Part shown: positions 1 through 64,000 of the stretch, in pieces
How the letters are laid out: each line of letters starts with the position of its first letter
Position numbering within the stretch: position 1 is the stretch's first letter
Assembly (NCBI GenBank): GCA_021811525.1
Contig: JAJZOK010000151.1
Coordinates: 6,294 to 70,293 of the forward strand
Reading direction: 5' to 3'
From: Thermoplasmata archaeon
GTDB lineage: Archaea; Thermoplasmatota; Thermoplasmata; Thermoplasmatales; Thermoplasmataceae
Length of the DNA stretch: 64,000 nucleotides
Notes under the pieces: generated by a model
Seen by the model: the letters and a program-made list of their open reading frames with translations, nothing else
Database searches by the model: none
What the model was told of the DNA's origin: nothing
Program-made: the position numbers and the translations under genes

Positions 1-1077
1 AGCAGCACTATATCCGCTTGCACCGGAGATTGTGTAGGTGTAGTTCCCTGCAGGCACTTCAAATGTAATTACTGAAGAGGTTGAGTTGTGGGTCACTCCA
101 CCAAGGGTGACTTCCCAGGGTGTGCCGACTGATACACCATGGTGCTCAAATGTAACTGTATAGGTCTTCTGGTATATAGTAACATTTAGGGATGTATCAG
201 AATCAAGCACGAGCAGTGATCCAGTGGAAGGAGAGGCCCAGTATTCCGAACCTGTTGTTATGTCATAATCATACAATCCATTTGGTTTGAGCATTGAAAA
301 GCTGTTTCCAGAAACTGAGTAGACTTGCCCTGCCAGGTCGATGCTCCAACTTGTTCCGGTGGTATGGCCGGCGAAGTTTAAGGTCACCTTATGGAGTGTC
401 GTTGCAAATGTTACATTAACAACCTGATCCTGCCCGTAAACCACAATCCTGCCACTTGGTTGCGTAGCAGCATAATTCAAAGGCCCCGTGATTGTGTAGT
501 TGTATGTACCATTCTGTAAGTTAAAAGTGATCGTATCCGTGGCTGATGATATTGCTTGGCCTGATACATTTGCTGTCCAGGTTGAACCAGAAGGCAGACC
601 TGCCTCGACGAATTTCAACTCATATTGAATAAGAGTGAATGTTATGTACTGTGTCACTGGTGAACCATAAACAAGCACTACACCACTTGAAGGGCTGGCC
701 ATATAGACAGTTGGATTGTTGACCAGGAATGAATGCGAACCATTAGCGAGCTGGAATGTTAATGAACTGTAAACGGTGCTCATTGTGTTTGTGCCGTCAA
801 CAGTTACAGACCAGGAGGTCCCCTGCGGTAACCCAATGCTTGTGAAAGTAACATAATATGTAGTAAGCACAGCGTCAACCGTTTGCATTGCTTGGCCAGA
901 TGGCCCGTTGGCATTCTCGTTACCTGAAGGGATGGAACCAATCAGGTAGCCTGGGGTCTGCTCACCTTTGGCATTTCCGCCGAATAGCGGAGCCTGAAAT
1001 AATATGGCAATTGATGACATTACCATGACAAATGCCAGTGAAGCGACCAGGACTCGTTTTTTAGTAGAGGCGTCCAT
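1..1077 (-). CDS. Secreted surface protein with tandem ~78-residue repeats (C-terminus outside window)
   Basis: The reading frame stays open from the start codon at 1077 to the window edge (359 codons), so the C-terminus is missing. A GGTGA ribosome-binding site lies a few bases before the ATG. Residues 1-25 form a signal peptide (two Lys and an Arg, then a hydrophobic run). From about residue 65 the protein consists of at least four beta-rich repeats of roughly 75-80 residues. Each starts with a variant of VTF-x-x-x-GLPxGTSW-x-V-x-V-x-G, then F-x-L-x-NGxYxYxI, and ends in SPSSG-x-x-VYG. Similar repeats are known from thermopsin-like and other exported proteins of acidophilic archaea. Many N-x-S/T sequons suggest glycosylation. 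It is probably cell-surface attached. Its function and anchor are not visible. Confidence 0.8.
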   Translation of the reverse strand, partial: MDASTKKRVLVASLAFVMVMSSIAILFQAPLFGGNAKGEQTPGYLIGSIPSGNENANGPSGQAMQTVDAVLTTYYVTFTSIGLPQGTSWSVTVDGTNTMSTVYSSLTFQLANGSHSFLVNNPTVYMASPSSGVVLVYGSPVTQYITFTLIQYELKFVEAGLPSGSTWTANVSGQAISSATDTITFNLQNGTYNYTITGPLNYAATQPSGRIVVYGQDQVVNVTFATTLHKVTLNFAGHTTGTSWSIDLAGQVYSVSGNSFSMLKPNGLYDYDITTGSEYWASPSTGSLLVLDSDTSLNVTIYQKTYTVTFEHHGVSVGTPWEVTLGGVTHNSTSSVITFEVPAGNYTYTISGASGYSAA

Positions 1078-1137
1078 TTTTTGTGTCACCTTATTAAAAA
1101 GATTCCTTTCTGAATGATTAGCGCTTTACCTTACCTT

Positions 1138-1156
1138 TAAGGAAACTACGGTTTCC
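1138..1156 (-). promoter_or_regulatory. Leader palindrome shared with the neighbouring surface gene (copy 1)
   Basis: On the minus strand this reads GGAAACCGTAGTTTCCTTA. The arms GGAAAC and GTTTCC form an inverted repeat about 62 bases before the start codon at 1077. A near-identical element lies about 57 bases before the second surface gene. A TATA-like stretch at 1192-1199 would place the transcript start near 1170, so the element may lie in the 5' leader. It could be an operator or an RNA stem. Confidence 0.5.
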
Positions 1157-1200
1157 AGAGAGGCAAGAATTCATTAATGGGCTCTCAAAAGATTTAATAC

Positions 1201-1266
1201 TGCGATTAAAAGTAAAAAAAGTAAATTAAAAAAACTGGACAGGGGAAATTTATTTCTTCCCTGTCC
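1201..1266 (-). terminator. Intrinsic-type terminator of the 1250-3049 gene
   Basis: The arms GGACAGGG (1237-1244) and CCCTGTCC (1259-1266) form an 8-bp stem that encloses the stop codon at 1250-1252. On the minus strand the stem is followed directly by AGTTTTTTT and further T tracts to about 1210. Hairpin plus oligo-T is the classical terminator layout. In archaea the T tract is the essential part. Confidence 0.7.
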
Positions 1267-3049
1267 GAGATATAACAATAATTAGTGCCGCTACCACTAT
1301 TACCACAACGATTCCAATTGCCACCCAGAGGTAAGGCGATAGGCCGGGGGTTGGTGAAACTGACGTGCCGGTTATCTCAAGGGTGTGGGTGGAGAAGTGC
1401 GGTGCGTGGATAATTACAAGTGTGCCACCATTCACTGCAACCATGTAGTATTGTGCCTGGCTCTGCGAAGTAGAGTTGAACAGCCCGTTTGCATCCTGCA
1501 ACTGGGTCATGACCTGGTTGTCCAGTTTGAGGGTAAACTGTGACCCATTGGAGATGACACTGTTGGGAATGAAGATCGCAATGTTTGCGCCCTGCTGAAC
1601 CTGTGATGATAGCTGAACCTGTACCCTGTTCTGGTATGCGTTCTGAACCTGCAGGTTCAAGGAGGAGTTGTAGTAGTATGTGTAGTTATAAGGTGAGGCC
1701 TGCCCTGTGCCAATTGACAGAAATGCACCAAGTTTTCCGTGCTGCATTGCATATTGGAGCTGATTCTGGAGCTGCGAAGTATAATTGAGCAGGTGGTTCT
1801 GTGCCACGAACTGCACATATGACACTCCGGTTGTGCTTATTGAAATTGTGTTTCCAACCACAGATACGGTTCCATCATGGATGAATAGCTGCCCTTTGAA
1901 AGTATCATTGGATATTGATATGATTGTTGGGGCTGCCATTATGCTGAACTGGTTCCCTACGGTCATTCCAGTGTAGTTGCCGAAACTATGGCCGTACGCG
2001 TGCCCGATGCCAGCCGGATTGTGCAGGAAGTGTATTGTAGATATACTGAGCCCAGGTGCTACAACCATGGAAAGTGTTCCGTTGTTGGTAAAGAAGCTTC
2101 CTAGAGTTGCGATGTTGTTATAGACCTTGTAGATTGAAGTCTGATTGGCAAAAAACATTGCGTTCCCGGCCAGGATGGGGTCAGTGCTTGGGAATAGCGG
2201 TGAGAGGTATCCGTTTCCGAAGTTCCCATTGCCCCTGGTTGAAATGCTGCTGAACACCACTGTGTCGGAGTAGAGGTTGGTGTAGTCATGAATGGTGCCT
2301 GTGGCATTGTCAAAGATCAGGGACAGGTATGTTCCCGACACTTCCCCGGTTGATGGATCATAGGAAAGAGGATTGATGCTCAGGCTCTTGTTCAAAGCCT
2401 GCTTCTCTATTGAATACTTTATTGTGCCGCTGGGAGTTATTGCGGCAATAAGTGAGGACCCAGGGGCAAGGCTTCCATTCATAATGGTTATTGTTTTTCC
2501 GTCAGAGGAAAGCGTGGATGGGGAATTTGCCATGTAGAGAATGAATCCATCAGTCACATTCATTCTGTAAATTGTATTGTCAAAGAAACTCATCATGAGT
2601 GAATTTGTGTTAGCTGAGTTGTAAAATCTCAATAGTTCAGAGGCAGACACGGGAGCAGCTGCTGATGGCAGAGCAATGGAGATAGATGGATACACCCCGG
2701 GAGTGGCAAAAGTGGTTGACATCAGTAGCATGTCGTTGTCGTCAGTTGTGTACAGGGACACATTGTTCAATGTGGCAACCTTATTTACGTCACAGTATTC
2801 CTGTTGAGCAACTGTTGAGTTCATCCCGGATGTAACGACCTGAGAAGCTGTAAGGATTGTATAATTGGGACTGGTATAATTGATGTTGTAAATAGTACTA
2901 GTTACAGGGTCGTAGGACAGGGAATAATTGCCAGCCTCGACCGCGGTAACCTGTGCAGAGGCGTTACCGGCGAGTATTGCAACCGATGACAATAACATCA
3001 TGAATGCCATGATCATTATCAGCGATTTCTTAGTTAGTGATTTACCCAT
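1250..3049 (-). CDS. Secreted, C-terminally anchored surface protein of unknown function
   Basis: The protein has 599 residues. A signal peptide covers residues 1-32 (KKSLIMIMAFMMLLSSVAIL, cleavage probably after ASA). A long Ser/Thr/Asn-rich exported part with many N-x-S/T sequons follows. The C-terminus has one membrane segment (about 570-594, WVAIGIVVVIVVAALIIVI) and a short RTGKK tail. The outside is therefore the bulk of the protein. I chose ATG 3049 because GGTGA sits six bases upstream; a TTG five codons earlier is possible. The signal peptide resembles that of the next gene downstream, and both genes share a leader motif, so they are probably co-regulated although a terminator separates them. 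No enzymatic motif is visible. Confidence 0.8.
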   Translation of the reverse strand: MGKSLTKKSLIMIMAFMMLLSSVAILAGNASAQVTAVEAGNYSLSYDPVTSTIYNINYTSPNYTILTASQVVTSGMNSTVAQQEYCDVNKVATLNNVSLYTTDDNDMLLMSTTFATPGVYPSISIALPSAAAPVSASELLRFYNSANTNSLMMSFFDNTIYRMNVTDGFILYMANSPSTLSSDGKTITIMNGSLAPGSSLIAAITPSGTIKYSIEKQALNKSLSINPLSYDPSTGEVSGTYLSLIFDNATGTIHDYTNLYSDTVVFSSISTRGNGNFGNGYLSPLFPSTDPILAGNAMFFANQTSIYKVYNNIATLGSFFTNNGTLSMVVAPGLSISTIHFLHNPAGIGHAYGHSFGNYTGMTVGNQFSIMAAPTIISISNDTFKGQLFIHDGTVSVVGNTISISTTGVSYVQFVAQNHLLNYTSQLQNQLQYAMQHGKLGAFLSIGTGQASPYNYTYYYNSSLNLQVQNAYQNRVQVQLSSQVQQGANIAIFIPNSVISNGSQFTLKLDNQVMTQLQDANGLFNSTSQSQAQYYMVAVNGGTLVIIHAPHFSTHTLEITGTSVSPTPGLSPYLWVAIGIVVVIVVAALIIVISRTGKK

Positions 3050-3104
3050 ATAAGTCACCAACAATTCAATTAAAATTTTACTCTTTATTTCGATTCCTCA
3101 TAGA

Positions 3105-3124
3105 TAAGGAAAAATGCGGTTTCC
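3105..3124 (-). promoter_or_regulatory. Leader palindrome shared with the neighbouring surface gene (copy 2)
   Basis: On the minus strand this reads GGAAACCGCATTTTTCCTTA, matching copy 1 (1138-1156) at GGAAACCG, A and TTTCCTTA. It lies about 57 bases before the ATG at 3049. The region 3125-3200 beyond it holds no gene. It contains short complementary runs (for example TGGG-TCAG-CCCA at 3147-3158) that could fold in a long leader. Confidence 0.5.
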
Positions 3125-3350
3125 CATAGAATTGGGATCTGCTGCTGGGTCAGCCCATGCCCACACAGGCAATGGACATGATTTGCGATTTTTAGTCATT
3201 ATTGATAAGACCTGAAGAGAGAGAAGTTACAGACCTAAGGTGGTTTTAATATTGCCAACAATATGCACCTGTCGTAACAGGCGTGTTGGACTGAAAGCTT
3301 GAGGCTTTGATCAGCAATACCATTATGATTTGGGCGGAGGAGGGAGGCAG

Positions 3351-4604
3351 ATGATTTTCAAAGGCGGGAACGATGTTGAAAGCGCATCAAGGGGTGCAGC
3401 AAAAGAAAAACTGGCCATATTCTCCTCCATCACCCTGATATACACGGGCTACAGTGCAGCTTATCTCTTCATCTCACTGTTCCTGCTCCAGCAGAGAAAT
3501 GCCCCCCTTCCTGAGATTGGAATCATCTACCTTGCAACAGGGGGAGTAGACATTCTGGTACAGATGGTTGGGGGTCGTCTATCCGACCGGCTGGGAACCA
3601 AAACGGTCATGATGCTTGGACTTGCAGGCTCAGTTGCCCTTTACTTCTTTTTCATACTGCTTGTGATAACCAATGGGCCTGTTCCACTATTCATAGTTTC
3701 TTTTCCAATACTAGGACTATTTGGAGGGCTATTCCAGCTTGCACTTTCATCCTATGTTTCAGACAGGGCAAGGGATGAGATGGCTGGTGGACTATCCCAG
3801 CTTTATGTTGGGCTCAATTTCGGCTTCACCATTGGGCCAGTCACCGGTGGATTCGTTATCAGTTATCTTGGGTATTCCTACCTTTTCCTCCTTGGCCTGC
3901 TGACAACCTTTGTCGCAATCGGAGTGATCGCATTTGGAGTAAAACTGAATCCAAAGTATGCAGAAAGGGCCAGACCGTCATCCAGGAGTGAAAAAACCAG
4001 TGTGTTGCGGCAAAGAGGGATATTTCCCCTCCTGATGCTCGTTTTTGTCTCGTGGTTTGTCATCTCCTACCAGGCCGTTCCACTATCGATATTTGAATCA
4101 AAGTTTCTTGTTCTTACCAGTATAGAAATTGGATTAGTGCTCAGCACCAATGGGCTGCTTATCACCCTCTTCCAGGTGCCGATTTCAAAGCTCATTGGAG
4201 TTGAGAAAAATGGAAAGCTACTGCCAGTTGCACTTGGTTCTGTCATAATGGCAGCCGGATACTCCCTTATCTCAGTTTCTCACACTTTTCTCCCTATGAT
4301 AGCTGCAATTTCCATAACAACTCTTGGGGAAATGATGATTGCAGTGCCTACCCAGGTAGTGATTACATTGTTCTCCAAAAGCCACAACAGAGGAGAATAC
4401 CAGGGATACTACTTTGCATTCTCACGTGGAGGTGCTTCATTCTCCTCATTCGCTGCACTTATACTTTTCAGTTACTTCATTTACCATGCACAATATGCCT
4501 GGTATGTAGTCATAATTCTCTCCCTATTTGCGGCCCTGGCTTATTCCATGCTGTCCCCAACAATCGCAAAGGAATACAGGGTGTCGGCGGAACAGCAAAT
4601 ATGA
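3351..4604 (+). CDS. MFS transporter, drug/metabolite type
   Basis: This is a 417-residue major facilitator with about 12 membrane segments. The loop between segments 2 and 3 carries the MFS motif A variant GGRLSDRLGTKTVMM. An N-terminal hydrophilic tail of about 25 residues precedes TM1. ATG 3351 is preferred because GGAGGGAGG lies immediately upstream; a TTG at 3330 in the same frame would place that site inside the gene. A TATA-like TTTTAATAT at 3244-3252 predicts a leader of about 75 bases. The substrate cannot be told. The next gene, another MFS protein, has its own promoter, so the two are not an operon. Confidence 0.85.
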   Translation: MIFKGGNDVESASRGAAKEKLAIFSSITLIYTGYSAAYLFISLFLLQQRNAPLPEIGIIYLATGGVDILVQMVGGRLSDRLGTKTVMMLGLAGSVALYFFFILLVITNGPVPLFIVSFPILGLFGGLFQLALSSYVSDRARDEMAGGLSQLYVGLNFGFTIGPVTGGFVISYLGYSYLFLLGLLTTFVAIGVIAFGVKLNPKYAERARPSSRSEKTSVLRQRGIFPLLMLVFVSWFVISYQAVPLSIFESKFLVLTSIEIGLVLSTNGLLITLFQVPISKLIGVEKNGKLLPVALGSVIMAAGYSLISVSHTFLPMIAAISITTLGEMMIAVPTQVVITLFSKSHNRGEYQGYYFAFSRGGASFSSFAALILFSYFIYHAQYAWYVVIILSLFAALAYSMLSPTIAKEYRVSAEQQI

Positions 4605-4648
4605 GCGGGATGGATGAATTAATACCAATATTTGAGTTATAACTTATA

Positions 4649-4659
4649 CTTTTAATACC
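4649..4659 (+). promoter_or_regulatory. TATA box of a leaderless MFS gene
   Basis: CTTTTAATACC is centred about 25 bases before the ATG at 4678. No ribosome-binding site is present, so the transcript probably begins at the start codon. Confidence 0.6.
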
Positions 4660-4677
4660 TCTCAGATATACTGTGTT

Positions 4678-6075
4678 ATGTTAGGTGAGGCGTATGCTAA
4701 GCCCATAAGACCCTTCCACATCAAGAACATTATTGTCAATGGGGTCGGAGTCCTTTCAGATTCCTACAACCTTTATGCCATATCCCTGGTATTTTTCTCC
4801 ATTACAGGGTACCTGCATGTTGGTTATGTTGACTATTCCGTGCTGACTGCTTCAGGTTACATAGGAGCAGGAATAGGGGCCATACTTTTCGGGGCAGTGG
4901 CTGACAGAATTGGCCGAAAACCAATGTACGGCATTGATCTTGCCCTTATTTTCCTTGGCTCTGCAGCACAGTTCTTCACCACCAGCTATTCTTTTCTTTT
5001 TATCGCGAGGCTCATCATGGGATTCGGCATCGGAGGAGATTATGTCATGTCACCAGTAATAATGGCTGAGAATGCCAACACCAGAGACCGCGGCAAACTC
5101 ATGGCCACCACATTTTCAATAATGTACCTTATAGGCGCTGTGCTTGCCGCCTTTGTTGTACAGGTGGCTGGAGCCTTCCTGAACCCATCAGAGGCCTGGA
5201 GGATCGAACTGGCATTTGGAGCCGTGCCTGCCCTCTTTGTCATTTATTACCGCAGGAAGATCCCGGAAACCTACAGATTCAAGACCAGGGTAAAGGGAGA
5301 TGCGGATTCCAATTTCAGCGCTTCAGTGAAGCCAGAAAAAGGCATAAAGCTCAGGAAAGACAATGTGGATTACGCCTCAAGATTCATCAGGTCCCTTCCC
5401 GTGATTCTTGCAGGCAGCATATTGTGGGTCCTGTATGATGCATATTCCAGCACATTTACGATCTTTGGCCCGATAACTATAGCGGGCAACCTTGGATTGA
5501 CTCCGGTGGGATTTACCTATATTGCAGTTTTCCTCGCAGGAATACCGGGAACTATCATTTCTCTGCTCCTAATAGACAGGGTTGGGCGGAAAAAGCTTGT
5601 CGTGATGGGTTACCTTGGGGTGTTCGTAGCCCTTCTTCTATATTCCCTCCTCCTGGTGGATCCACATATATTTGGAATTCCGCCATCGGACGAAATCCTC
5701 GGGAGCCTTGTCGGAATAGCGGCGGTACTCGGTATGACATTTTATATGTTCAACTACCTCTTCTCTGCTGTTGGCCCCGCAACCATAATTGGCGGAACCG
5801 TAATCGTCCCGGAACTGATCCCTACTAAGGTCAGGGCAAGCGGACAGGCCCTTAATGTCTTTATAGACAGGATTTCTGCCGCTGCATTCATTAGCCTTTT
5901 CCCACTCCTTCTCAAATTCTTCGGGCTGGGAATCATGATTCTCCTATACGCCATAATTGCAGTTGGTTCAAGTGTCCTGATGTATTTTGCGCTGCCCGAG
6001 GCAAAGGGAAAGACATTGGAGGAACTTGCCAATGAACCAATAGAAGCTGGCAAGGCGCAGGAATCCGGCTCTTGA
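4678..6075 (+). CDS. MFS transporter, sugar/phosphate symporter (PHS-like) type
   Basis: This 465-residue, 12-segment MFS protein has motif A twice: GAVADRIGRKP after TM2 and DRVGRKKLVVMGY after TM8. It also has the TM4/5 signature GFGIGGDYVMSPVIMAE, typical of the sugar porter and phosphate:H+ symporter families. The end PEAKGKTLEEL is the classical sugar-porter C-terminal motif. A central hydrophilic loop (about 200-230) separates the two halves. Family membership is clear. Whether the substrate is sugar, phosphate or an organic acid is not. It is probably a proton symporter, which suits an acidophile. Confidence 0.85.
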   Translation: MLGEAYAKPIRPFHIKNIIVNGVGVLSDSYNLYAISLVFFSITGYLHVGYVDYSVLTASGYIGAGIGAILFGAVADRIGRKPMYGIDLALIFLGSAAQFFTTSYSFLFIARLIMGFGIGGDYVMSPVIMAENANTRDRGKLMATTFSIMYLIGAVLAAFVVQVAGAFLNPSEAWRIELAFGAVPALFVIYYRRKIPETYRFKTRVKGDADSNFSASVKPEKGIKLRKDNVDYASRFIRSLPVILAGSILWVLYDAYSSTFTIFGPITIAGNLGLTPVGFTYIAVFLAGIPGTIISLLLIDRVGRKKLVVMGYLGVFVALLLYSLLLVDPHIFGIPPSDEILGSLVGIAAVLGMTFYMFNYLFSAVGPATIIGGTVIVPELIPTKVRASGQALNVFIDRISAAAFISLFPLLLKFFGLGIMILLYAIIAVGSSVLMYFALPEAKGKTLEELANEPIEAGKAQESGS

Positions 6076-6204
6076 GAAATAGATGCGCATTATCATAAAA
6101 TTGAACCATTTTCTTTTCTTATTTTTAAATTGAAAGCCTGTGGCCAAAATTTTTGACTCTGAGCTTGCAGAACCTTTTAATTTTAACTTTCCTATAGCAT
6201 TGCA

Positions 6205-7578
6205 ATGACTGGTGGGAAGACTATATGGGAAAATCTGAAGCCTGATGAGGAAAAGAAACTGGAATCGGTCTCGTCAGGATACATAGATTTCCTCTGCAGG
6301 GCAAAGACTGAAGCAGAGGCAGTGGATTATTTCATGGAACATTTAGGGCAAAACGGTTTCCAGGACCTGGAAAAACTGGAGATTCTCAAACCTGGTACGA
6401 AATTCTATTACAACCATATTGGAAGGGCACTTGCAGCAGGAATTGTTGGAAAGAATGGGCTGAATAACGGGTTGTACATAATTGCCTCACACATAGACTC
6501 TCCCCGCCTTGACCTTAAGCCAAAGCCACTATACGAAGATTCAGAAACAAATACTGCCCTGCTCAAGACGCAATATTATGGCGGGGTGAAAAAATACCAA
6601 TGGGTCAACATTCCCCTTGCATTGCACGGCAGAATCTTCACAAAGGACGGCAGAGTAGTTAAGGTGAATCTTGGAGAGGAGGAGGATGACCCGGTCCTGC
6701 TGATTCCCGATCTGTTGCCCCACATATCGAAGATGCAAAGAGACAGGAAACTGTTTGAGGGAATCGAGGCAGAGGAACTGAATGCAGTTGCTGGCAGCAG
6801 GCCCGGAGACTACAAAGAAGAGAAATTCAAGAGCCATATGCTCAAACTGCTAAAGGACAGGTATAACGTTGAAGAAGAAGACTTCGCATCCGCAGAGCTT
6901 GCCCTTGTTCCTGCGGGAAAAGCAAGGGCTGGTGGATTTGATTCCTCCCTTGTCATTGGCTACGGGCATGACGACAAGGCTTCAGCTTACACTTCCTTCA
7001 AAGCATTCCAGGATGTGGGCGAACCTGATGACACTGTCCTTGTTATGTTCTTCGACAAGGAGGAGATTGGAAGCCAGGGAACTTCAGGCTCCCAGTCAAA
7101 TTTCCTTGAATACGTTGCAACAATGCTTCTCCACAAGCTCACCGGGCAATCTGACAACTACCATCTTCTCTCACTCCTGAGAAGAAGCAATGTCATCAGT
7201 TCCGATGTGGATGCGGCAATGGACCCAAGCTTCAAGAATGCCCATGACGCACACAACGCTGCAAAGCTAGGTTCTGGCATAGTCATTGCAAAATATTCCG
7301 GATACGGGGGGAAGTTTGAAGGCTCGGAAGCTCCTGGAGAGTTTGTTGCATTTGTCAGGAAAATCTTTGAGAAGCATAATGTGCCATACCAGTTCGGGAC
7401 CCTTGGCAAGGTTGACGAAGGCGGAGGAGGCACTGTGGCCCAGGATTTCGCAAGACATGGAATGAATGTGGTTGATGCCGGTGCCCCTGTGCTAGGAATG
7501 CATGCGCCATTCGAGATTGCGAGCAAGGCAGACCTGTACAGTTGCTACAAGGCTTACAAAGCATTCATGTTGCACTGA
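6205..7578 (+). CDS. M18 family zinc aminopeptidase
   Basis: This 457-residue cytosolic metallo-aminopeptidase removes N-terminal residues from peptides and is related to aspartyl aminopeptidase and yeast aminopeptidase I. The binuclear metal site is visible: SHIDSPR (His96), GYGHDDKAS (Asp, about 252), FDKEEIG (catalytic and metal Glu pair, about 287), DVDAAMDP and GMHAPFE (His, about 432). The length fits the family. It probably completes degradation of proteasome products or imported peptides. A T-rich TATA region at 6175-6186 precedes the ATG by about 25 bases, indicating a leaderless monocistronic transcript. Confidence 0.9.
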   Translation: MTGGKTIWENLKPDEEKKLESVSSGYIDFLCRAKTEAEAVDYFMEHLGQNGFQDLEKLEILKPGTKFYYNHIGRALAAGIVGKNGLNNGLYIIASHIDSPRLDLKPKPLYEDSETNTALLKTQYYGGVKKYQWVNIPLALHGRIFTKDGRVVKVNLGEEEDDPVLLIPDLLPHISKMQRDRKLFEGIEAEELNAVAGSRPGDYKEEKFKSHMLKLLKDRYNVEEEDFASAELALVPAGKARAGGFDSSLVIGYGHDDKASAYTSFKAFQDVGEPDDTVLVMFFDKEEIGSQGTSGSQSNFLEYVATMLLHKLTGQSDNYHLLSLLRRSNVISSDVDAAMDPSFKNAHDAHNAAKLGSGIVIAKYSGYGGKFEGSEAPGEFVAFVRKIFEKHNVPYQFGTLGKVDEGGGGTVAQDFARHGMNVVDAGAPVLGMHAPFEIASKADLYSCYKAYKAFMLH

Positions 7579-7586
7579 GGTGCAAC
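7569..7586 (+). terminator. Hairpin enclosing the aminopeptidase stop codon
   Basis: GTTGCAC (7569-7575) and GTGCAAC (7580-7586) are perfect complements around the loop TGAG, which contains the TGA stop. TTAATTTAATT follows. It is a plausible 3'-end stem and possible termination site. Confidence 0.5.
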
Positions 7587-7610
7587 TTAATTTAATTCAG
7601 CAAAAAAATG

Positions 7611-7703
7611 TCATGGGTTGCCTAGAATCATGGAAAGAAGGAACAGCGCTATTATTCCATAAATGAAAACAAGAATGAAGCGCCTGAACATGTAATAGTT
7701 CAT
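7611..7703 (-). CDS. Putative 30-residue membrane peptide
   Basis: The minus strand carries an ATG-to-TGA frame of 30 codons. It encodes a short basic N-terminus (MNYYMFRRF), one continuous hydrophobic helix (residues 9-27) and the end GNP. A TATA-like TTTATACTTTT lies about 33 bases upstream on the same strand, fitting a nearly leaderless transcript. It stands alone, divergent from the hemerythrin-like gene and convergent with the aminopeptidase. It fits a single-pass small membrane protein, but this is inferred from composition, frame and promoter only. Confidence 0.4.
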   Translation of the reverse strand: MNYYMFRRFILVFIYGIIALFLLSMILGNP

Positions 7704-7884
7704 AATCTCACTGATTAAAAATACAAGTCAAAAGTATAAACGTCTGTCCTAATATGTTATAAACTGTATTTATAAATATTTAAAGTCAATAATCATTCTA
7801 AAGCTTTAGATTCCTTGAAGAGAGCGGCACCCAGAGAATACAGTGCCGCCTTCCACCTCGGGGATCAGGGGGTTTGAAAAAATC

Positions 7885-8388
7885 ATGGCAGATCTGGCAG
7901 AAATACTCATGATCGAACACATGGCGATAAGGCATATCAGGAATAAAGTGGAAAGAAAACCCGATTACCAGATGCTCGATGAATTTCATGACTACCTGAA
8001 GAGATGCCACATTGAAATTGAGGAGAAAATACTATTTCCCATCCTTCTTGACAATCCATCAGAAAGCGATCCTGGCTTCAAGGAAGAGGCGAAGCGAATC
8101 ATGGCAGACCACAAGCTTATTCAGGCCCTGTTCGAGAACCTGGCCAGATGGTCTGAAAGGCAGGACATTGCCAATTTCAAATCCAGGTTTCCCCTTTACT
8201 TCAGGCTTCTTCAGGAACACAATGACAAGGAGGACGCCTCTGTTTTTCCACACTGGAAATCCATTGGAGTAAGGGAACTCAAGTCTGCAAAGCTTGAAGC
8301 ATCCAGCGTAATCGAGTCTTTCGGCAGGAAACGTTACCTTGAAGTAACAGGCCTTAGTGAGGACAGTTATGCTTATATTATCAAGTAA
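7885..8388 (+). CDS. Hemerythrin HHE-domain protein
   Basis: This 167-residue four-helix protein has the HHE cation-binding pattern: EHMAIRH near residue 12, CHIEIEEKILFP near 40, ADHKLI near 74 and QEHNDKEDASVFPHW near 112. These His and Glu residues bind a di-iron centre in the family, whose members sense or carry O2 or handle NO and iron. ATG 7885 is preferred (AGGGGG about 12 bases upstream); a GTG at 7843 in frame would add 14 atypical residues. A strong TATA-like stretch lies at 7768-7787. The C-terminal 35 residues are a family-variable extension. The gene is monocistronic. Role in oxygen or iron handling is inference. Confidence 0.8.
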   Translation: MADLAEILMIEHMAIRHIRNKVERKPDYQMLDEFHDYLKRCHIEIEEKILFPILLDNPSESDPGFKEEAKRIMADHKLIQALFENLARWSERQDIANFKSRFPLYFRLLQEHNDKEDASVFPHWKSIGVRELKSAKLEASSVIESFGRKRYLEVTGLSEDSYAYIIK

Positions 8389-8533
8389 CTTTTTCATCCC
8401 CCAGGCCTTAATTTATCCCGATGAACTCATTACCACAAGAATCCCTAAACGCATTCTGAAAAACGGTTTTTCTGTTATATCTAATACTTTAGGTTTTATG
8501 GTTAAGTCAGGCACATTATTAATTTAAAACACA

Positions 8534-8575
8534 GTGAACCACTTTTTCTTGGTTCACCTTAAAATGAACAGGTGA
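8534..8575 (+). promoter_or_regulatory. Alternative hairpins before the aldehyde dehydrogenase start
   Basis: GTGAACCA (8534-8541) pairs with TGGTTCAC (8550-8557). TCACCT (8554-8559) can instead pair with AGGTGA (8570-8575), which is the ribosome-binding site of the ATG at 8580. The two stems share bases 8554-8557, so they exclude each other. If transcription starts upstream (TATA-like TTATATC at about 8475), this looks like a translational switch. If it starts near 8547 (TATA-like stretch at 8516-8529), the first inverted repeat overlaps the start and could be an operator. Confidence 0.45.
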
Positions 8576-8579
8576 GGAG

Positions 8580-10139
8580 ATGGAAACATTAGTGGAACAT
8601 AAGTCTCTAAGGACAAGGAGAATATATGCCATGCCGGGGCAGCCTGGGAGCATTGTATCCGTGAAGGCGAAATATGAGAACTTCATAGGAGGAAGGTGGA
8701 TAAAGCCCTCAATGGGGCATTACATGGACGACCTGTCCCCGGTGAATGGGAGGCGAATCACAAAGGTCCCTAGATCCACCATGGAAGACGTTGAGCTGGC
8801 GCTAGATGCGGCGCATGAAGATAAGGATGCTTGGGCAGAGACTTCCCTTGCAGATCGTGCCATGGTGCTGAATAGAATTGCTGATGCCATTGAATTGAAC
8901 CTTGAGATGCTTTCAGTAGCTGAAACCTACGAAAGCGGGAAGCCAGTAAGGGAAACACTCAATCAGGACATACCACTGGCTGCGGACCATTTCAGGTACT
9001 TCGCCGGAGCCACCCGTACCCTTGAAGGATCAATCACGGAGATTGACAGGGACACAGTCTCCTATCACTTCCATGAGCCAGTTGGAGTAGTTGCCCAGAT
9101 CATACCCTTTAACTTTCCAATCCTCTTGGCGGCATGGAAGATAGCCCCAGCCCTTGCTGCTGGCAACTGCACAATAGTCAAGCCCTCTTCCTCTACGCCC
9201 TGGTCCATACTGAAACTCATGGAACTTATACAGGATATTGTGCCCCCAGGTGTTGTGAACGTGATTACCGGGCCGGGCCCTGAAATCGGCAGGGCCCTTG
9301 CCAGCAACAGGAGAGTTGCAAAGGTTGCGTTCACGGGAAAAACAGTTACAGGAAAGCTCATAATGCAATACACTGCCGAAAACCTCATCCCTTCCACTAC
9401 AGAACTGGGAGGGAAGTCGCCGAACATATTCTTCGAGGATGTAATGTCAAAAGATGATGAATTCCGTGAGAAAGCAATAGAGGGCCTGGTGTTGTATGCA
9501 TTCAACAAGGGAGAGGTTTCCACATGCCCCTCCAGGGCATTGATCCAGGAGTCGGTTTACCATGAGTTCATGGACCTCGCACTTGACAAGATCAGGCGCA
9601 TCAAGGAAGGAAACCCATTTGACACATCAACCCAGGTTGGGCCCCAGGCTTCCGAACAGCAACTAGAGAAAGTAATGGCCTATGTTGACATTGGAAAGCA
9701 GGAAGGTGCAAAACTTCTTATTGGTGGCCACAGGGCAAAGGTAGCCGAGTCCATTAAGGACGGATACTACTTTGAGCCAACAGTGTTTGAAGGGGACAAC
9801 AGAATGAGGATTTTCCAGGAGGAAATCTTCGGCCCAGTCCTTTCAGTCACCACATTCAAGGATGAAGCTGATGCAGTACGTATCGCTAACGACTCTGCCT
9901 TTGGCCTCGGTGCAGGGGTCTGGACAAGAGATTCTATGAGGGCCTACAGAATAGGAAGAGCCATAAAAGCTGGAAGAGTCTGGATAAACAACTACCATAT
10001 CTATCCTGCTGGGCCTGCTTTCAGCGGATACAGGATTTCAGGGATTGGAGGGGAGAACCACAAAATGATGCTTGATCAATACACGCAGACAAAGAATCTG
10101 CTCATAAGCTACAATTCTAAGCCAATGGGGCTGTTCTGA
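8580..10139 (+). CDS. AldB-like aldehyde dehydrogenase with Ser in place of the catalytic Cys
   Basis: This 519-residue protein matches the acetaldehyde/chloroacetaldehyde dehydrogenase (AldB) branch of the NAD(P)-dependent ALDH superfamily over its whole length. Seen: oxyanion Asn in PFNFPI, general base in ELGGKSPN, EEIFGPVLSVTTF, and the end KPMGLF typical of AldB. The catalytic loop reads NKGEVSTCPSR. From my recollection of the family the usual form is GEVCTCPSR, so the nucleophile position (residue 314) is Ser. A Cys remains two residues later (316). The start is fixed by GGTGAGG just upstream. The DUF779 gene follows after 12 bases, as it does beside aldB in many bacteria. Activity as a dehydrogenase is therefore uncertain. 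Confidence 0.85.
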   Translation: METLVEHKSLRTRRIYAMPGQPGSIVSVKAKYENFIGGRWIKPSMGHYMDDLSPVNGRRITKVPRSTMEDVELALDAAHEDKDAWAETSLADRAMVLNRIADAIELNLEMLSVAETYESGKPVRETLNQDIPLAADHFRYFAGATRTLEGSITEIDRDTVSYHFHEPVGVVAQIIPFNFPILLAAWKIAPALAAGNCTIVKPSSSTPWSILKLMELIQDIVPPGVVNVITGPGPEIGRALASNRRVAKVAFTGKTVTGKLIMQYTAENLIPSTTELGGKSPNIFFEDVMSKDDEFREKAIEGLVLYAFNKGEVSTCPSRALIQESVYHEFMDLALDKIRRIKEGNPFDTSTQVGPQASEQQLEKVMAYVDIGKQEGAKLLIGGHRAKVAESIKDGYYFEPTVFEGDNRMRIFQEEIFGPVLSVTTFKDEADAVRIANDSAFGLGAGVWTRDSMRAYRIGRAIKAGRVWINNYHIYPAGPAFSGYRISGIGGENHKMMLDQYTQTKNLLISYNSKPMGLF

Positions 10140-10151
10140 AATGAGGAGAGA

Positions 10152-10502
10152 ATGACAGGAGAGCGCGTGACGGCAACGCCTGAAGCCAGGGAGGCAATAC
10201 AAAGGCTGAAGAGAGAAGTAGGGCCAATAATGTTCTACCAGCCCGGCGGCTGCTTCGACGGCAGCCTCCCGATCTGCTTCAAACTAGTGGAATTTATAAT
10301 CGGTGAAAACGATATCTTTCTAGGCAAAGTAGACGGCACTCCTGTCTACATTGACAGCAGGCAGTATGAAGAGTGGAAGAATACACAGCTTGTGCTGGAT
10401 GTTGCACCCGGGGAATCAGTAGGATTTTCCATCGCTGCCGGGGATAACCTCCATTTTGTAACCAAGTCAAATTTCATGAAGGCTGATTTCGTCATTAGAT
10501 AG
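10152..10502 (+). CDS. DUF779 family protein, partner of the AldB-like dehydrogenase
   Basis: This 116-residue protein matches DUF779, a small family encoded beside AldB-type aldehyde dehydrogenases and thought to assist them. The family features are present: an N-terminal ATPEA helix, MFYQPGGC-x-DGS-x-PIC, FLGKVDGTPVYI, the W in YEEWKNTQLVLDV, and GFSIAAGDNLHF. From memory the family motif is GGCCDGSSPMC. Here the second Cys is Phe (residue 35), leaving Cys34 and Cys42. GAGGAG precedes the ATG, so translation follows from the upstream dehydrogenase in one operon. The Cys change parallels the Cys loss in the partner enzyme. Confidence 0.8.
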   Translation: MTGERVTATPEAREAIQRLKREVGPIMFYQPGGCFDGSLPICFKLVEFIIGENDIFLGKVDGTPVYIDSRQYEEWKNTQLVLDVAPGESVGFSIAAGDNLHFVTKSNFMKADFVIR

Positions 10503-10587
10503 CTTTGTGAAAAAAGTCAAGAAGTATGTTAATAAGTCTCAAATCGGGCCACTTATTTCAGGATCGATCCTATTCTATGTACCGCCT

Positions 10588-12027
10588 TTAACTTGTTGCA
10601 GATGACTCTGACTCAAGCTCGAGGCCTTTTTTCCTTTCGGAGCCACGGAAAAATGACATTACGCCTGCAAGAATCAAAAATGCAAGGCAGAGCCATAGGG
10701 CAGAATGGATTCCACCAAGGAACTGCCTGGAAACTCCACCATCCAAAGAACCTTCCCCGAGAAAAACCTTGAATGCCACGTACCTCGGAACGCTTAAAGA
10801 AGCAACTGAGATAGATATGACGTAGCTTAGCAGTGTGCCTATGGACGATAGTGTTCTCAGAAGCCCTGAGATAGAGCCATAAAGGTTCCTTGGTGTGCTG
10901 GACATGACGGCACTGCTGTTGGAGGGCCAGAACATGGCCCCACCTATGCCTGAAATAACGGAAGCAACAATCAAGACTAGAATGCCGGTGTTCACCTGAA
11001 GCTGCAGGTATATCAGCACAGCAACTGCCATCATGAAAATGCCAATGGATGCAACTATTGAGGCCCCGAATCTGTCAGAGAGGCCTCCCATCTTTGGAGA
11101 AACCAGGCTCGAAATAATGTATCCCGGGACAAGCAGAAGGGAAGCGTCAAGCGGATCGTATCCTCTTATTCCCTGAAGATACATAATGAGCAGAAAGACC
11201 ACCGCAAGATAACCAAGTGCCTGCATGAGAGATGCAAGAAGAGAGAGCGAAAGTGAGTGCACCTTGAAGGCTTCCAGCCTGATGACGGGATTGCTTGGGT
11301 ACCTTTCGTAAATTATGAATGGAATTATTAGCGCTCCTCCGATGGCTATAAGAGACAGGTTGAACGAGTTGATCCCTCTGCCAGCAATGTCAGTGGCCCC
11401 GTAAGATGCAAGGGTAAGGGACGCGGTAAGAAGCCCCATTCCAACATAGTCGATTTTTGCGTCTTTCTTGTTGTTGTCTCGGATGAATGTAATTCCAAGA
11501 ATGAATCCTATAAGGCCTATTGGGATATTTATGAAAAATATATACTGCCACCCTAGAAAAGTTGTTATTATCCCCCCGAGTACTATTCCAAGGGTACCAC
11601 CAATGCTCCAGCCCATGGAGGTATATCCGAATGCCTTTCCCCTTTCTTTCGGACCGAAGTAATCTGCAATTATGGCATTGCTGTTTGCCTGCATGAGGGC
11701 AGCTCCGATAGCCTGAATCCCTCTGAAAGTAACCAGGTAGTAAATCCCCGGTGAAAATCCGCAGGCTGCCGACCCGGCAGTGAATATCACGAAACCAGCG
11801 TTGAAGATTCTTCCCCTGCCATATATGTCACCCAGCCCGCCAAGCTGAGTTGTTAGCACGGCCACAATAAGCAGGTAGATTATGATTATCCAGATTGAGA
11901 TGAAAAGATTTGCAGACAGGCTAGACGTAATTGTTGGTAGTGCAAGAATGACAATTGTGGTGTCTATTGCTGACATCAGGGTTCCAATAAGTACGCTCAA
12001 CAGTACCAGATTCCTGTGTGAACCCAT
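10588..12027 (-). CDS. MFS efflux transporter, DHA2 (14-TM, EmrB/QacA) family
   Basis: This 479-residue protein has about 14 membrane segments. TM1 carries SAIDTTIVILALPTI, the DHA2 motif D1 (LDxTIVNVALP type), and the loop after TM2 has GGLGDIYGRGRIF (motif A). Further matches are FRGIQAIGAAL (motif B) and the TM5 antiporter motif region GGTLGIVLGG. These are drug:H+ antiporters of the cytoplasmic membrane. The ATG follows the stop of the upstream gene by two bases, so the two are one operon and probably translationally coupled. The upstream protein may be its regulator. Substrate unknown. Confidence 0.85.
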   Translation of the reverse strand: MGSHRNLVLLSVLIGTLMSAIDTTIVILALPTITSSLSANLFISIWIIIIYLLIVAVLTTQLGGLGDIYGRGRIFNAGFVIFTAGSAACGFSPGIYYLVTFRGIQAIGAALMQANSNAIIADYFGPKERGKAFGYTSMGWSIGGTLGIVLGGIITTFLGWQYIFFINIPIGLIGFILGITFIRDNNKKDAKIDYVGMGLLTASLTLASYGATDIAGRGINSFNLSLIAIGGALIIPFIIYERYPSNPVIRLEAFKVHSLSLSLLASLMQALGYLAVVFLLIMYLQGIRGYDPLDASLLLVPGYIISSLVSPKMGGLSDRFGASIVASIGIFMMAVAVLIYLQLQVNTGILVLIVASVISGIGGAMFWPSNSSAVMSSTPRNLYGSISGLLRTLSSIGTLLSYVISISVASLSVPRYVAFKVFLGEGSLDGGVSRQFLGGIHSALWLCLAFLILAGVMSFFRGSERKKGLELESESSATS

Positions 12028-12029
12028 TT

Positions 12030-12995
12030 TTATTGCACCAAGTCAACCTTTGAATGGAGCCACTCGTTTGCAAGTTCTTCCCCGTGTTTCTTCATCATGT
12101 TGTAGTTGGTTTTCAATTGGCCAGCTGAAACACTGTCCCTTATCATTGCTGCATCTCCAGTCTTTTCGACAAGACCCAAGGTTTCAAGAATGCGTATTTT
12201 CCTTGGGTCAAAAGCTGGCCTTTTCAGTTCACGTGAATTCTTTGTCTCAAGATTGTAGAGGACAGTTTTCAGCAGCCTGCTGTTTTCGAAATCCTTGTAC
12301 TTTTCATTTTCCCGCAGGCCGGAAAAGCTTGCCGCCAGTATTTCCCTTATCCTTCCGTTTTCAGGGATGGGAACAGAGAAATTTGCCTTGGCTGGATATA
12401 TGAACCTTACCCGACCCGCGGAGTTGCCTTTTAGCTCGTGAAACAGATATAGGATGCGAACATCTGAATTTAACAAGAATGCTCTGTGAATTCCCTCTGT
12501 TGACATAGCAAGATCTCCCTCAACCATACCCATCATATGTTCCGGCATGAAATCGTCAGGCAGGAATGCATTATTCTTAAGGTCAAATATAGCTTCTTCA
12601 ATCTTAACTGGCCTGTCATTCTGGGCGACCTTTTCGATCGAGAACTGATACAGATGAAGATTCATTGCATCCTTAACCATCATTGTTTTAATGTCATGGG
12701 AATCGTGGGAGGCGTGAGCCTGCACTCCAAGGGACTCCCTCATTCTGAGCACCATTAACTGTACACCATCTTTTACGATTGGCTCAACCTTTGCGTCAGG
12801 TATTTCCTCTAGCTCTTCTAGGACAGCGTCCTCTGAAAATCCCGTATTAATGGAAATTGAGCTAATAGACCAGGGGGCCAGGACAGATTTACCTGCACCC
12901 GGTTCGTCCGGATTAAGAGGTAAAAAGTTCTCTAGGATATTCCTTATGGAATAAGTGTCATTGAGGTACTTCAGTATCTGGTTTTTAGCATCCAT
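12030..12995 (-). CDS. Uncharacterised protein with possible N-terminal winged helix, linked to efflux pump
   Basis: I do not recognise this 321-residue soluble protein. Residues about 40-65 (SISSISINTGFSEDAVLEELEEI) look like a helix-turn-helix or winged-helix segment, and residues about 270-290 (KIRILETLGLVEKTGD) resemble a second one. The middle is mixed alpha/beta with a His/Met-rich loop (HASHDSH, PEHMMGM). There is no signal peptide or membrane segment. GGAGA precedes the ATG. Its position as first gene before an efflux pump, and divergent from another unknown gene, suggests a ligand-responsive regulator, but that is inference. Confidence 0.6.
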   Translation of the reverse strand: MDAKNQILKYLNDTYSIRNILENFLPLNPDEPGAGKSVLAPWSISSISINTGFSEDAVLEELEEIPDAKVEPIVKDGVQLMVLRMRESLGVQAHASHDSHDIKTMMVKDAMNLHLYQFSIEKVAQNDRPVKIEEAIFDLKNNAFLPDDFMPEHMMGMVEGDLAMSTEGIHRAFLLNSDVRILYLFHELKGNSAGRVRFIYPAKANFSVPIPENGRIREILAASFSGLRENEKYKDFENSRLLKTVLYNLETKNSRELKRPAFDPRKIRILETLGLVEKTGDAAMIRDSVSAGQLKTNYNMMKKHGEELANEWLHSKVDLVQ

Positions 12996-13100
12996 TGTTG
13001 TTTCTCCAGTATATTGCCATAGTAACCTGAAATTTAAGCTCTTTCAAGCCCATGGAGCGAATTACCCAAAATTTCCAATTTTCAACCCTTCATCAGCTAG

Positions 13101-13140
13101 ATATAAATAGAAAGGTAACTTATTAGCTAACATTAACCTG
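13101..13140 (+). promoter_or_regulatory. Promoter with imperfect palindrome before the 13156 gene
   Basis: A TATA-like GATATAAATAG lies near 13100-13110. Downstream, around the perfect 8-bp palindrome TTAGCTAA, the flanks GGTAAC and TTAACC make a longer imperfect palindrome between TATA box and start codon. An operator is possible. GAGG before the ATG at 13156 is the likely ribosome-binding site. Confidence 0.35.
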
Positions 13141-13155
13141 TGAGGCAGGATTTCA

Positions 13156-13758
13156 ATGTCTGGGGACCGTTTTAATTATTACCTCAAAATAATAATGAAT
13201 TCTATTCTGGAAGATTTGCCATTGATAAATGAGCAGTTTGAGAACGACCCCTTCATCTCTTCTGCTGAGGCCGCTGAGCTTGAACGAGTACTTAACAGGC
13301 AACTGAACCTGTATAACCGATTCAGCCTGAAAGTTGTAAATTCATCAACTGGCAGGGAAGAACTCCCTCCAAAATCTGAACTTGACAATTTTGGCAATAC
13401 ATCAGAATTCCTTGGAGCTGAAAGTGCCTTTGGAATAGAATGGAAGATATATGGCCCAAATCCCGGTTTTGCGAATTCCCCCGTCAAGCGGTGGTATTTC
13501 AACAGGAAGATTTCGTCGCTGCTGAATGACATCCTCAAGGATGCGGTCCCTGGCAGAGTCAAGGATTACTTTGACTACCCCCCATGGATAATGGGCACAC
13601 CATATGCACCTGGGACACTATATATGCCAATCAATGAGATAATTAACCTCGCAATCGCAAGAGGTACAATACCAGACTGGGACTACCTGGTTGCGAGAGG
13701 GCTACCAAAACCACTTGTGGACCTCATCAAAGCTGAAAACTTGGATTCCACACTTTGA
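13156..13758 (+). CDS. Uncharacterised 200-residue soluble protein
   Basis: No family is recognised. The N-terminal half is helical and acidic (LERVLNRQLNLYNRF). The second half is Pro/Tyr/Trp-rich (YFDYPPWIMGTPYAPGTLYMP), followed by helices with NEIINLAIARG. There is no signal peptide, membrane segment or clear metal motif. A GAGG ribosome-binding site is about 10 bases upstream and a TATA-like box about 50 bases upstream. It is divergent from the 12030-12995 gene across 160 bases, so the two may share control. Codon use and composition look like those of the neighbours, giving no sign of recent transfer. Confidence 0.65.
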   Translation: MSGDRFNYYLKIIMNSILEDLPLINEQFENDPFISSAEAAELERVLNRQLNLYNRFSLKVVNSSTGREELPPKSELDNFGNTSEFLGAESAFGIEWKIYGPNPGFANSPVKRWYFNRKISSLLNDILKDAVPGRVKDYFDYPPWIMGTPYAPGTLYMPINEIINLAIARGTIPDWDYLVARGLPKPLVDLIKAENLDSTL

Positions 13759-13865
13759 ATTTATCTCTGATTGCGGCATAAACATTGAGCAGATCTGAAA
13801 AATATCAGAATTCTGTTTCAGTGCTTGATGGTAACCTTTTTTATGATTGCTTTGTCTTTACAATT

Positions 13866-14738
13866 ATGAAATACAGGGGAATAATCACGCCAATGCTGAC
13901 TCCGTTCAAATCTGACGGCACAATTGATTATGACGCCACAAAGACCTTGATTGAGTACCTCAAAGGGATAGGGGTAACAGGACTTTTCCCTTGTGGGAGC
14001 ACAGGCCTCTTTCCATTCCTGTCATTTGAGGAACGGGACAAGTTCATGAAATTCGTAATAGAAAATGCTGATGGCCTGAAGGTACTTGCTGGCGTTGGTT
14101 CTTCCTCGACCCAAGAGGCCATTTCACTTGGTAAGTCCATGGCTGATGCAGGAGCCGATGCATTGGTCCTGATGCCAACCTATTACATAACTCCTGGTCA
14201 GCCAGAGATAACAAGGCATTTCTCTGATTTCCTCAATAGCATTGACAAGGAAATGTTCATTTACAATATACCACAGCTATGCGGGGCCAGAATAGAGCTT
14301 GACACTATCAGGAAACTTAAAGGTCAGTATTCCCACATAGTGGGAATCAAGGAAAGTTCTGCCGATATGCGATATTTTTCAATGCTCATGGAATTTTCTG
14401 GAAACGACTTCAGCATCCTTCAAGGCCAGGATGACCTCCTTGTGCCTTCCATGTCAATTGGTGCAGATGGAGGAGTATGCGGCCTTTCCAATTTCTCATC
14501 CGCAGTAGTCAATGCTTACAATGAATACTATGAAGGGAGCCGATCCAAAGCCTCCGAGATACAGGTAAAGCAGATTGACCCTCTGCTCCACATCCTTCTA
14601 GGCACGACCTTCCCCTCAGGGTATTATTTTGCGTTTTACAGCAAGTTTGGAATCAAGGAGGGCGGGTTCAGGTCGCCCATGCTTGAGCCCACTGATGATA
14701 AGAAACATAAGATATCAGTAGCATTGAATCCTGAATAG
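13866..14738 (+). CDS. kdgA: 2-keto-3-deoxygluconate (KDG) aldolase, DHDPS/NAL superfamily
   Basis: This 290-residue class I aldolase belongs to the dihydrodipicolinate synthase superfamily. It resembles archaeal KDG aldolases that split 2-keto-3-deoxygluconate into pyruvate and glyceraldehyde in the non-phosphorylative Entner-Doudoroff pathway. Seen: ITPMLTPF at the start, GSTGLFP (substrate-binding GxxGE-like loop), the Tyr in FIYNIPQ, and the Schiff-base Lys in VGIKESSAD. A T-rich TATA-like run at about 13835-13845 precedes ATG 13866 by about 25 bases, so I reject the longer frame from 13785. Glucose dehydrogenase at 37.9 kb supplies the pathway's first step. Confidence 0.85.
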   Translation: MKYRGIITPMLTPFKSDGTIDYDATKTLIEYLKGIGVTGLFPCGSTGLFPFLSFEERDKFMKFVIENADGLKVLAGVGSSSTQEAISLGKSMADAGADALVLMPTYYITPGQPEITRHFSDFLNSIDKEMFIYNIPQLCGARIELDTIRKLKGQYSHIVGIKESSADMRYFSMLMEFSGNDFSILQGQDDLLVPSMSIGADGGVCGLSNFSSAVVNAYNEYYEGSRSKASEIQVKQIDPLLHILLGTTFPSGYYFAFYSKFGIKEGGFRSPMLEPTDDKKHKISVALNPE

Positions 14739-14749
14739 CTCCAATAAAC

Positions 14750-14793
14750 TATAAATAAACTCTTGGCTTTCCCTGTTACCTTAGTGAAGGAGG
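14750..14793 (+). promoter_or_regulatory. Promoter and ribosome-binding site of the L7Ae-aIF5B operon
   Basis: TATAAATA at 14750-14757 predicts a transcript start near 14780. GGAGG at 14789-14793 sits seven bases before the ATG at 14801, so this operon uses a short leader with a strong ribosome-binding site. Confidence 0.65.
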
Positions 14794-14800
14794 TTCCTAA

Positions 14801-15169
14801 ATGGATAAAAATAGTTACGTGAAATTTGAAACTCCCGAGTCCGTGGAAAAGAAATTGTTGGATCTTGTCGAGAATTCTTTCAGAAGTGGAAAGATCAAGA
14901 AGGGAACTAACGAAGTTATCAAATCCATTGAACGAGGAGAAAGCAAGATAGTCGTTATTGCAGAGGATGTTACACCACCTGAAGTGGTATACTACCTTCC
15001 AATGCTTTGCGAAGAGAGAAAGGTACCCTATGCATACGTCAAGAAAAGAAGCGATCTAGGCGCAAAGGTCGGAATTGCATCTGCAGCATCCATATCCGTA
15101 GTGGACTATGGAAAGGGCGAAGACGTATACAAGCAGATTGTATCAGAACTGTCTGAAATAAAGAAGTAA
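14801..15169 (+). CDS. rpl7ae: Ribosomal protein L7Ae
   Basis: This 122-residue kink-turn RNA-binding protein belongs to the large ribosomal subunit. In archaea it is also part of box C/D and H/ACA RNPs and RNase P. The core GTNEVIKSIERGESKIVVIAEDV is the L7Ae signature, followed by PPEVVYYLPMLCEERKVPY and the SDLGAKVGIASAASISV end. Length is normal. It opens the conserved archaeal cluster L7Ae-S28e-L24e-Ndk-aIF5B, whose genes follow within a few bases of one another, coupling ribosome components to initiation factor synthesis. Confidence 0.97.
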   Translation: MDKNSYVKFETPESVEKKLLDLVENSFRSGKIKKGTNEVIKSIERGESKIVVIAEDVTPPEVVYYLPMLCEERKVPYAYVKKRSDLGAKVGIASAASISVVDYGKGEDVYKQIVSELSEIKK

Positions 15170-15180
15170 GGTGAAAAGAA

Positions 15181-15390
15181 TTGGCAGATGAAGGCACCCC
15201 TGCAGAAGTAGTCGAACTGATGGGCAGAACCGGAATGACTGGCGAAGCCACTACAGTAAAAGTTAGAGTACTCTCAGGCAGGGACCAGGGAAGAATCATC
15301 GCCAGAAATGTCCTTGGCCCGGTTAGAGTAGGCGACATCCTGATGCTCAGAGAAACCGCCAGAGAGGCCAAGAGGCTCTCCATACGGTGA
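15181..15390 (+). CDS. rps28e: Ribosomal protein S28e
   Basis: This 69-residue OB-fold protein belongs to the small subunit, near the mRNA exit and decoding region. The family signature is clear: [14 protein letters not shown] ([19 protein letters not shown]), [13 protein letters not shown] and the C-terminal [11 protein letters not shown]. The start is TTG at 15181, with AGGTGA eleven bases upstream at 15170-15175. No in-frame ATG fits. It lies 11 bases after rpl7ae and 4 bases before rpl24e. Confidence 0.95.
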
Positions 15391-15394
15391 TAAA

Positions 15395-15604
15395 ATGGCA
15401 ACTAGAAACTGCAACTTTTGTGGCTCTCAAATAGAACCTGGCACTGGCATACTGTTTGTAAGGAAGGATGGAAACGTCATGAACTTCTGCAGCAGGAAGT
15501 GCGAAGTAAACATGATTGAGATGCACAGGGTTCCGAGAAGAGTTAGGTGGACCAACGAATACCACAACATCAAGGAAATGAAGAAGCAGAGCACCAAAAA
15601 TTGA
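15395..15604 (+). CDS. rpl24e: Ribosomal protein L24e
   Basis: This 69-residue zinc-ribbon protein belongs to the large subunit. Two Cys pairs bind zinc: CNFC (residues 6-9) and CSRKC (33-37). Between them is [16 protein letters not shown], typical of L24e. GGTGA overlaps the stop of rps28e just before the ATG. The end overlaps the annotated ATG alternative of ndk by one base, so the genes are tightly coupled. Confidence 0.95.
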
Positions 15605-15615
15605 TGGTGATATCA

Positions 15616-16062
15616 TTGGAAAGAACTCTTATTTTAGTTAAACCGGATGGCGTCAAAAGGCGCCTCTCCGGAAAAATTTTAGCTCGATTTGAAGAAAAGG
15701 GAATGAAGATCGTCGCCCTTAAGATGCTTCAATTAAGCACTGAAAAGGCAGAACTGCATTACTCTGTACATAAAGAAAAACCATTTTTCAGGGACCTTGT
15801 GAATTACATAACTTCTGGACCAATAATCGCCGCTGTCCTTGAGGGAACGAACTGCATCAACGCTACCAGAAATCTTCTTGGAGCCACAGATGGATCAAAG
15901 GCGCAGCCTGGGACTATCAGAGGCGATTATTCCATGGGAATAGAAAAGAACATCGTCCATGCATCAGATTCCCCTGAATCATACAAGCATGAGTTTCCCA
16001 TATATTTCAGTGAAAACGAAATATTAGAAGCACAATACGGCGACGAACCACACATCTTCTGA
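15616..16062 (+). CDS. ndk: Nucleoside diphosphate kinase
   Basis: This 148-residue enzyme transfers the gamma phosphate of ATP to NDPs through a phosphohistidine. Seen: ERTLILVKPDGVKR at the start, the NDK loop, RNLLGATDGSKAQPGTIRGDY, and the active-site His in NIVHASDSPES. I chose TTG 15616 because GGTGA lies five bases upstream (15606-15610) and the protein then begins exactly where family members do. ATG 15604, overlapping the L24e stop, would add four residues. It keeps its standard place between L24e and aIF5B. Confidence 0.95.
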   Translation: MERTLILVKPDGVKRRLSGKILARFEEKGMKIVALKMLQLSTEKAELHYSVHKEKPFFRDLVNYITSGPIIAAVLEGTNCINATRNLLGATDGSKAQPGTIRGDYSMGIEKNIVHASDSPESYKHEFPIYFSENEILEAQYGDEPHIF

Positions 16063-16069
16063 GGTGGTT

Positions 16070-17818
16070 ATGGATACCAAAGAGTACAGGCAGCCAATTG
16101 TGTGTGTACTTGGCCATGTCGATCATGGCAAAACTTCAATTTTAGATTCAATTAGGGGCACCACTGTTGCCAAGAAAGAGGCAGGAGGAATTACACAGAG
16201 AATCGGTGCAACAGACATTGCCCTATCTGACATAGAAAAAAGGGCAAACATCCCCACGGGAAAAAGCAAGCTCACCATACCTGGGCTGCTCTTTATTGAT
16301 ACACCCGGCCATGTGGCCTTCTCCAATATGAGGGCCAGAGGAGGAGCCCTTGCAGACATGGCCATCCTTGTAGTGGACATCAATGAAGGATTCAAGCCAC
16401 AAACTATTGAGTCCATCAATATCCTGAAAAAATTCAAGACACCGTTCGTGGTTGCAGCAAACAAGGTGGATCTGATTCCACTGTTTACGCAAATCCGGGA
16501 CTGCAATTTTCAGCAGATGCTGAAAAGGCAGAGGGACGAATTCGTAACAGAACTTGATACAAGGCTCTACAACCTTGTCAACAAATTTTATGAATATGGG
16601 CTTCCGACCGAAAGGTACGACAGGATAACTGATTTTTCAAAGAATATTGCTATAGTTCCAATGAGCGCAAAGCTCAACATCGGAATTCCAGATATCCTAA
16701 TGGTCATAGCCGGACTTGCACAGAGATACCTTGAGAAAGAGATCGAATTCAAGGACATTGAAGGAAGAGGAACCATCATAGAACTCATGAAGGAAGAGTC
16801 CCTTGGCCTCACTCTCGATACTGTGCTTTACCAAGGCAGCCTTCGCAAAGGTGACACTATTGCCCTGAACACAAGAAGCGGCCCGGCCACAACCAAGATT
16901 AAAGCCATGCTTGTCAACTCCAGGGGTAGGGCAAAGAAGCTTCTGGAAAGGGATACTGTTTACTCAGCTTCTGGAGTCAGGATTCTTATCACAGATAAGC
17001 TGGAAGTCGTTTCAGGATCGCCAATCATAGTTGTAAACAACGGGCCACAAGACGCGTTTGAAGAAATCCTGAAGGAGTCACAGGCAAACATACCCCTCAG
17101 CGAACATGGAGTGACCATAAAGGCAGACGCACTGGGCTCCCTGGAAGCCGTCTCATATGAGCTTGAACAGAAGGAAATCTCAATCAGGTCAGCCCAAATA
17201 GGCGACATTTCCAGGAGAGACATTACCGATGTTGCCACATTGAATGAGCCACTTGACCGAATCATTATCGGCTTTAATGTTGGAATAACCCAGGAGGCCC
17301 AAGAAACCACGCTGACCAGCGATGTTGGCGTCAAAGTTGGGGATGTTATCTATTCGCTTGTTGAAGATACTGAAAAATGGCTGAAGGACAGGAAACATGA
17401 GCTTGATGAGGGCAGGAAAAAGCGAATGGCAATTCCATCTAAGCTTTCCATCATGCCGGAATATATTTTCAGGGCTGCGAAACCTGTGATTGTGGGTATA
17501 AAAGTATTTTCCGGAAGAATCAAGGTCGGCGACACGCTCATAAAATCAGATGGAAGGTATGCAGGCACCATCAAGAGCATCAGAGATGGTGAGGTTTCAA
17601 AGCAGTTTGCAGAAGCACCTGCTGAAGTTGCAGTATCCATAGAAGGGGTTACGCTCCACAGGCAAATATTCCCTGAAGAGCCACTGTACGTAGACATTCC
17701 AGAATCAGTTGTCAAGGAGCTGCGTGAAGAAAAGATGGATGAAAACACAATGCTTACACTTGAAGAAATTATAAAGATCAAGAGAAAAGAGAATATGTTC
17801 TGGGGCACAAAGACCTAA
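16070..17818 (+). CDS. infB: Translation initiation factor aIF5B
   Basis: This 582-residue GTPase drives subunit joining at initiation and is homologous to bacterial IF2 and eukaryotic eIF5B, without their long N-terminal regions. G1 GHVDHGKT (about 16-23), G3 DTPGH (about 80), G4 NKVD (about 134) and the SAK motif (about 204) are intact. Domains II-IV follow, including GVTIKADALGSLEAV. No intein is present. GAGGTGG precedes ATG 16070; a GTG two codons earlier is also possible. It ends the ribosomal operon, and its stop codon overlaps the stop of the convergent exchanger gene by four bases. Confidence 0.96.
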   Translation: MDTKEYRQPIVCVLGHVDHGKTSILDSIRGTTVAKKEAGGITQRIGATDIALSDIEKRANIPTGKSKLTIPGLLFIDTPGHVAFSNMRARGGALADMAILVVDINEGFKPQTIESINILKKFKTPFVVAANKVDLIPLFTQIRDCNFQQMLKRQRDEFVTELDTRLYNLVNKFYEYGLPTERYDRITDFSKNIAIVPMSAKLNIGIPDILMVIAGLAQRYLEKEIEFKDIEGRGTIIELMKEESLGLTLDTVLYQGSLRKGDTIALNTRSGPATTKIKAMLVNSRGRAKKLLERDTVYSASGVRILITDKLEVVSGSPIIVVNNGPQDAFEEILKESQANIPLSEHGVTIKADALGSLEAVSYELEQKEISIRSAQIGDISRRDITDVATLNEPLDRIIIGFNVGITQEAQETTLTSDVGVKVGDVIYSLVEDTEKWLKDRKHELDEGRKKRMAIPSKLSIMPEYIFRAAKPVIVGIKVFSGRIKVGDTLIKSDGRYAGTIKSIRDGEVSKQFAEAPAEVAVSIEGVTLHRQIFPEEPLYVDIPESVVKELREEKMDENTMLTLEEIIKIKRKENMFWGTKT

Positions 17819-18795
17819 AACAGCAGGTAAGCCGCGAAGAATAGTGCAGTTGCCGCCACGGGTATTATAGCCATTACCCTTTTCATTTTTATCAGCGTGA
17901 AAAGCAGGAAAACCCCTGACAAAAGTATCATAAGGTAAATTGACCAGGCTCCTGCCCTGAGGTCAACAATGCCAAACAGCATTGTGACCCCCATTATTAG
18001 CGTGGCTTTGTATAGTGTACTGCCTGCCACTATTCCGAGAGTAATGTCCTGATCCTGCTTCCTTATTCCAAGATAAAACATGATAATCTCTGGGAGTGAA
18101 CCGGCAACTCCTGTAACTATGAATCCAGAAATGAATGGTGGGATGTTAAAATCAACGGAAACGCCGTTAGTATAATTTACAATTGCTTCTGATGCGAGCC
18201 CCAGAAGAACCAGGGCCACTATCATTGAGACGGGGCTGTATTCCATGTGGACATATTCCTCCTCGATCGGGGGTGCTTCTCCCCTGCCTGTATACATGTA
18301 AACGAGGAAGAGTAGCGCCATGATTATTCCAATATACCAAGGGACCACCGGATAAACCAGAGAGAGAACTTCGAGAAGCGTAGAGGCCACCAGCAGGATG
18401 ACGCCATCCCTGAAGAACTTCCTGTAGCTTCCTAGGAAAACGAGAGGAAGAACTGCAAGGAAAACTACCATTGTAATGATGTTAGAGCCCTGCAGTGTTC
18501 CGAAGCTTATCTCACCATATCGGTGAAAAGAGGCGACGAAAATGACAGAAAATTCGTCGATCACTGCCCCTAGGGAAAGAAGGTAAGCTCCAATGGATTT
18601 TGAGGAAATCCTGCGCCTGTTTCCAAACTCCCTCGCATTGTCCAGGAAGCTATCCCCACCGAGATAAAGGCTCACAAGTGCAAGGAGTATCCCCACTAGC
18701 TCGAGTGGGATTGGGACAATTTTAACGACGATGGAAAATACTATAAAGTAAACTGAAAACAAAAAAGATACTAAGAAAAAAAGGTTCCGTGACAA
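17815..18795 (-). CDS. Sodium/calcium exchanger family membrane protein
   Basis: This 326-residue protein has about ten membrane segments and the two alpha-repeats of the Ca2+/cation antiporter superfamily. Repeat 1 is SLGAVIDEFSVIFVASFHRYGEISFGTLQGSNIITM; repeat 2 is GVAGSLPEIIMFYLGIRKQDQDITLGIVAGSTLYKA. Acidic residues in both repeats (Asp/Glu in VIDEFS and SLPE) are the expected cation ligands. Repeat 1 lacks the usual Pro (IDE instead of LPE), so ion preference may differ. The start is TTG, four bases after the speD stop, with GTGAT as the likely ribosome-binding site. It probably exports Ca2+ or another cation. Confidence 0.8.
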   Translation of the reverse strand: MSRNLFFLVSFLFSVYFIVFSIVVKIVPIPLELVGILLALVSLYLGGDSFLDNAREFGNRRRISSKSIGAYLLSLGAVIDEFSVIFVASFHRYGEISFGTLQGSNIITMVVFLAVLPLVFLGSYRKFFRDGVILLVASTLLEVLSLVYPVVPWYIGIIMALLFLVYMYTGRGEAPPIEEEYVHMEYSPVSMIVALVLLGLASEAIVNYTNGVSVDFNIPPFISGFIVTGVAGSLPEIIMFYLGIRKQDQDITLGIVAGSTLYKATLIMGVTMLFGIVDLRAGAWSIYLMILLSGVFLLFTLIKMKRVMAIIPVAATALFFAAYLLF

Positions 18796-18799
18796 AAAA

Positions 18800-19198
18800 T
18801 CACGGGATGATTACGTGCTCCGGGCTTTCCACTTTCACTTCTTCAGTTATGGAAACGCCCCTTCTGAGCCTTTTGCAATCCATGGTGTCCGGCCTGAGCT
18901 GGTCCACGATATAATCAAGGGCCATTTCAGCTCCTTTCGGGTCCCCGCAAGTATATACGTCAAGTGTCACCAGTCCATGTTCTGGCCAAGTATGGAAAGA
19001 GAGATGGGACTCTGCAAGCAATACTACACCACTTGCCCCCTTAGGCTGGAACTGGTAATAATCTGACGATATCTTTGTCAGGTTACCTACCCTTACTGCT
19101 TCCTCAATAATCGGGTATATGCTATCTGCCTTTGCTATTATATCCGAATCTACACCATAAAGATCTGCCAAAATCTGAAAACCTACTGCCACTACCAT
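18800..19198 (-). CDS. speD: S-adenosylmethionine decarboxylase proenzyme, SpeD
   Basis: This 132-residue pyruvoyl-dependent enzyme makes decarboxylated SAM for polyamine synthesis. The proenzyme self-cleaves in AESHLSFHTWPE between Glu and Ser, the Ser becoming the pyruvoyl group. The proton-donor Cys lies in VYTCGDP. Length fits the class 1B (archaeal/bacterial) form. Some archaeal homologues are arginine decarboxylases, which sequence reading alone cannot exclude. GGAGGA precedes the ATG. A TATA-like ATATTTAAATAC lies upstream near 19255. It forms an operon with the cation exchanger downstream. Confidence 0.92.
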   Translation of the reverse strand: MVVAVGFQILADLYGVDSDIIAKADSIYPIIEEAVRVGNLTKISSDYYQFQPKGASGVVLLAESHLSFHTWPEHGLVTLDVYTCGDPKGAEMALDYIVDQLRPDTMDCKRLRRGVSITEEVKVESPEHVIIP

Positions 19199-19376
19199 CT
19201 TCCTCCATATATTCCACCTCAGGGGTTGTTAGGACACTCTATTAATATGTTGTATTTAAATATTTATAATGTTCTGAGAGTTTGATATTTATCGATATTT
19301 CATTATAATTTCATATTTTTCAATTGGGAGAACTTCATATTCAGTTCAATATTTTTTTCAATATATATTAAAGGTG

Positions 19377-20135
19377 TCACAAATATTTGATTTTGAGCCC
19401 TATTTCCTTATATCTGTTCTGGAGAATCTTAAGCTGAGGGAGGAGGTAGTGGAACCTCCTGGGCGATATGAAAAGCACTGAATCGAGCCCGCGAGTTGCG
19501 GCTTCAAATACACCGTCCAATGAGGCATATTCAATATTGGGCTCTCTGCCTGCGGCCAGAACTGCATAAAATGCTTCTTCTCCAACCACTGCAATTTTTG
19601 ATCCAGACTCAAATTCTTCCGATAACCTTGAGGCAAGATTCTCCTTGTCCCATATGTCTTCTGCAGAAGGGAGAACGCATATCTGTATCTTTCCGAATTC
19701 GACTCCAATGATGCCATTAATTGAAGCAACCACGATCTCCCCTTTCTTTGCGCTGTTTCTGGCAACACCGCTTGACTTGCCGTTCTGCTTTCCGGCATGG
19801 AGATACCCCCCAGACATGTAGACACCGACTCCATCTCCTTTTTCCACCGGCGTATCTGCAATTGCTTCCCAGGTAACGATGTTGTCTATCTTTGCAAGAT
19901 TCTCCGACACAAATTCCCGGAGAGAACCTAATCCGGATTCTAGGAAACTGTAACCCTCCTTGGAAATCTCGTTTGTTTCAGTGACAAGCCCTTTTTTCCT
20001 GAGAATCTTGAGGTGATAGTTTACCCCCTGTACGGTTATTCCAACACTCTTGGCGATACTGGCAGGTTTGTCAACCCCGTCAAAGAGTTCGACCATAATC
20101 ATGAGTTGGGTTAACTCCCCCTGATCCAGAACCAT
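19377..20135 (-). CDS. Archaeal winged-helix transcriptional regulator
   Basis: The protein has 252 residues. Residues about 10-60 are a winged helix-turn-helix (KPASIAKSVGITVQGVNYHLKILRKKGLV), followed by a linker and a C-terminal alpha/beta ligand-type domain of about 150 residues conserved in archaeal regulators of unknown signal. There is no membrane segment. I chose ATG 20135 because a TATA element lies 24 bases away; the frame extends to TTG 20144. It is divergent from lipB and shares that TATA box, with an inverted repeat beside it, so control of lipB and of itself is plausible. The effector is unknown. Confidence 0.75.
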   Translation of the reverse strand: MVLDQGELTQLMIMVELFDGVDKPASIAKSVGITVQGVNYHLKILRKKGLVTETNEISKEGYSFLESGLGSLREFVSENLAKIDNIVTWEAIADTPVEKGDGVGVYMSGGYLHAGKQNGKSSGVARNSAKKGEIVVASINGIIGVEFGKIQICVLPSAEDIWDKENLASRLSEEFESGSKIAVVGEEAFYAVLAAGREPNIEYASLDGVFEAATRGLDSVLFISPRRFHYLLPQLKILQNRYKEIGLKIKYL

Positions 20136-20154
20136 CAAATCCAAAACTCAGCAC

Positions 20155-20163
20155 TATTTATTA
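20155..20163. promoter_or_regulatory. Single TATA box serving two divergent leaderless genes
   Basis: TATTTATTA reads as a TATA box on both strands. Its centre (20159) is 25 bases from the lipB ATG at 20184 and 24 bases from the regulator ATG at 20135. No second TATA-like element lies between the genes. Confidence 0.6.
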
Positions 20164-20178
20164 GGTTAGCGCATAACC
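20164..20178. promoter_or_regulatory. Inverted repeat in the lipB promoter
   Basis: GGTTA and TAACC flank a 5-base spacer (GCGCA), immediately downstream of the shared TATA box and before the lipB start. This is an operator-like position. A regulator bound here would block lipB and perhaps its own gene. Confidence 0.4.
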
Positions 20179-20183
20179 ACACT

Positions 20184-20921
20184 ATGCTGGGAGAGGAAAT
20201 GCAGGATGGAAACAGGCCTTCACCTTCCATGGTGCTGGACCTTGGCCTTGTGGACTACCTTCCAATTCTAATGCTGCAGCGCCACCTGAACTCAATGGTG
20301 AACAACGATGAACTTGGTGACACTGTCATGATACTTGAACATCCTGATGTCTATACACTGGGAATACACAGAAACCAGAATGAAATAATTGCTCCGGGAA
20401 TAGTTCCCTTTGAGGTTGAAAGAGGCGGCTCGGCAACATATCACGGCCCTGGGCAGCTCGTAGCATACTTCATTGTAAATATGAAGAATAGAGGAATAAA
20501 CATTAGAGACCTCATAGAAATGGTACAGGCATCAATGATATCTCTCCTCGATGGGTTCAACATCAAAGCTCAAGGCAGGTTGCACGGGGAAACTGGAGTG
20601 TGGGTAGAAGACAGGAAGATCTGCTCTATCGGCTTCGCAATCAAGGGTTTTACCACACTTCACGGCGTGGGACTCAACATTTCAACCGACCTCACTAAAT
20701 TCCAGAACATAATGCCCTGTGGCATGCAGGCTTCCATTATGACCAGCATGGAAAGTGAACTTGGAAGGGAAGTTGAATTAGCAAGCGTCAAAAATGGCCT
20801 GAAAAATAGGTTTTTAGAAAAACTTAGAATAAATAAATATATGGAGTTTAATTCATTGGATGAATTAAAGTCCTATTCAGTGGGCAATGGTCTGGGACTG
20901 CTCCCTGAGGAACTGCTGTAG
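20184..20921 (+). CDS. lipB: Octanoyltransferase LipB
   Basis: This 245-residue enzyme transfers octanoyl groups from acyl carrier protein to lipoyl domains, the first step of lipoate synthesis. Family motifs are present: ERGGSATYHGPGQLVAY (RGGxxTxHxPGQ), the active-site Lys in KICSIGFAI, HGVGLNI, and the nucleophile Cys in MPCGM. It appears leaderless from a TATA box 25 bases upstream. The C-terminal 30 residues extend past the usual family end, and the last 45 bases overlap the convergent dehydrogenase gene. Lipoate would serve 2-oxoacid dehydrogenase complexes, none of which is encoded in the window. Confidence 0.92.
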   Translation: MLGEEMQDGNRPSPSMVLDLGLVDYLPILMLQRHLNSMVNNDELGDTVMILEHPDVYTLGIHRNQNEIIAPGIVPFEVERGGSATYHGPGQLVAYFIVNMKNRGINIRDLIEMVQASMISLLDGFNIKAQGRLHGETGVWVEDRKICSIGFAIKGFTTLHGVGLNISTDLTKFQNIMPCGMQASIMTSMESELGREVELASVKNGLKNRFLEKLRINKYMEFNSLDELKSYSVGNGLGLLPEELL

Positions 20922-22424
20922 GTAGTAGTATGAGCCTGTGCCTTTTCCGCTGATTCCACTCATCTTCCACCCGACGAATGGCTGTGAGCCTACTACTGCT
21001 CCAGTTGATGCTCCTCTTGCCCTGTTTGCATATATTACGCCCACATCTGCATTGTCGAAGTAGTACCTTATCTCCTCCGGATCTTCGGTGATTATTCCGC
21101 CAGTAAGACCGTACTCGGACTTGTTAATCTCTTCAACTGCCTCCTTTAGGCTCTTGACTTTTATAATTCCAAGAACCGGGAGGAAAAGTTCATTCTTTAC
21201 AAGTTCACAGTCCTTTGCCACATCCTTTATGATTGTTGGCTCAACGAAAAACCCGGGTTGCTCAAGGGCATGGCCTCCAGCTACAACTTTTCCATACTGC
21301 GGGAATTTTGAAGAAAGCGCCTTGAATTTCTCGAACGCATCCTTGTTTATCACTGGCCCTATGAATGTGTCTTTCTTCTTCGGGTCTGCCGGGACCACTC
21401 CTTTTGTTCTCTCTGCAAGGGCATCTACAAACTTGTCATAGATTGGCTCCTCTACATAGACAAGCGATGTTGCGCTGCACTTCTGGCCAGAAAAGCCGAA
21501 AGCTCCCCTGAAAACTCCTTCGACCGCCTTTTTCAGGTCTGCCTTTGCAGTAACGATGACAGCATCCTTACCGCCCATTTCCGTAATGACAGGCTTTGGC
21601 CTCTTTGCCTGTGCCTTGTGGTACATGTTCAGGCCAACTTCCCTGGAGCCAGTGAATACAATGCCTGCTATTCCATCATTCTCAACGATCTTGCTGCCGA
21701 TTGTGCTGCCAGATCCGGAGAGGAAAACAAGTACATCCTCTGGCACACCGCATTCATGCATTAGCTTCACTGTCAGGTAAGAAATGAGCGGAATATCACT
21801 TGATGGTTTGAGCAGAACTGCATTCCCCACTGTAAGGGGGCCAGCCACCATTCCCACGGTTATTGCATAGAAGTTGAATGGGGGAATTACAGCGAATACC
21901 CCGTATGGTTTCATCACACTGAAGCTTTCCTCGTTGTCATATCCCTTGCCCGTAAGATGCACGAAACCGTTGTTCTCAATCATGTTAAGTGCATAATATC
22001 TCAGGAAGTCAATTCCCTCATCCACATCTGCCATTGCCTCCGTCCTGTTCTTCCCATTTTCATAGGCAAGCAGTGCTGAAAAGAAATACTTCTTTTCACT
22101 TATCTTGTCTGCAACTTTGAGCATTACTTTTGCCCTGTGGACATAGCCCATATTATACCATTTCCTGTATGAGCCATTAAGCATTTTCAATGCCTTTTCC
22201 AGGGATTCCTGAGATGAGAGCTGGAAAGTTGCAAGCTCTTTTCCATCAACAGGAGAAATTTCCATTATTTTCTTGGCTTCCTTAACTTCCCCGGCTATAA
22301 GGTTGGGATATTCTTTGCCGAGATATTTTGGGACTTCCTTGAGGGCTTCTTCGTAGAGTCTGTGGAACTCATCTTCCTTGCCCGCTTTTGCCATTTTAAC
22401 AAAAGTCACTTCATTCTCAAACAT
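20877..22424 (-). CDS. ALDH superfamily enzyme, probable 1-pyrroline-5-carboxylate dehydrogenase
   Basis: This 515-residue NAD(P)-dependent dehydrogenase best fits the glutamate-semialdehyde/P5C dehydrogenase branch, by its N-terminal extension (about residues 1-45) and the patterns PPFNFYAITVGM, FTGSREVGLNMY, EMGGKDAVIV and FGFSGQKCSATS. The last contains the catalytic Cys. The general-base Glu is in EMGGK. The reaction would be oxidation of glutamate semialdehyde to glutamate in proline degradation. A TATA-like TTTTTAATG lies about 28 bases before the ATG (leaderless). No proline dehydrogenase is nearby, so the substrate is inferred from family only. Confidence 0.82.
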   Translation of the reverse strand: MFENEVTFVKMAKAGKEDEFHRLYEEALKEVPKYLGKEYPNLIAGEVKEAKKIMEISPVDGKELATFQLSSQESLEKALKMLNGSYRKWYNMGYVHRAKVMLKVADKISEKKYFFSALLAYENGKNRTEAMADVDEGIDFLRYYALNMIENNGFVHLTGKGYDNEESFSVMKPYGVFAVIPPFNFYAITVGMVAGPLTVGNAVLLKPSSDIPLISYLTVKLMHECGVPEDVLVFLSGSGSTIGSKIVENDGIAGIVFTGSREVGLNMYHKAQAKRPKPVITEMGGKDAVIVTAKADLKKAVEGVFRGAFGFSGQKCSATSLVYVEEPIYDKFVDALAERTKGVVPADPKKKDTFIGPVINKDAFEKFKALSSKFPQYGKVVAGGHALEQPGFFVEPTIIKDVAKDCELVKNELFLPVLGIIKVKSLKEAVEEINKSEYGLTGGIITEDPEEIRYYFDNADVGVIYANRARGASTGAVVGSQPFVGWKMSGISGKGTGSYYYLQQFLREQSQTIAH

Positions 22425-22483
22425 AATAGAATATTGTTTGCTCGTACATTAAAAATGTGATTAAAATGTAAATTGATTTTAGC

Positions 22484-23212
22484 CTAAACAGTGTTTAGGC
22501 CCCTGTCCACTGAGATGCACTGCCCGTTGATTCCCAGTGACATTTCACTGGCCAGGAATGCGTTTACCATGGCAACCTCAATTGGTTCCAACTGAGTCTT
22601 TTCCGAGAATTTCGTCACGTTAAATGGAAACACTTTGTAGTAGTTGTCTTCTTTGCTGACACTGCCCGGTAGCACTGCGTTTACCCTTATGTTATATTTC
22701 CTCAGATTTTCCGCAGATTTTCTTACAAGTTCCTCCAATGCCGACTTTGAAACGTTGTATGCCAGATCATTCCCCCGGAAGATGTGCCTTGAAGCCCCAA
22801 CCAGAACGAATGTACCTCCCTTGGTCAGCATCGGCTCTGAGAAGACCTTCAGGACGCTCAGCTGTGAAATCAGGTTGATGTCAAGCATCTTTTGGAAGTC
22901 CGACCTTTCCGGGAATAGTCCCTTGAAAGATTCCCATGTACCGACGTTTGAAACCACTGTAAAGATGCTTCCATAATCAGCAAGTATTTTGTCCCTTACT
23001 GCCTTCAGCTCTTCTTCTTTTGTTGCATCTGCCTTGTAAGCCTTGACTGTTGATGATTCAACGAGCCCGAACATGTTTCCCGACCTTGATACAATTGCGA
23101 CCTTGGCTCCGAAATTGATGAGCATCCTGACTGCTGATATGCCTTGTCCCGGGCCAACTCCTATGACGACGGCAACTTTTCCGGCCAATGAATCCCTGAT
23201 TAAATCAACCAT
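22484..23212 (-). CDS. Short-chain dehydrogenase/reductase (SDR)
   Basis: This 242-residue classical SDR has a Rossmann glycine motif GVGPGQGIS (about 18-26), a SNVG in place of NNAG (about 87), a catalytic Ser in LVGASRH (about 139) and Tyr-x3-Lys in YNVSK (about 154-158). The C-terminus GINGQCISVDRGLNTV is typical. It is a soluble NAD(P)-dependent oxidoreductase. Substrate is unknown, and sugar or fatty-acyl compounds are both common in the family. The gene lies 60 bases upstream of the P5C-type dehydrogenase on the same strand, but that gene has its own TATA box. Confidence 0.85.
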   Translation of the reverse strand: MVDLIRDSLAGKVAVVIGVGPGQGISAVRMLINFGAKVAIVSRSGNMFGLVESSTVKAYKADATKEEELKAVRDKILADYGSIFTVVSNVGTWESFKGLFPERSDFQKMLDINLISQLSVLKVFSEPMLTKGGTFVLVGASRHIFRGNDLAYNVSKSALEELVRKSAENLRKYNIRVNAVLPGSVSKEDNYYKVFPFNVTKFSEKTQLEPIEVAMVNAFLASEMSLGINGQCISVDRGLNTV

Positions 23213-23292
23213 GATTCAATAATGGCGCATCTTTAATTAAGGTATTCCGAGGTAGACTGCTTTGGGCAAGGAAAGCCATAACCATTATGAGA

Positions 23293-23688
23293 TCAGAGGC
23301 CCATGAAGCCCCTGTAAATTAGGAGACCTATGGAGACCGCAAATATAACGGCTATTCCGATGTAATACCAGGTTCTGGAAGGAACCTTCCTCACGGGAAT
23401 GCCAAACTCATCATATTCAGCACGATTTTTTTTCTCCCATTCTGATGCGCTATAGTTCCCGTTGAGCACATCGTCTTCAGGCTGCTTGCTGTTCTTTGAG
23501 TTGCCATAATTCCTGCTTCCAGACCTCAAGCCCCTGCCGAACAAGAACGGGAAAAAGAAGAAGAACGGAAAGAACCCCCCGTAATAGGAAAGGCTCCTGA
23601 AGTATGTGGGAATGATGAAATCAAAAAGGATGAATAGTGCTGCATATACAGCCAGAATGATCACTGATGTGCTTATGCTCCTCTTCAA
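23293..23688 (-). CDS. Small membrane protein of unknown function
   Basis: This 131-residue protein has an N-terminal membrane helix (about 7-27), a very aromatic Phe-rich second hydrophobic run (about 37-50), a hydrophilic middle with NSKNSKQPEDD, and a C-terminal helix (about 107-127). The start is a TTG; no ATG fits before the first helix. No family recognised. It lies 55 bases beyond corA on the same strand and may be cotranscribed with it. Confidence 0.6.
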   Translation of the reverse strand: MKRSISTSVIILAVYAALFILFDFIIPTYFRSLSYYGGFFPFFFFFPFLFGRGLRSGSRNYGNSKNSKQPEDDVLNGNYSASEWEKKNRAEYDEFGIPVRKVPSRTWYYIGIAVIFAVSIGLLIYRGFMGL

Positions 23689-23743
23689 TTGGATTTACCC
23701 TGTTTACCCTTATGCTTACCTCAATAAAAGGCTTTAATATTTT

Positions 23744-24760
23744 CTAGAGCCAGCCACGTTTCTTGAAGAGCACCATCAACACGGAAGCAAGCGCAACCAT
23801 GCCCGCGACAAGAGCCCAAAAACCTACAAATGATCCAGAGCCTGGCTGAGTGAAGCCTGCTGTAAAATTCATTCCATAGAAGCCAGTAAGGAAAGTCAAA
23901 GGGAGGAAGATGGTCGCCACAATGGTCAGGAGCCTGAGAATATTGTCAGTGAATGCTGCTCTCATGGTAAAGTAGAGATCCCGCACATCCCCAGTTCTTA
24001 GGGTGTATGAATCCACTGTTTCTATTAGTTGGAATGTATGGTCGTAAACGTCTCTGAAAGCAGGCATAAGGTCCACCGAAAGAAACTTGACTGAACCTCT
24101 CTCGGCAAGGGAAACCACATCACGGTGCTGTGAAAGCATTATCCTGAGCTCACTCATTTCCCTTCTTGCCTTGGATATCAGCGCAAGCAGCCCCTTTACG
24201 TCTGAAATGTCACTTGCTTTCAGGGAATCAAAATCAAGGACTTCGCTTCTCATGGAAACGAGCCAGTTCTCAATTTCAGAGAGAACTGTGTAGAATGAAT
24301 CCACTGAAAAATCATAGATTGTGTGGAAGACAACAGAATTGAGCAAGGACTCTTTCTTCAGGGTCTTTGCCCGGTTCTTCAGGGAATCCAGTGAGTGGTT
24401 CACTATTGTAGAACTGTCCTTATGAAACGTCACGATGTTCTTTTCAAAAAGTACCAGGAAGATTTCCTCAACGGAATATTCAAAATTGCCGCCGCTGGAT
24501 TTGGCAACTCCTTTGGATACTGAAAAAATATAGTTCTGGTAATCTTCTGTCTTGATCCTCTGTTTTCCAGTGCCGATATCCTCTAGAGTCAATGGATCAA
24601 GTGTGAAAAATTCCCCGATGGCCTTTATGGACTCTGCGTCAAAATCCTGCACATCAAGCCAGTAAGATTCCTGGGCTGACAGGGCCTTCAAATCTTCAAT
24701 GCTGGTTAAATCCCGACTTGAAAGTTCCTTGCGGGAAATGCTATAAAGAACAGCACGCAT
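23744..24760 (-). CDS. corA: CorA family magnesium/divalent cation channel
   Basis: The protein has 338 residues: a large cytosolic N-terminal domain, a long stalk helix (about 200-280), two C-terminal membrane helices and the signature YGMNF between them (about 297-301), ending in the basic KKRGW tail. This is the layout of homopentameric CorA Mg2+ channels. LDPLTLEDI and QRIKTEDYQNYIF are typical of the N-domain. The periplasmic loop after GMN is Gly/Ser-rich (QPGSGSF) rather than the common MPE, so selectivity (Mg, Co, Ni or Zn) is uncertain. Confidence 0.9.
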   Translation of the reverse strand: MRAVLYSISRKELSSRDLTSIEDLKALSAQESYWLDVQDFDAESIKAIGEFFTLDPLTLEDIGTGKQRIKTEDYQNYIFSVSKGVAKSSGGNFEYSVEEIFLVLFEKNIVTFHKDSSTIVNHSLDSLKNRAKTLKKESLLNSVVFHTIYDFSVDSFYTVLSEIENWLVSMRSEVLDFDSLKASDISDVKGLLALISKARREMSELRIMLSQHRDVVSLAERGSVKFLSVDLMPAFRDVYDHTFQLIETVDSYTLRTGDVRDLYFTMRAAFTDNILRLLTIVATIFLPLTFLTGFYGMNFTAGFTQPGSGSFVGFWALVAGMVALASVLMVLFKKRGWL

Positions 24761-24867
24761 TATTTTGGAATCTGCATTATCCTACATTAAGATTCCCGCA
24801 CATAGAAATAAATTTTTTTGGTGAAGATCAAATTATTTAACTAGATATTAATGGAAATGTGATTTCC

Positions 24868-25137
24868 ATGGTTAAATATCTATCATGCCCCAACTGTGGG
24901 TTTGTATTCAAGGCCCCGCTAATGGATATGAAATTCTCTCACCTTGGATGGACGATCCCGGGGACTGGCGTGGTAAGGTGCCCACAATGCAAGGAAGAAA
25001 AGATGAGAAGGCACTATAAAAAGGCCCAAGAGTCTGACCTGTCTAAAAATAGTGCCACAAATGCTGATGAGACAACTGAGACAAAACCGGCTTCAGAACC
25101 GGACCTCATAGAAGATTCAAAGTACGAGGATGAGTGA
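24868..25137 (+). CDS. Small two-CPxC zinc-ribbon protein
   Basis: This 89-residue protein has Cys pairs CPNC (about 7-10) and CPQC (about 38-41) that can bind one zinc. A basic patch (KMRRHYKK) and an acidic Ser/Thr/Glu tail follow. A related arrangement occurs at 36641. TATA-like ATTATTTAA lies about 35 bases upstream of the ATG, and a GTG three codons earlier is possible. It stops one base before the ABC transporter ATPase starts, so it leads that operon. Its role there is unknown. Confidence 0.65.
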   Translation: MVKYLSCPNCGFVFKAPLMDMKFSHLGWTIPGTGVVRCPQCKEEKMRRHYKKAQESDLSKNSATNADETTETKPASEPDLIEDSKYEDE

Positions 25138-26073
25138 TTGATCAAGGTGTCCGGGCTTACCCGGGTATACGGCAACACCGTCGGGGTAGAAGATTTAAAT
25201 TTTGAAATACACGAGGCCGAAATTTTTGCATTGCTTGGTCCCAATGGATCAGGAAAGACCACTACACTGAGATTGATGACGGGAATGATTTCACCCACAA
25301 ACGGGTTCGTTTCTGTAGATGACATAAGAACTGACCAGATGCAGAGACTTCCTGACATTCACAGGAAAATCGGGATTTTGCCTGAAGTCCCTGGGCATTA
25401 TGAAAACCTCACTGCTTACAGGAATCTCCAGTTTTACGGCCGAATGTATGGCATGAACGATCGTGCCATTGAATCTAGGATTAAGGATTTGATGGTTGAA
25501 TTCGAACTCTGGGACAAAAAGGAAGCTCCAGTAGCCACCTTCTCAAAGGGAATGAAACAGAAGCTGGCAATATTGCGGACAGTCATACATGACCCGAAGT
25601 ATGTTTTCCTTGATGAGCCCCTGTCAGGGTTGGACCCTGAATCATCCAAATTTGTCAGGGATTATATGAAAAGCCTGAAGGAAAGCGGCAAGACCGTTAT
25701 CCTTTCAACACATGACCTTGATGACGCAGACAAGCTAAGTGACCGTGTCGCGGTGGTTAGGAACCGCCTTCTTGCCATAGATTCCCCCAGTGCCCTTAAG
25801 GCGCAGGCTTTCAAGAGGACTATTGTATTCCATCTCGAAAGCCTCCAGGGGCTTGACATTAAAGAGATTGAGGCAATGACCTTCGTAAATTCCGCTAAAA
25901 TTTCCAAGGAGTCACTTGTAATGGAAGTGGATTCTCCGGAACAGAACAACCCTGACATAACTGCCTATCTTGTTGGAAAGGGTTTCAGGATACAGTTCAT
26001 CGGAGAAATCCGTCGCTCTCTTGAAGATGTCTATCTTTCTATAGTGGAGAAATCCCGGGAGGGAAAACTTTGA
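25138..26073 (+). CDS. ABC transporter ATP-binding protein (ABC-2 type exporter)
   Basis: This 311-residue ATPase has Walker A GPNGSGKTT (about 38-46), signature TFSKGMKQK (about 134), Walker B VFLDEPLSGLDPES (about 157) and the switch His in STHDLDD (about 196). The C-terminal 90 residues are the extra domain of drug/antibiotic and lipid exporter subunits. The start is TTG directly after the stop of the zinc-ribbon gene. Its end overlaps the permease start by four bases. It pairs with the following membrane protein to form an efflux pump of unknown substrate. Confidence 0.92.
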   Translation: MIKVSGLTRVYGNTVGVEDLNFEIHEAEIFALLGPNGSGKTTTLRLMTGMISPTNGFVSVDDIRTDQMQRLPDIHRKIGILPEVPGHYENLTAYRNLQFYGRMYGMNDRAIESRIKDLMVEFELWDKKEAPVATFSKGMKQKLAILRTVIHDPKYVFLDEPLSGLDPESSKFVRDYMKSLKESGKTVILSTHDLDDADKLSDRVAVVRNRLLAIDSPSALKAQAFKRTIVFHLESLQGLDIKEIEAMTFVNSAKISKESLVMEVDSPEQNNPDITAYLVGKGFRIQFIGEIRRSLEDVYLSIVEKSREGKL

Positions 26074-26795
26074 ATTTCAATCTTGTAAGGGAAATGATGC
26101 GCAAAGACTTGCAGGAAGTTAGAAAAAACGGGTACGTATTCTTTTCCCTTCTGCTCCTCCCGATAATGCTTGTTGTAATTAGCGTGATTGATTCCTTTGC
26201 TGTTGCCCTTTCCACTGGAGGGAGTTCGAGCCCACTGCTTTCCACTTTCTCTACAATCATGGTCTTCATTCCTGCAATAGTCACTTCCCTGATCGGATCT
26301 ACCAGCGTGATACTCGAGAAGAACAACCACAGCCTAGAACCGCTTCTTGCAACTCCTATCACAGATTCGGAACTGTTTGCAGGGAAAGCTCTTGCCCCTC
26401 TTTCAATTGGAGTTTTGCTCTCCTGGATTGCTTTCACACTTTATATTGCAATTATGGATGCACTGACATATGGACGTCTGGGATACTTATTGTTCCCAAC
26501 AGATTTGACACTGGTTCAGATGTTCTTCCTAGCCCCAGTTACTGGTATGCTTGGCACTTTTCTCACTCTTCTCGTCTCTTCGAAGATGAAGGATGTAAGG
26601 GCAGCGCAGCAAGTCTCCGCCCTTGTTGTCCTCCCGCTTCTATTGCTTGTGTTTCTTCCGATTATAGCGTCCGGGTCTGACCTTATTATCAATTTGGGTG
26701 CAGGTGTTGGATTCCTGGCCGCAGCCATAGTCATATTTTTCATCAGCATTAAAGCGTTCAGAAGGGAGAGCATACTCATTTCCTGGGGCAAATAA
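26070..26795 (+). CDS. ABC-2 type transporter permease
   Basis: This 241-residue protein has about six membrane segments. The N-terminus MNFNLVREMMRKDLQEVRKNGYVFFSLLLLPI is typical of ABC-2 permeases, where a cytosolic amphipathic helix precedes TM1. ILEKNNHSLEPLLATPITDSE is the conserved coupling region. The start is TTG overlapping the ATPase stop, giving translational coupling. One permease gene implies a homodimer. Confidence 0.85.
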   Translation: MNFNLVREMMRKDLQEVRKNGYVFFSLLLLPIMLVVISVIDSFAVALSTGGSSSPLLSTFSTIMVFIPAIVTSLIGSTSVILEKNNHSLEPLLATPITDSELFAGKALAPLSIGVLLSWIAFTLYIAIMDALTYGRLGYLLFPTDLTLVQMFFLAPVTGMLGTFLTLLVSSKMKDVRAAQQVSALVVLPLLLLVFLPIIASGSDLIINLGAGVGFLAAAIVIFFISIKAFRRESILISWGK

Positions 26796-26807
26796 ATATT
26801 TTCGTAA

Positions 26808-26839
26808 TGCCAAATATTTGGCAAGACCCTATTTTTTCT
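26808..26839 (+). terminator. Terminator-like palindrome after the ABC transporter operon
   Basis: TGCCAAATATTTGGCA (26808-26823) is a perfect 16-base palindrome 13 bases after the permease stop. It is followed by AGACCCTATTTTTTCT. Palindrome plus T tract fits a transcription terminator. Confidence 0.55.
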
Positions 26840-26841
26840 AA

Positions 26842-26907
26842 GGCGCAGAAGAGAAATGGAGCTTAGGTACAGACTTGATGTTCTGGCGCCCTTATACCAT
26901 TTCTCTT
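26842..26907. ncRNA. Structured gene-free segment, possible small RNA
   Basis: AAGAGAAATGG (26849-26859) is perfectly complementary to CCATTTCTCTT (26897-26907). GGCGCAGAA (26842-26850) is complementary, with one extra base, to TTCTGGCGCC (26881-26890). The two pairings interleave, so they form either an H-type pseudoknot or alternative stems. A 27-codon frame (26856-26939) runs through it but matches nothing I know. Nothing identifies a known RNA class. The rest of 26796-27162 holds further short inverted repeats and no gene. Confidence 0.3.
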
Positions 26908-27038
26908 ATATTCATGGTTACAATAGGTGGTCTGCTTGAGAAAGTCCAAATTATCTAGGGTTGGATGGGCAATTTACAAGTTTGTAAACAGGTTCCCCGG
27001 GAAACATTAGGTTCCAATATTTATGGTAGGCCAACACT

Positions 27039-27080
27039 GCCTGCTTGCTTTTCCCATGGTAAGCTTAAGGCAGGCTCTTT
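27039..27080. terminator. Hairpin in the gene-free stretch
   Basis: GCCTGC (27039-27044) pairs with GCAGGC (27070-27075), and the inner GCTT (27047-27050) with AAGC (27061-27064). TCTTTT follows on the plus strand. It resembles a terminator or RNA 3' stem, but no upstream gene on that strand within 240 bases needs one. Confidence 0.35.
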
Positions 27081-27132
27081 TAGGCGTAAATAGGGCTTAT
27101 TTTATTAGTTATCCATGAAGTATTATAGTGTG

Positions 27133-27153
27133 AGCAGGGATTTTGTCCCTGCT
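27133..27153 (-). terminator. Hairpin after the 27163 membrane-protein gene
   Basis: AGCAGGGA (27133-27140) and TCCCTGCT (27146-27153) make a perfect 8-bp stem with a 5-base loop, starting about 10 bases after the stop codon at 27163 on the minus strand. No long T tract follows. It probably marks the 3' end of that transcript. Confidence 0.45.
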
Positions 27154-27162
27154 GTTTAATTA

Positions 27163-28158
27163 TTACTTCTTTGGATCCCTCAAGAAACTTGAGAAAACTA
27201 GCCCGTTGAATATTAGCAACAGAACGAAGGCAATGCTGACCCCCAATGTGGCACCTGAAGCAGAACCAAAACCAAAAAGGTAGGTAAACCCAGAGGTGCT
27301 ACCAATATCCTGTACTGAACTTAGCGGTAGGCCAAGGGCGGCATCTGCAATCATGGCCAGAGACATTATGAATGAGCCGATGGCGAGAAATATTCTGAAA
27401 GACTTCTGCGAGGGGCCCTTTAAAGCGAGGGTGCCCATGAGTGCAATAATGTCCAATGCTATGAACACCAGCAATATTATCCAGTGAGTGTAGCCTGAAC
27501 TTCGAAGGACATTGTCTGCAGCCGCAAGGTAAATCGCAGAAGCGACTGCGATGCCAAAGGAAGAATATCCTAGCATCTGGCTCCGCTTCCTAATTGCAAG
27601 AGGAATAAATGCAGCCAGGAGGAAAAGCACAAAGATGCCTGACCCCACATACACCTGATCAGTTAATTTCGATGTGGAAGTTGTAGTTGTTGTCTTGCTT
27701 GGAGGTGTGGAAGAAGAATAACCGGTTACATGAACCGTAAGTTCCGCAGAGGAAGAGGATGGGTCATCACCAGATGCTGAGAATGAAATGGTGTACGTGC
27801 CATTCTTTACCGTATTGGCCACACTTATAGTTGCAGTCCCGGAGAAAGTGGGATCACCGCTTGAATCGCTGAATGCTGTTGAAAAGCCACTAGGTTCACT
27901 GGCCGATATGGAAGTTCCCCAAGTGGTTCCCGAACTCAATTTAACTGTGTAAGAAACCTTTCCTGAGCTCCCGGATGTAATGGAAAGGGAACTCGCGCCA
28001 AGGTTTATCGTGGACGTGCCATCGGAGTTCGTCACAAGATTTGCATTTGTCACTTTCTTTAATGGGAAATGTGCGGTACCAGCCACATTAACCGCCGAAA
28101 TTCCGAGCAATATTATCAGCATTAAGGTTAATAAAAAAAATATTTTAGAAGCAGCCAT
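27163..28158 (-). CDS. Exported Ig-like domain protein with C-terminal multi-pass membrane region
   Basis: The protein has 331 residues. A signal peptide or membrane anchor (about 6-27) precedes a Ser/Gly/Thr-rich beta domain (about 45-145) with the pattern SGKVSYTVKLSSGTTW and NGTYTISFSASG, like bacterial Ig-like or cadherin-type folds. A TTTTTSTS linker follows, then about five membrane helices (about 168-327), with KRS and RDPKK basic ends. The outside domain is thus tethered to a membrane bundle. No family recognised and no catalytic motif. TATA-like AATTTAATAAAAG lies about 35 bases before the ATG, and a hairpin follows the stop. Confidence 0.7.
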   Translation of the reverse strand: MAASKIFFLLTLMLIILLGISAVNVAGTAHFPLKKVTNANLVTNSDGTSTINLGASSLSITSGSSGKVSYTVKLSSGTTWGTSISASEPSGFSTAFSDSSGDPTFSGTATISVANTVKNGTYTISFSASGDDPSSSSAELTVHVTGYSSSTPPSKTTTTTSTSKLTDQVYVGSGIFVLFLLAAFIPLAIRKRSQMLGYSSFGIAVASAIYLAAADNVLRSSGYTHWIILLVFIALDIIALMGTLALKGPSQKSFRIFLAIGSFIMSLAMIADAALGLPLSSVQDIGSTSGFTYLFGFGSASGATLGVSIAFVLLLIFNGLVFSSFLRDPKK

Positions 28159-28465
28159 TAAATAGTAGTATGAAACCAGTATTTAGCTTTTATTAAATTG
28201 AAACTATTTTAAGAATTCAGAATATTGGGCATATTTGAAACAGCCTAGTGAATATTGCTTTAAATAGAAATAGCTTGCACTTTGCCTGGAAGGTGTTTTT
28301 ACAACGAAACGTGCGCCTTAGAAAATGCCGAATAAAACGTATTAGATAAAACAATATTTCTTGACTTGAATTGGCTTATACCCCCAGTGCCCATTAAAGT
28401 CATTCACGCCTGGCCTAGGGATCGTTTTCTATGGCCCTTCAAAGGAAAAATCAATGAAACTAATA

Positions 28466-28537
28466 TGGACCGGTGGGGATTTGAACCCCAGGCCTCTTCC
28501 ATGCCAAGGAAGCGATCTACCTCTGATCTACCGGCCC
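28466..28537 (-). tRNA. tRNA-Ala(GGC)
   Basis: The minus strand folds into a complete 72-base cloverleaf. The acceptor stem is GGGCCGG/CCGGTCC with discriminator A, the D stem GATC/GATC, the anticodon stem CTTCC/GGAAG with loop TTGGCAT (anticodon GGC), and the T arm TGGGG-TTCAAAT-CCCCA. There is no intron and CCA is not encoded. A TATA-like ATATTTATAGG about 45 bases upstream is the likely promoter. The 300 bases beyond its 3' side (28159-28465) contain only the promoter of the membrane-protein gene and no recognisable gene. Confidence 0.95.
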
Positions 28538-28599
28538 TTTGCTTTATGGGCAAAAGTGCAAGCCCTGTATTGTAGGTAATCCTATAAATATTACTTCAA

Positions 28600-29451
28600 T
28601 CAGTTGAAGGACTGTTCCAGTTTCCGTATTTCCTCTTCAGACATCTTCCATCCCATTGAGCCCGAGTTCTCCACGACATGATCGGCATTTGATGCCCTAG
28701 GGATGGGAAAGACAAAATCATATTTGCTAATGAACCAATTCAAGGCTATCTGTGGTGCGCTCTTGCCACCATGGTTCTCACTTATTTCCTTAAGAACGAT
28801 GGCAGTCTTGGAATCTGGTGAAACCAACCTTCCATGGCCAAGTGGGTAATATGCAAGGATTGCTATTTTGTTCTCCTTACAGTATGGGATAAGGTCATTC
28901 TCAATGTCCCTATGTGCGACGCTGAAATTCATCTGGGTTGAAGCGATCTCATATTTCTTGAGGGATTCCACAGCCTTCTTCGTTCTCTCAAGGTCAAAGT
29001 TGCTTATCCCTATGTTTCTAATTTTGCCCTGATCCATGAGGTGCTCCATCGCCTTCATTGTTCCAGATATATCCCGGATCCGGCTTGGAAAGTGAAGTTG
29101 ATATAGGTCAACATAGTCCAGTCCGAGTTTCTTCAGACTCCGTTCGCAAGACTTGATGACTTTGTCGTAACTGAAATGTGATGGCCAGACCTTTGTGGCT
29201 ATGAATAAATCCTCCCGGTCGAATGGCTTAATTGCCTTTTCAACTAAATTCTCGGACTCATAAAGTTCTGCGGTATCGATGAGGTTTACACCATTCTCTA
29301 CCCCGGCCTTGATAGCTGCTACCTTATTTTCCCAGTTTGCCTGTCTCTTAAGCAGCTTTGCAGAAAATATCCATCCTGGATCATAATAGGTCCCCATGCC
29401 CATCTGTGATACTTTAAAATCAGATTTTCCAAAAGGGATCTTTTCTGCCAT
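28600..29451 (-). CDS. Aldo/keto reductase
   Basis: This 283-residue TIM-barrel NAD(P)H-dependent reductase has the catalytic tetrad in place: Asp in LIDTAELY (about 59), Tyr in the same motif (about 64), Lys in FIATKVWP (about 87) and His in LYQLHFPS (about 119). The cofactor-binding end FVFPIPRASNADHVVEN resembles the IPGxxxxxHxxEN pattern. The substrate is not predictable. TATA-like ATATTTTTAAG about 28 bases before the ATG indicates a leaderless transcript, divergent from the secretion operon. Confidence 0.9.
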   Translation of the reverse strand: MAEKIPFGKSDFKVSQMGMGTYYDPGWIFSAKLLKRQANWENKVAAIKAGVENGVNLIDTAELYESENLVEKAIKPFDREDLFIATKVWPSHFSYDKVIKSCERSLKKLGLDYVDLYQLHFPSRIRDISGTMKAMEHLMDQGKIRNIGISNFDLERTKKAVESLKKYEIASTQMNFSVAHRDIENDLIPYCKENKIAILAYYPLGHGRLVSPDSKTAIVLKEISENHGGKSAPQIALNWFISKYDFVFPIPRASNADHVVENSGSMGWKMSEEEIRKLEQSFN

Positions 29452-29578
29452 GAACCTTTGAAGCCCAGCCCTCTTAAAAATATATCGGGAAATTGTCCCT
29501 GATTCTGGTGAAAAAGAGCGATTTTAGAGCCAACACCACTAAATATTATACCCATCCTATGCCTTATTCTCACAGATA

Positions 29579-31072
29579 ATGGTAGAGGAACAGCCGCCGG
29601 TCCAGAGTGAGAAAGCTTCAGGGAATCACATCCTTTCCCAGTACACCCTCAATCATGAAAACGTCAGGATAAGGGTTGTGGAGATGGCTGGAACTTCGGA
29701 ACTGATTTACTTGGTAGAAGAGCCGAAGCTTAGTAAGCGCGAACTGGAGGAATTCTTTGCGCTCAAGGCCGAGATCAATGACTATCTTCCCGATATTCTG
29801 GTGCTGTCTGGCGTCGATGGCTTCAACCTGAACAATATGCTCTCCTCTTTCGTTAACCAGAGAAGGCCTTGGCTTAAAGGCGAATCAATTTTCAAGATAA
29901 ATTATTACCTCGCGAGGGATTTTCAGGGATATGGGATCATAGACCCTATTGTCAGGGACCAGAAAGTAGAGGATATTTCATGTGATGGCCCGGAGATGCC
30001 AATATTCGTCTACCACAAGGATTTTGGTTCCGTAAAGACAAATATTTCATTTCCCAACACAGAGAACTTAGATTCGTATATCATAAGGCTAGCACAGATT
30101 AGCGGCAAGTCCGTTTCAATAAATGCTCCAATACTGGATTCCATCACACGGGATGGCCACAGGGTCCAGGCGGTTTATGGAAGTGAAATTTCCAGCAGAG
30201 GGCCGGTTTTTACAATGAGGCTTTTCAGAGACAGACCCTTCACCCCTGTTGACCTCATCAAGAGCGGCACTGCCTCCCCCGACCTCATGACCTACCTTTG
30301 GTTCATGACAGAAGGTTTCAATTCTGCCCTTATCGTGGGTGCCCCTGGCGCCGGAAAAACATCCACGCTTAATTCCATACTCCTCTTCGCGCCTTCGAAT
30401 ACCAAGGTGTTCAGCATTGAGGAGACCCGGGAACTGAAAATTCCGCATGAAAACTGGGTAGCTGCTGAAACCAGGGGAAAGAATACGATAGAAGGGCAAA
30501 GGGGTGTTGAAAGGTTGAACATGTATGACCTGGTTTCAATGGCAATGAGGCAGAGGCCAACATACATAGTTGTAGGAGAAGTAAGAGGCAAGGAAACCTA
30601 TGCCCTTTTCCAGGCAATGGCAACCGGCCATACCACATACTCAACAATTCATGCGGATTCCATGGAATCCCTCCTGAACAGGCTCGAAAACGAACCAATG
30701 AATATTCCAAGAGTGCTTGTGTCCTACCTTAACATTGTGATCTTCATCAATTTCGTACGCCTTGAAGGTAAAATGGTAAGAAGGATCACTGAAGTAGATG
30801 AGATAATTGGAATAGATGGAAAGACCGATGAGATCCTTTACAACAGAGTCTTCCACTACGACCCTTATTCCGACAAATTCTCTTATGCTGGATCCAGCAA
30901 ACTCTATGATCGAATAGCAGAGCGTAGAGGGGTAACGAATTCGAAACTTCTGGAGGAAGTTCGAAAGAGAACCGGACTGCTTCTTACTCTTTCCCAGAAG
31001 AAGGAAGCTGACATAGAAGAGATATCTGGAGAGATAAGGAAGAGGCAGTGGGAATGGATCAGGGGTGAGTGA
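29579..31072 (+). CDS. Type II/IV secretion (pilus/archaellum-like) ATPase 1
   Basis: This 497-residue hexameric secretion ATPase of the GspE/PilT/FlaI superfamily has Walker A GAPGAGKTST (about 258-267), Asp box FSIEETREL, Walker B YIVVGEVRG and an intact His box GHTTYSTIHAD. An N-terminal domain of about 200 residues precedes the core, with the family pattern GYGIIDPIVRDQKVEDISCDG. It energises pilin assembly at the inner face of the membrane. It leads a four-gene operon. The next start lies inside its last codons (8-base overlap). TATA-like CTAAATATTATACCC precedes a leaderless ATG. Confidence 0.92.
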   Translation: MVEEQPPVQSEKASGNHILSQYTLNHENVRIRVVEMAGTSELIYLVEEPKLSKRELEEFFALKAEINDYLPDILVLSGVDGFNLNNMLSSFVNQRRPWLKGESIFKINYYLARDFQGYGIIDPIVRDQKVEDISCDGPEMPIFVYHKDFGSVKTNISFPNTENLDSYIIRLAQISGKSVSINAPILDSITRDGHRVQAVYGSEISSRGPVFTMRLFRDRPFTPVDLIKSGTASPDLMTYLWFMTEGFNSALIVGAPGAGKTSTLNSILLFAPSNTKVFSIEETRELKIPHENWVAAETRGKNTIEGQRGVERLNMYDLVSMAMRQRPTYIVVGEVRGKETYALFQAMATGHTTYSTIHADSMESLLNRLENEPMNIPRVLVSYLNIVIFINFVRLEGKMVRRITEVDEIIGIDGKTDEILYNRVFHYDPYSDKFSYAGSSKLYDRIAERRGVTNSKLLEEVRKRTGLLLTLSQKKEADIEEISGEIRKRQWEWIRGE

Positions 31073-31982
31073 TCTGCGGGGTTTTGGGGCAAAAGGCACA
31101 AAGAAGGCTGAGTTTTTCAGGATTCCGCTCTTCAGGCAGATTTCACTCAAGATGTTTGGCAAATTCTTTAGCCAGAGGTTCAACGGAGGAAACATCGATC
31201 TGAATCTTAGGAGGTCAAAGCTTGGGATGAGCCGGGTGGAATTTTATTCGCAAACTGCAATGATCCTTACCATCGCGGCAATAGTCGCGGTTGCCCTTGA
31301 CATCATTATTTTGCTTTCGAGGCCACATCTTGCCTTCCTTATAGGCTCCATTACATTCCTTGCGCTTGCTGCTGTCCTAGCAATTCTCCTTGAGACCCCA
31401 AATACAATTATCAGGACTAGGAGGAGAAGGATTGATTCCATGCTAACAATTGCATCTGGCTTCTTTGCCACCATGTCTTCCGCCGACATCCCCATTGACA
31501 TCATAATGAAGGATCTCGGTGAAAGCAGGCAATATGGCGAGATATCTCGTGAGGCACGGGCCATTTGGATCAGGTCAGAACTCTTTGGCGTGGATATAAT
31601 TTCATCCATAAAAGAGAGCATTCGCACTTCGGCCTCGCAGAAATTCGCAGAATTTCTTCAGGGAATTGTAACCAGCGTTAATTCTGGCGGAGACCTGAAA
31701 CAGTACTTCATTTCAAAGGCAACCCAGTACCAAGGGGAATTAAGCACAATCATAAAGCAGAATTCCAATTCAATGGGCATACTTGCCGAAAGTTTTGTAA
31801 CTGTTGCGGTTGCTTTTCCCCTGATTTTACTTATTATTGTGGGCATTGTGGCATTCCTGTCCCCCGGTTCGCCATCGGGGCTCATCTCACTAATGGTCTT
31901 AACGGTCGCATTGATAATACCCGCAATACTCGCAGTTTTTGGATACTTTTTCAGCAGCACAATGGGGGAGATCGAGTTATGA
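31065..31982 (+). CDS. Secretion platform protein 1, GspF/TadC type
   Basis: This 305-residue membrane protein has a basic cytosolic N-terminus (about 1-55), two membrane helices (about 62-110), a cytosolic type II secretion F-domain (SMLTIASGFFATMSSADIPIDIIMKDLG through KFAEFLQGIVTSVNSGGDLKQYF) and two C-terminal helices (about 240-300). It holds only one F-domain, whereas archaeal FlaJ-type platforms usually carry both in one chain. The start is GTG within GGGGTGAGTG overlapping ATPase 1. Its end overlaps the next gene by four bases. Confidence 0.85.
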   Translation: MSDLRGFGAKGTKKAEFFRIPLFRQISLKMFGKFFSQRFNGGNIDLNLRRSKLGMSRVEFYSQTAMILTIAAIVAVALDIIILLSRPHLAFLIGSITFLALAAVLAILLETPNTIIRTRRRRIDSMLTIASGFFATMSSADIPIDIIMKDLGESRQYGEISREARAIWIRSELFGVDIISSIKESIRTSASQKFAEFLQGIVTSVNSGGDLKQYFISKATQYQGELSTIIKQNSNSMGILAESFVTVAVAFPLILLIIVGIVAFLSPGSPSGLISLMVLTVALIIPAILAVFGYFFSSTMGEIEL

Positions 31983-32803
31983 TGAGCACAAGATACATGG
32001 CCATCCTTTCCTCGATTGTAGCCGTTGCTTACTTTGCCATGAGTGAATTTGCCATTGGAAGGGTGGATTCAACCCTCGGAAATCTTGCTTTTGCAATCCC
32101 AGTAGCTCTTGCGATTTTCATGATTCCAACTGGTTTTGCCAGGCGGACTATAAATTCAAGGATTTCAGAAGCCAGAAAGAGAGTTTCAGATTTTCTGAGA
32201 GACCTTTCCGAGTACACCATGTATGGGACACCCCTATCTGAGGCTGTGATTCTGGTTTCAAGAAATGACTATGGCGCACTGAACCCTGAAGTGAGATCTC
32301 TTGTGTCAAGCGTTTCAGTTGGGACCCCGGTTGAGGAAGCACTGAGACACTTCGGGGGCAACCTGAAGGATCCGGAGATCCAGAGGTTTGGAATCATACT
32401 GCAGAAATCCGGGGAATCTGGAAGCAACACTTCGGACGTAATCGCACTAGTGTCCAGGTTCAGTTCCCAGATGCAGCTGCTCGATGAGGAGAGAAATGCA
32501 GAGATGAAGAATTACAACCTTATACTGTTGGTTTCATTTTCAGTTTTCCTCATAGTTATGCTTGTGATCGATGTGAGATTCTTCAATGCCATCCACTTGC
32601 AGAACACAGGCGGATTCCTTTTCCAGTCCGCAGGGGCGAAAGTCCTGAAGAACATTTTCAATACCGGGATATATGTTGAAGCAGCAGGGATTGGGTTCAT
32701 AATAGGGCTTATAAAGGACAGAAACCTGGTAACAGGATTCATGGAGACAGGGGCAATGCTGTTTGTCAGCGCAATTATCCTTCTCATAGCGGGGGCACTT
32801 TGA
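31979..32803 (+). CDS. Secretion platform protein 2, GspF/TadB type
   Basis: This 274-residue protein is built like its upstream neighbour: two N-terminal helices (about 6-55), a cytosolic F-domain (RVSDFLRDLSEYTMYGTPLSEAVILVSR through FGIILQKSGESGSNTSDVIALVSRF), and C-terminal helices (about 178-274). With platform protein 1 it would make the equivalent of one FlaJ/AapF-type platform or a TadB-TadC heterodimer. ATG overlaps the preceding stop (ATGA). Confidence 0.85.
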   Translation: MMSTRYMAILSSIVAVAYFAMSEFAIGRVDSTLGNLAFAIPVALAIFMIPTGFARRTINSRISEARKRVSDFLRDLSEYTMYGTPLSEAVILVSRNDYGALNPEVRSLVSSVSVGTPVEEALRHFGGNLKDPEIQRFGIILQKSGESGSNTSDVIALVSRFSSQMQLLDEERNAEMKNYNLILLVSFSVFLIVMLVIDVRFFNAIHLQNTGGFLFQSAGAKVLKNIFNTGIYVEAAGIGFIIGLIKDRNLVTGFMETGAMLFVSAIILLIAGAL

Positions 32804-32805
32804 CC

Positions 32806-34248
32806 ATGGTGGAAAAAGAGGAAAATATACTTGAAAAATACGAACTCCTTGACTCCCTGGTCCAGGTGAGAATTATTAGTGAAGCATCCACCGTCAAGTA
32901 CGTAGTTTCAGAAGAGCGCCCATTTGAATCTGAAAGGAAGGCCATAGATTCCATTATAAGCAAGTACCGCGAAGAAAAACTCAAGGGTTCAACTGATGAT
33001 TTTGTTGAGTACGCGAGCAAGGACGGAACATACAAGTCCCTGGACCGCAGGGGTTTGTACTTCCTGGACAGGTACTACCTGGGCTACGGGATAATCCAGC
33101 CTTTAATGGTTGACCCGCGCATCGAGGATATTTCCTGCGACGGTGCAAATGAGTCAATATTTGTCTTCATAAAGGAATATGGCCATATTGAAACAAACAT
33201 CAGGTTCAACACCGAAGACAGCCTTAACTTCTTCATAAGGAAAATTGTGCAGGATGGCGGCAAACAGATTTCCGTATCGGTTCCTGTAGTTGAAACTGCC
33301 CTTAAAGACGGATCAAGGGTATCCGCTTCTCTTGGGCGCTATGTTACCACCAGGGGTCCAAGCTTTTCCATCAGGAGATTCAGGGAGGTTCCAATAAGCC
33401 CCATTGATCTCATGGAGCTTGGATCAGTGAACTCAACCATTCTTGCTTACCTCTGGACCACTATAGACTATGGGGCGAACATAATGGTTGTTGGAGGAAC
33501 CGCAACTGGAAAAACCACTTTCCTGAACGCAATCCTGAGTTTTGTATCACCCGACAACAAGATTGTTACCATAGAGGATACTAAGGAGCTCAACCTCATG
33601 CATGAGAACTGGATCTCGACAGTCGCAAGGAACAGCAGCGGGATTTCAGGCACGGATGATTCAAACTTGTCCAGGATAGACATGTTTGATCTTCTGGAAT
33701 CTGCACTTCGCCACAGGCCAAACTATATTGTGGTTGGGGAAGTGAGGGGACCGGAAACCTTCACAGTTTTCCAGGCAATGCTAGCAGGCCGTTTTGGGAT
33801 GGGCACTTTCCATGCAGATGATATTGAAACATTCATCCACAGGCTGGAAGCCAGGCCCATTTCCATACCGAGGACCCTTATTGCCTCCCTGAATACTGCA
33901 GTTATCCTGGATACATATTATTCAGGAGGGAAGTTGATGAGAAGGGTGAAGGAAATTGCGGAAATCGTCAATGTAGATCCTGGGACAGGAGAATTGATAG
34001 TGAACATGGTTTCTGGAAAGAATCTTCAAAACATCAGCCCTGATTCTTTTGACAGCCATGTTTTCAGGACAATTTCAGCAAGGGAAGGAGTTCCATATGA
34101 CGAGATTGTAAGGCAGATGGGCCTCAGAAAGAAAATCCTGGACAGAATGGCGGAGAGCGGAATAAGGAAGTTCGATTCCGCTAGAAAGGTCTTTGCACTC
34201 ATGAAAACTAATGAGAAACTTTTGCTGGACCAGCTAGGGATTCACTGA
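32806..34248 (+). CDS. Type II/IV secretion ATPase 2 with divergent His box
   Basis: This 480-residue second ATPase is clearly homologous to ATPase 1 along its length: GYGIIQPLMVDPRIEDISCDG, Walker A GGTATGKTT, Asp box VTIEDTKEL and Walker B YIVVGEVRGPE. Its His box differs: GRFGMGTFHADD against GHTTYSTIHAD in ATPase 1, losing the GH pair and the Ser/Thr run. The pair may have split roles, for example extension and retraction or a regulatory subunit. ATG 32806 is preferred over the TTG at 32800 that overlaps the previous stop. It ends the operon and overlaps the convergent antiporter by seven bases. Confidence 0.9.
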   Translation: MVEKEENILEKYELLDSLVQVRIISEASTVKYVVSEERPFESERKAIDSIISKYREEKLKGSTDDFVEYASKDGTYKSLDRRGLYFLDRYYLGYGIIQPLMVDPRIEDISCDGANESIFVFIKEYGHIETNIRFNTEDSLNFFIRKIVQDGGKQISVSVPVVETALKDGSRVSASLGRYVTTRGPSFSIRRFREVPISPIDLMELGSVNSTILAYLWTTIDYGANIMVVGGTATGKTTFLNAILSFVSPDNKIVTIEDTKELNLMHENWISTVARNSSGISGTDDSNLSRIDMFDLLESALRHRPNYIVVGEVRGPETFTVFQAMLAGRFGMGTFHADDIETFIHRLEARPISIPRTLIASLNTAVILDTYYSGGKLMRRVKEIAEIVNVDPGTGELIVNMVSGKNLQNISPDSFDSHVFRTISAREGVPYDEIVRQMGLRKKILDRMAESGIRKFDSARKVFALMKTNEKLLLDQLGIH

Positions 34249-35558
34249 GTTGAATTCTGTTGCTGATGTTCAGTATTGTTCAATGCCGGTTCTACAAAGA
34301 GCTTCCTGGACAAGTATGGAACGTATATGGTCTGAAGTATAATGGAGAAAAGTACAATGAATGACACAACTACTGCTATGGTCGGGCCATACTTGATCAA
34401 TTGCGCATTATTGGAAGTGAGGCCGACAGCATAGGGGACTGTCGCCATAACCACTGATACTACCCCTCTCGGTCCAACCATTGAAAAGAAAGTCATGGTC
34501 TTGAGGTTTACTGACCTCTTGTTTCTCCCGAAAAGTGGAAGCAGTGAACCCAATACTGCGGCAGGCCGGGCAACAAAAATTATAAGGATGGTCATGGCGA
34601 TGCCTACAAGTGCAAATGTTCCAAGCTGTGCCCTGGTAAGCATGCTCCCTAGAGTCAGGAATATGATGGCCTGCGACAGGAACGACATATTCTCCTGGAA
34701 ATTGGCTTCCCTGTTCCAGAATATGCTCTTGTCAGAGAAGTTGCCAACAATTGCGCCAGTAGCAATTATGGCCGGAAATGGAGTCAGTCCAGTGGCTTCC
34801 AGCGCAGTAAATTCTAAAATCACTATCCCCAGGAGCAACCCTACGATGAGGTTCTCAAAGTTCAGGAACCTGTTCAGTATGATGACGCTGAATCCAACTA
34901 TTATGCCGATAAATGCAGGTATGCTGACCTGTATGATGAAATAAGCAATGGCTCCACCCACTATCCCGATTGAGTTCACAATGCCTGAGAAACCCGAAAT
35001 GTAGCTGGAAGTTGGATCTATGAATAGGATCGCTATGGACACCAGGATAATGCCAATCGGGTCGTTGAAAAGGCTCTCCCCCACAAGTGTGCCCGATATG
35101 TCCTCCTTGATATTGGTCCTCTTGAATAGAGGTATCAGTGTGGCAGGATCAGTCGGAGATATTATGGCGCCAAATAGGAAACCTATGCTTATGGGGGCAC
35201 CAAATATGAGTGAAAATAGGGCACCGCCCACAAGTGCAGTGATAATGACACCTAGGGTGTCAAGTGAAATGATTCTCAGTAAATGGCGCCTGATAACACG
35301 GAAATTCATATAGTGGCTCTCATAGTAAAGTATGATCATAACCCCAAGGAGGCCAACCCCTACATTCCCAAACTGAGTCAGGAAACTGGAGGCAAAGACA
35401 TGGTTAATGATTTCAAGGACGGGCCCAAAGAATATGCCCAAAATGATCAGGATAGGGATATCGGCAACTGCAATTTTCCTGGAGATAGGTATAGCAAAGG
35501 CTGCAAGTATTAAAATCAGACTTATCTGATAGTATTGTGCAGCTACTGTTACATCCAT
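34242..35558 (-). CDS. Sodium/proton antiporter, CPA1/NhaP type
   Basis: This 438-residue protein has about 12-13 membrane segments. The CPA1 ion-binding motifs are present: ISPTDPATLIPLF (unwound helix 4 region) and GESLFNDPIGIIL (helix 5 with the conserved ND pair), and later GPRGVVSVVMA. These antiporters exchange Na+ or K+ for H+ across the cytoplasmic membrane. In an acidophile that may serve pH or sodium balance. The start lies 10 bases after the nadE stop, so the two genes form an operon. Confidence 0.88.
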   Translation of the reverse strand: MDVTVAAQYYQISLILILAAFAIPISRKIAVADIPILIILGIFFGPVLEIINHVFASSFLTQFGNVGVGLLGVMIILYYESHYMNFRVIRRHLLRIISLDTLGVIITALVGGALFSLIFGAPISIGFLFGAIISPTDPATLIPLFKRTNIKEDISGTLVGESLFNDPIGIILVSIAILFIDPTSSYISGFSGIVNSIGIVGGAIAYFIIQVSIPAFIGIIVGFSVIILNRFLNFENLIVGLLLGIVILEFTALEATGLTPFPAIIATGAIVGNFSDKSIFWNREANFQENMSFLSQAIIFLTLGSMLTRAQLGTFALVGIAMTILIIFVARPAAVLGSLLPLFGRNKRSVNLKTMTFFSMVGPRGVVSVVMATVPYAVGLTSNNAQLIKYGPTIAVVVSFIVLFSIILQTIYVPYLSRKLFVEPALNNTEHQQQNSTQ

Positions 35559-35568
35559 CTGTCCACTC

Positions 35569-36291
35569 TCATTCCAGCATCGATACCGGCATTCTCCTCT
35601 TGTGTTCAGAACCCGTGTAAAGCTCCATCACCCTGTTGAACCTTAGACCCTTTTCCTCACGTTTTTGGTCGAACAAGGCAACAATGGTGTCATCAAGCTC
35701 TTCATAGGTCATTCCAAGCTCAGATTCATCAGTCTGTGACTCCCACAGACCTGCTGAAGGCTTTTTCATCATTATGTCTTTTGGTACATTCAGTGCAGAA
35801 GCCAACTCCCTGACTTCCCGTTTGAGGAGATGCATTATGGGCTCAATGTCGCATCCGCCATCGCCGAATTTCGTGTAATATCCCACTACAAACTCGGAAC
35901 GGTTTGTAGTTCCGACCACGATTCCATTGTTTACATTGGCCTCATGGTAGAGAATTATCATTCTGGTTCTGGACTTTATATTGCCCAGCGCCTGTTTCGA
36001 TTCCACGTTAAGGAGGGCCTTGAAGGCATTGACCGGCGAATCGATCAATACAGTTCTTATTTCTACTCCCGACACTTTCTGGAGTTCCTGCACATCACCA
36101 TAATCTGCCTGCGGGGTTTGTGAATCCGGCATGAAAATAGCCCTGATTTGGCGGTCCGGAAATGCTTCCTTGAGCAGCATTAAAGTCACGGCACTGTCGA
36201 TACCGCCGCTTATGCCTATAACAGGAACCCTGTTTCCTACATGATCCTGTAGAAATGCTGTTATTCTCTTGATCTCTTCCCGAACCTGCAT
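35569..36291 (-). CDS. nadE: NAD+ synthetase, ammonia-dependent
   Basis: This 240-residue N-type ATP pyrophosphatase converts deamido-NAD, ATP and NH3 to NAD+. The P-loop SGGIDSAV (about 27-34) is intact. Other matches are GTTNRSEFVVGYYTKFGDGGCDIEPI and KKPSAGLWESQTDESELGMTYEELD. There is no glutaminase domain. I chose ATG 36291 because a TATA box (TATTTATTTATG) lies about 30 bases upstream and the longer frame to 36387 would run through it. It is first gene of an operon with the antiporter. Confidence 0.93.
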   Translation of the reverse strand: MQVREEIKRITAFLQDHVGNRVPVIGISGGIDSAVTLMLLKEAFPDRQIRAIFMPDSQTPQADYGDVQELQKVSGVEIRTVLIDSPVNAFKALLNVESKQALGNIKSRTRMIILYHEANVNNGIVVGTTNRSEFVVGYYTKFGDGGCDIEPIMHLLKREVRELASALNVPKDIMMKKPSAGLWESQTDESELGMTYEELDDTIVALFDQKREEKGLRFNRVMELYTGSEHKRRMPVSMLE

Positions 36292-36387
36292 ATTTGCTAA
36301 TCTAAGCTTTATCTGTGGTACATAAATAAATATTCCCGCACTAAATTGTTCATCGATTTCGCTTTCATTGGAGAAACCATTATCCAA

Positions 36388-36640
36388 TCTATAAGATCAT
36401 GAGGATGAGTTCATTTTTTATTTTGGGATTAACATAATCAGAATAATGTGCTTTTCCAGCACTTATGCTTAAAAGGTTCTTTATTGGCTCAAAAGACAAA
36501 AATGGTAGTTGACGGGGGGCACTTTTTTTAATTTGAGCAAAATATATTTATAAACTCATGGAAGAGATTTATTACTGTTTCCTTTTCTACTGGAATGGAT
36601 AAGTTAATTAATGATATTTGTATAAAAATAATGATGACGT
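36388..36640. other. Gene-free, AT-rich stretch
   Basis: I see no gene here. GTGCT/AGCAC forms a small hairpin near 36450-36465, and TTTATAAA-type TATA sequences near 36545 read on both strands. TTTGTATAAAAAT near 36617-36627 is the likely promoter of the 36641 frame. Confidence 0.5.
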
Positions 36641-36865
36641 ATGGCATCAGAGTATAAGTTGCAGTGCCCAAAATGCCGGCATGAATTTGTTCTGAACTGC
36701 GAACAGCTGAATAGCTTCTCCGACCGAGAAGTTCCCGGGAAGTTCTGGCGCGAAGGACAAATCGTTTTGCAGTTAAGTGTCCGGGCTGCAGCAAGAGATC
36801 TCATTATCCCATGGGAGACGGCAGGATACGGGCATCCAGGTGGTGGCTGGCATTATGGCTTTTAA
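36641..36865 (+). CDS. Zinc-ribbon frame apparently broken by a frameshift
   Basis: The annotated frame begins MASEYKLQCPKCRHEF with one Cys pair and ends after 74 codons without a second. The second pair lies in a different frame: from about 36715 to the stop at 36874-36876 the other frame reads REVLARRTNRFAVKCPGC and then SKRSHYPMGD. Joined, the two frames give a CPxC...CPxC zinc ribbon like the protein at 24868, followed by a hydrophobic WWLALWLLIGL end. TATA-like TTTGTATAAAAAT precedes the ATG by about 20-25 bases. It is either a decaying gene, a programmed shift or a sequence error. Confidence 0.45.
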   Translation: MASEYKLQCPKCRHEFVLNCEQLNSFSDREVPGKFWREGQIVLQLSVRAAARDLIIPWETAGYGHPGGGWHYGF

Positions 36866-36995
36866 TTGGTTTATGACAGGCGTTGCCATTCCTTCTGCCA
36901 TCATACTAGTTATGATTTATATCTGGTCCAGAGAAATGCGTTTTTCCGTCAGAAAAATGCGAAAAAACAGTAAAGCCCAAATATCAAAAATTTGA
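36855..36995 (+). CDS. Small single-pass membrane protein (46 residues)
   Basis: ATG 36855 opens a 46-codon frame: MAFNWFMTGVAIPSAIILVM, continuing as one membrane helix to about residue 25, then a strongly basic tail (RKMRKNSKAQ). GGTGG lies about 10 bases upstream. It overlaps the end of the preceding zinc-ribbon frame, so it may be a downstream operon gene or the displaced C-terminal membrane anchor of that protein. No family recognised. Confidence 0.4.
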   Translation: MAFNWFMTGVAIPSAIILVMIYIWSREMRFSVRKMRKNSKAQISKI

Positions 36996-37054
36996 GCCAT
37001 CGAACAACTTGAGCCACTGATAAATGCCTATTTTCAGGATCCTCAATGGCCTCG

Positions 37055-37915
37055 CTATTTCAATTCTTCCTGGTAATCCATGGCCTGGATGAGGTTTGAA
37101 AAAATCAGGGTGCTGGTGAGCGAACCGACTCCACCCGGAACTGGAGTGACAGCTTTCACCAAATCCTTTATCTCATCGATTCTGGCGTCCCCCACTATTT
37201 TTCCATTTACAGAGTTGATGCCGACATCTATAACTATTGAATCCCTGCTGACCATTTCCTGGCCAAGGAAACCGGGCTTTCCAGCCGCAACCACGATAAC
37301 ATCTGATGCCTTGCACAATTCCCTGATATTTCTAGTCCTGCTATGGCAAACTATGGGCGTATAATTGTTGTTGAGGAGAAGCTGAGTAAGTGGCCTCCCT
37401 ACAGTGATTGTCCTGTTGATGACTGCAACCGTGCTCCCCTGTGGAATTTCAAGGCTTGATACGTATTCCATAACTGCTAAGGGAGTTGCAGCGACAAGCG
37501 AAGGCATACCAGACATCAGCCTTCCGAGGTTCTCATAGGAAGCACCGTCTATATCCTTGTGCCATGGGATTGTGTTCACAATTTTCTTATAGTCCAGATG
37601 ATGGGGAACGGGTGATTCAATAATTATTCCATGTATCATTGGATCCTTGACCACCTGGTCCAGGCGCTCCTGAACTTCCTGTGGCGTTGCGTCTTCCTCC
37701 ATGGTTATGGCCCTGGTCTCTACCCCAAGTTCTGAACCTTTCTTGAGTTTTGCCCTGAAATAGAATTCTGATGCAGGATCTTTGCCAATTCTCATGATTG
37801 CCATGGCGGGGGATTTGCCCTTGTCCCTCTGATCACTGATTGACTTTTCAATGCGGGCCCTAATTCCTTCAAGGAGAGGTTTTGCCCCTATCACTGCTAT
37901 GTGAATCAGCTCCAT
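37055..37915 (-). CDS. folD: FolD, methylenetetrahydrofolate dehydrogenase/cyclohydrolase
   Basis: This 286-residue bifunctional enzyme interconverts methylene-, methenyl- and formyl-tetrahydrofolate. Seen: Tyr and Lys of the active site in EFYFRAKLKKG, ESPVPHHLD (QLPLP-like), HKDIDGASYENLGRL, the NADP loop INRTITVGRPLTQLLLNN and the end TPVPGGVGSLTST. The start overlaps the glucose dehydrogenase stop by 10 bases; a GTG seven codons later would give the more usual family N-terminus. One-carbon units made here can feed purine synthesis (purC is 3 kb away). Confidence 0.93.
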   Translation of the reverse strand: MELIHIAVIGAKPLLEGIRARIEKSISDQRDKGKSPAMAIMRIGKDPASEFYFRAKLKKGSELGVETRAITMEEDATPQEVQERLDQVVKDPMIHGIIIESPVPHHLDYKKIVNTIPWHKDIDGASYENLGRLMSGMPSLVAATPLAVMEYVSSLEIPQGSTVAVINRTITVGRPLTQLLLNNNYTPIVCHSRTRNIRELCKASDVIVVAAGKPGFLGQEMVSRDSIVIDVGINSVNGKIVGDARIDEIKDLVKAVTPVPGGVGSLTSTLIFSNLIQAMDYQEELK

Positions 37916-38994
37916 TGAATTACAGTCTTGATCTCATTGGATGGTTTCTTTGTGAATATTTCAGTATGATCGGGAGAAACCTTCTCTGTTATCATGGTTT
38001 CAAGTGCACCATGATACTGGTGTTTCCATCTGGTTATGTCCTGAATTGCCCTTTCGTAATGGATTCTTGAGCCATCTACTGAGCCTATTATGGAAATATT
38101 TCGCTCTATGATGTAATCGATGTCCATTCCATCAACCTGTGTTGCCGGAGCCTTGCCATTTGTGCCGAAAAGTATGAGGATCCCGTTCTCTTTCATTCTC
38201 CTCATAAACCTGAATATTGTTGCAGGGTCCCCGCTGGTGTCTATGACAAGGTCAAGGCCATTTTTCTCAAGCGGGTCGTTGTTGTTATAGTTGTAAAAGT
38301 TGATCCCTGTTTTGTCTATGAGCTCATTTTTTGTTACATCAAGGTCGTGCCTGTTTGTAAGGTAAGTGTTGAAACCATAGTCCATAGATTTAAGGGCATA
38401 AAGGAAAGCTTCGCTGCCGGTTCCTACTACCAGGCTGTTTTTCTCGTGGTATGAACCTGCCCCATCGGTGAAGATAGACTTTTTTGATACCACATCGAAC
38501 ATTTCAAAGGCCTTTTCTACATTTTTAAGTGGTTCGGTGAGTACCGCAACGTCTCCTATGGAAGGATCCGGGACCTTGACAAGATACTGTGCACTATCTC
38601 CAAATTCTTCCCTCATAAAGCCATGCAATCCTGTGATTCCTGCTTCATGCTTGTCCCCGTCAGAGCAGTTGTCGGACCTGCCTGCAAAGCAATTGATGCA
38701 TTTCCCTGGCCTTCTCACCATCGGAACAACATAATCTCCACTGCTTATTCCAAAATCATTCTTTGGGGCATCTTCAACTTTGCAGAGGCTTTCGTGACCG
38801 ATTACCAGCCTGGAAAAACCATGGGGGTTATACGCGAAAGGGAGGGCTCCATTCACAATTCCGCGGTCAGTTCCGCAAATTCCTGTAAGTAGTGGTTTTA
38901 GCCTTACCTCGAATCCATCAAGGTCTAACTCAAGCTTCTCATAATTCACTCCACCGGAGGGAGCATTGGTAGTAATCCCCCTGTAAAAAGCCAT
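37906..38994 (-). CDS. gdh: Glucose 1-dehydrogenase, zinc MDR family
   Basis: This 362-residue NAD(P)-dependent enzyme oxidises glucose to gluconolactone, the first step of the archaeal Entner-Doudoroff route. It matches the Thermoplasma enzyme type: catalytic zinc ligands Cys40 (GICGTDRG), His67 and Glu68 (VIGHES), structural zinc cysteines in CINCFAGRSDNC (99, 102, 110), EPLKNVEKA and the nucleotide fold GTGSEAFLYAL with TNRHD for NADP selectivity. TATA-like TTTTAAATATTTT lies about 30 bases before the ATG (leaderless). It forms an operon with folD. KDG aldolase is at 13.9 kb. Confidence 0.93.
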   Translation of the reverse strand: MAFYRGITTNAPSGGVNYEKLELDLDGFEVRLKPLLTGICGTDRGIVNGALPFAYNPHGFSRLVIGHESLCKVEDAPKNDFGISSGDYVVPMVRRPGKCINCFAGRSDNCSDGDKHEAGITGLHGFMREEFGDSAQYLVKVPDPSIGDVAVLTEPLKNVEKAFEMFDVVSKKSIFTDGAGSYHEKNSLVVGTGSEAFLYALKSMDYGFNTYLTNRHDLDVTKNELIDKTGINFYNYNNNDPLEKNGLDLVIDTSGDPATIFRFMRRMKENGILILFGTNGKAPATQVDGMDIDYIIERNISIIGSVDGSRIHYERAIQDITRWKHQYHGALETMITEKVSPDHTEIFTKKPSNEIKTVIQWS

Positions 38995-39032
38995 ATTTTA
39001 GTTATAGGGTCAAAATATTTAAAATTGAGGAA

Positions 39033-39611
39033 TTATAATTGGTGGCCCATCCTGATTTTCTTGGTGGAAAGGTAGAATTCATCGTACGGGGTGGGTTCAC
39101 TCTTTATGGGTATTCTTTCTGAAACGTTTATGTCGTTGTCTGTCAGGAAATCCATCTTTGCTGGGTTGTTTGTCATAAGCCTTATAGACGTTATTCCGAA
39201 ATACTTCAGCACCTCTACTGCGAATGAGTAGTCTCTCTTGTCAATGGGCAGTCCGAGCATGAGATTGGCTTCTACAGTGTCATATCCTTGATCCTGAAGG
39301 CTGTATGCCTTAATCTTGTTAAGAAGGCCAATTCCTCGCCCTTCCTGCCTGAGATAAATCAGCATGCCAGCTTCCTGCTTCCCCAGGAACTTAAGGGAAG
39401 TTATAAGCTGGTCTCTGCAGTCGCACCTCTTTGAGCCCAGCACATCGCCTGTGAGGCACTCGGAGTGTATCCTGACAGGAATATCCTGCTTCCCTTGTAT
39501 TTCTCCCTTTACCACTACAGCGTGTTCCTCTTCATTGGGGAATTTAAATGTGTAAATTTCAAAGTCACCGAATATGGTCGGAAGTTTAGCCTTGGCGTTT
39601 AACTCAAGCAT
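39033..39611 (-). CDS. ribA: GTP cyclohydrolase II
   Basis: This 192-residue zinc enzyme opens GTP to the pyrimidine precursor of riboflavin. The zinc site is [19 protein letters not shown] (three Cys). [13 protein letters not shown] and the substrate loop [12 protein letters not shown] are intact. It is monofunctional, without a RibB domain. Riboflavin from here would supply flavin enzymes such as PyrD/PyrK in this window. It precedes gdh on the same strand by 38 bases, but gdh has its own TATA box. Confidence 0.93.
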
Positions 39612-39669
39612 TTAGTTTCAGGGCAATAATTTTGTAGTGATATAAAAAGATGCATAAAAATTAGCCTTG

Positions 39670-40875
39670 CTATTTGATCTTTTTGGCCAGGTAATAGACT
39701 TCATCCTTTTTGAATATGTACAAATCTTCCTTTCCCTGCAGATTGACTTCCAGTTCAGATTTGAAGGCATAGTATTGTGCTTCTGGCAGCGAGAACCTAG
39801 GTATTACCCTCCCAGCGCCTGCCTCCATCAGCGAGTTGGAAAGGTTTTCTCTCCTGGATGCAGCCATAATCTCAAACTGCTCTCCAGGGAAATCCTTCAT
39901 TTGTGCATTTGATGTGTAAAACCTTCTCCTGCTGTCTTTCCAGGCAGGTCTTGCCTGGTAATTTTCCTCAATTAGCCACAGAAGTTTTGCATATGCAATT
40001 GACACATCCGGTATGAGTATGAAATCGTCTAGCCTGGAAGCTTCCGGGAAAGGGGTGTCCCTGGGCGACCCGCTCATGCGAATGTTCTGTGGCAATATGG
40101 CTGCTGAAACCTCAGAAGATTTCAGCCTGCCACAGTATAGGGTCAAACGGTTAAGGCTTCCGTCGATAGAGAGGTATTCTTTTTCTCCATCCAGCGTGAT
40201 CTGGTTCCATTCCATCTGAGGCGGAAGGTCAAAAACGAAGTTATGTGTCCTTTCTCCAAAAATCCTGACCAGAGAGAGCGGCGATGGAATGAGCGTGTCC
40301 ATTGTTCTTTTCAGTTCGTTCGGGGGCCTTGCAGGATCGCTAAAAATTACCGTGTCTTCATCAATTTCAAAATCCTGTGAAAGGGCGTAAATATCCCCAT
40401 TTAAGATTTTCAAGTTACCGGCCTTATATTCCATGGCGTTAAGCCTGGCCATCCTGTATCGGTCGGGCTGAACCTCCACGCTTATGGTGGATTCATTTGT
40501 ATTTGACAGGAATATTCCCTGCATACCTGCCCCTGTGCCTGCCTCAACGACATTATATCCCTGTATTCTCTCTGACCTATATTTGCAAACTATTTCCGGG
40601 GTTGAATACCTGGAAAGGTACTGATCCATCCAGAGCTTGTCCCAGTTCTGGAATTTTCCATTCAGGTTAATCCTAGAATGGGCAAGTTCGAAGATAATAG
40701 AGGTTTCCTTCTTGCCCAGTGAGAGTGCCTTCTGGACCTCGTTAAGGCCATAGCCATTTCTGATGAGCTCAATGCATTGGCCAATTCTTTGATTTGTCAA
40801 ATCTTTGAATTTGCTGTCCTTGAGTGCCCTGTCCATAAATCTTGCCCAGTCTTCGGTTCTGCTCAATGTCTCCAA
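39670..40875 (-). CDS. SAM-dependent methyltransferase with THUMP-like C-terminal domain
   Basis: This 401-residue protein has an N-terminal helical region (about 1-90), a class I methyltransferase core with motif I VVEAGTGAGMQGIFL (about 113), an acidic SAM-ribose contact SVEVQPDR, and motif IV SDPARP (about 190). A C-terminal domain of about 130 residues resembles the THUMP-like domain. Family members are predicted nucleic-acid, probably RNA, methyltransferases. The start is TTG; no nearby ATG fits and the true start may lie a few codons away. No experimental function is known to me. Confidence 0.75.
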   Translation of the reverse strand: METLSRTEDWARFMDRALKDSKFKDLTNQRIGQCIELIRNGYGLNEVQKALSLGKKETSIIFELAHSRINLNGKFQNWDKLWMDQYLSRYSTPEIVCKYRSERIQGYNVVEAGTGAGMQGIFLSNTNESTISVEVQPDRYRMARLNAMEYKAGNLKILNGDIYALSQDFEIDEDTVIFSDPARPPNELKRTMDTLIPSPLSLVRIFGERTHNFVFDLPPQMEWNQITLDGEKEYLSIDGSLNRLTLYCGRLKSSEVSAAILPQNIRMSGSPRDTPFPEASRLDDFILIPDVSIAYAKLLWLIEENYQARPAWKDSRRRFYTSNAQMKDFPGEQFEIMAASRRENLSNSLMEAGAGRVIPRFSLPEAQYYAFKSELEVNLQGKEDLYIFKKDEVYYLAKKIK

Positions 40876-41009
40876 ATACCTTTTCCATATATCTAACCTA
40901 TTGGGTGAATACGAGTTGTAAACAATACCTGTTTACCACAGCGAAGCTTGTTTAAGAGCCTCCGTTATAATGCACAAATTTAATATCTCATCTGAGCGAT
41001 TGAAGGCAA

Positions 41010-41900
41010 ATGGAACCAATTCGAGTAGGCAAGGTCAAGGAGGTATACGATGAGGGAGAAACCCTTCTTTTCAAGTTCACAGACAAAATTTCTGTTTTTG
41101 ACAAAATGATCCCGAACCTAATCCCGCACAAGGGGGAATCCCTGTGCAGAACTGCTGCCCACTGGTTCAAGATGGCTCAGGAATCAGCCAAGGTATCAAC
41201 GCATTTCATCGAATGCCCAGCCCCGAACGAAATGCGAGTGAGGAAATTCTATGTCCCCGAGGGTAAGGGGAACCCCTATGAAGTGGAATACGTGATACCA
41301 CTGGAATTCGTTGTAAGATACTACGTTGCGGGTTCGCTCTTTGACAGGCTGAAGGCAGGCAAGCTTACACATGACGATATTGGCCTTACCCACGACCCCA
41401 AATACGGGGAGGAACTTGATGACCCCTATTTTGAGGTCACCACAAAGTACGAGAAATATGACAGAGTGCTGACAAAGGGTGAAGCTATTGAGATAGGCGG
41501 ATTATCCGGGTCGGAGCTGAACAATATAAGGGAGAGCATACTGAAAATTGACAGGAGGCTCAACAAACAGGTACTTACCCGCGGCCTGATTCATGTGGAT
41601 GGAAAAAAGGAATTCGCCTTTGGTGCAGGAAGAGAGCCCATTGTCATAGACACGTTCGGCACCGCTGACGAGGACCGCTTCTGGGACAGGAAGGACTACG
41701 ATAGCGGCAAGATTGTTGAATTGAGCAAGGAATTTGTCAGGCAGTATTACCGTTCGATAGGATACCATAAAGATCTTTATGATGCTAGGGAATACAGTAA
41801 AACTGAACCGGAAATCCCAGCATTGCCAGATGACATGGTGAAAAAGACTTCTGACCTTTATGTCACAATGTTTGAAAGGATAACCGGAGAAAAATGGTAA
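41010..41900 (+). CDS. purC: SAICAR synthetase
   Basis: This 296-residue enzyme joins aspartate to CAIR in purine synthesis. Seen: GKVKEVYD at the start, FTDKISVFDKMIPNLIPHKG, the VVRYYVAGSL loop, LIHVDGKKEFAFG and DTFGTADEDRFWD (usually DE-x-x-TPDSSRFW). The last differs by TADEDRFWD. The ATG is preceded by TATA-like AAATTTAATATC about 30 bases upstream (leaderless). It stands alone; other purine genes are not in the window. Confidence 0.93.
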   Translation: MEPIRVGKVKEVYDEGETLLFKFTDKISVFDKMIPNLIPHKGESLCRTAAHWFKMAQESAKVSTHFIECPAPNEMRVRKFYVPEGKGNPYEVEYVIPLEFVVRYYVAGSLFDRLKAGKLTHDDIGLTHDPKYGEELDDPYFEVTTKYEKYDRVLTKGEAIEIGGLSGSELNNIRESILKIDRRLNKQVLTRGLIHVDGKKEFAFGAGREPIVIDTFGTADEDRFWDRKDYDSGKIVELSKEFVRQYYRSIGYHKDLYDAREYSKTEPEIPALPDDMVKKTSDLYVTMFERITGEKW

Positions 41901-41904
41901 AAAT

Positions 41905-42300
41905 TTATTGGATGCCCAGTTCTATCTGGGTCTCAATATAGTGCCACAAATGATGTTCTATTTCATATGACCAGAGTGCTTCTGGCACTTCAACGAATGC
42001 GAGCAGTGGGGTCAGGAAAAAAGACTCCAGTGCGGCGACTCCAAGGTTCTTCAGCCACTCACCGACTCCAACCTTAATCTTGAAATTGGAGGATGTGCCT
42101 TCAATGAGAACTGTATATGCACGCTCTCCTGCGAGCAATGTCCTGAAAATGCCTCCTTTCTTGGCCTGAATCAGGTATCCGTTTGGATGCTTTGATGACT
42201 GGAGCCTGAAACCCTCTTCCTTAAAGAATTCCTCAACTAGAGCTTCAAGTTTATCCAGGTTGGCATTCTTTCCAACATAGTCTCTTTGTGCATATTTCAT
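41905..42300 (-). CDS. Uncharacterised 131-residue archaeal protein
   Basis: No family is recognised. It has an N-terminal helix (LDKLEALVEEFFKEEGF), a beta sheet around GYLIQAKKGGIFRTLLAGERAYTVLIEG, a hydrophobic stretch (about 87-108) too polar at its ends to call a membrane helix with certainty, and a His-containing end (YEIEHHLWHYIETQIE). TATA-like CTTTAAATTG lies about 25 bases before the ATG. It is convergent with purC (4-base gap) and divergent from the exonuclease gene. Confidence 0.65.
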   Translation of the reverse strand: MKYAQRDYVGKNANLDKLEALVEEFFKEEGFRLQSSKHPNGYLIQAKKGGIFRTLLAGERAYTVLIEGTSSNFKIKVGVGEWLKNLGVAALESFFLTPLLAFVEVPEALWSYEIEHHLWHYIETQIELGIQ

Positions 42301-42394
42301 AACGGGCTATTGCCATATTCAATTTAAAGGCTTCAGCAATTATTAACAGATAACACTTTAAGGGGCATGGCATGTTCATATATTGAGAGACTCA

Positions 42395-43030
42395 ATGTAC
42401 AGCCAGATTGTGAAGCCATTCATAGCCAACCATGGGTTTGAGTCTGTGCTCTCGATCGACCTTGAGACCATAATAAGGAACCAGAATGACTTTCTAACGG
42501 GAGAAAGGATTATCGCTGTTTCTGTCTCCTACTACAATGAAGGGCTGAAAACAGAACTCTTCATTGCTGGAAATGATTCAGACTCCGAGGAGGATAGGAT
42601 CCTTAATGAGCTGGACCAGTTCATGTTGAATTTCAAACCTTCAATAATCATCGGTTATAACCAGTGCGGATATGATATACCTTTACTTAGGCTGAAGATG
42701 AGGAAGAGAACCTACTCCCGGCAACTTTGGAATCTTAAGTATTTTCTTTCTGTGGCCTACTGCCTCGACATGATGCCGGTAATATCAGACTATCTTGCAG
42801 CCATAGATGGTGATTACCGGTTCAGGAAGCTCTCTGATGTTGTTATTCACGACGGTTTCAGCCACCTGCCGCTTGACAGGAAGAAGGGTGTTGTCATAAG
42901 GGACGGGAAAAACATTGGAGAAGTGATAGAGGAGCTATGGCGATCCCAGTCACCAGATTTCTTGGAATACTGCCGTGGAGATACCAGGGACATCTTCACG
43001 ATTTTCAGAGATATTTTTGGTTCCCCATGA
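42395..43030 (+). CDS. Predicted 3'-5' exonuclease, DEDD (PolB exonuclease-like)
   Basis: This 211-residue protein has the RNase H-fold exonuclease motifs of family B polymerases without a polymerase domain. Motif I is SIDLET (Asp and Glu, about 20), motif II IIIGYNQCGYDIPLL (Asn and Asp, about 92), and motif III YCRGDTRDIF with the last Asp about 200. Such stand-alone enzymes are proposed to act in DNA repair or proofreading. ATG 42395 is used. A TTG at 42383 lies 25 bases after TATA-like ACTTTAAGG and is also possible. Confidence 0.78.
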   Translation: MYSQIVKPFIANHGFESVLSIDLETIIRNQNDFLTGERIIAVSVSYYNEGLKTELFIAGNDSDSEEDRILNELDQFMLNFKPSIIIGYNQCGYDIPLLRLKMRKRTYSRQLWNLKYFLSVAYCLDMMPVISDYLAAIDGDYRFRKLSDVVIHDGFSHLPLDRKKGVVIRDGKNIGEVIEELWRSQSPDFLEYCRGDTRDIFTIFRDIFGSP

Positions 43031-43051
43031 TTTTTGAATAATAAAATTGTT

Positions 43052-43474
43052 TCAGAAGTTGCCAAACCTGGCAATTACGTCTGAAAGATTGTCCATGTAA
43101 TCCTTGAAGATTCTAAGGACGTCCCTGGAGGTGATGACTCCAATTAGTTTGCCGTTTTCAACAACTGGAACTCTCCTGACACCATGCTTGTTCATCAGGA
43201 CAGTAACGTGATCTGTTGGGGTTTTTGGATCTACAGACATCAGGGGTGCATTCATGATCTCCTTGAGCTTCACGTTTTTGGGGTCTAGGTCCTTTGCTAT
43301 GATCTTATTGACAAAGTCCCACTCTGTTACAATACCATGAGGCTTGTCGTCAACCTTGACAATGACGAAACCCACATGATCGTTGCTCATGATCTTTGCG
43401 GCTTCGCTGGCAGAGACTTCTTCCCCGAGCATGAATGTGTATTCCTTCATGATGTCTCTTGCATAAAGTACCAT
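43052..43474 (-). CDS. CBS-domain pair protein
   Basis: This 140-residue protein consists of two CBS repeats: the first around ASEAAKIMSNDHVGFVIVKVDDKPHGIVTEWD, the second around PTDHVTVLMNKHGVRRVPVVENGKLIGVITSRD. Such pairs bind adenine nucleotides and act as energy sensors. I chose ATG 43474 because TATA-like TTATATAC lies about 27 bases upstream; the frame extends to 43567 through that promoter. It is not fused to an enzyme, so its target is unknown. Confidence 0.85.
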   Translation of the reverse strand: MVLYARDIMKEYTFMLGEEVSASEAAKIMSNDHVGFVIVKVDDKPHGIVTEWDFVNKIIAKDLDPKNVKLKEIMNAPLMSVDPKTPTDHVTVLMNKHGVRRVPVVENGKLIGVITSRDVLRIFKDYMDNLSDVIARFGNF

Positions 43475-43659
43475 GGTTGAGTATAGCGCCAACGTATATA
43501 ATTTAATTATTCGGTTGGAAGAAGCATTATTTGTAAATATTCCACCGGATATTTCAACCGATCCCACTGTAAGTGAAACTGCCTTGAAAGTAATTCGACC
43601 CTAGCACAGATAAATTAGTTTGAAAGGGGACAAGAAGGTTAAATTAGACTTACCGTTTA

Positions 43660-43673
43660 TTAGGTGTGCCTAA
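43660..43673. promoter_or_regulatory. DtxR/IdeR-type metal-regulator operator
   Basis: TTAGG-TGTG-CCTAA is a perfect inverted repeat with a 4-base spacer. From memory the DtxR/IdeR core consensus is TTAGG-TTAG-CCTAA, so both arms match exactly. It sits six bases before the TATA box of the metal transporter gene, an ideal place for metal-dependent repression. Confidence 0.6.
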
Positions 43674-43678
43674 AAAAA

Positions 43679-43688
43679 TTTCATATAG
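43679..43688 (+). promoter_or_regulatory. TATA box of the ZIP transporter transcript
   Basis: TTCATATAGG is centred about 27 bases before an ATG at 43711. That ATG opens only an 11-codon frame (stop 43744-43746), so the transcript appears to start there while the transporter frame begins later. Confidence 0.5.
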
Positions 43689-43742
43689 GTATGCTAAATT
43701 ACCTCATATCATGTTCATGAAAACCTACCCGCAAGGAGTGGG

Positions 43743-44495
43743 ATAGACATAATCCTATCGCACTTTTCTGAACTGATAATTCTCACCATAATTATCGGAT
43801 TTTCCATCTTTATCTCATTTCCCGTTGTCTACGCAAAGAAACTGAACAGGAAAACTCTGGCCCTTCTTACAGCTCTGGCCATTGGTATCCTCTTTTTCCT
43901 CTTGGCCGACATTTTTGGTGATGTGGCCGCCACGATTTACCCAGCCGGATCATATGTAGCCAATGCCGGACTTTCTGCAATATTCATAGTATCCATGAGC
44001 GCTTCTTTCCTCTTTCTTTATGGAATGCAGAACAGAAGAAAATCCAGCGAATCAAGTGAACCAATGCATGTGTCCCTGATAGTTGCAGTTGCAATAGGAT
44101 TCCAGAACCTGACCGAGGGGCTTGTGTTTGGCGCTGCTTGGGCAATAGGCCTTTCAAGCTTAGCACTAGTCATCTTTGTAGGTTTTGTGCTCCAGAACTT
44201 CACGGAGGGTTTTCCCATCGTTTCTCCATTTCTCAGAACTGCAAGGCCGAAGGCGTTCGTCCTTTCACTGCTCTTTCTTGTCGGTGCTGTTCCAACCATC
44301 CTTGGAAGTGTTCTCGGTTATTTCTACAGCAATTCCTATCTTAATGTCGCATTTGATGCTCTTGCTATAGGATCAATCCTGTATGTTCTGCTGCCAATGC
44401 TCAAATCTGTATTCTCCCCCATTGGAGCGAACTCCGAAGTTTACCTTGGGCTACTGGGAGGCTTTCTTGTGGGATTCCTTGTAAATATTATATAA
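43743..44495 (+). CDS. ZIP family metal transporter without a normal start codon
   Basis: The frame is open from 43698 and clearly encodes a transporter from about 43743. TM1 is SELIILTIIIGFSIFISFPVVYA, TM2 contains LLADIFGDVA, TM4 VAVAIGFQNLTEGLVFG and TM5 VLQNFTEGFPIV, with about eight helices in 250 residues. The N-x-x-EG patterns in TM4/5 are the ZIP metal site, with Gln where the TM4 His is usual. No in-frame ATG, GTG or TTG occurs before a TTG at 43902, which would delete TM1. AAGGAG at 43733-43738 lies just before ATA 43743. A non-standard start or one-base frameshift from ATG 43711 is needed. Confidence 0.7.
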   Translation: MDIILSHFSELIILTIIIGFSIFISFPVVYAKKLNRKTLALLTALAIGILFFLLADIFGDVAATIYPAGSYVANAGLSAIFIVSMSASFLFLYGMQNRRKSSESSEPMHVSLIVAVAIGFQNLTEGLVFGAAWAIGLSSLALVIFVGFVLQNFTEGFPIVSPFLRTARPKAFVLSLLFLVGAVPTILGSVLGYFYSNSYLNVAFDALAIGSILYVLLPMLKSVFSPIGANSEVYLGLLGGFLVGFLVNII

Positions 44496-44641
44496 CAAAT
44501 AATTCACGCAACAATGCCATATATCAGAAATTATTCAAGAGAACCAGCATAAAGCATATTACCAATCACCAAATAGCGATCAAAGGGCTTTAATAGCAAA
44601 AGAAAATTCTGCTTAAGCCAGTTATTAAAGGAAGTGAACTT

Positions 44642-45277
44642 ATGGATCAAACTTTACACACCGGTACAACAACAGTTGGAATTACGGTAAAAGACGCTGT
44701 GATCATGGCAACTGAAAGGAGAGTTACCATGGACCATTTTATCATGCACAAAGATGGAAAGAAACTACATCAGATTGATACCCACGCAGCCATGACAATA
44801 GCAGGCCTGGTAGGAGATGCCCAGGTTCTCGTCAGGTATATGTCTGCAGAACTTGAGCTTTACAGACTTCAGAGAAGAGTTAACATGCCCATTGAAGCAG
44901 CAGCCACACTTCTCTCCAACATCCTTAACCAGTCAAAGTTCTACCCCTATATGGTCCAGCTCCTCGTGGGAGGGTACGACAAGGCACCCCATATCTTCTC
45001 AGTTGATGCTGCAGGAGGTTCAGTGGAGGATGTTTACGCAAGCACAGGATCCGGTTCACCATTCGTGTACGGTGTCCTTGAGAATGGATTCAGGAAGGAT
45101 ATGAGCGTTGATGAGGGAATTGAACTGGTCATAAGGGCAATTTCAGCAGCCAAGGCAAGAGACTCTGCTTCCGGCGGAATGATTGATGTAGCTATCATCG
45201 ACAAAAAGAGTGGTTTCAAACAAGTTCCAGAGGAAGAAATATTAGAGAGAATAAAAAAATATAAATTAGTAGTATAA
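44642..45277 (+). CDS. psmB: Proteasome beta subunit
   Basis: This 211-residue Ntn hydrolase subunit of the 20S proteasome has the propeptide MDQTLHTG cleaved before Thr9 of [19 protein letters not shown], exposing the nucleophile. Lys in the ERRVTM region, [24 protein letters not shown] and [11 protein letters not shown] are conserved. It is extremely similar to the crystallised Thermoplasma acidophilum subunit as I recall it. GGAAGTGA may be the ribosome-binding site. The FttA gene follows after 45 bases, a linkage conserved in archaea. Confidence 0.97.
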
Positions 45278-45322
45278 ATTTAATCCCTACTATTATTAAA
45301 TTTAATCGGGGCGTTCCCAGCG

Positions 45323-47245
45323 ATGTCTTTTAGAGATTACCTATCAGAAGCAAGAGCTATTTTCGATAAGCTATATCCAGAGCACGAGATAACAGAGGTA
45401 GATTACGAAGGGCCAACCATAGTTGTCTACACAAAGAATCTTGAACTTTTCTCAAAGAGAGAGGATCTAGCCAAGCAGATAGCACAGGAAATGAGAAGAA
45501 GAATAGCCATAAGGCCAGATCCTTCAATAATGCTCCCGGAGGAGGAAGCAGAGAAGATCATAAAGGAGATAATCCCTGAATCAGCCGGATTCAAGGACCT
45601 TTATTTTGAATCGGATACTGGAGAGGTCGTAATAGAGGCGGAGGAGCCTTCCATAATCACTTCTAGGGATTCAGAATATATTATGTCTATCAAGGAACAG
45701 ACAAAATGGTCTCCAAGGGTGGTTAGGGCACCCCCAATGCACTCAAGAACCGTAAAGGAGATGCGGGAGTTTCTCAGGGAAGTCAAGCAGGAAAGAAAGG
45801 TTTTCCTGCATAACCTTGGTGAGAAGCTCAATGTGCCCACCATGCCGGGGGAAACCTGGGTCAGGGTAACTGCACTCGGGGGCCATAGGGAAGTGGGAAG
45901 GAGCGCCACACTTATTTCCACAAACAATTCCAAGGTCCTAGTAGACTGTGGAATGATGAATATAAATGAGGATGACAACCAGCCATGGGCAAGTGCCCCA
46001 TATCTTTACGTTCCAGAAATACAACCATTCAGTAGCCTGGATGCTGTAATTCTGACACATGCCCACCTTGACCATTCAGGGCTCCTTCCAATTCTCTATA
46101 AGTATGGTTATGAGGGTCCAGTTTATATGACACCACCCACGAGAGACCTCGCAGCTCTCTTACAGAATGATTACATTAAAGTTGCCCACATAGAGGGGCA
46201 CAAGGGCCCATACGAATCAAAGCATGTAAGGGAAGCCCTGAAACGCTCCATTGTCTTAAGATATAATGAAACCACAGATATTACAAGGGACATGAGACTG
46301 ACTTTTTACAACGCTGGCCACATTCTGGGCTCTTCGTCAGTGCACCTACACATAGGGGAAGGGCTTTACAACATTGTTCTCAGCGGTGATGTCAAATTTG
46401 AGAAAACCTGGCTATTCAACCAGGCAAACAACAAGTTCCCAAGGGCAGAGGCATTCATGACTGAGTCCACTTATGCTGGCAGGGATGATTATCACCACCC
46501 AAGGGCAGAAGCATCAAACAATTTTGCAGACATTGTGAACAGGACCTTTGAGAGAGGCGGTTCTGTGCTGGTTCCTGTGTTCGCGGTTGGAAGAAGCCAG
46601 GAAGTCATGCTTGTGGTGGAAGAGGCCATAAGGACGGGAAAGATACCTGAGTGCTCTGTTTACCTTGATGGTATGATCATGGAGGCCACAGCTATACATG
46701 CAGCATATCCAGAATATCTGAACAAGAATCTCAGGGAATCCATAATGATCAAGAGGGAAAACCCGTTCCTGAGCAAGATATTCAAGAAGGTTGAATCTAG
46801 GCAGCAGAGACAGGATATCTGCGATTCCAACGAGAAGAAAATCGTTCTTGCCACATCCGGAATGATGAACGGTGGCCCCGTGATGGAGTACTTCAAAACC
46901 TGGGCACCATCACCTGAGAATTCCCTCGTATTTGTTGGATACCAGGCAGAGGGCACCCTTGGGAGAAGAATACAGAGGGGGTCTTCAGAGATTACTCTAT
47001 CCGATGGCGGAAAGGCCACAAGATATGAGATCCGAATGGCGGTAGAAACTTCAGAAGGATTCTCAGGGCACTCTGACAAGAGACAGCTTCTTGCCTACAT
47101 AGCGACTATGCAGCCAAAGCCACAGAAGATACTTGTAAATCATGGTGACGGAGAAAAGGCTGCGGAGTTTGCCAGATTGATAAGATCCAAGTTTGGCATA
47201 GACGCGGTTGCTTTAAGAAATCTAGAGACTTTGAGGCTGTACTAA
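45323..47245 (+). CDS. fttA: FttA/aCPSF1, KH-domain beta-CASP ribonuclease and termination factor
   Basis: This 640-residue protein has two N-terminal KH domains (about 1-150), a metallo-beta-lactamase core with TALGGHREVGRSATL and the zinc motif LTHAHLDHSG (about 245), the beta-CASP domain (DGMIMEATAIHAAYPEYL region), and C-terminal HILGSSSVHL, SGDVKFE, GFSGHSDKRQL and VNHGDGEKA motifs. Homologues cleave RNA 3' of genes and terminate transcription in archaea. All zinc ligands appear intact. It follows psmB. The gene has its own TATA-like run at about 45285-45303. Confidence 0.96.
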   Translation: MSFRDYLSEARAIFDKLYPEHEITEVDYEGPTIVVYTKNLELFSKREDLAKQIAQEMRRRIAIRPDPSIMLPEEEAEKIIKEIIPESAGFKDLYFESDTGEVVIEAEEPSIITSRDSEYIMSIKEQTKWSPRVVRAPPMHSRTVKEMREFLREVKQERKVFLHNLGEKLNVPTMPGETWVRVTALGGHREVGRSATLISTNNSKVLVDCGMMNINEDDNQPWASAPYLYVPEIQPFSSLDAVILTHAHLDHSGLLPILYKYGYEGPVYMTPPTRDLAALLQNDYIKVAHIEGHKGPYESKHVREALKRSIVLRYNETTDITRDMRLTFYNAGHILGSSSVHLHIGEGLYNIVLSGDVKFEKTWLFNQANNKFPRAEAFMTESTYAGRDDYHHPRAEASNNFADIVNRTFERGGSVLVPVFAVGRSQEVMLVVEEAIRTGKIPECSVYLDGMIMEATAIHAAYPEYLNKNLRESIMIKRENPFLSKIFKKVESRQQRQDICDSNEKKIVLATSGMMNGGPVMEYFKTWAPSPENSLVFVGYQAEGTLGRRIQRGSSEITLSDGGKATRYEIRMAVETSEGFSGHSDKRQLLAYIATMQPKPQKILVNHGDGEKAAEFARLIRSKFGIDAVALRNLETLRLY

Positions 47246-47415
47246 TATAAGAGAACCTACAGCCCTCATTATTCATTTCTTTCTTAATCTGAACCACTTC
47301 CCCCAATTTTTCAGTGCTGCCTGGTCGAATGAAATATGACTGGGAACCTCCAAGACAAAACTTTCTTTCCGAGTATTTTTTTATTAAAGGAGATTTGAGT
47401 TTCAATAAAAATGGT

Positions 47416-48087
47416 TTAAAGTGGAAATTCTCCACTTGGCGATACTTTCTTCCAGTCATCCAGAAATCTTTTCAGGCCTTCGTCTGTTTTTGGATGTGAT
47501 GGAAGCTTCTTGAGCACATCGAAGGGCAGTGTCACAACATCTGCCCCAATCACAGCTGACCTCAGGACGTGCACAGGATTCCTGATGGAAGCGACCAGTA
47601 TCTTAGTGCCAATTCCGTAGTTCACGAACATGGTCTTTATCTGGTCAATGATCTGCATTCCGTCTTCCCCTATGTCGTCCAGCCTGCCAACAAATGGCGA
47701 GACATATTCTGCACCGCTCTTGGCCGCAAGAAGCGCCTGCAATGGATTGAATATCAGGGTGCAGTTCACTGGGATCCTCTTTTCCTTGAGGCTTTTTATT
47801 GCTTTCAGCCCGTCAAGTGTCATTGGGATCTTTACGACTGCATTTGATCCAAGCTGGCTAACCTTCAATGCCTGCTTCATCATGTTCTCATAATCCGTTG
47901 CTACAACTTCCACACTCACTGGCCCAGGGGTGATCGCAAGGATCTCCTTTATGACCTCTGAGAAAGTCTTGCCTTTCCCGGCTTCCTTTGCTGCCAATGT
48001 TGGGTTGGTTGTAACGCCATCCACCAATCCGAGTTCCACGCCTTCCTTTATCTCATCCACGTTTGAAGTATCAAGGAAAATTTTCAT
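47416..48087 (-). CDS. tal: Transaldolase (TalC/MipB type)
   Basis: This 223-residue small transaldolase transfers dihydroxyacetone units in the pentose phosphate pathway. Seen: [25 protein letters not shown], the Schiff-base Lys in VVKIPMT (about 87), [19 protein letters not shown] and [11 protein letters not shown]. Some close homologues are fructose-6-phosphate aldolases. Its start overlaps the transketolase C-subunit end by 17 bases, and it is third in the transketolase N - transketolase C - transaldolase operon, which argues for transaldolase. Confidence 0.92.
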
Positions 48088-49036
48088 ATCTTGGTTCCTC
48101 CCTAAAACAGCCTTCTGTCATTTTCACTATATCATCCACTCCCATATGGAAGTAATCAAAGAGTTCCCAGCCCTTGCCAGACTTTCCAAAGGTATCTCTC
48201 ATGCCAAGCCTCCAGACCGGGACTGGATATTCTTCAGAGGTGACTTCTGCGACTCTGCTTCCAAGGCCATTGTAAATCGAGTGCTCTTCCACAGTTACAA
48301 CATGCCCTGTTTCCTTAGCAGCTTTGACAATTGCATTCCTGTCTATCGGCTTGATGGAACTCATGTTGATGACACGCGCATCAATGCCTTTGTTCTTGAG
48401 CTGCTCAGCAGCCTCAAGGGCAAATGACACCATTACGCCCATGCCAATGATTGTGACATCGTCCCCGTCCTTGAAGGTGTGTGCTTTTCCCTGCTTGAAT
48501 TCATAATTCTTGTCATTTAGTACAGGGAATTTTTCCCTGGAAAGCCTGACAAAGTTGGGACCCCTCCCCCTTTCTGCAAGGAAATCTATAACGCTCCTGG
48601 TTTCTATTGAATCTACAGGGACAGAAACCTTCATGTTGGGCAGCCCTGACATAATTCCTACATCTTCGACAATCTGGTGGGTAGCCCCGTCTTCTCCAAC
48701 GGTGATTCCGGAATGCGTGACAACGAAGTTAACGTCGAGGTTGTTGTAGCATACTGACTGCCTCATCTGCTCGTACGTCCTCATGAGAAATACTGCAAAT
48801 GTGGATGCAAAGACTCTCTTGCCGCTCAATGAGAGGCCTGCTGCAGTGGCAACCATGGACTGCTCCGCAATGCCCATGTTGAAGAACCTGTCAGGGTATG
48901 CCTTGCCGAATATCGATGTCTTGGTTGAGGAAGAAAGGTCCGCGTCTAGAACAACCAGTTCCATGTACTTTGCGCCAAGAGTCTTTAGTTCCTCGCCATA
49001 GGCATCCCTTAAACTTTCTGACTGCCCCTTGAGCAT
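48071..49036 (-). CDS. Transketolase C-terminal subunit
   Basis: This 321-residue protein carries the pyrimidine-binding and C-terminal domains of transketolase: [31 protein letters not shown] (with the Glu that activates thiamine diphosphate), [15 protein letters not shown], and the C-terminal [16 protein letters not shown]. Archaea commonly split the enzyme into two genes. The ATG directly follows the stop of the N-terminal subunit gene, with GGTGAGGAG in that gene's end as ribosome-binding site. Confidence 0.93.
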
Positions 49037-49864
49037 TTACTCCTCACCCCCTATTTCCCTGAGGGCCCTCTCGTATTCTTCCTGTGAAGCAGGAGGTGCG
49101 CCATGGTACTTTGGATTGTTTTCCATGTAGCTTACCCCCTTGCCTTTTACTGTATTTGCGATGATGAATGTTGGCTTTTCCTTGCTCTTCTTGGCCTTTT
49201 CAATCGCAGAAATTATTTCCTCAAAATTGTGGCCATCTATTTCAATGGCATTCCATCCAAAACTTGATACCATTTCCTTGACGTTTTCAATGGGCATTAT
49301 GTCCTTCGTATAGCCGTCCAGTTGCACGCCATTCTTATCAAGTATGACAATAAGGTTGTTTAGCCTGTACTTTGAACCGGCCATCATGGCTTCCCATATG
49401 CTACCCTCTTCAATTTCTCCGTCGCCAACAATAACGAATACGTGATAGTTTTTTGAGTCAAGTTTCCCGGCAAGAGCCATTCCAACCCCTATGCCAAGGC
49501 CCTGGCCAAGTGAACCCGTGGAAGCCTCAACTCCTGGAACGCCTCTGTGGACATGGCCCTCGAGTTTAGAATTCAACTTCCTGAAACCCGAAAGTAGAGA
49601 TTCCGGGAAGAAACCCCTAATTGAAAGTGCTGCATAGAGGCCGGGGGACGCATGCCCTTTGCTCAGCACAAGCCTGTCCCTCTCAGGATTTGTCGGGTCA
49701 AGTGGATCGATGTTCATTTCCTTGAAATAAAGCACAGCAAGAATGTCAGCGATGCTAAGAGATCCACCTGGATGCCCGCTCTTGGCAGAGTAGACCATCT
49801 CTATAATCTTCCTTCTTATGCTAGTTGCTATGTTTTTCAGGTCGGCCTCTTTATATTGCTCCAT
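49037..49864 (-). CDS. Transketolase N-terminal subunit
   Basis: This 275-residue thiamine-diphosphate pyrophosphate-binding half has SGHPGGSLSIADILAVLYF, SKGHASPGLYAAL, STGSLGQGLGIGVGMA and the ThDP motif GDGEIEEGSIWEAMMAGSKYRLNNL (GDG-x(n)-NN). The C-half is encoded next, so both form the holoenzyme. The start is preceded by GGAGAAAG. A TATA-like palindrome at 49935-49955 predicts a leader of about 45 bases. Confidence 0.93.
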   Translation of the reverse strand: MEQYKEADLKNIATSIRRKIIEMVYSAKSGHPGGSLSIADILAVLYFKEMNIDPLDPTNPERDRLVLSKGHASPGLYAALSIRGFFPESLLSGFRKLNSKLEGHVHRGVPGVEASTGSLGQGLGIGVGMALAGKLDSKNYHVFVIVGDGEIEEGSIWEAMMAGSKYRLNNLIVILDKNGVQLDGYTKDIMPIENVKEMVSSFGWNAIEIDGHNFEEIISAIEKAKKSKEKPTFIIANTVKGKGVSYMENNPKYHGAPPASQEEYERALREIGGEE

Positions 49865-49934
49865 TAAACTTTCTCCAGAATTTTCCCCTCAACATTCCCT
49901 CTGCAGGTTTTGAGAGGCACTTAAGCGTAGCAGT

Positions 49935-49955
49935 ATTTTTAATAGTATTAAAAAT
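49935..49955. promoter_or_regulatory. Perfect AT palindrome between ftsZ and the transketolase operon
   Basis: ATTTTTAATA-G-TATTAAAAAT is a perfect 21-base palindrome. It contains a TATA-like element facing the transketolase operon and can also act as the ftsZ 3'-end stem with T-rich flanks. Which role is real cannot be told by eye. Confidence 0.4.
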
Positions 49956-49992
49956 GTTTTTTAGGCATCCTAGCAACATTGGCTTTGTAGTT

Positions 49993-51066
49993 TCAGATTG
50001 TATCTACTCCAGTGTCCTTATTCGTTTGCTGCCCCATATTCTGTATCTCTGTATAGGAAAGGCCGGTTGCAACTACGAGCACTTCGACGCTCCCCGTGTA
50101 CTTTGGGTCAACCGTGGCTCCCCAGATGATCTGTGTACCCTTTCCAACAAGTTTCCTGATCATATCGGCAGCGCTGCTTGACTCTTCTAGCTGGAGGTCA
50201 GTTCCGCCAGTAATGTTTATTATTACTCCCGATGAATTGCTCATATCCAGTTTGAGGAATGGCGAGTTGAGTGCTTTGTGGACTGCTTCCTCCACCCTTA
50301 AGCCTGGTTCGGCGCTCGACATCCCTATGCCTATCATTGCAATTCCGGAATCTTTCATGATGGTCCTTAGGTCGTTAAAGTCAAGATTTATGAGGCCAGG
50401 TTTGGTCACCAGGTCAGAAATTCCTGTAATCGCCTTAACAATGATTTCGTCAGCAAACCTGAAAGCTTTTTCAAGAGGCAGGTCAGGCACAAGTTCAAGA
50501 AGCTTGTCATTGGGTATGATTATCACGGTGTCTGAATAATTTGAAAGCCTGGACAGCCCCTGCGTGGCATTCTCCATTCTTACCTTACCTTCTGACTTGA
50601 ATGGGAGTGTAACAACGGATATTGTGAGCGCGCCACTGTCCTTGGATCTTGATGCAATATAGGGGGCAGAGCCTGTTCCGGTACCCCCGCCAAGGCCAGC
50701 TGTGATGAAAGCTATGTCTGTGCCCGCGATATACCGCATAATCTCCTGGTCAGATTCCTTGGCTGCTAGTTCCCCTATCCTCGGGTCAGCGCCAGAGCCA
50801 AGGCCCCTTGTGAGGCTTTTTCCCATTAGAATCTTGTGGTTTGCTTTCGTCTTGAGCAAGTGTGGGGCATCAGTGTTGCAAGCAATCATAGTCGCACCAT
50901 TGATGCCTTCCTTCATTAGCCTGTTAATTGTATTAGAGCCTGCACCTCCAGCCCCGAAGATCATGATCTTGACCCTGAGCTGCTCCAGGTAATTCTGTAG
51001 CTCCTCGTCTGATGTGCTGAAGTCTTCTTCACGGTCTTCATAGCCAGGATAGTTGGGTTGACTCAT
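49993..51066 (-). CDS. ftsZ: Cell division protein FtsZ
   Basis: This 357-residue tubulin-like GTPase forms the division ring. The tubulin signature GGGTGTGS (126-133) and the T-loops FGAGGAGSNT, NTDAPHL and MENATQGLSRL are present. The synergy loop contains NLDFNDLRTIMKDSGIAMIG. An acidic 30-residue N-terminal tail and a short C-terminus (QQTNKDTGVDTI) lack a clear FtsA-type binding peptide, as usual in archaea. The gene is monocistronic. Confidence 0.96.
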   Translation of the reverse strand: MSQPNYPGYEDREEDFSTSDEELQNYLEQLRVKIMIFGAGGAGSNTINRLMKEGINGATMIACNTDAPHLLKTKANHKILMGKSLTRGLGSGADPRIGELAAKESDQEIMRYIAGTDIAFITAGLGGGTGTGSAPYIASRSKDSGALTISVVTLPFKSEGKVRMENATQGLSRLSNYSDTVIIIPNDKLLELVPDLPLEKAFRFADEIIVKAITGISDLVTKPGLINLDFNDLRTIMKDSGIAMIGIGMSSAEPGLRVEEAVHKALNSPFLKLDMSNSSGVIINITGGTDLQLEESSSAADMIRKLVGKGTQIIWGATVDPKYTGSVEVLVVATGLSYTEIQNMGQQTNKDTGVDTI

Positions 51067-51149
51067 TTTCCAAGAAGATAGTGTGTATAATGTATTAATT
51101 TTTGTCAGATATCCTCAAAATTTTATTTTTATGGAATTTTAACAATTGT

Positions 51150-52367
51150 TTATCTTGTTCCCCAGCTGTTCCCCTTCCAGAAAGTGAGGAGCCCATAGAT
51201 GCTTGTCACAAACAGCACACCCAGTGCAAGTGCACCATATGCTATTGTTTTGAGCCTTTCGCCGCTCATTCTCTGCACCACCGCCCCAAGGAATATAGCT
51301 GAGCCGCCCAGGTTCATAAGTGCAACTGCGACCCTGATGAATAGATGAGACCCTAATGTGTTCAGGTCCCCAAATAATGCGAAAGCAAAGATATCTCCAG
51401 CTTGGAAAGATGCATGATTGAAGAGGAAGAATGAATACAGCTTGAAAATTCCTATTCCCAGCGCAATGAACGGAAGAGCGAAAGTGTAGACCATTTCCAG
51501 AGTATAGAAACCTCCTGCCTTGATTATGGTGCCTTCCCGGAGCTCCCTGCCAAACCTGATCCAGTTGGAACGTGACCATCTGAGGTTCTGCCTGAAGAAC
51601 TTTTTCACGTTTTCCTGAGGATAGCATTGTACCTTTGTGGTGTAATCCTTCACTGCCTTGTACCCGTTCTTGATTATGTATCCTGTCATCTGCCAGTCAT
51701 CACCAAGCGGTGATGACTTCCCCATGATTGAGAAATCTGAGAATTCCTTTGACATTATGAAGGGCCGGATTATGTCAGTCCTGTACATAACGCAGGCACC
51801 GTCAAGGTTCATTACATTCCCATGGGCAGACATGGCCCTGAAAATGACTTCCCTGGACCTCTCAACGAACTCCGATGCATATGAAAGGGGATCTCCTGTC
51901 TTTTTAATTGTGAGATTGGCCCCCACTCCGCCCACATTGTTTACGAAATGGGACATCATGCTTGAAACCGCATTCTCAGGGAGTATGGTATCGCTGTCCA
52001 TGAACATGACATATTCCGTGCTAAGGTAGCCCATTGCCAGTGCAAGTGCCTTTTTCTTCCCCTGCCTGGATTTCTGGTGCACGAAGAGCCCACCCCTTGT
52101 TTCCGTTATTGCCTTATATGGTTCATAACTGGAGTCACCAACAACGACGAAGCTGCAGCCCTGCCTTGAAACAGAGTCAATTGCTTCTGTGAAGATATTC
52201 TCCTTTTCATTGTAAACTGGAATTACAATTGTGGCTTTATTTGGATCCACCAATGAATAGTCAGTCTGAGAGATGTATCTCATTGAACTGTACGAATTTA
52301 TCAGATAATAAAAAACGGTTGCCAGGGTCAGAAGACCAATGGCAAAGTAAACCTCTCTTACCAGCAA
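51150..52367 (-). CDS. Membrane-embedded GT2 glycosyltransferase, processive type
   Basis: The protein has 405 residues: one N-terminal helix (about 5-25), a cytosolic GT-A domain, then about four C-terminal helices. Catalytic elements of the cellulose/hyaluronan synthase-like GT2 group are visible: IPVYNEKEN, FMDSDT (DxD), PLGDDWQ (catalytic Asp region) and QNLRWSRS (QxxRW). Such enzymes polymerise and export polysaccharide. In an organism without a wall this may make a glycocalyx or a glycolipid head group. The start is a TTG about 28 bases after TATA-like TTTTTAATAC (leaderless). The next gene, divergent, is an NAD-sugar epimerase. Confidence 0.85.
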   Translation of the reverse strand: MLVREVYFAIGLLTLATVFYYLINSYSSMRYISQTDYSLVDPNKATIVIPVYNEKENIFTEAIDSVSRQGCSFVVVGDSSYEPYKAITETRGGLFVHQKSRQGKKKALALAMGYLSTEYVMFMDSDTILPENAVSSMMSHFVNNVGGVGANLTIKKTGDPLSYASEFVERSREVIFRAMSAHGNVMNLDGACVMYRTDIIRPFIMSKEFSDFSIMGKSSPLGDDWQMTGYIIKNGYKAVKDYTTKVQCYPQENVKKFFRQNLRWSRSNWIRFGRELREGTIIKAGGFYTLEMVYTFALPFIALGIGIFKLYSFFLFNHASFQAGDIFAFALFGDLNTLGSHLFIRVAVALMNLGGSAIFLGAVVQRMSGERLKTIAYGALALGVLFVTSIYGLLTFWKGNSWGTR

Positions 52368-52473
52368 TCTGGAGTTTTATTTTTCGTGGGTATTAAAAAT
52401 TATTGGTTCAATAATGCATTCATGAGCGAAAAAATAACGATATTTAGAATAACTCCTGAACAATTGTCAACCC

Positions 52474-53256
52474 ATGAAGATTCTTGTAACAGGACACAAA
52501 GGTTTCATTGGCGCCATTATTTATTCCAATTTCAGGAAGAAATACCAAGAAGTGGACGGAATTGATGCTGGGGACCAAATTCCCGACAAGAAATATGATT
52601 ATATCATTCACCTTGGCGCGAGAACCCTGATCAGGCTTTCCAAGGATAAGCCGTATGAATATTTTCAGGACAACCTTGATCTTTCAATGAGGATACTCGA
52701 GCTGGCAAGGAAACACGATTCAATAGTTGTTTACCCCACATCTGGATCTGAAAGCGAAGCCACCAACCCATATTCACTGGCAAAAAAGCAGGTGGTTGAA
52801 TGGATAGAGCTTTACCACAACCTATACGGCCTCAGAAGGCACGTACTGAAATTCTACAACATATATGGCCCAACCAGCAGGAAGGGGGCAGTATACCTGT
52901 TCTGCAATGCTGCACTTAAAGGTGAGCCAGTAACTGTGTATGGTGACGGAAACCATGTAAGGGACTTTATTCATGTCAATGACGTTTCGCGATGCATAGA
53001 TCTCATCCTTGATGGTAAAGTACAGGAGGGCCATCACGAAATCGGCACTGGAAAAGGAACTTCTGTCAATGGCCTCATAGAAATAGTTGAAAATGCCACA
53101 GGAGTAAAACTGGAAGTTGCCCACAGGGAATATATCCTTCCCGAGGCAGAAGCACTTTATGCTAAGAAACCACTGCTGAAAGAAACGATTCCAATTGAAG
53201 ATGGGGTAAAAGAGGTATTGGAGGAATTGAAGAAAGAGAGATCAGGCTCTCTTTAA
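52474..53256 (+). CDS. NAD-dependent sugar epimerase/dehydratase (extended SDR)
   Basis: This 260-residue protein has the NAD motif TGHKGFIG (about 6-13), HLGART (about 46), a Ser in YPTSGSES and Tyr-x3-Lys in YSLAKKQ (about 99-103), plus RDFIHVNDV typical of UDP-glucose 4-epimerase relatives. It is shorter than most (about 310). The product is probably a nucleotide sugar. The divergent glycosyltransferase is a likely user. TATA-like GATATTTAGAATAA lies about 30 bases before the ATG. It overlaps the convergent acyl-CoA synthetase by 15 bases. Confidence 0.88.
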   Translation: MKILVTGHKGFIGAIIYSNFRKKYQEVDGIDAGDQIPDKKYDYIIHLGARTLIRLSKDKPYEYFQDNLDLSMRILELARKHDSIVVYPTSGSESEATNPYSLAKKQVVEWIELYHNLYGLRRHVLKFYNIYGPTSRKGAVYLFCNAALKGEPVTVYGDGNHVRDFIHVNDVSRCIDLILDGKVQEGHHEIGTGKGTSVNGLIEIVENATGVKLEVAHREYILPEAEALYAKKPLLKETIPIEDGVKEVLEELKKERSGSL

Positions 53257-54843
53257 CTTCTCCCTCAGTACTTTCTTGTCGATTTTCCCGGTGCTGGTTT
53301 TCTCAAAGCTGTCAATTGGGATGTACTCGTCTGGAAGCCAGAATTTTGCAACCCTGCCTGCAGAAACGAACTGCTCCAGGTGAGCCCTTAGCTTGTCATG
53401 GTCAAGGCTGTTGGCCCCCGAAATGAATGCAACTGGCCTCTCGCCCCACTTGTCATGGGCTCTTCCAACCACAGCCACTTCACCAATGCCCGGGAATGTG
53501 CTGATTAGGTCTTCCAGAATTACTGTCGGAATGAACTCTCCTCCTGACTTTACTGCATCCTTCTCCCTGTCCACGATGGAAATGTACCCATGTGAATCAA
53601 CAACTGCAAGGTCTCCTGTATGCATCCAGCCATCGATCCAGAGTTTCTTTGTGTTGCTTTCATCCCTAACATAGCTTGATGTGAGCCATGGTGCACGGAC
53701 CACTATCTCGCCGATTGACTTGGAATCCCACGGCACCTCTTTCCTTGAAGAATCTATGACACGCATATCCACTAAAGGAATTGGAATCCCAGTTTTGATC
53801 TCAAATTCTCCCCTTTCTTTTTCGGGGAGCTCGTGAACATACTTGTTATAAGTCGCCAGTGTTAGTATTGGCGCAGTTTCCGACATCCCGTACCCTGCGT
53901 TTACCATGATGTTCATAGACCTTGCCTTATCGGCAAGGCCCTTTGGCAAGGCACCTCCACCGACAGTTACCCTCAGGTTCAGGGATTTGAGGTCATCTCT
54001 GTTTTCGCTGTTCATGAGCATATAAAGGATGGATGGGACCATGAAGCTCACATTGACTTTCTCTTTCTTCATTATCTTGGGTATTTCATTGAAATCATAC
54101 CTGCCTGGGAGGACATACTTCATGCCCTTGAGGATTGCCATGTACGGCATTCCCCAGGAATGCACATGAAACATGGGCACAAGGGGCATGGCCACGTCTG
54201 TGCTCTTGAGGTTGATTGGTTCATCGCCGAGGGCTACTCCCATAGTTAGAGTATGGAGAACGAGTTGCCTGTGGGTGAAGCTGACACCCTTTGGGAGCCC
54301 CGTTGTTCCGGAAGTGTAGAAAATAGTGGCAAGATCATCCTCGTTAAGTATTGGGAGCTGGACCAAATCTGCGCCCTCCCCAAGACTGTGGTAATGGTGT
54401 GAACCGTCCAGCTTAGGTTCCCCATCCGGATGGTCGGAAGACACTATCCAACCCTTTACGAAGTCGAAGAGGCCAATGCTGCCCTCAATCAAGGGGACAA
54501 ACTCATCGCGGATGATCACATACCTGTCATCTGCGTGCTGCATTGTATAGAATATGAGGTCAGGTGGATATCTTATGTTGACCGTGTGCAGTACCCCTCC
54601 AGCCAGTGGAATTGCATAATATGCCTCGAGATACCTGAGAGAATCCCACTCAAGAACCGCCACCTTGTCTCCTTTTTTTATGCCAAGTTTTACCAGTCCC
54701 CTTGCTATTTCATAGACTCTTTGGCGGAACCGTTCATAGGTCACCTCTTCCTTGCCCATGTAAGAAATGATCTGTTTAGGGTTGTTTCTTACCGAAGAAC
54801 TGAAAATCTTGTCGATGGTGAGCTCATATTTGTCCCCAGTCAT
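53242..54843 (-). CDS. Acyl-CoA synthetase (AMP-forming)
   Basis: This 533-residue ANL-superfamily enzyme activates a carboxylic acid with ATP and CoA. Motifs: P-loop IFYTSGTTGLPKGVSF (about 171), VPMFHVHSWGMPY, A5 GYGMSETAPIL (about 318), A7/A8 WMHTGDLAVVDSHGYISIVDREKD, and the catalytic Lys in KTSTGKIDKK near the C-terminus. The pattern resembles medium/long-chain fatty-acid ligases. Archaea lack bacterial-type fatty acid lipids, so branched or exogenous acids are likely substrates. No CoA-dehydrogenases are nearby. Confidence 0.9.
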   Translation of the reverse strand: MTGDKYELTIDKIFSSSVRNNPKQIISYMGKEEVTYERFRQRVYEIARGLVKLGIKKGDKVAVLEWDSLRYLEAYYAIPLAGGVLHTVNIRYPPDLIFYTMQHADDRYVIIRDEFVPLIEGSIGLFDFVKGWIVSSDHPDGEPKLDGSHHYHSLGEGADLVQLPILNEDDLATIFYTSGTTGLPKGVSFTHRQLVLHTLTMGVALGDEPINLKSTDVAMPLVPMFHVHSWGMPYMAILKGMKYVLPGRYDFNEIPKIMKKEKVNVSFMVPSILYMLMNSENRDDLKSLNLRVTVGGGALPKGLADKARSMNIMVNAGYGMSETAPILTLATYNKYVHELPEKERGEFEIKTGIPIPLVDMRVIDSSRKEVPWDSKSIGEIVVRAPWLTSSYVRDESNTKKLWIDGWMHTGDLAVVDSHGYISIVDREKDAVKSGGEFIPTVILEDLISTFPGIGEVAVVGRAHDKWGERPVAFISGANSLDHDKLRAHLEQFVSAGRVAKFWLPDEYIPIDSFEKTSTGKIDKKVLREKLKRA

Positions 54844-54958
54844 TATTATCTAATGAGTATGCCAGAATTCAATTATATTGTTTTCGGAGTTAAAACTCCC
54901 TAAAGGAAATGTACATCTATAATGACTTCCAAGAAAGAAAAATTCAAAGCAACGAGAT

Positions 54959-55942
54959 TTAATCACCCTGAAAAAGAAGATACTGGCTGCTGAATGAGTT
55001 TAACAGAAGATTGCCGCTGAAGGTTACTGAGAAAGATGTGTTGGATGCAGATGCAACAAATGGGCTTCCAGCAAAACTCCAGCCTGGAAGTGCCACCGCA
55101 GTGGCGTAAGGGGCCCTGCTGTTGTTGTACTGGGAAAAGAATGCATAATCCCATGTCTTGGCTAAAGTGCCATTGAACGTATAGTTCAGCGAGTGCAGCG
55201 ACATGTTATTTACCGTGTATACTGCACCGGAGGATGTAACTGATGTTCCGTTTGTGAAATAATCAACAATACTGGTGTTTGCCAGTAGGTTCACAACCTG
55301 TGAGCCAGTAGAGGAGAATATTTCAGAGGAACCTGTTAGTCCCATGGCCGACAAGCTAATGGAGTGCCCTGAAGACCCTCCTGTAATGCCTAAAGGAAGC
55401 GGGCCGAGATTGTCAGCCGGCTGGTTGTTCCCGTATAACTGGAATAGGGAGCCGTCTTCCACCAGGTAATTTATTGCTGTGATATACTGTGTATTGCCAT
55501 TTGAAAGCATGACTCCGGCTATCCTGTAGGACAGATTGACGTAGTTTGAAGTGTGCGTGCCTCCTGTGCCGGTGAGGTTAAGCAGTAGGCTCGCTGTGAT
55601 GGACGCGTTAAAGGCTGCACTAGATGGCAGTATGGAGAGCTGTGTGTCACTGGCCTGGGAGAATATAGAAACACCAGAGATCCCAAGTGGAACAGTTGCA
55701 CTCAGAATTGAACCGGCAGCTATTGATGGTGAATGCAAATCAGAGACCAGGCTTCCCAGTGCTGCCTTATTCAGGGTCTCGTAATGCGTTTCATTGGCAG
55801 TTTCCTGTGCAGGGATATACCATACCATGAAACTGGTGAAAAGTGTTATGAGGACAGCAAATAGGAGAATAGCGCCTATAACTTCCGCTACCGCCTTGTC
55901 TTCCTTTTTATACGGAATGCTGTAAAACCTGCCTCTTTTCAC
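54959..55942 (-). CDS. Archaeal type IV pilin-like exported protein
   Basis: From GTG 55942 the protein has 327 residues: a short basic leader (VKRGRFYSIPYKKED), then KAVAEVIGAILLFAVLITLF, matching the archaeal Pilin_N signature (DKAVSPVIG type) cut by prepilin peptidase before the hydrophobic helix. A Ser/Thr/Asn-rich exported beta-domain of about 270 residues with many sequons follows. TATA-like TTATTAAG lies 28 bases before this GTG. The frame extends to ATG 56074, adding 44 atypical residues, which I reject. The protein is large for a pilin and may be a minor pilin or adhesin exported by the 29.6 kb operon. Confidence 0.75.
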   Translation of the reverse strand: MKRGRFYSIPYKKEDKAVAEVIGAILLFAVLITLFTSFMVWYIPAQETANETHYETLNKAALGSLVSDLHSPSIAAGSILSATVPLGISGVSIFSQASDTQLSILPSSAAFNASITASLLLNLTGTGGTHTSNYVNLSYRIAGVMLSNGNTQYITAINYLVEDGSLFQLYGNNQPADNLGPLPLGITGGSSGHSISLSAMGLTGSSEIFSSTGSQVVNLLANTSIVDYFTNGTSVTSSGAVYTVNNMSLHSLNYTFNGTLAKTWDYAFFSQYNNSRAPYATAVALPGWSFAGSPFVASASNTSFSVTFSGNLLLNSFSSQYLLFQGD

Positions 55943-56042
55943 TCTTGTTTGGTATGAACTGGATGTCTTAATAAGTTTTGGCACGTGGGCTTTGTATTTC
56001 ACTTTACTTGGAACGGGATGCCGGCTTGACCCCCTGAACAGG

Positions 56043-56065
56043 TTTCCCGGGAAAAGTGTTTTTAT
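56043..56065 (+). promoter_or_regulatory. Palindrome and TATA-like box before the 56081 gene
   Basis: TTTCCCGGGAAA (56043-56054) is a perfect palindrome followed at 56059-56065 by TTTTTAT. The spacing suits a transcript start near 56087, close to the start of the downstream gene. Confidence 0.35.
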
Positions 56066-56080
56066 CCTCTCCATATGACC

Positions 56081-56569
56081 ATGCAGTTGTCAATCAAATG
56101 CTTAACAATTCAAGGGAGCGAACTTTCTGGAATCCCTCCCGGAATTGGCCTTGAGGAAATGGAGGGTGAGGAAATCATGATCTGCGACTATGACGCCATC
56201 TTTCGGGGCAAGTTCAACTTCAAGCTATACGATAGGGTAGCAAAGTTCTTCGAACTTATTGTGGTAAATTTCCCCAACAGAATCGAAGACCTCATGGATT
56301 CCCTTATCTCCGGGGCTTACAGCGTTGTGCTAAGCCCTGATGAAGCCCCTGAAACATTGAAGAGGATGCTGGAGGTTTCAGAGAATATAATTCTTCCCTA
56401 CAGGAGCGAGAATCTTGGTTTCTTCCTGAACAATGGGGGGAAGTATATCATATCAGACAGGCAGGTGAATGTAAACTTCAGGAAATGTTACAATGTAGGC
56501 CCTGAATTGAGTGGTGACGCATATGTCAACGTCTCGGATTTTCCAGAAAATCTTTTGCCCTATATATGA
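56081..56569 (+). CDS. Uncharacterised 162-residue soluble protein
   Basis: I do not recognise the family with confidence. The sequence alternates strands and helices (LIVVNFPNRIEDLMDSLISGAYSVVLSP, then MLEVSENIILPYRSENLGFFLNNGG), loosely like half of a HisA/HisF-type TIM barrel, without a phosphate-binding motif. The start is uncertain: ATG 56075, ATG 56081 and TTG 56087 are in frame, and the TATA-like box best fits 56087. The MFS gene follows 50 bases later with its own TATA box. Confidence 0.6.
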   Translation: MQLSIKCLTIQGSELSGIPPGIGLEEMEGEEIMICDYDAIFRGKFNFKLYDRVAKFFELIVVNFPNRIEDLMDSLISGAYSVVLSPDEAPETLKRMLEVSENIILPYRSENLGFFLNNGGKYIISDRQVNVNFRKCYNVGPELSGDAYVNVSDFPENLLPYI

Positions 56570-56621
56570 TTCGAACCTAAAGAATCCCAAGACTTTTATA
56601 GTAAAAATCAGTAAAAGTTAA

Positions 56622-57884
56622 TTGTTGAGTTCCGAAGGGGAAAAATCAGAAAAAATAAGCCCGTTCATATCATCCCTCTCGGTCCTGAATTTTCTTTTTG
56701 CGCTGACAATGAATGTTTTCGGGTACACCATTTTCTATCTCCTTGAAAGGAGTAACATTTCCATTATATACGGAGGCCTCGGAACAAGCATAGGGCAGGT
56801 AATCCTCCTTTTCATTCTGATCCCGCAGGGCAGGCTCATTGACCGGGGGAAGGCATACGGCCTGATGATACTCGGTGCAACGGTATATGGAATAATGATC
56901 ATATTCCTGTTCATTGACTCCCTGGGCATGTTGCTCTATTCAGGGATCCTGATGGCCGCAGGAATCGGAATTGTGCTAGTGTCGCAGAACACCTTCAAAA
57001 CATCGCTTTCTTCATTCATAGGCAAAGCAGTAAGGCTTTCCATAGTGGGAAAGCACTATTCTAGGATAATTCTCATGGAAATGCTCGGCGGGGCAATTGC
57101 AATGTTCACTGTTGCAGCCGCGGTCGTATTCTCAACCTTCCGCATAATTTACCTCATTTCAGGAGTAACGTTGCTTTTTGCCACATTAGCAGCCTTCTTC
57201 ATCCTGTTTCCGGAAAACAGGAAAATGATGGTTGAGGCAGAGAGGAAGACAAAACGACCCGGTTTCATGGAGAGCGCTAGGGCCCTCTCCTCAAGAAAGC
57301 GATTTGTGGCGCCTATTCTTCTTACAAAAATATTCATGGCCATTGGCGTTTACGTTGTATCCTATTTCTTCATTATTAGCGGCCAGAAAATCGATGTAAC
57401 GCCGATTTTCGCCATAATAGCACTTGGAATAGGGTTTGCACTTTCAGTTCCCTTTGGCCTCTATGGGGAGAAATTTGTTGATTCCCACCCATCAATGGGC
57501 AAGGCATATGTTGTCCTCCTTTCACTTCTGGACCTTGGGATGTATTCATTCCTTGCAGGTGCATTTTACTTTTCCCAGCCTTACCTGTTCTACCTTTCCC
57601 TTGGATTCTCCGCCCCTGGCCCAATATTTGTCGCTGGAGGAATGACTTACGAACTGAAGATCATCGGGAAGGAAAACAGGGGGATGTTTGCCGCAATACA
57701 GAGGACCCTTGTGGGAATTACGTTCATCTTGATCGGCATACCATTTGCATATGTCTTTACAATAGATTTCAGGCTAATCTGGTACCTCCTTCTGATACTG
57801 TCAGTTGGAACAGTTGTTTCTTCGCTTCTCATCCCATCGGGAAAATATGTGGCAGAGCATTTTTCCAGCAAAGAATCTACTTAA
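56622..57884 (+). CDS. MFS transporter of unknown substrate
   Basis: This 420-residue protein has about 12 membrane helices and a hydrophilic central loop (about 195-225). The loop after TM2 reads PQGRLIDRGKAYGLM, a weak motif A. A cytosolic N-terminus of about 15 residues precedes TM1. The start is TTG (56622 or 56625), about 27 bases after TATA-like CTTTTATAG (leaderless). No closer family can be assigned by eye. Confidence 0.75.
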   Translation: MLSSEGEKSEKISPFISSLSVLNFLFALTMNVFGYTIFYLLERSNISIIYGGLGTSIGQVILLFILIPQGRLIDRGKAYGLMILGATVYGIMIIFLFIDSLGMLLYSGILMAAGIGIVLVSQNTFKTSLSSFIGKAVRLSIVGKHYSRIILMEMLGGAIAMFTVAAAVVFSTFRIIYLISGVTLLFATLAAFFILFPENRKMMVEAERKTKRPGFMESARALSSRKRFVAPILLTKIFMAIGVYVVSYFFIISGQKIDVTPIFAIIALGIGFALSVPFGLYGEKFVDSHPSMGKAYVVLLSLLDLGMYSFLAGAFYFSQPYLFYLSLGFSAPGPIFVAGGMTYELKIIGKENRGMFAAIQRTLVGITFILIGIPFAYVFTIDFRLIWYLLLILSVGTVVSSLLIPSGKYVAEHFSSKEST

Positions 57885-58065
57885 AGTGGCATCCTTCTGT
57901 AATTAGGAATTTAAAGGGAATTCAATTTTTTCTGGGGCACCCATATAATTATTCGCAGTGATCAAGAAAATCCGGAGTAAAATCTAAACTTCGAGGAACA
58001 TGGCACATAAATTGAAATAGCCCAGACTGCCTGCCAGAAAGAATGGGCCTTGCTTTCAAAAATAT

Positions 58066-58102
58066 GGGCAATTTATTCCTCATTTTTAAAGAGAAATTAC
58101 CC
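58066..58102 (-). terminator. Hairpin 3' of tRNA-Arg
   Basis: On the minus strand GGGTAATTT pairs with AAATTGCCC (58094-58102 with 58066-58074, one G-T pair), followed by ATATTTTTG. It starts about 11 bases after the tRNA end and probably ends its transcript. Confidence 0.4.
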
Positions 58103-58112
58103 ATTTCTGGGA

Positions 58113-58186
58113 CGGGCCCGCTGGGATTCGAACCCAGGTCTCCGGCTTCGAAGGCCATAAGGATATCCTAGCTACCCCACGGGCCC
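58113..58186 (-). tRNA. tRNA-Arg(TCG)
   Basis: The minus strand gives a 74-base cloverleaf. The acceptor stem is GGGCCCG/CGGGCCC with discriminator G, the D stem GGGT/ATCC, the anticodon loop CTTCGAA (anticodon TCG), and the T arm CTGGG-TTCGAAT-CCCAG. The anticodon stem ATGGC/GCCGG has one A-G mismatch at its outer end. There is no intron and no encoded CCA. TTTTAATA about 25 bases upstream is the likely promoter. Confidence 0.93.
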
Positions 58187-58229
58187 CACTTGAAATGGTA
58201 TTGGAATATTAAAATACACCCCCATATGA

Positions 58230-58460
58230 TTAAAGTGTTTTCTGGAATCCTTCTTTCCTGGGGAAGAATAGCTCATTGTCTTTCCTTGATTTTATTACGT
58301 CCATCAGGGTGTAAACTGCCTTTACTTTGCCTTTTTCCACAACCTTGTATGGTGACGAGAAGTTGAAGCAGAGTGTGCATTCCGTGGGAAAACCTGCATG
58401 AAAATAGCACCTGGCATCCTCATAGAACATGCACTGCGCCTGCAATGAGCCTGAAGTCAT
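58230..58460 (-). CDS. Small Cys-rich protein coupled to the STAND ATPase
   Basis: This 76-residue protein has four Cys and one His spaced C-x7-C-x2-H-x6-C-x2-C in the first 31 residues (QCMFYEDARCYFHAGFPTEC, then TLC), likely a metal or Fe-S site. A basic/acidic helical tail with VIKSRKDNELFFPRKEG follows. The ATG at 58460 overlaps the ATPase stop (ATGA), so translation is coupled; the longer frame to 58496 lies inside the ATPase gene. No family recognised. It may sense redox or metal for its partner. Confidence 0.6.
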   Translation of the reverse strand: MTSGSLQAQCMFYEDARCYFHAGFPTECTLCFNFSSPYKVVEKGKVKAVYTLMDVIKSRKDNELFFPRKEGFQKTL

Positions 58461-61024
58461 AGAGAAGGTACCCTCTTGCCTATGATCTCCTTGCATTTAA
58501 TAAAGTATGAGTAACGGTCCATGCCATCTTCCATCTCAATTCCAGCTGGCATCAGTCCCATGAGGACCATCACCGCTAAATGTATGGTTGACTCTGGCAT
58601 GCTCTCCCTGTCCTCCTTGGATAGTTCATCACTGCAATATTTCATGAACATCTGGGTAATATTCTGGTAAATCACAGTATCCTTGCCTATTGTATACCCG
58701 TTTCCAACAACTTCAAGGAGTTTTTCCTTGTCTCCCTTAATGAGGTGCTCGATAGCCTGCCCCAGGCGTGCTATTGCAAATCCCATGGAGTCACCAAGGG
58801 AATCCGCAGTTTTCACGAGCCTTTCAAAAGCAGCATGAGCCCCTTCAATGTCTGCTTTCAGGCTGTGGTGTATGCCAGAAAGGAGATACCAGGTGGGGAG
58901 AAAGTCATCCGCTTCCGTTATTTCCAAATCCATTATGGATTCAAGCTCCTTCTTGATCGCTTCATTCAGGGTAGGCTGCACAATTATATACAAGCCTCTG
59001 GCCAGTTTCTCCTTAGCTTTGTTGCCTATGGACTTTGAAATCTTGAGGAGCTCTTCTGCGTACTTGACGCCACTGGGATAACTCATCATGTCGAATGAAG
59101 CCATGGTTGCAAACCTGAAGAATGGGTAAGAAAGATTGCTGTCCCCAAGCATCCTCACAAGGCCTGCGGCTCCGGGGAAGTGTGACATGAAGTCCTCCTT
59201 CCTGCCAATGTTGTAATAGATTTCGCAAAGGTTGTAAGTTGCATATGCCCTTGAAACCAGTTCTCCTGAAATGTATGATTTCTCGATGATTTCTGTGAGC
59301 ATCTTGGCTGATTGCTCAAAGTCTCCCCAGTAGCTGTAAATGATGGCAATATTATTGAGCATGAGAAGCTCCCTATCGTAGAACTTGAATTCCTGGCATA
59401 GCTTCAGGGCTTCCTCGTATTCCTTGAGAGCCCCCTTAAGGTCAAATTTCTTGATCTTTAGAGTGCCGAGAGTCCCATATCCGTCTGCAATGAGCTCTGA
59501 AATGTTATTTTCCTTTGCTATCTTGATGGTTTCTTCTGCCGCCTTTTCCCCTTCCTCAATGTTGTTAAGGAAAGAGTGCCCAGTTGCGATTGTTAGCCAT
59601 GCGGAAGCCCGGTCATAAGGCTCCAGTGGCTCTTCCCTGAGCAGGTCCATGCACATGTCAATAGCATCCTGGTAACGGTCAGTCCTCTGCGCCAGCTTCG
59701 CTGCACTGAGCTTTGTGAAGACAGGTTCAACTGCAAGAAGGTCTGGGTCATTGTAAATTTCAATGGCGTCCTCAAGCCTCCCAAGGTTGAAGTACGACTG
59801 TGCGGACAGGATTGCGAGGTGAGCCTTTGCCTCCTTGCCGGATACAAACTTAGAAAGGTTCATGAACAGATCCTGGGGAAAACCGACATAGCTCAACTTG
59901 TCTATGAATTTCCTCCAGTTCCCGTTGACCAGTTCCTCTATGCGTTGGGGGTCCTTCCTCAATTCGAAGACCTTTAGTTTGGTAATGAACGGCAGATTTG
60001 AAAATCCAGGCTGCTTTAGGAAAGTTTCGCTGATGATGTATCCGCCATTTGAATAGACGGAGTTCATTATGATGTCTGAAACACGGTTGTTTACCATGCT
60101 GTAATTTGCAGCTCGCTCTGTAACAAGGCCGATGTCCCGGAGCTTTTCAAGTGCGTCCAGAACTTGGCTGACCTCAAGCTGGGCAAGTGTAGATATGAAA
60201 GTTGGGGACATTTCTTCCGGAATGAGTGCCACGATCTCAACTACTTTCCTTTCTCCGTCGCTCAGGTCCCTGATTGCTTTGTCGAACCGGATCTCTGAAC
60301 TTGGCGGGATTGGAAAATACCTGTAGGTTACTTCCTCAAGTTCTCCGCTGGAATTTATTATTCCCTGTTCCTCATAGTATTTCAGGGTGTATACAAGGGA
60401 ACGTATATTCCCGTTTGTCAGTCGGAAAAGTTCCTGTATGAAGCTGGATGGCAGATTATACTTCATATTCTTGAGCAGGGCCCTTGTGTCCTCCAGGTTG
60501 GTCCTCTCATAATTGATTATCTGGATATCCGGTTCAGCGCCCACTAGATTCAGGAATCTCACAATTGAGCTGCCATCCTCTACATTGTCTTCAGTTATAG
60601 TTCCGAAAATTGAAAACCCCAGCTTCGGGGCGAGCCTGGATATGTAAATGAAAAGTTCCCGTGAATGCTGGAGCATGTTTTCAAGGTTATCTATAATGAA
60701 GAAAGTTCGTGATGCAACTTCCTCATTTAGCGTGGAAAATTCCTCTACAATCTGAGGAAGGGACCTTTCGTTGAACTGTTTGTGCAGCTGGTTTAGCAGT
60801 TCATTGTAAGCCTGGTACATGAGGGCTTCACTGGAAGCGTAGGACCGTGTCCTGTAGACTCTGAAGCCCTGGGCCTTTGCATTTACCTCTATTTCATTGA
60901 GGATCTGCGTTTTTCCAGTGCCCTCTTTGCCCAGGAATACGAAGGAGCGCCCCATAAGCTGGCCGTTGGCAAGCATGTCCAGAAAGTACTGGTGTGCGCC
61001 CCTGTAATTGAAAAGCTTCTGCAT
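58457..61024 (-). CDS. STAND-type ATPase with TPR repeats
   Basis: The protein has 855 residues. An N-terminal AAA/STAND NTPase has Walker A GKEGTGKTQ (about 33-41), Walker B TFFIIDNLE (about 110) and helical and winged-helix parts (about 270-330, VVEIVALIPEEMSPTFISTLA, then VLDALEKLRDIGLV). From about 400 the rest is TPR-like helical repeats (AYGTLGTLKIKKFDLKGALKEYEEAL type). STAND proteins of this build act as signal-gated switches, as in MalT or adenylate-cyclase-linked regulators, but no output domain is visible. ATG 61024 is preferred over TTG 61033. A TATA-like AACTATTAAGTAC lies about 35 bases upstream. Confidence 0.75.
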   Translation of the reverse strand: MQKLFNYRGAHQYFLDMLANGQLMGRSFVFLGKEGTGKTQILNEIEVNAKAQGFRVYRTRSYASSEALMYQAYNELLNQLHKQFNERSLPQIVEEFSTLNEEVASRTFFIIDNLENMLQHSRELFIYISRLAPKLGFSIFGTITEDNVEDGSSIVRFLNLVGAEPDIQIINYERTNLEDTRALLKNMKYNLPSSFIQELFRLTNGNIRSLVYTLKYYEEQGIINSSGELEEVTYRYFPIPPSSEIRFDKAIRDLSDGERKVVEIVALIPEEMSPTFISTLAQLEVSQVLDALEKLRDIGLVTERAANYSMVNNRVSDIIMNSVYSNGGYIISETFLKQPGFSNLPFITKLKVFELRKDPQRIEELVNGNWRKFIDKLSYVGFPQDLFMNLSKFVSGKEAKAHLAILSAQSYFNLGRLEDAIEIYNDPDLLAVEPVFTKLSAAKLAQRTDRYQDAIDMCMDLLREEPLEPYDRASAWLTIATGHSFLNNIEEGEKAAEETIKIAKENNISELIADGYGTLGTLKIKKFDLKGALKEYEEALKLCQEFKFYDRELLMLNNIAIIYSYWGDFEQSAKMLTEIIEKSYISGELVSRAYATYNLCEIYYNIGRKEDFMSHFPGAAGLVRMLGDSNLSYPFFRFATMASFDMMSYPSGVKYAEELLKISKSIGNKAKEKLARGLYIIVQPTLNEAIKKELESIMDLEITEADDFLPTWYLLSGIHHSLKADIEGAHAAFERLVKTADSLGDSMGFAIARLGQAIEHLIKGDKEKLLEVVGNGYTIGKDTVIYQNITQMFMKYCSDELSKEDRESMPESTIHLAVMVLMGLMPAGIEMEDGMDRYSYFIKCKEIIGKRVPSL

Positions 61025-61100
61025 CTGCCACAAAGTATTGATTAGAGTACTTAATAGTTATTTCTTGTACCCATTGCATGGTCAGGATCTTGGCATTAAG

Positions 61101-61844
61101 CTAAAGTTTGACCCTCAAGCCGCTCACGCTGAGCCTCTCCCTGCCGAATTCCCTGGAATTTAGCAGGGCAGATTTCGTGAATACGGGGCCCTGCGTGCAG
61201 AGCTGCAACCCATCTATTGAACATGAATCACAAACCCCAATGCCACATTTCATGTGTCTCTCCAGAGAGAAATCAGCGTCTATGCCATCGCCTGAAATGT
61301 AATCCAGCACAGACTTAAGCATCAGTTCCGGGCCACAGACATACATCATGGAAAATTCTCCAAGGTCCATGCTCTTAAGCCCTTCCACAGCAAATCCTTT
61401 TATCCCACTGCTGCCATCGTCGGTTACAGTGGTGAGCTTCTCGGGAGAAAACCTGTCCGCAAAGAGCAGTTCTGCCTTTGTCCTAGCTGAAACCAGACCA
61501 TGCGATTCAGGCGTTATTAGCGGCAATAGGCCAGCCATTCCGGAGCCGCCGCCAACTATCAGGGCCTTCCCATCGTGCTTCCTGAAAGTATTTCCATAAG
61601 GCCCCCTGAAGAATATTTTCTCTCCAGCCCTAAGCTTCGTGATCGCAGTGCTAGTTGGGCCGTAACTCTTCACTGTTATTCCTTTTGTATGGCCAGTGAA
61701 GGAAAGTGATATTGGAATCTCGCCAACGCCTGGAATCCAGACCATTATGAACTGCCCCGGGCGCACTTCCTTTTCCCATGGGAAGAGAATTGTGACAGTA
61801 GTTGGGGTTTCCCTGTCTACCCGTTCAATCACTGAATGAATCAC
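61101..61844 (-). CDS. pyrK: Dihydroorotate dehydrogenase electron-transfer subunit PyrK
   Basis: This 247-residue ferredoxin-reductase-like protein carries FAD and a [2Fe-2S] cluster that pass electrons from PyrD to NAD+. The FAD motif is around IPISLSF (RPxS-like, the Arg replaced), the NAD fold around LIVGGGSGMAGLLPL, and the cluster site is MKCGIGVCDSCSIDGLQLC (four Cys). GTG start overlaps the pyrD stop (GTGA). Confidence 0.9.
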   Translation of the reverse strand: MIHSVIERVDRETPTTVTILFPWEKEVRPGQFIMVWIPGVGEIPISLSFTGHTKGITVKSYGPTSTAITKLRAGEKIFFRGPYGNTFRKHDGKALIVGGGSGMAGLLPLITPESHGLVSARTKAELLFADRFSPEKLTTVTDDGSSGIKGFAVEGLKSMDLGEFSMMYVCGPELMLKSVLDYISGDGIDADFSLERHMKCGIGVCDSCSIDGLQLCTQGPVFTKSALLNSREFGRERLSVSGLRVKL

Positions 61845-62743
61845 TGGACTGCCGCTCCTACCAACTCTTTAATGCTGGCGATCCCCTCTGACTCCATGAA
61901 TGAGGAAATGCCGCTATTGATCTCTGAAAAGATGCCTTTACCCTTTGAATAGACCCCCGTTCCGATCTCGAGGGCAGAAGCCCCCGCCATGAGGTATTCA
62001 ATTGCATCCTCATACGCCTCGATTCCTCCAACGCCAATTATGGGCTTGCCTGTTTCCTTGTAAAGCTGGTAGACGTATCTGATTCCCACATTCTTGATTG
62101 CACGGCCCGATAATCCGCCATATGCGTTGGACAGTACAGGGCGCCTTGCGTATATATCAATGGCCATTCCCCTGACTGTGTTTATGACTACAAATGCATC
62201 TGCCTTGCTTGCAGCATTGGCAATTTCTAAGATGTTTGTGACATTGGGGCTCAACTTGGCCCAGACGGGAATCTCGATTTTATTCTTCAGTTCCCCAATG
62301 ATCTCTTCAACGAGTTCAGGATCTGATCCTACTTCAGAACCCACACCGAGCACATGTGGGCATGAGAGGTTGAGTTCAAGGGCGTTTGCCCCGTATTCCT
62401 CCATCTTTTTGCCAACATAGAGAAAGTCATCAGCTGTGCCACCGAAAATGCTTCCTATGACCGGTTTGCCTGCCTGCAGTGCTATCCCCACCTCATTGCC
62501 AAAATTATCAATCCCGGGATTCGAAAGTCCAACTGCGTTTAGAAGTCCATCGGGAACCTCAGCCACTATTGGGGGACGGTAGCCAGTCCTTTCCTCTCTG
62601 CCAATGGATTTTGTTACAACTGCAGCTGCGCCACATTCGAGAATGTTTTTCATGGTATATCCGTTCTCGTCCAGTATGCCGGAGGCAAGCATCAGAGGGT
62701 TCTGAAGCCCTATTCCGGTTATTGTCGTTTTTAGGCTAGGCAT
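61841..62743 (-). CDS. pyrD: Dihydroorotate dehydrogenase, class 1B catalytic subunit PyrD
   Basis: This 300-residue FMN TIM-barrel enzyme oxidises dihydroorotate to orotate in pyrimidine synthesis. Seen: NPLMLASGILDENG, TKSIGREERTGYRPP, NAVGLSNPGID, the catalytic Cys in LELNLSCPHV (class 1), WAKLSPNV, and GVGGIEAYEDAIEYLMAGASALEIGT for FMN phosphate. It is coupled to pyrK by a 4-base overlap, which fits the class 1B heterotetramer. The PEBP gene ends 30 bases before its start. Confidence 0.95.
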   Translation of the reverse strand: MPSLKTTITGIGLQNPLMLASGILDENGYTMKNILECGAAAVVTKSIGREERTGYRPPIVAEVPDGLLNAVGLSNPGIDNFGNEVGIALQAGKPVIGSIFGGTADDFLYVGKKMEEYGANALELNLSCPHVLGVGSEVGSDPELVEEIIGELKNKIEIPVWAKLSPNVTNILEIANAASKADAFVVINTVRGMAIDIYARRPVLSNAYGGLSGRAIKNVGIRYVYQLYKETGKPIIGVGGIEAYEDAIEYLMAGASALEIGTGVYSKGKGIFSEINSGISSFMESEGIASIKELVGAAVQ

Positions 62744-62773
62744 TTATTCTCCTGGGTTCTAATCTGGAGGGGT

Positions 62774-63244
62774 TCATTCGTATGAACGGCCATATTTTAC
62801 CATAATGGAAGCTTGCTTTACTGTCTTGTCCTCTATGATCTTCAATAGGTCTTTCTTGGTTAGCCCTGGTTCAAGCTCTGGCCCCTGCAGCACAGCATAG
62901 AGGTAGAAAAAGTACCTGTGAACGTTCTTCCTTGGAGGGCATGGCCCGTTGTAGCCTATTTTATTGAAACTGTTTACTCCCTGTGCCATTCCATCGTTTG
63001 TAACCTTTTCCTTCGGCAGGTTTTCTGGAAGTTGCTTCACCTCGGGCTTGATATTATATAAAACCCAGTGCACAAAAGTACCTCTTGGGGCATCGGGGTC
63101 TTCCATAATAAGAATATATGATTTGGTAGAGGAGGGTGGATCTGACCATACAATCTCCGGGGAGTAATCCTGGCCGTCACATGTGTATTTCTGGCTGAGA
63201 CGCTCTCCATGCTTTGCAGATGGAAGCTCAATATTGAATGTCAT
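62774..63244 (-). CDS. PEBP family protein (YbhB/YbcL type)
   Basis: This 156-residue phosphatidylethanolamine-binding-protein fold has the ligand-pocket motifs LIMEDPDAPRGTFVHWVLYNI and IGYNGPCPPRKNVHRYFFYLYA. Length fits the prokaryotic YbhB/YbcL group. The biochemical role in archaea is unknown; kinase or protease inhibition is proposed for relatives. It precedes pyrD by 30 bases on the same strand and may be cotranscribed. Confidence 0.92.
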   Translation of the reverse strand: MTFNIELPSAKHGERLSQKYTCDGQDYSPEIVWSDPPSSTKSYILIMEDPDAPRGTFVHWVLYNIKPEVKQLPENLPKEKVTNDGMAQGVNSFNKIGYNGPCPPRKNVHRYFFYLYAVLQGPELEPGLTKKDLLKIIEDKTVKQASIMVKYGRSYE

Positions 63245-63385
63245 TGAAACACATATGGCTAGGACGTTAAAATATTATGCGAATTTTCAATATTTTACGG
63301 ACTCCCTGCCATTATGTATGAAATTATGCATGTTCATCTGCCTGTAATAAATTTTAAATCTTGATGTGTGCTTAAAACCCTGCAT

Positions 63386-63883
63386 ATGAGGAAAATAGTG
63401 AGCCGGGAGGATAAGGCTGTCTCCCCAATTATAGCAACAGTCCTTCTTGTTGCAATCACAGTTACCATGATTGCCACCGCTTACACCCTGCTGGAGAATT
63501 ATATTCCAAATCCGGTGCCGAACACTCCAACCGCGGCACTTAAGGTGGTCTACAACACCCAACCCATCGGTAGCCTGAATTATGGAAATTACACAATTTA
63601 CATAAATTCCTTAAATGGAAACGTTTCTGTCAGTGATGTGGATCTCATAGTTACGCTATCAAACAACACCGTGGATGAAATTGGCCTGGGGCAGGTATAT
63701 GCCAATGCTGATTCTTTCAATTACAGCAATTATATCACGGTTTCCTTGCAAAGCAGTGCCGGGTACCTGACGAGCACAAGCTTTGTGGAGCTGTACCTGC
63801 ACAACTCGCAGAGCCACATAACCAGAATTGCGCTGGTTGACACATTTACTGGCGGGTCAATAGGGAGCACCACATTCCAATAA
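63386..63883 (+). CDS. Archaeal type IV pilin
   Basis: This 165-residue protein has a textbook archaeal pilin start: MRKIVSREDKAVSPIIATVL, then a hydrophobic helix to about residue 38. Prepilin peptidase should cut near RED-KAVS. The mature part is Asn/Ser/Thr-rich with several sequons and beta strands (YGNYTIYINSLNGNVSV). TATA-like TTTTAAAT lies about 30 bases before ATG 63386 (leaderless), so the frame from 63368 is rejected. It is a plausible major subunit for the 29.6 kb secretion operon. Prepilin peptidase is not in the window. Confidence 0.88.
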   Translation: MRKIVSREDKAVSPIIATVLLVAITVTMIATAYTLLENYIPNPVPNTPTAALKVVYNTQPIGSLNYGNYTIYINSLNGNVSVSDVDLIVTLSNNTVDEIGLGQVYANADSFNYSNYITVSLQSSAGYLTSTSFVELYLHNSQSHITRIALVDTFTGGSIGSTTFQ

Positions 63884-63917
63884 TTTTCCATAGTTGCTTA
63901 TCAGAGCGAAACTGTGT

Positions 63918-64000
63918 TCATGTCTGGCTTGCACCTTTTCTGGCTGCGAGGTTGTCAGGAATTGAGAAAAAGGCGATTGCAATAATTATCTGGGCAACAA
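63918..64000 (-). CDS. C-terminal end of a membrane protein (start outside window)
   Basis: On the minus strand a frame open at the window edge reads VAQIIIAIAFFSIPDNLAAR, then KGASQT and a TGA stop at 63918-63920. A hydrophobic helix followed by a short hydrophilic tail fits the end of a transporter or other membrane protein. Only 27 codons are visible, so family and reality are uncertain. Confidence 0.4.
   Translation of the reverse strand, partial: VAQIIIAIAFFSIPDNLAARKGASQT

Follow-up and report, generated by a model that had tools for sequence, protein, structure and literature searches.

A two-ATPase pilus operon in Thermoplasmata and a candidate mixed motor ring

Results

A four-gene motor operon with pilins encoded at a distance

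We analysed a 64,000-nt stretch of the genome of a Thermoplasmata archaeon (GenBank GCA_021811525.1, contig JAJZOK010000151.1, positions 6,294 to 70,293 of the forward strand), hereafter the window. ORFs and Pfam matches confirmed the four linked genes of the initial annotation, a first ATPase (E1), two platform halves (Fa and Fb) and a second ATPase (E2) (Table 1), and the His boxes of the two ATPases read as it had quoted them. Both ATPases scored over the Pfam T2SSE cut-off (E1, 94.9 bits; E2, 112.9 bits), and Fa and Fb each had one T2SSF match over the cut-off (43.9 and 55.1 bits, respectively). Because Fa covered columns 12–235 and Fb columns 272–546 of the 555-column ArlJ model NF004704, they were assigned as the N-terminal and C-terminal halves of the platform. 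The closest homologues of E2 gave a length of 480 aa and thereby placed its start at the ATG; the genes had been described as overlapping, which holds for E1, Fa and Fb but probably not for Fb and E2, which would be 2 nt apart. E1 and E2 carried the full residue set, save for the Arg in place of the first His of the E2 His box. When dN/dS was compared between the window and its relatives, dS was unusable in 15 of 16 cases.

Table 1 Features of the motor operon and pilin candidates in the window
Feature	Position	Strand	Description
E1	29579..31072	+	497 aa; FlaI/GspE2-type secretion ATPase (CdiPE1-type); ORF, Pfam and model matches
E1 P-loop	30338-30364
E1 Asp box	30416-30436
E1 arginine-finger helix	30545-30559		MRQRP
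E1 Walker B	30569-30589
E1 His box	30626-30658		GHTTYSTIHAD
Fa	31065..31982	+	305 aa; N-terminal half of an ArlJ/AapF-type platform, with one domain (CdiPFa-type)
Fb	31979..32803	+	274 aa; C-terminal half of an ArlJ/AapF-type platform, with one domain (CdiPFb-type)
E2	32806..34248	+	480 aa from ATG 32806; second secretion ATPase (CdiPE2-type)
E2 as ORF	32800-34248	+	482 aa, opening at TTG 32800
E2 P-loop	33493-33519
E2 Asp box	33571-33591
E2 arginine-finger helix	33706-33720		LRHRP
E2 Walker B	33730-33750
E2 His box	33787-33819		GRFGMGTFHAD, first His replaced by Arg
X	54962..56074	-	Large pilin-like protein; 20.7 kb from E2
PilA-type pilin	63368..63880	+	Class III signal-like motif EDKA|VSPIIATVLLVAITV

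Pilins had been proposed at 55 and 63 kb. The one at 63 kb, 29 kb downstream of the motor operon, scored over the Pfam Pilin_N cut-off (32.1 vs 25.2) and had homologues upstream of the four-gene set (the quartet) in two other loci (L123 and L135). The 55-kb protein, X, was below the Pilin_N cut-off (16.3 vs 25.2), yet it matched a pilin-like family found near the quartet in many other families (HMM E 1.9e-18; 16–22% identity), whose members elsewhere in the class were located in the sequence retrieved around the quartet, usually immediately ahead of E1. The structure predicted for X, at low confidence (pLDDT 47), combined strands with a long helix at the N terminus. Scanning the window ORFs shorter than 500 aa for signal motifs flagged none adjoining the operon. 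Pilin subunits may be supplied by genes elsewhere, namely that at 63 kb and probably X.

The operon resembles the published CdiP system

The initial annotation had likened the set to bacterial Tad more than to known archaeal systems, but scores with the archaeal GspE2 (E1, 355 bits; E2, 329 bits) and FlaI (272 and 245 bits) profiles were far above those with CpaF/TadA (121 and 138 bits). The two ATPases fell short of the TIGR03819 cut-off of 373.15 bits, scoring 155.9 and 151.5, and we rejected Tad kinship on these profile scores. Bacterial Tad (CpaF/TadA, TadB, TadC) does have two one-domain platform proteins and a related ATPase fold; however, it has one ATPase, and its sequences are much further from the window than archaeal FlaI and GspE2. 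Kinship of either ATPase with PilT was likewise rejected (TIGR01420, 40.7 and 44.7 bits; cut-off 319.1). The archaellum ArlI/ArlJ pair is homologous in ATPase and platform but has a single ATPase and a platform with its two domains fused, whereas the platform in the window is split and its ATPases (367 and 338 bits) stayed below the archaellum cut-off of 550. An archaellum-type locus was found elsewhere in the same genome (C26; ArlI, 723 bits; ArlJ, 581 bits; cut-off 550 for each).

By the initial annotation's own criterion, a well-described archaeal pilus family with these four genes would refute its reading, and CdiP is such a case. The same layout has been published for Cuniculiplasma divulgatum as CdiPE1-Fa-Fb-E2 (PMC12448462), the genes being CSP5_0712-0715 (PMC5155288, 2016), and we therefore rejected the layout as new. 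CdiP shares with the window the four genes, the split platform and pilins encoded away from the motor. The order ATPase, platform N, platform C, ATPase on one strand was found in 79 of 79 assembled quartets, window included, all of them loci selected because a single contig carried two ATPase hits. The window E1 and E2 were each 47% identical to their counterparts in the genome of locus L116, taken as C. divulgatum S5. In a tree from which the window's own rows were absent, the L116 proteins fell into the E1 and E2 clades (100/100 each) together with two loci of the window's genus, L112 and L113, L112 being 81–82% identical to the window E1/E2; through these clades the window ATPases are orthologous to CdiPE1 and CdiPE2. 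We consider it fairly probable, weighing our best explanation as a whole, that the four genes specify the motor, cytoplasmic and membrane parts alike, of a CdiP-type type IV pilus.

We take Aciduliprofundum boonei to belong to the class Thermoplasmata. Two distinct ATPases within one pilus locus have been described in that organism (PMC4858521). The same source reports that euryarchaeal pili commonly have a platform made of two one-domain proteins, and split platforms were common among single-ATPase relatives in our locus survey, contrary to the initial premise of one two-domain platform as the usual arrangement. These single-ATPase pili (clade 2 of PMC4858521; L014 and 23 complete loci in other classes) have the same E-Fa-Fb order and families, with one ATPase vs two in the window. 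We thus rejected the split platform as the oddity, which is the second ATPase alone. PMC12448462 (2025) describes the two ATPases as unique to this operon among those reported from archaea and finds it enigmatic that a second is needed; here the pair was class-wide, with a candidate reason.

E1 and E2 are retained together and conserved differently

Both ATPases were present in 115 of 151 genomes, neither in 30, one at a contig end in five and E1 alone in one, as tallied by hand over a set that included 41 hand-picked genomes, and the quartet was spread across the class Thermoplasmata. The single genome with one ATPase in an intact context, G015, keeps E1-Fa-Fb without E2, and both were kept even in cases with E1 on a separate contig and clear of contig ends (G198, L248/L249). 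For G409, pseudogenes were considered; sequencing error is likelier, a second ATPase locus in that genome being also broken. In trees, E1 formed one clade and E2 another. FastTree put the window family near the root, but a mixture model without archaellum rows placed it inside the class E1 and E2 clades, so the FastTree placement was rejected and reads as long-branch attraction.

Across the 79 quartets, the P-loop, Asp box and NTD arginine strand were more conserved in E2, and the arginine-finger helix and His box in E1, for segments picked after a first look. Walker B, a cis element, was more conserved in E1 than in E2 across the class, which argues against a simple polarity. The first His of the E2 His box was Lys or Arg in 64 of 79 quartets; the 15 exceptions, 10 of them with His, led us to reject the swap as a strict rule.

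Thermoplasma E1 has lost catalytic residues and E2 its arginine finger

In the five Thermoplasma genomes, which are one lineage and hence one evolutionary case rather than five, both ORFs were intact and the proteins fell inside the E1 (99/99) and E2 (100/99) clades. In all five, E1 no longer had the Thr of Walker A, the Glu of the Asp box, the Glu and Arg of Walker B, the second His or an NTD Arg, and it retained the P-loop Lys and the R-Q-R-P arginine-finger helix. E2 kept all eight checked cis residues in all five, with its finger Arg replaced by Tyr. The Arg missing from E2 corresponds in the alignment to R347 of CpaF, a residue that works across the interface between subunits and, by published accounts, is conserved throughout the type IV filament ATPases (PMC12019362, PMC11300603). 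The equivalent of CpaF D215, which steadies R347, was lost in E1 and kept in E2. An Arg one residue past the lost finger (TYRNP type) was present in four of the five E2 proteins and absent from that of T. volcanium; this shifted Arg could be a substitute finger. Over 64 invariant columns, 12 were kept in both proteins, 11 lost in both, 24 lost in E1 only, 12 lost in E2 only and 5 mixed, so the losses as a whole were not cleanly complementary.

The dead E1 is under purifying selection: dN/dS for two Thermoplasma pairs was 0.086 and 0.043 for E1 and 0.056 and 0.043 for E2, the second pair being near saturation (dS about 2.5). Its model, from an alignment that included 15 intact relatives, had a GspE2/FlaI/CpaF-like fold (pLDDT 82.3, pTM 0.56; E 6.4e-31 to 2oap). 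Pfam T2SSE matched it below the cut-off, at residues 268–313 of L252 (profile 198–244) and 271–321 of L251, stretches that hold the arginine-finger helix, the Walker B segment and the first His. Databases label these proteins 'ATPase subunit', although they lack the residues of an ATPase.

Discussion

With E1 lacking catalytic residues and E2 lacking the finger, a mixed ring in Thermoplasma would restore complete sites, whereas a homo-ring of either would not. The initial annotation had left a heteromeric motor and opposing functions side by side; the reciprocal losses, the co-retention and the class-wide asymmetry favour the former, and we think it on balance probable that E1 and E2 make up a single heteromeric motor ring and do not act as opposing motors for extension and retraction. 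For the window, with both ATPases looking intact, such a ring would be an extrapolation from Thermoplasma. Homology suggests that Fa and Fb jointly form a split membrane platform, beneath which E1 and E2 would be two subunit types of one ATPase ring. E2 would be the principal catalytic subunit, with ATP bound through the P-loop, Asp box, Walker B and second His of E2 itself, and the adjacent E1 would complete the E2 site with its arginine finger. In the window the two kinds of site may both still be functional, and the division of labour would have gone to completion in Thermoplasma. The ring could alternate 3:3, which would be incompatible with the C2-symmetric rotary cycle proposed for type IV filament ATPases, or be 4:2, which would fit C2 symmetry; a mixed ring, if true, would constrain motor cycling (C2 against C3). 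Catalytic and non-catalytic homologues alternate in the F1-ATPase alpha3beta3 ring, a works-like analogy from another machine with which we claim no kinship.

Separate E1 and E2 homohexamers might instead work against each other in the manner of PilB and PilT, with extension of the pilus by one and retraction by the other. Bacterial type IVa pili run two motors so, PMC12448462 raises the idea, and both ATPases of the window family have full catalytic motifs. We nevertheless consider opposing motors unlikely, because Thermoplasma E1 is retained and selected without the residues for ATP hydrolysis, Thermoplasma E2 lacks the usual interchain finger, and neither window ATPase is PilT-like. A single ATPase drives Tad both ways (PMC11300603) and appears to do so in Aap, and no twitching was seen in C. 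divulgatum, as described in PMC12448462. Bacteria also show losses of PilT (PMC6668835), against the 115 genomes with both ATPases and the lone ATPase of G015 here.

Two stacked, cooperating homohexamers, as proposed for PilT/PilU, would explain the co-retention, the second ring adding force or coupling to the other platform half; they are distinctly improbable, since a ring of dead E1 would give no force and E2 alone would form, in Thermoplasma, a ring without the usual interchain finger. Pseudo-enzymes often become regulators, and with the shifted Arg of four Thermoplasma E2 proteins serving as finger, E1 might regulate or scaffold an E2 homohexamer without taking part in its active site (the dead E1 being a pseudo-enzyme regulator), but this is very unlikely, as the dead E1 keeps its arginine-finger helix within the stretch that T2SSE still matches.

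The mixed ring would be a candidate answer to the second ATPase left unexplained in the account of PMC12448462. The Thermoplasma sequences offer a specific and cheap test for a mixed-ring type IV filament motor in a cultured genus. A wider proposal seems to us evenly balanced: a class-wide, obligate heteromeric pilus motor ring, F1-like, with E2 for ATP hydrolysis and E1 for arginine-finger donation, that arose by one duplication before the class radiation and was completed in Thermoplasma, with an independent second duplication in family f48 (tandem E-E-Fa-Fb). In the quartets of families f39 and f54 and the tandems of f45 and f52, which may share the class duplication, the tree set both copies near E2, while an AU test did not reject a grouping of one copy (p1) with E1 (p 0.084). 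Both copies in these four families had E2's Ser at the DGxR site, and in the His box p2 had E2's Lys and p1 had E1's His.

Gene layout of the two-ATPase locus

The initial annotation read four ORFs of the window as two secretion ATPases (E1 and E2) and the two halves of a platform protein (Fa and Fb). These ORFs were borne out at the place given; they lie on one strand and nearly touch one another. Profile matches assigned E1 and E2 to the FlaI/GspE2-type secretion ATPases and one T2SSF domain each to Fa and Fb, and the N half of the ArlJ model was matched by Fa and the C half by Fb. The solved structures nearest to E1 and E2 were 2oap (archaeal GspE) and FlaI, followed by CpaF. The start of E2 is most likely the ATG listed in the table, from which its length equals that of its closest relatives. 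The window's genome (1.73 Mb, 89.6% complete), whose nearest relatives with a name are MAGs of Thermoplasmata, also encodes an archaellum-type ATPase and a fused platform (ArlI, 723 bits over 550; ArlJ, 581 over 550), and the quartet is therefore a second, separate system.

Features of the quartet and its surroundings in the window
Feature	Position	Strand	Remarks
Quartet E1-Fa-Fb-E2	29579-34248	+	
E2, most likely start	32806	+	ATG; 480 aa
X (pilin-like family), window member	54962-56074		HMM E 1.9e-18; single pairwise match 1.9e-9; 16-22% identity
TPR protein	58460-61033	-	858 aa; TPR repeats over cut-off; N-terminal AAA-like match weak, below cut-off
PilA-type pilin	63368		homologues upstream of quartet in loci L123, L135

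The two-ATPase four-gene layout is already known from the literature. Cuniculiplasma divulgatum has CdiPE1, CdiPFa, CdiPFb and CdiPE2, according to a report in which the presence of two ATPases is considered "unique" for an archaeal operon reported to date and the second one "enigmatic" (PMC12448462). The same cluster, CSP5_0712-0715, was compared with that of Aciduliprofundum (PMC5155288), and A. boonei is described as having one locus with two distinct ATPases (PMC4858521). Genome G067, most probably that of C. divulgatum S5, carries the quartet as our locus L116.

Distribution within and outside the class Thermoplasmata

With E1 as query, 151 genomes were examined: 77 from the window's family, 15 from family f4, 18 from f2, and 41 chosen from 32 other families after match counts were known, which therefore lean to genomes with several ATPases. 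Family f11 illustrates this bias, with the pair in 2 of 3 picks and no match at 1e-60 in 13 of the 14 f11 genomes listed. By hand tally, both ATPases occurred in 115/151 genomes (five of them Thermoplasma, and one, G409, with broken frames) and neither in 30. A single ATPase was located at a contig end in five genomes (G401, G411, G279, G399 and G330) and in an intact context in one (G015). The locus of the latter, L237, reads E1-Fa-Fb without E2 and is the only such case; E2 was not found elsewhere in this genome, which is 81% complete. Genome G198 keeps both ATPases, with E1 on a separate contig, away from contig ends. All four genes shared one strand in 79/79 assembled quartets, the window included, and the three junction gaps were at most 30 bases in 78/79, 77/79 and 78/79, respectively. 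Because these loci were chosen for two ATPase matches on one contig, the result concerns gene order, not frequency.

Other classes of the phylum were represented by a non-random sample of 36 stretches. Of these, 25 had a single ATPase (complete E-Fa-Fb in 23, a locus truncated at a contig end in one and a fused platform in one), three had quartets (f39, f54) and eight had tandem E-E-Fa-Fb (f45, f52, f48). The split platform is therefore common; it has also been described for other archaeal pili and Tad (PMC4858521, PMC6668835). In the fused case, a 587 aa frame (L224:4184-5947) that adjoins the single ATPase matches both the Fa and Fb models. A Methanophagales contig (L014) carries E-Fa-Fb with no second ATPase within the next 3.9 kb. 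The tandem loci are L194 and L197-L201 (f48), together with L195 and L196; in the f48 tandem, both copies retain the main motifs.

Ancestry and conservation of E1 and E2

In a mixture-model tree of 98 proteins, built from 32 of the 79 quartets with the window's own rows left out, E1 (32/32) and E2 (32/32) each formed one side of a branch (100/100). These results fit a single duplication before the class radiated. By the same tree, the f48 tandem is an independent duplication, on a separate branch (100/100).

Across the 79 pairs, both ATPases retained the Walker A Lys and Thr, the Asp-box Glu, the Walker B Glu and Arg, the second His and the arginine-finger Arg. The first His of the His box was His in 74/79 E1 and Lys or Arg in 64/79 E2. 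We measured segment variability as family-weighted entropy, with segments defined once the columns had already been inspected. Entropy was higher in E1 for the P-loop (E1 0.43, E2 0.06), Asp box (0.38, 0.15) and NTD arginine strand (0.51, 0.41), and higher in E2 for the arginine-finger helix (0.32, 0.50), His box (0.26, 0.49) and Walker B (0.29, 0.47); the 5-95% bootstrap intervals over families crossed zero in 0/6 segments. Walker B, being a cis element, counts against a clean E1/E2 polarity.

Reciprocal losses in Thermoplasma

Five Thermoplasma genomes (L251-L255) carry a diverged quartet in the same gene order: T. volcanium (L251), Thermoplasma sp. (L253), Thermoplasma sp. Kam2015 (L255) and, among the others, L252, which is consistent with T. 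acidophilum. In a tree with 23 other quartets, their E1 fell in the E1 clade (99/99) and their E2 in the E2 clade (100/99), on long branches. In all five E1 proteins the Thr of Walker A, the Glu of the Asp box, both the Glu and the Arg of Walker B, the second His and one NTD Arg are gone, yet RQRP and the first His remain. All five E2 proteins retain the eight cis residues checked and have Tyr at the finger Arg; four have an Arg one residue after the lost finger. The finger Arg aligned to CpaF R347, which is described as contacting the adjacent chain's gamma-phosphate and as conserved across type IV filament ATPases (PMC12019362). Of all 64 invariant columns, E1 alone has lost 24, E2 alone 12 and both proteins 11, while 12 were kept in both and five were mixed; the reciprocal-loss argument rests on residue identity, not on these totals. 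As the genus is one lineage, the losses count as one case.

The catalytically dead E1 appears to be in use, as indicated by purifying selection and a retained predicted fold. In the two closest Thermoplasma pairs, E1 had dN/dS values of 0.086 and 0.043, and E2 had values of 0.056 and 0.043; dS was mostly saturated in more distant pairs. The predicted structure of dead E1 (pLDDT 82.3, pTM 0.56) matches 2oap, FlaI and CpaF. The five E1 proteins, which are without the Thr of Walker A and the Glu of both the Asp box and Walker B, belong to a family that carries the annotation 'type II/IV secretion system ATPase subunit'.

If E2 formed a homohexamer, its own finger would be expected to persist. We favor a mixed ring, in which E1's finger would complete E2's site and the dead E1 site would need nothing from E2. 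Selection would then retain the E1 finger and the E2 cis residues and release the rest, giving the pattern of losses observed in Thermoplasma. Of the steps in this proposal, the data show homology, co-retention, orthology, reciprocal losses and purifying selection. We infer that the two proteins share a ring, in what stoichiometry they do so, and that such a ring exists in the window organism, in which both subunits look active. Searches of open-access articles turned up the two-ATPase layout; in the text available, they yielded no description of a type IV filament ATPase that is heteromeric, nor of the residue losses in Thermoplasma. PilT and PilU, where tested, were reported to form separate homohexamers (PMC6821130).

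Pilins and neighboring genes

Family X was present in the fetched stretch of 47/78 non-window quartet loci (0/27 in the window's family, 47/51 in others), usually directly 5' of E1 and, in f4, after E2. A gene for a KaiC-type ATPase precedes E1 in the same orientation (18-member cluster, 12 families; e.g., L156:12094-14037, L158:344-2767). The protein has a long charged, coiled-coil-like N-terminal part, Pfam KaiC was matched in both members tested, and it may regulate the pilus. Downstream of the quartet, about 6 kb after E1, there recurs a gene for a very large protein (31 members, 19 families; median 1464 aa), on the opposite strand in 30/31 (e.g., L158:10874-15007).
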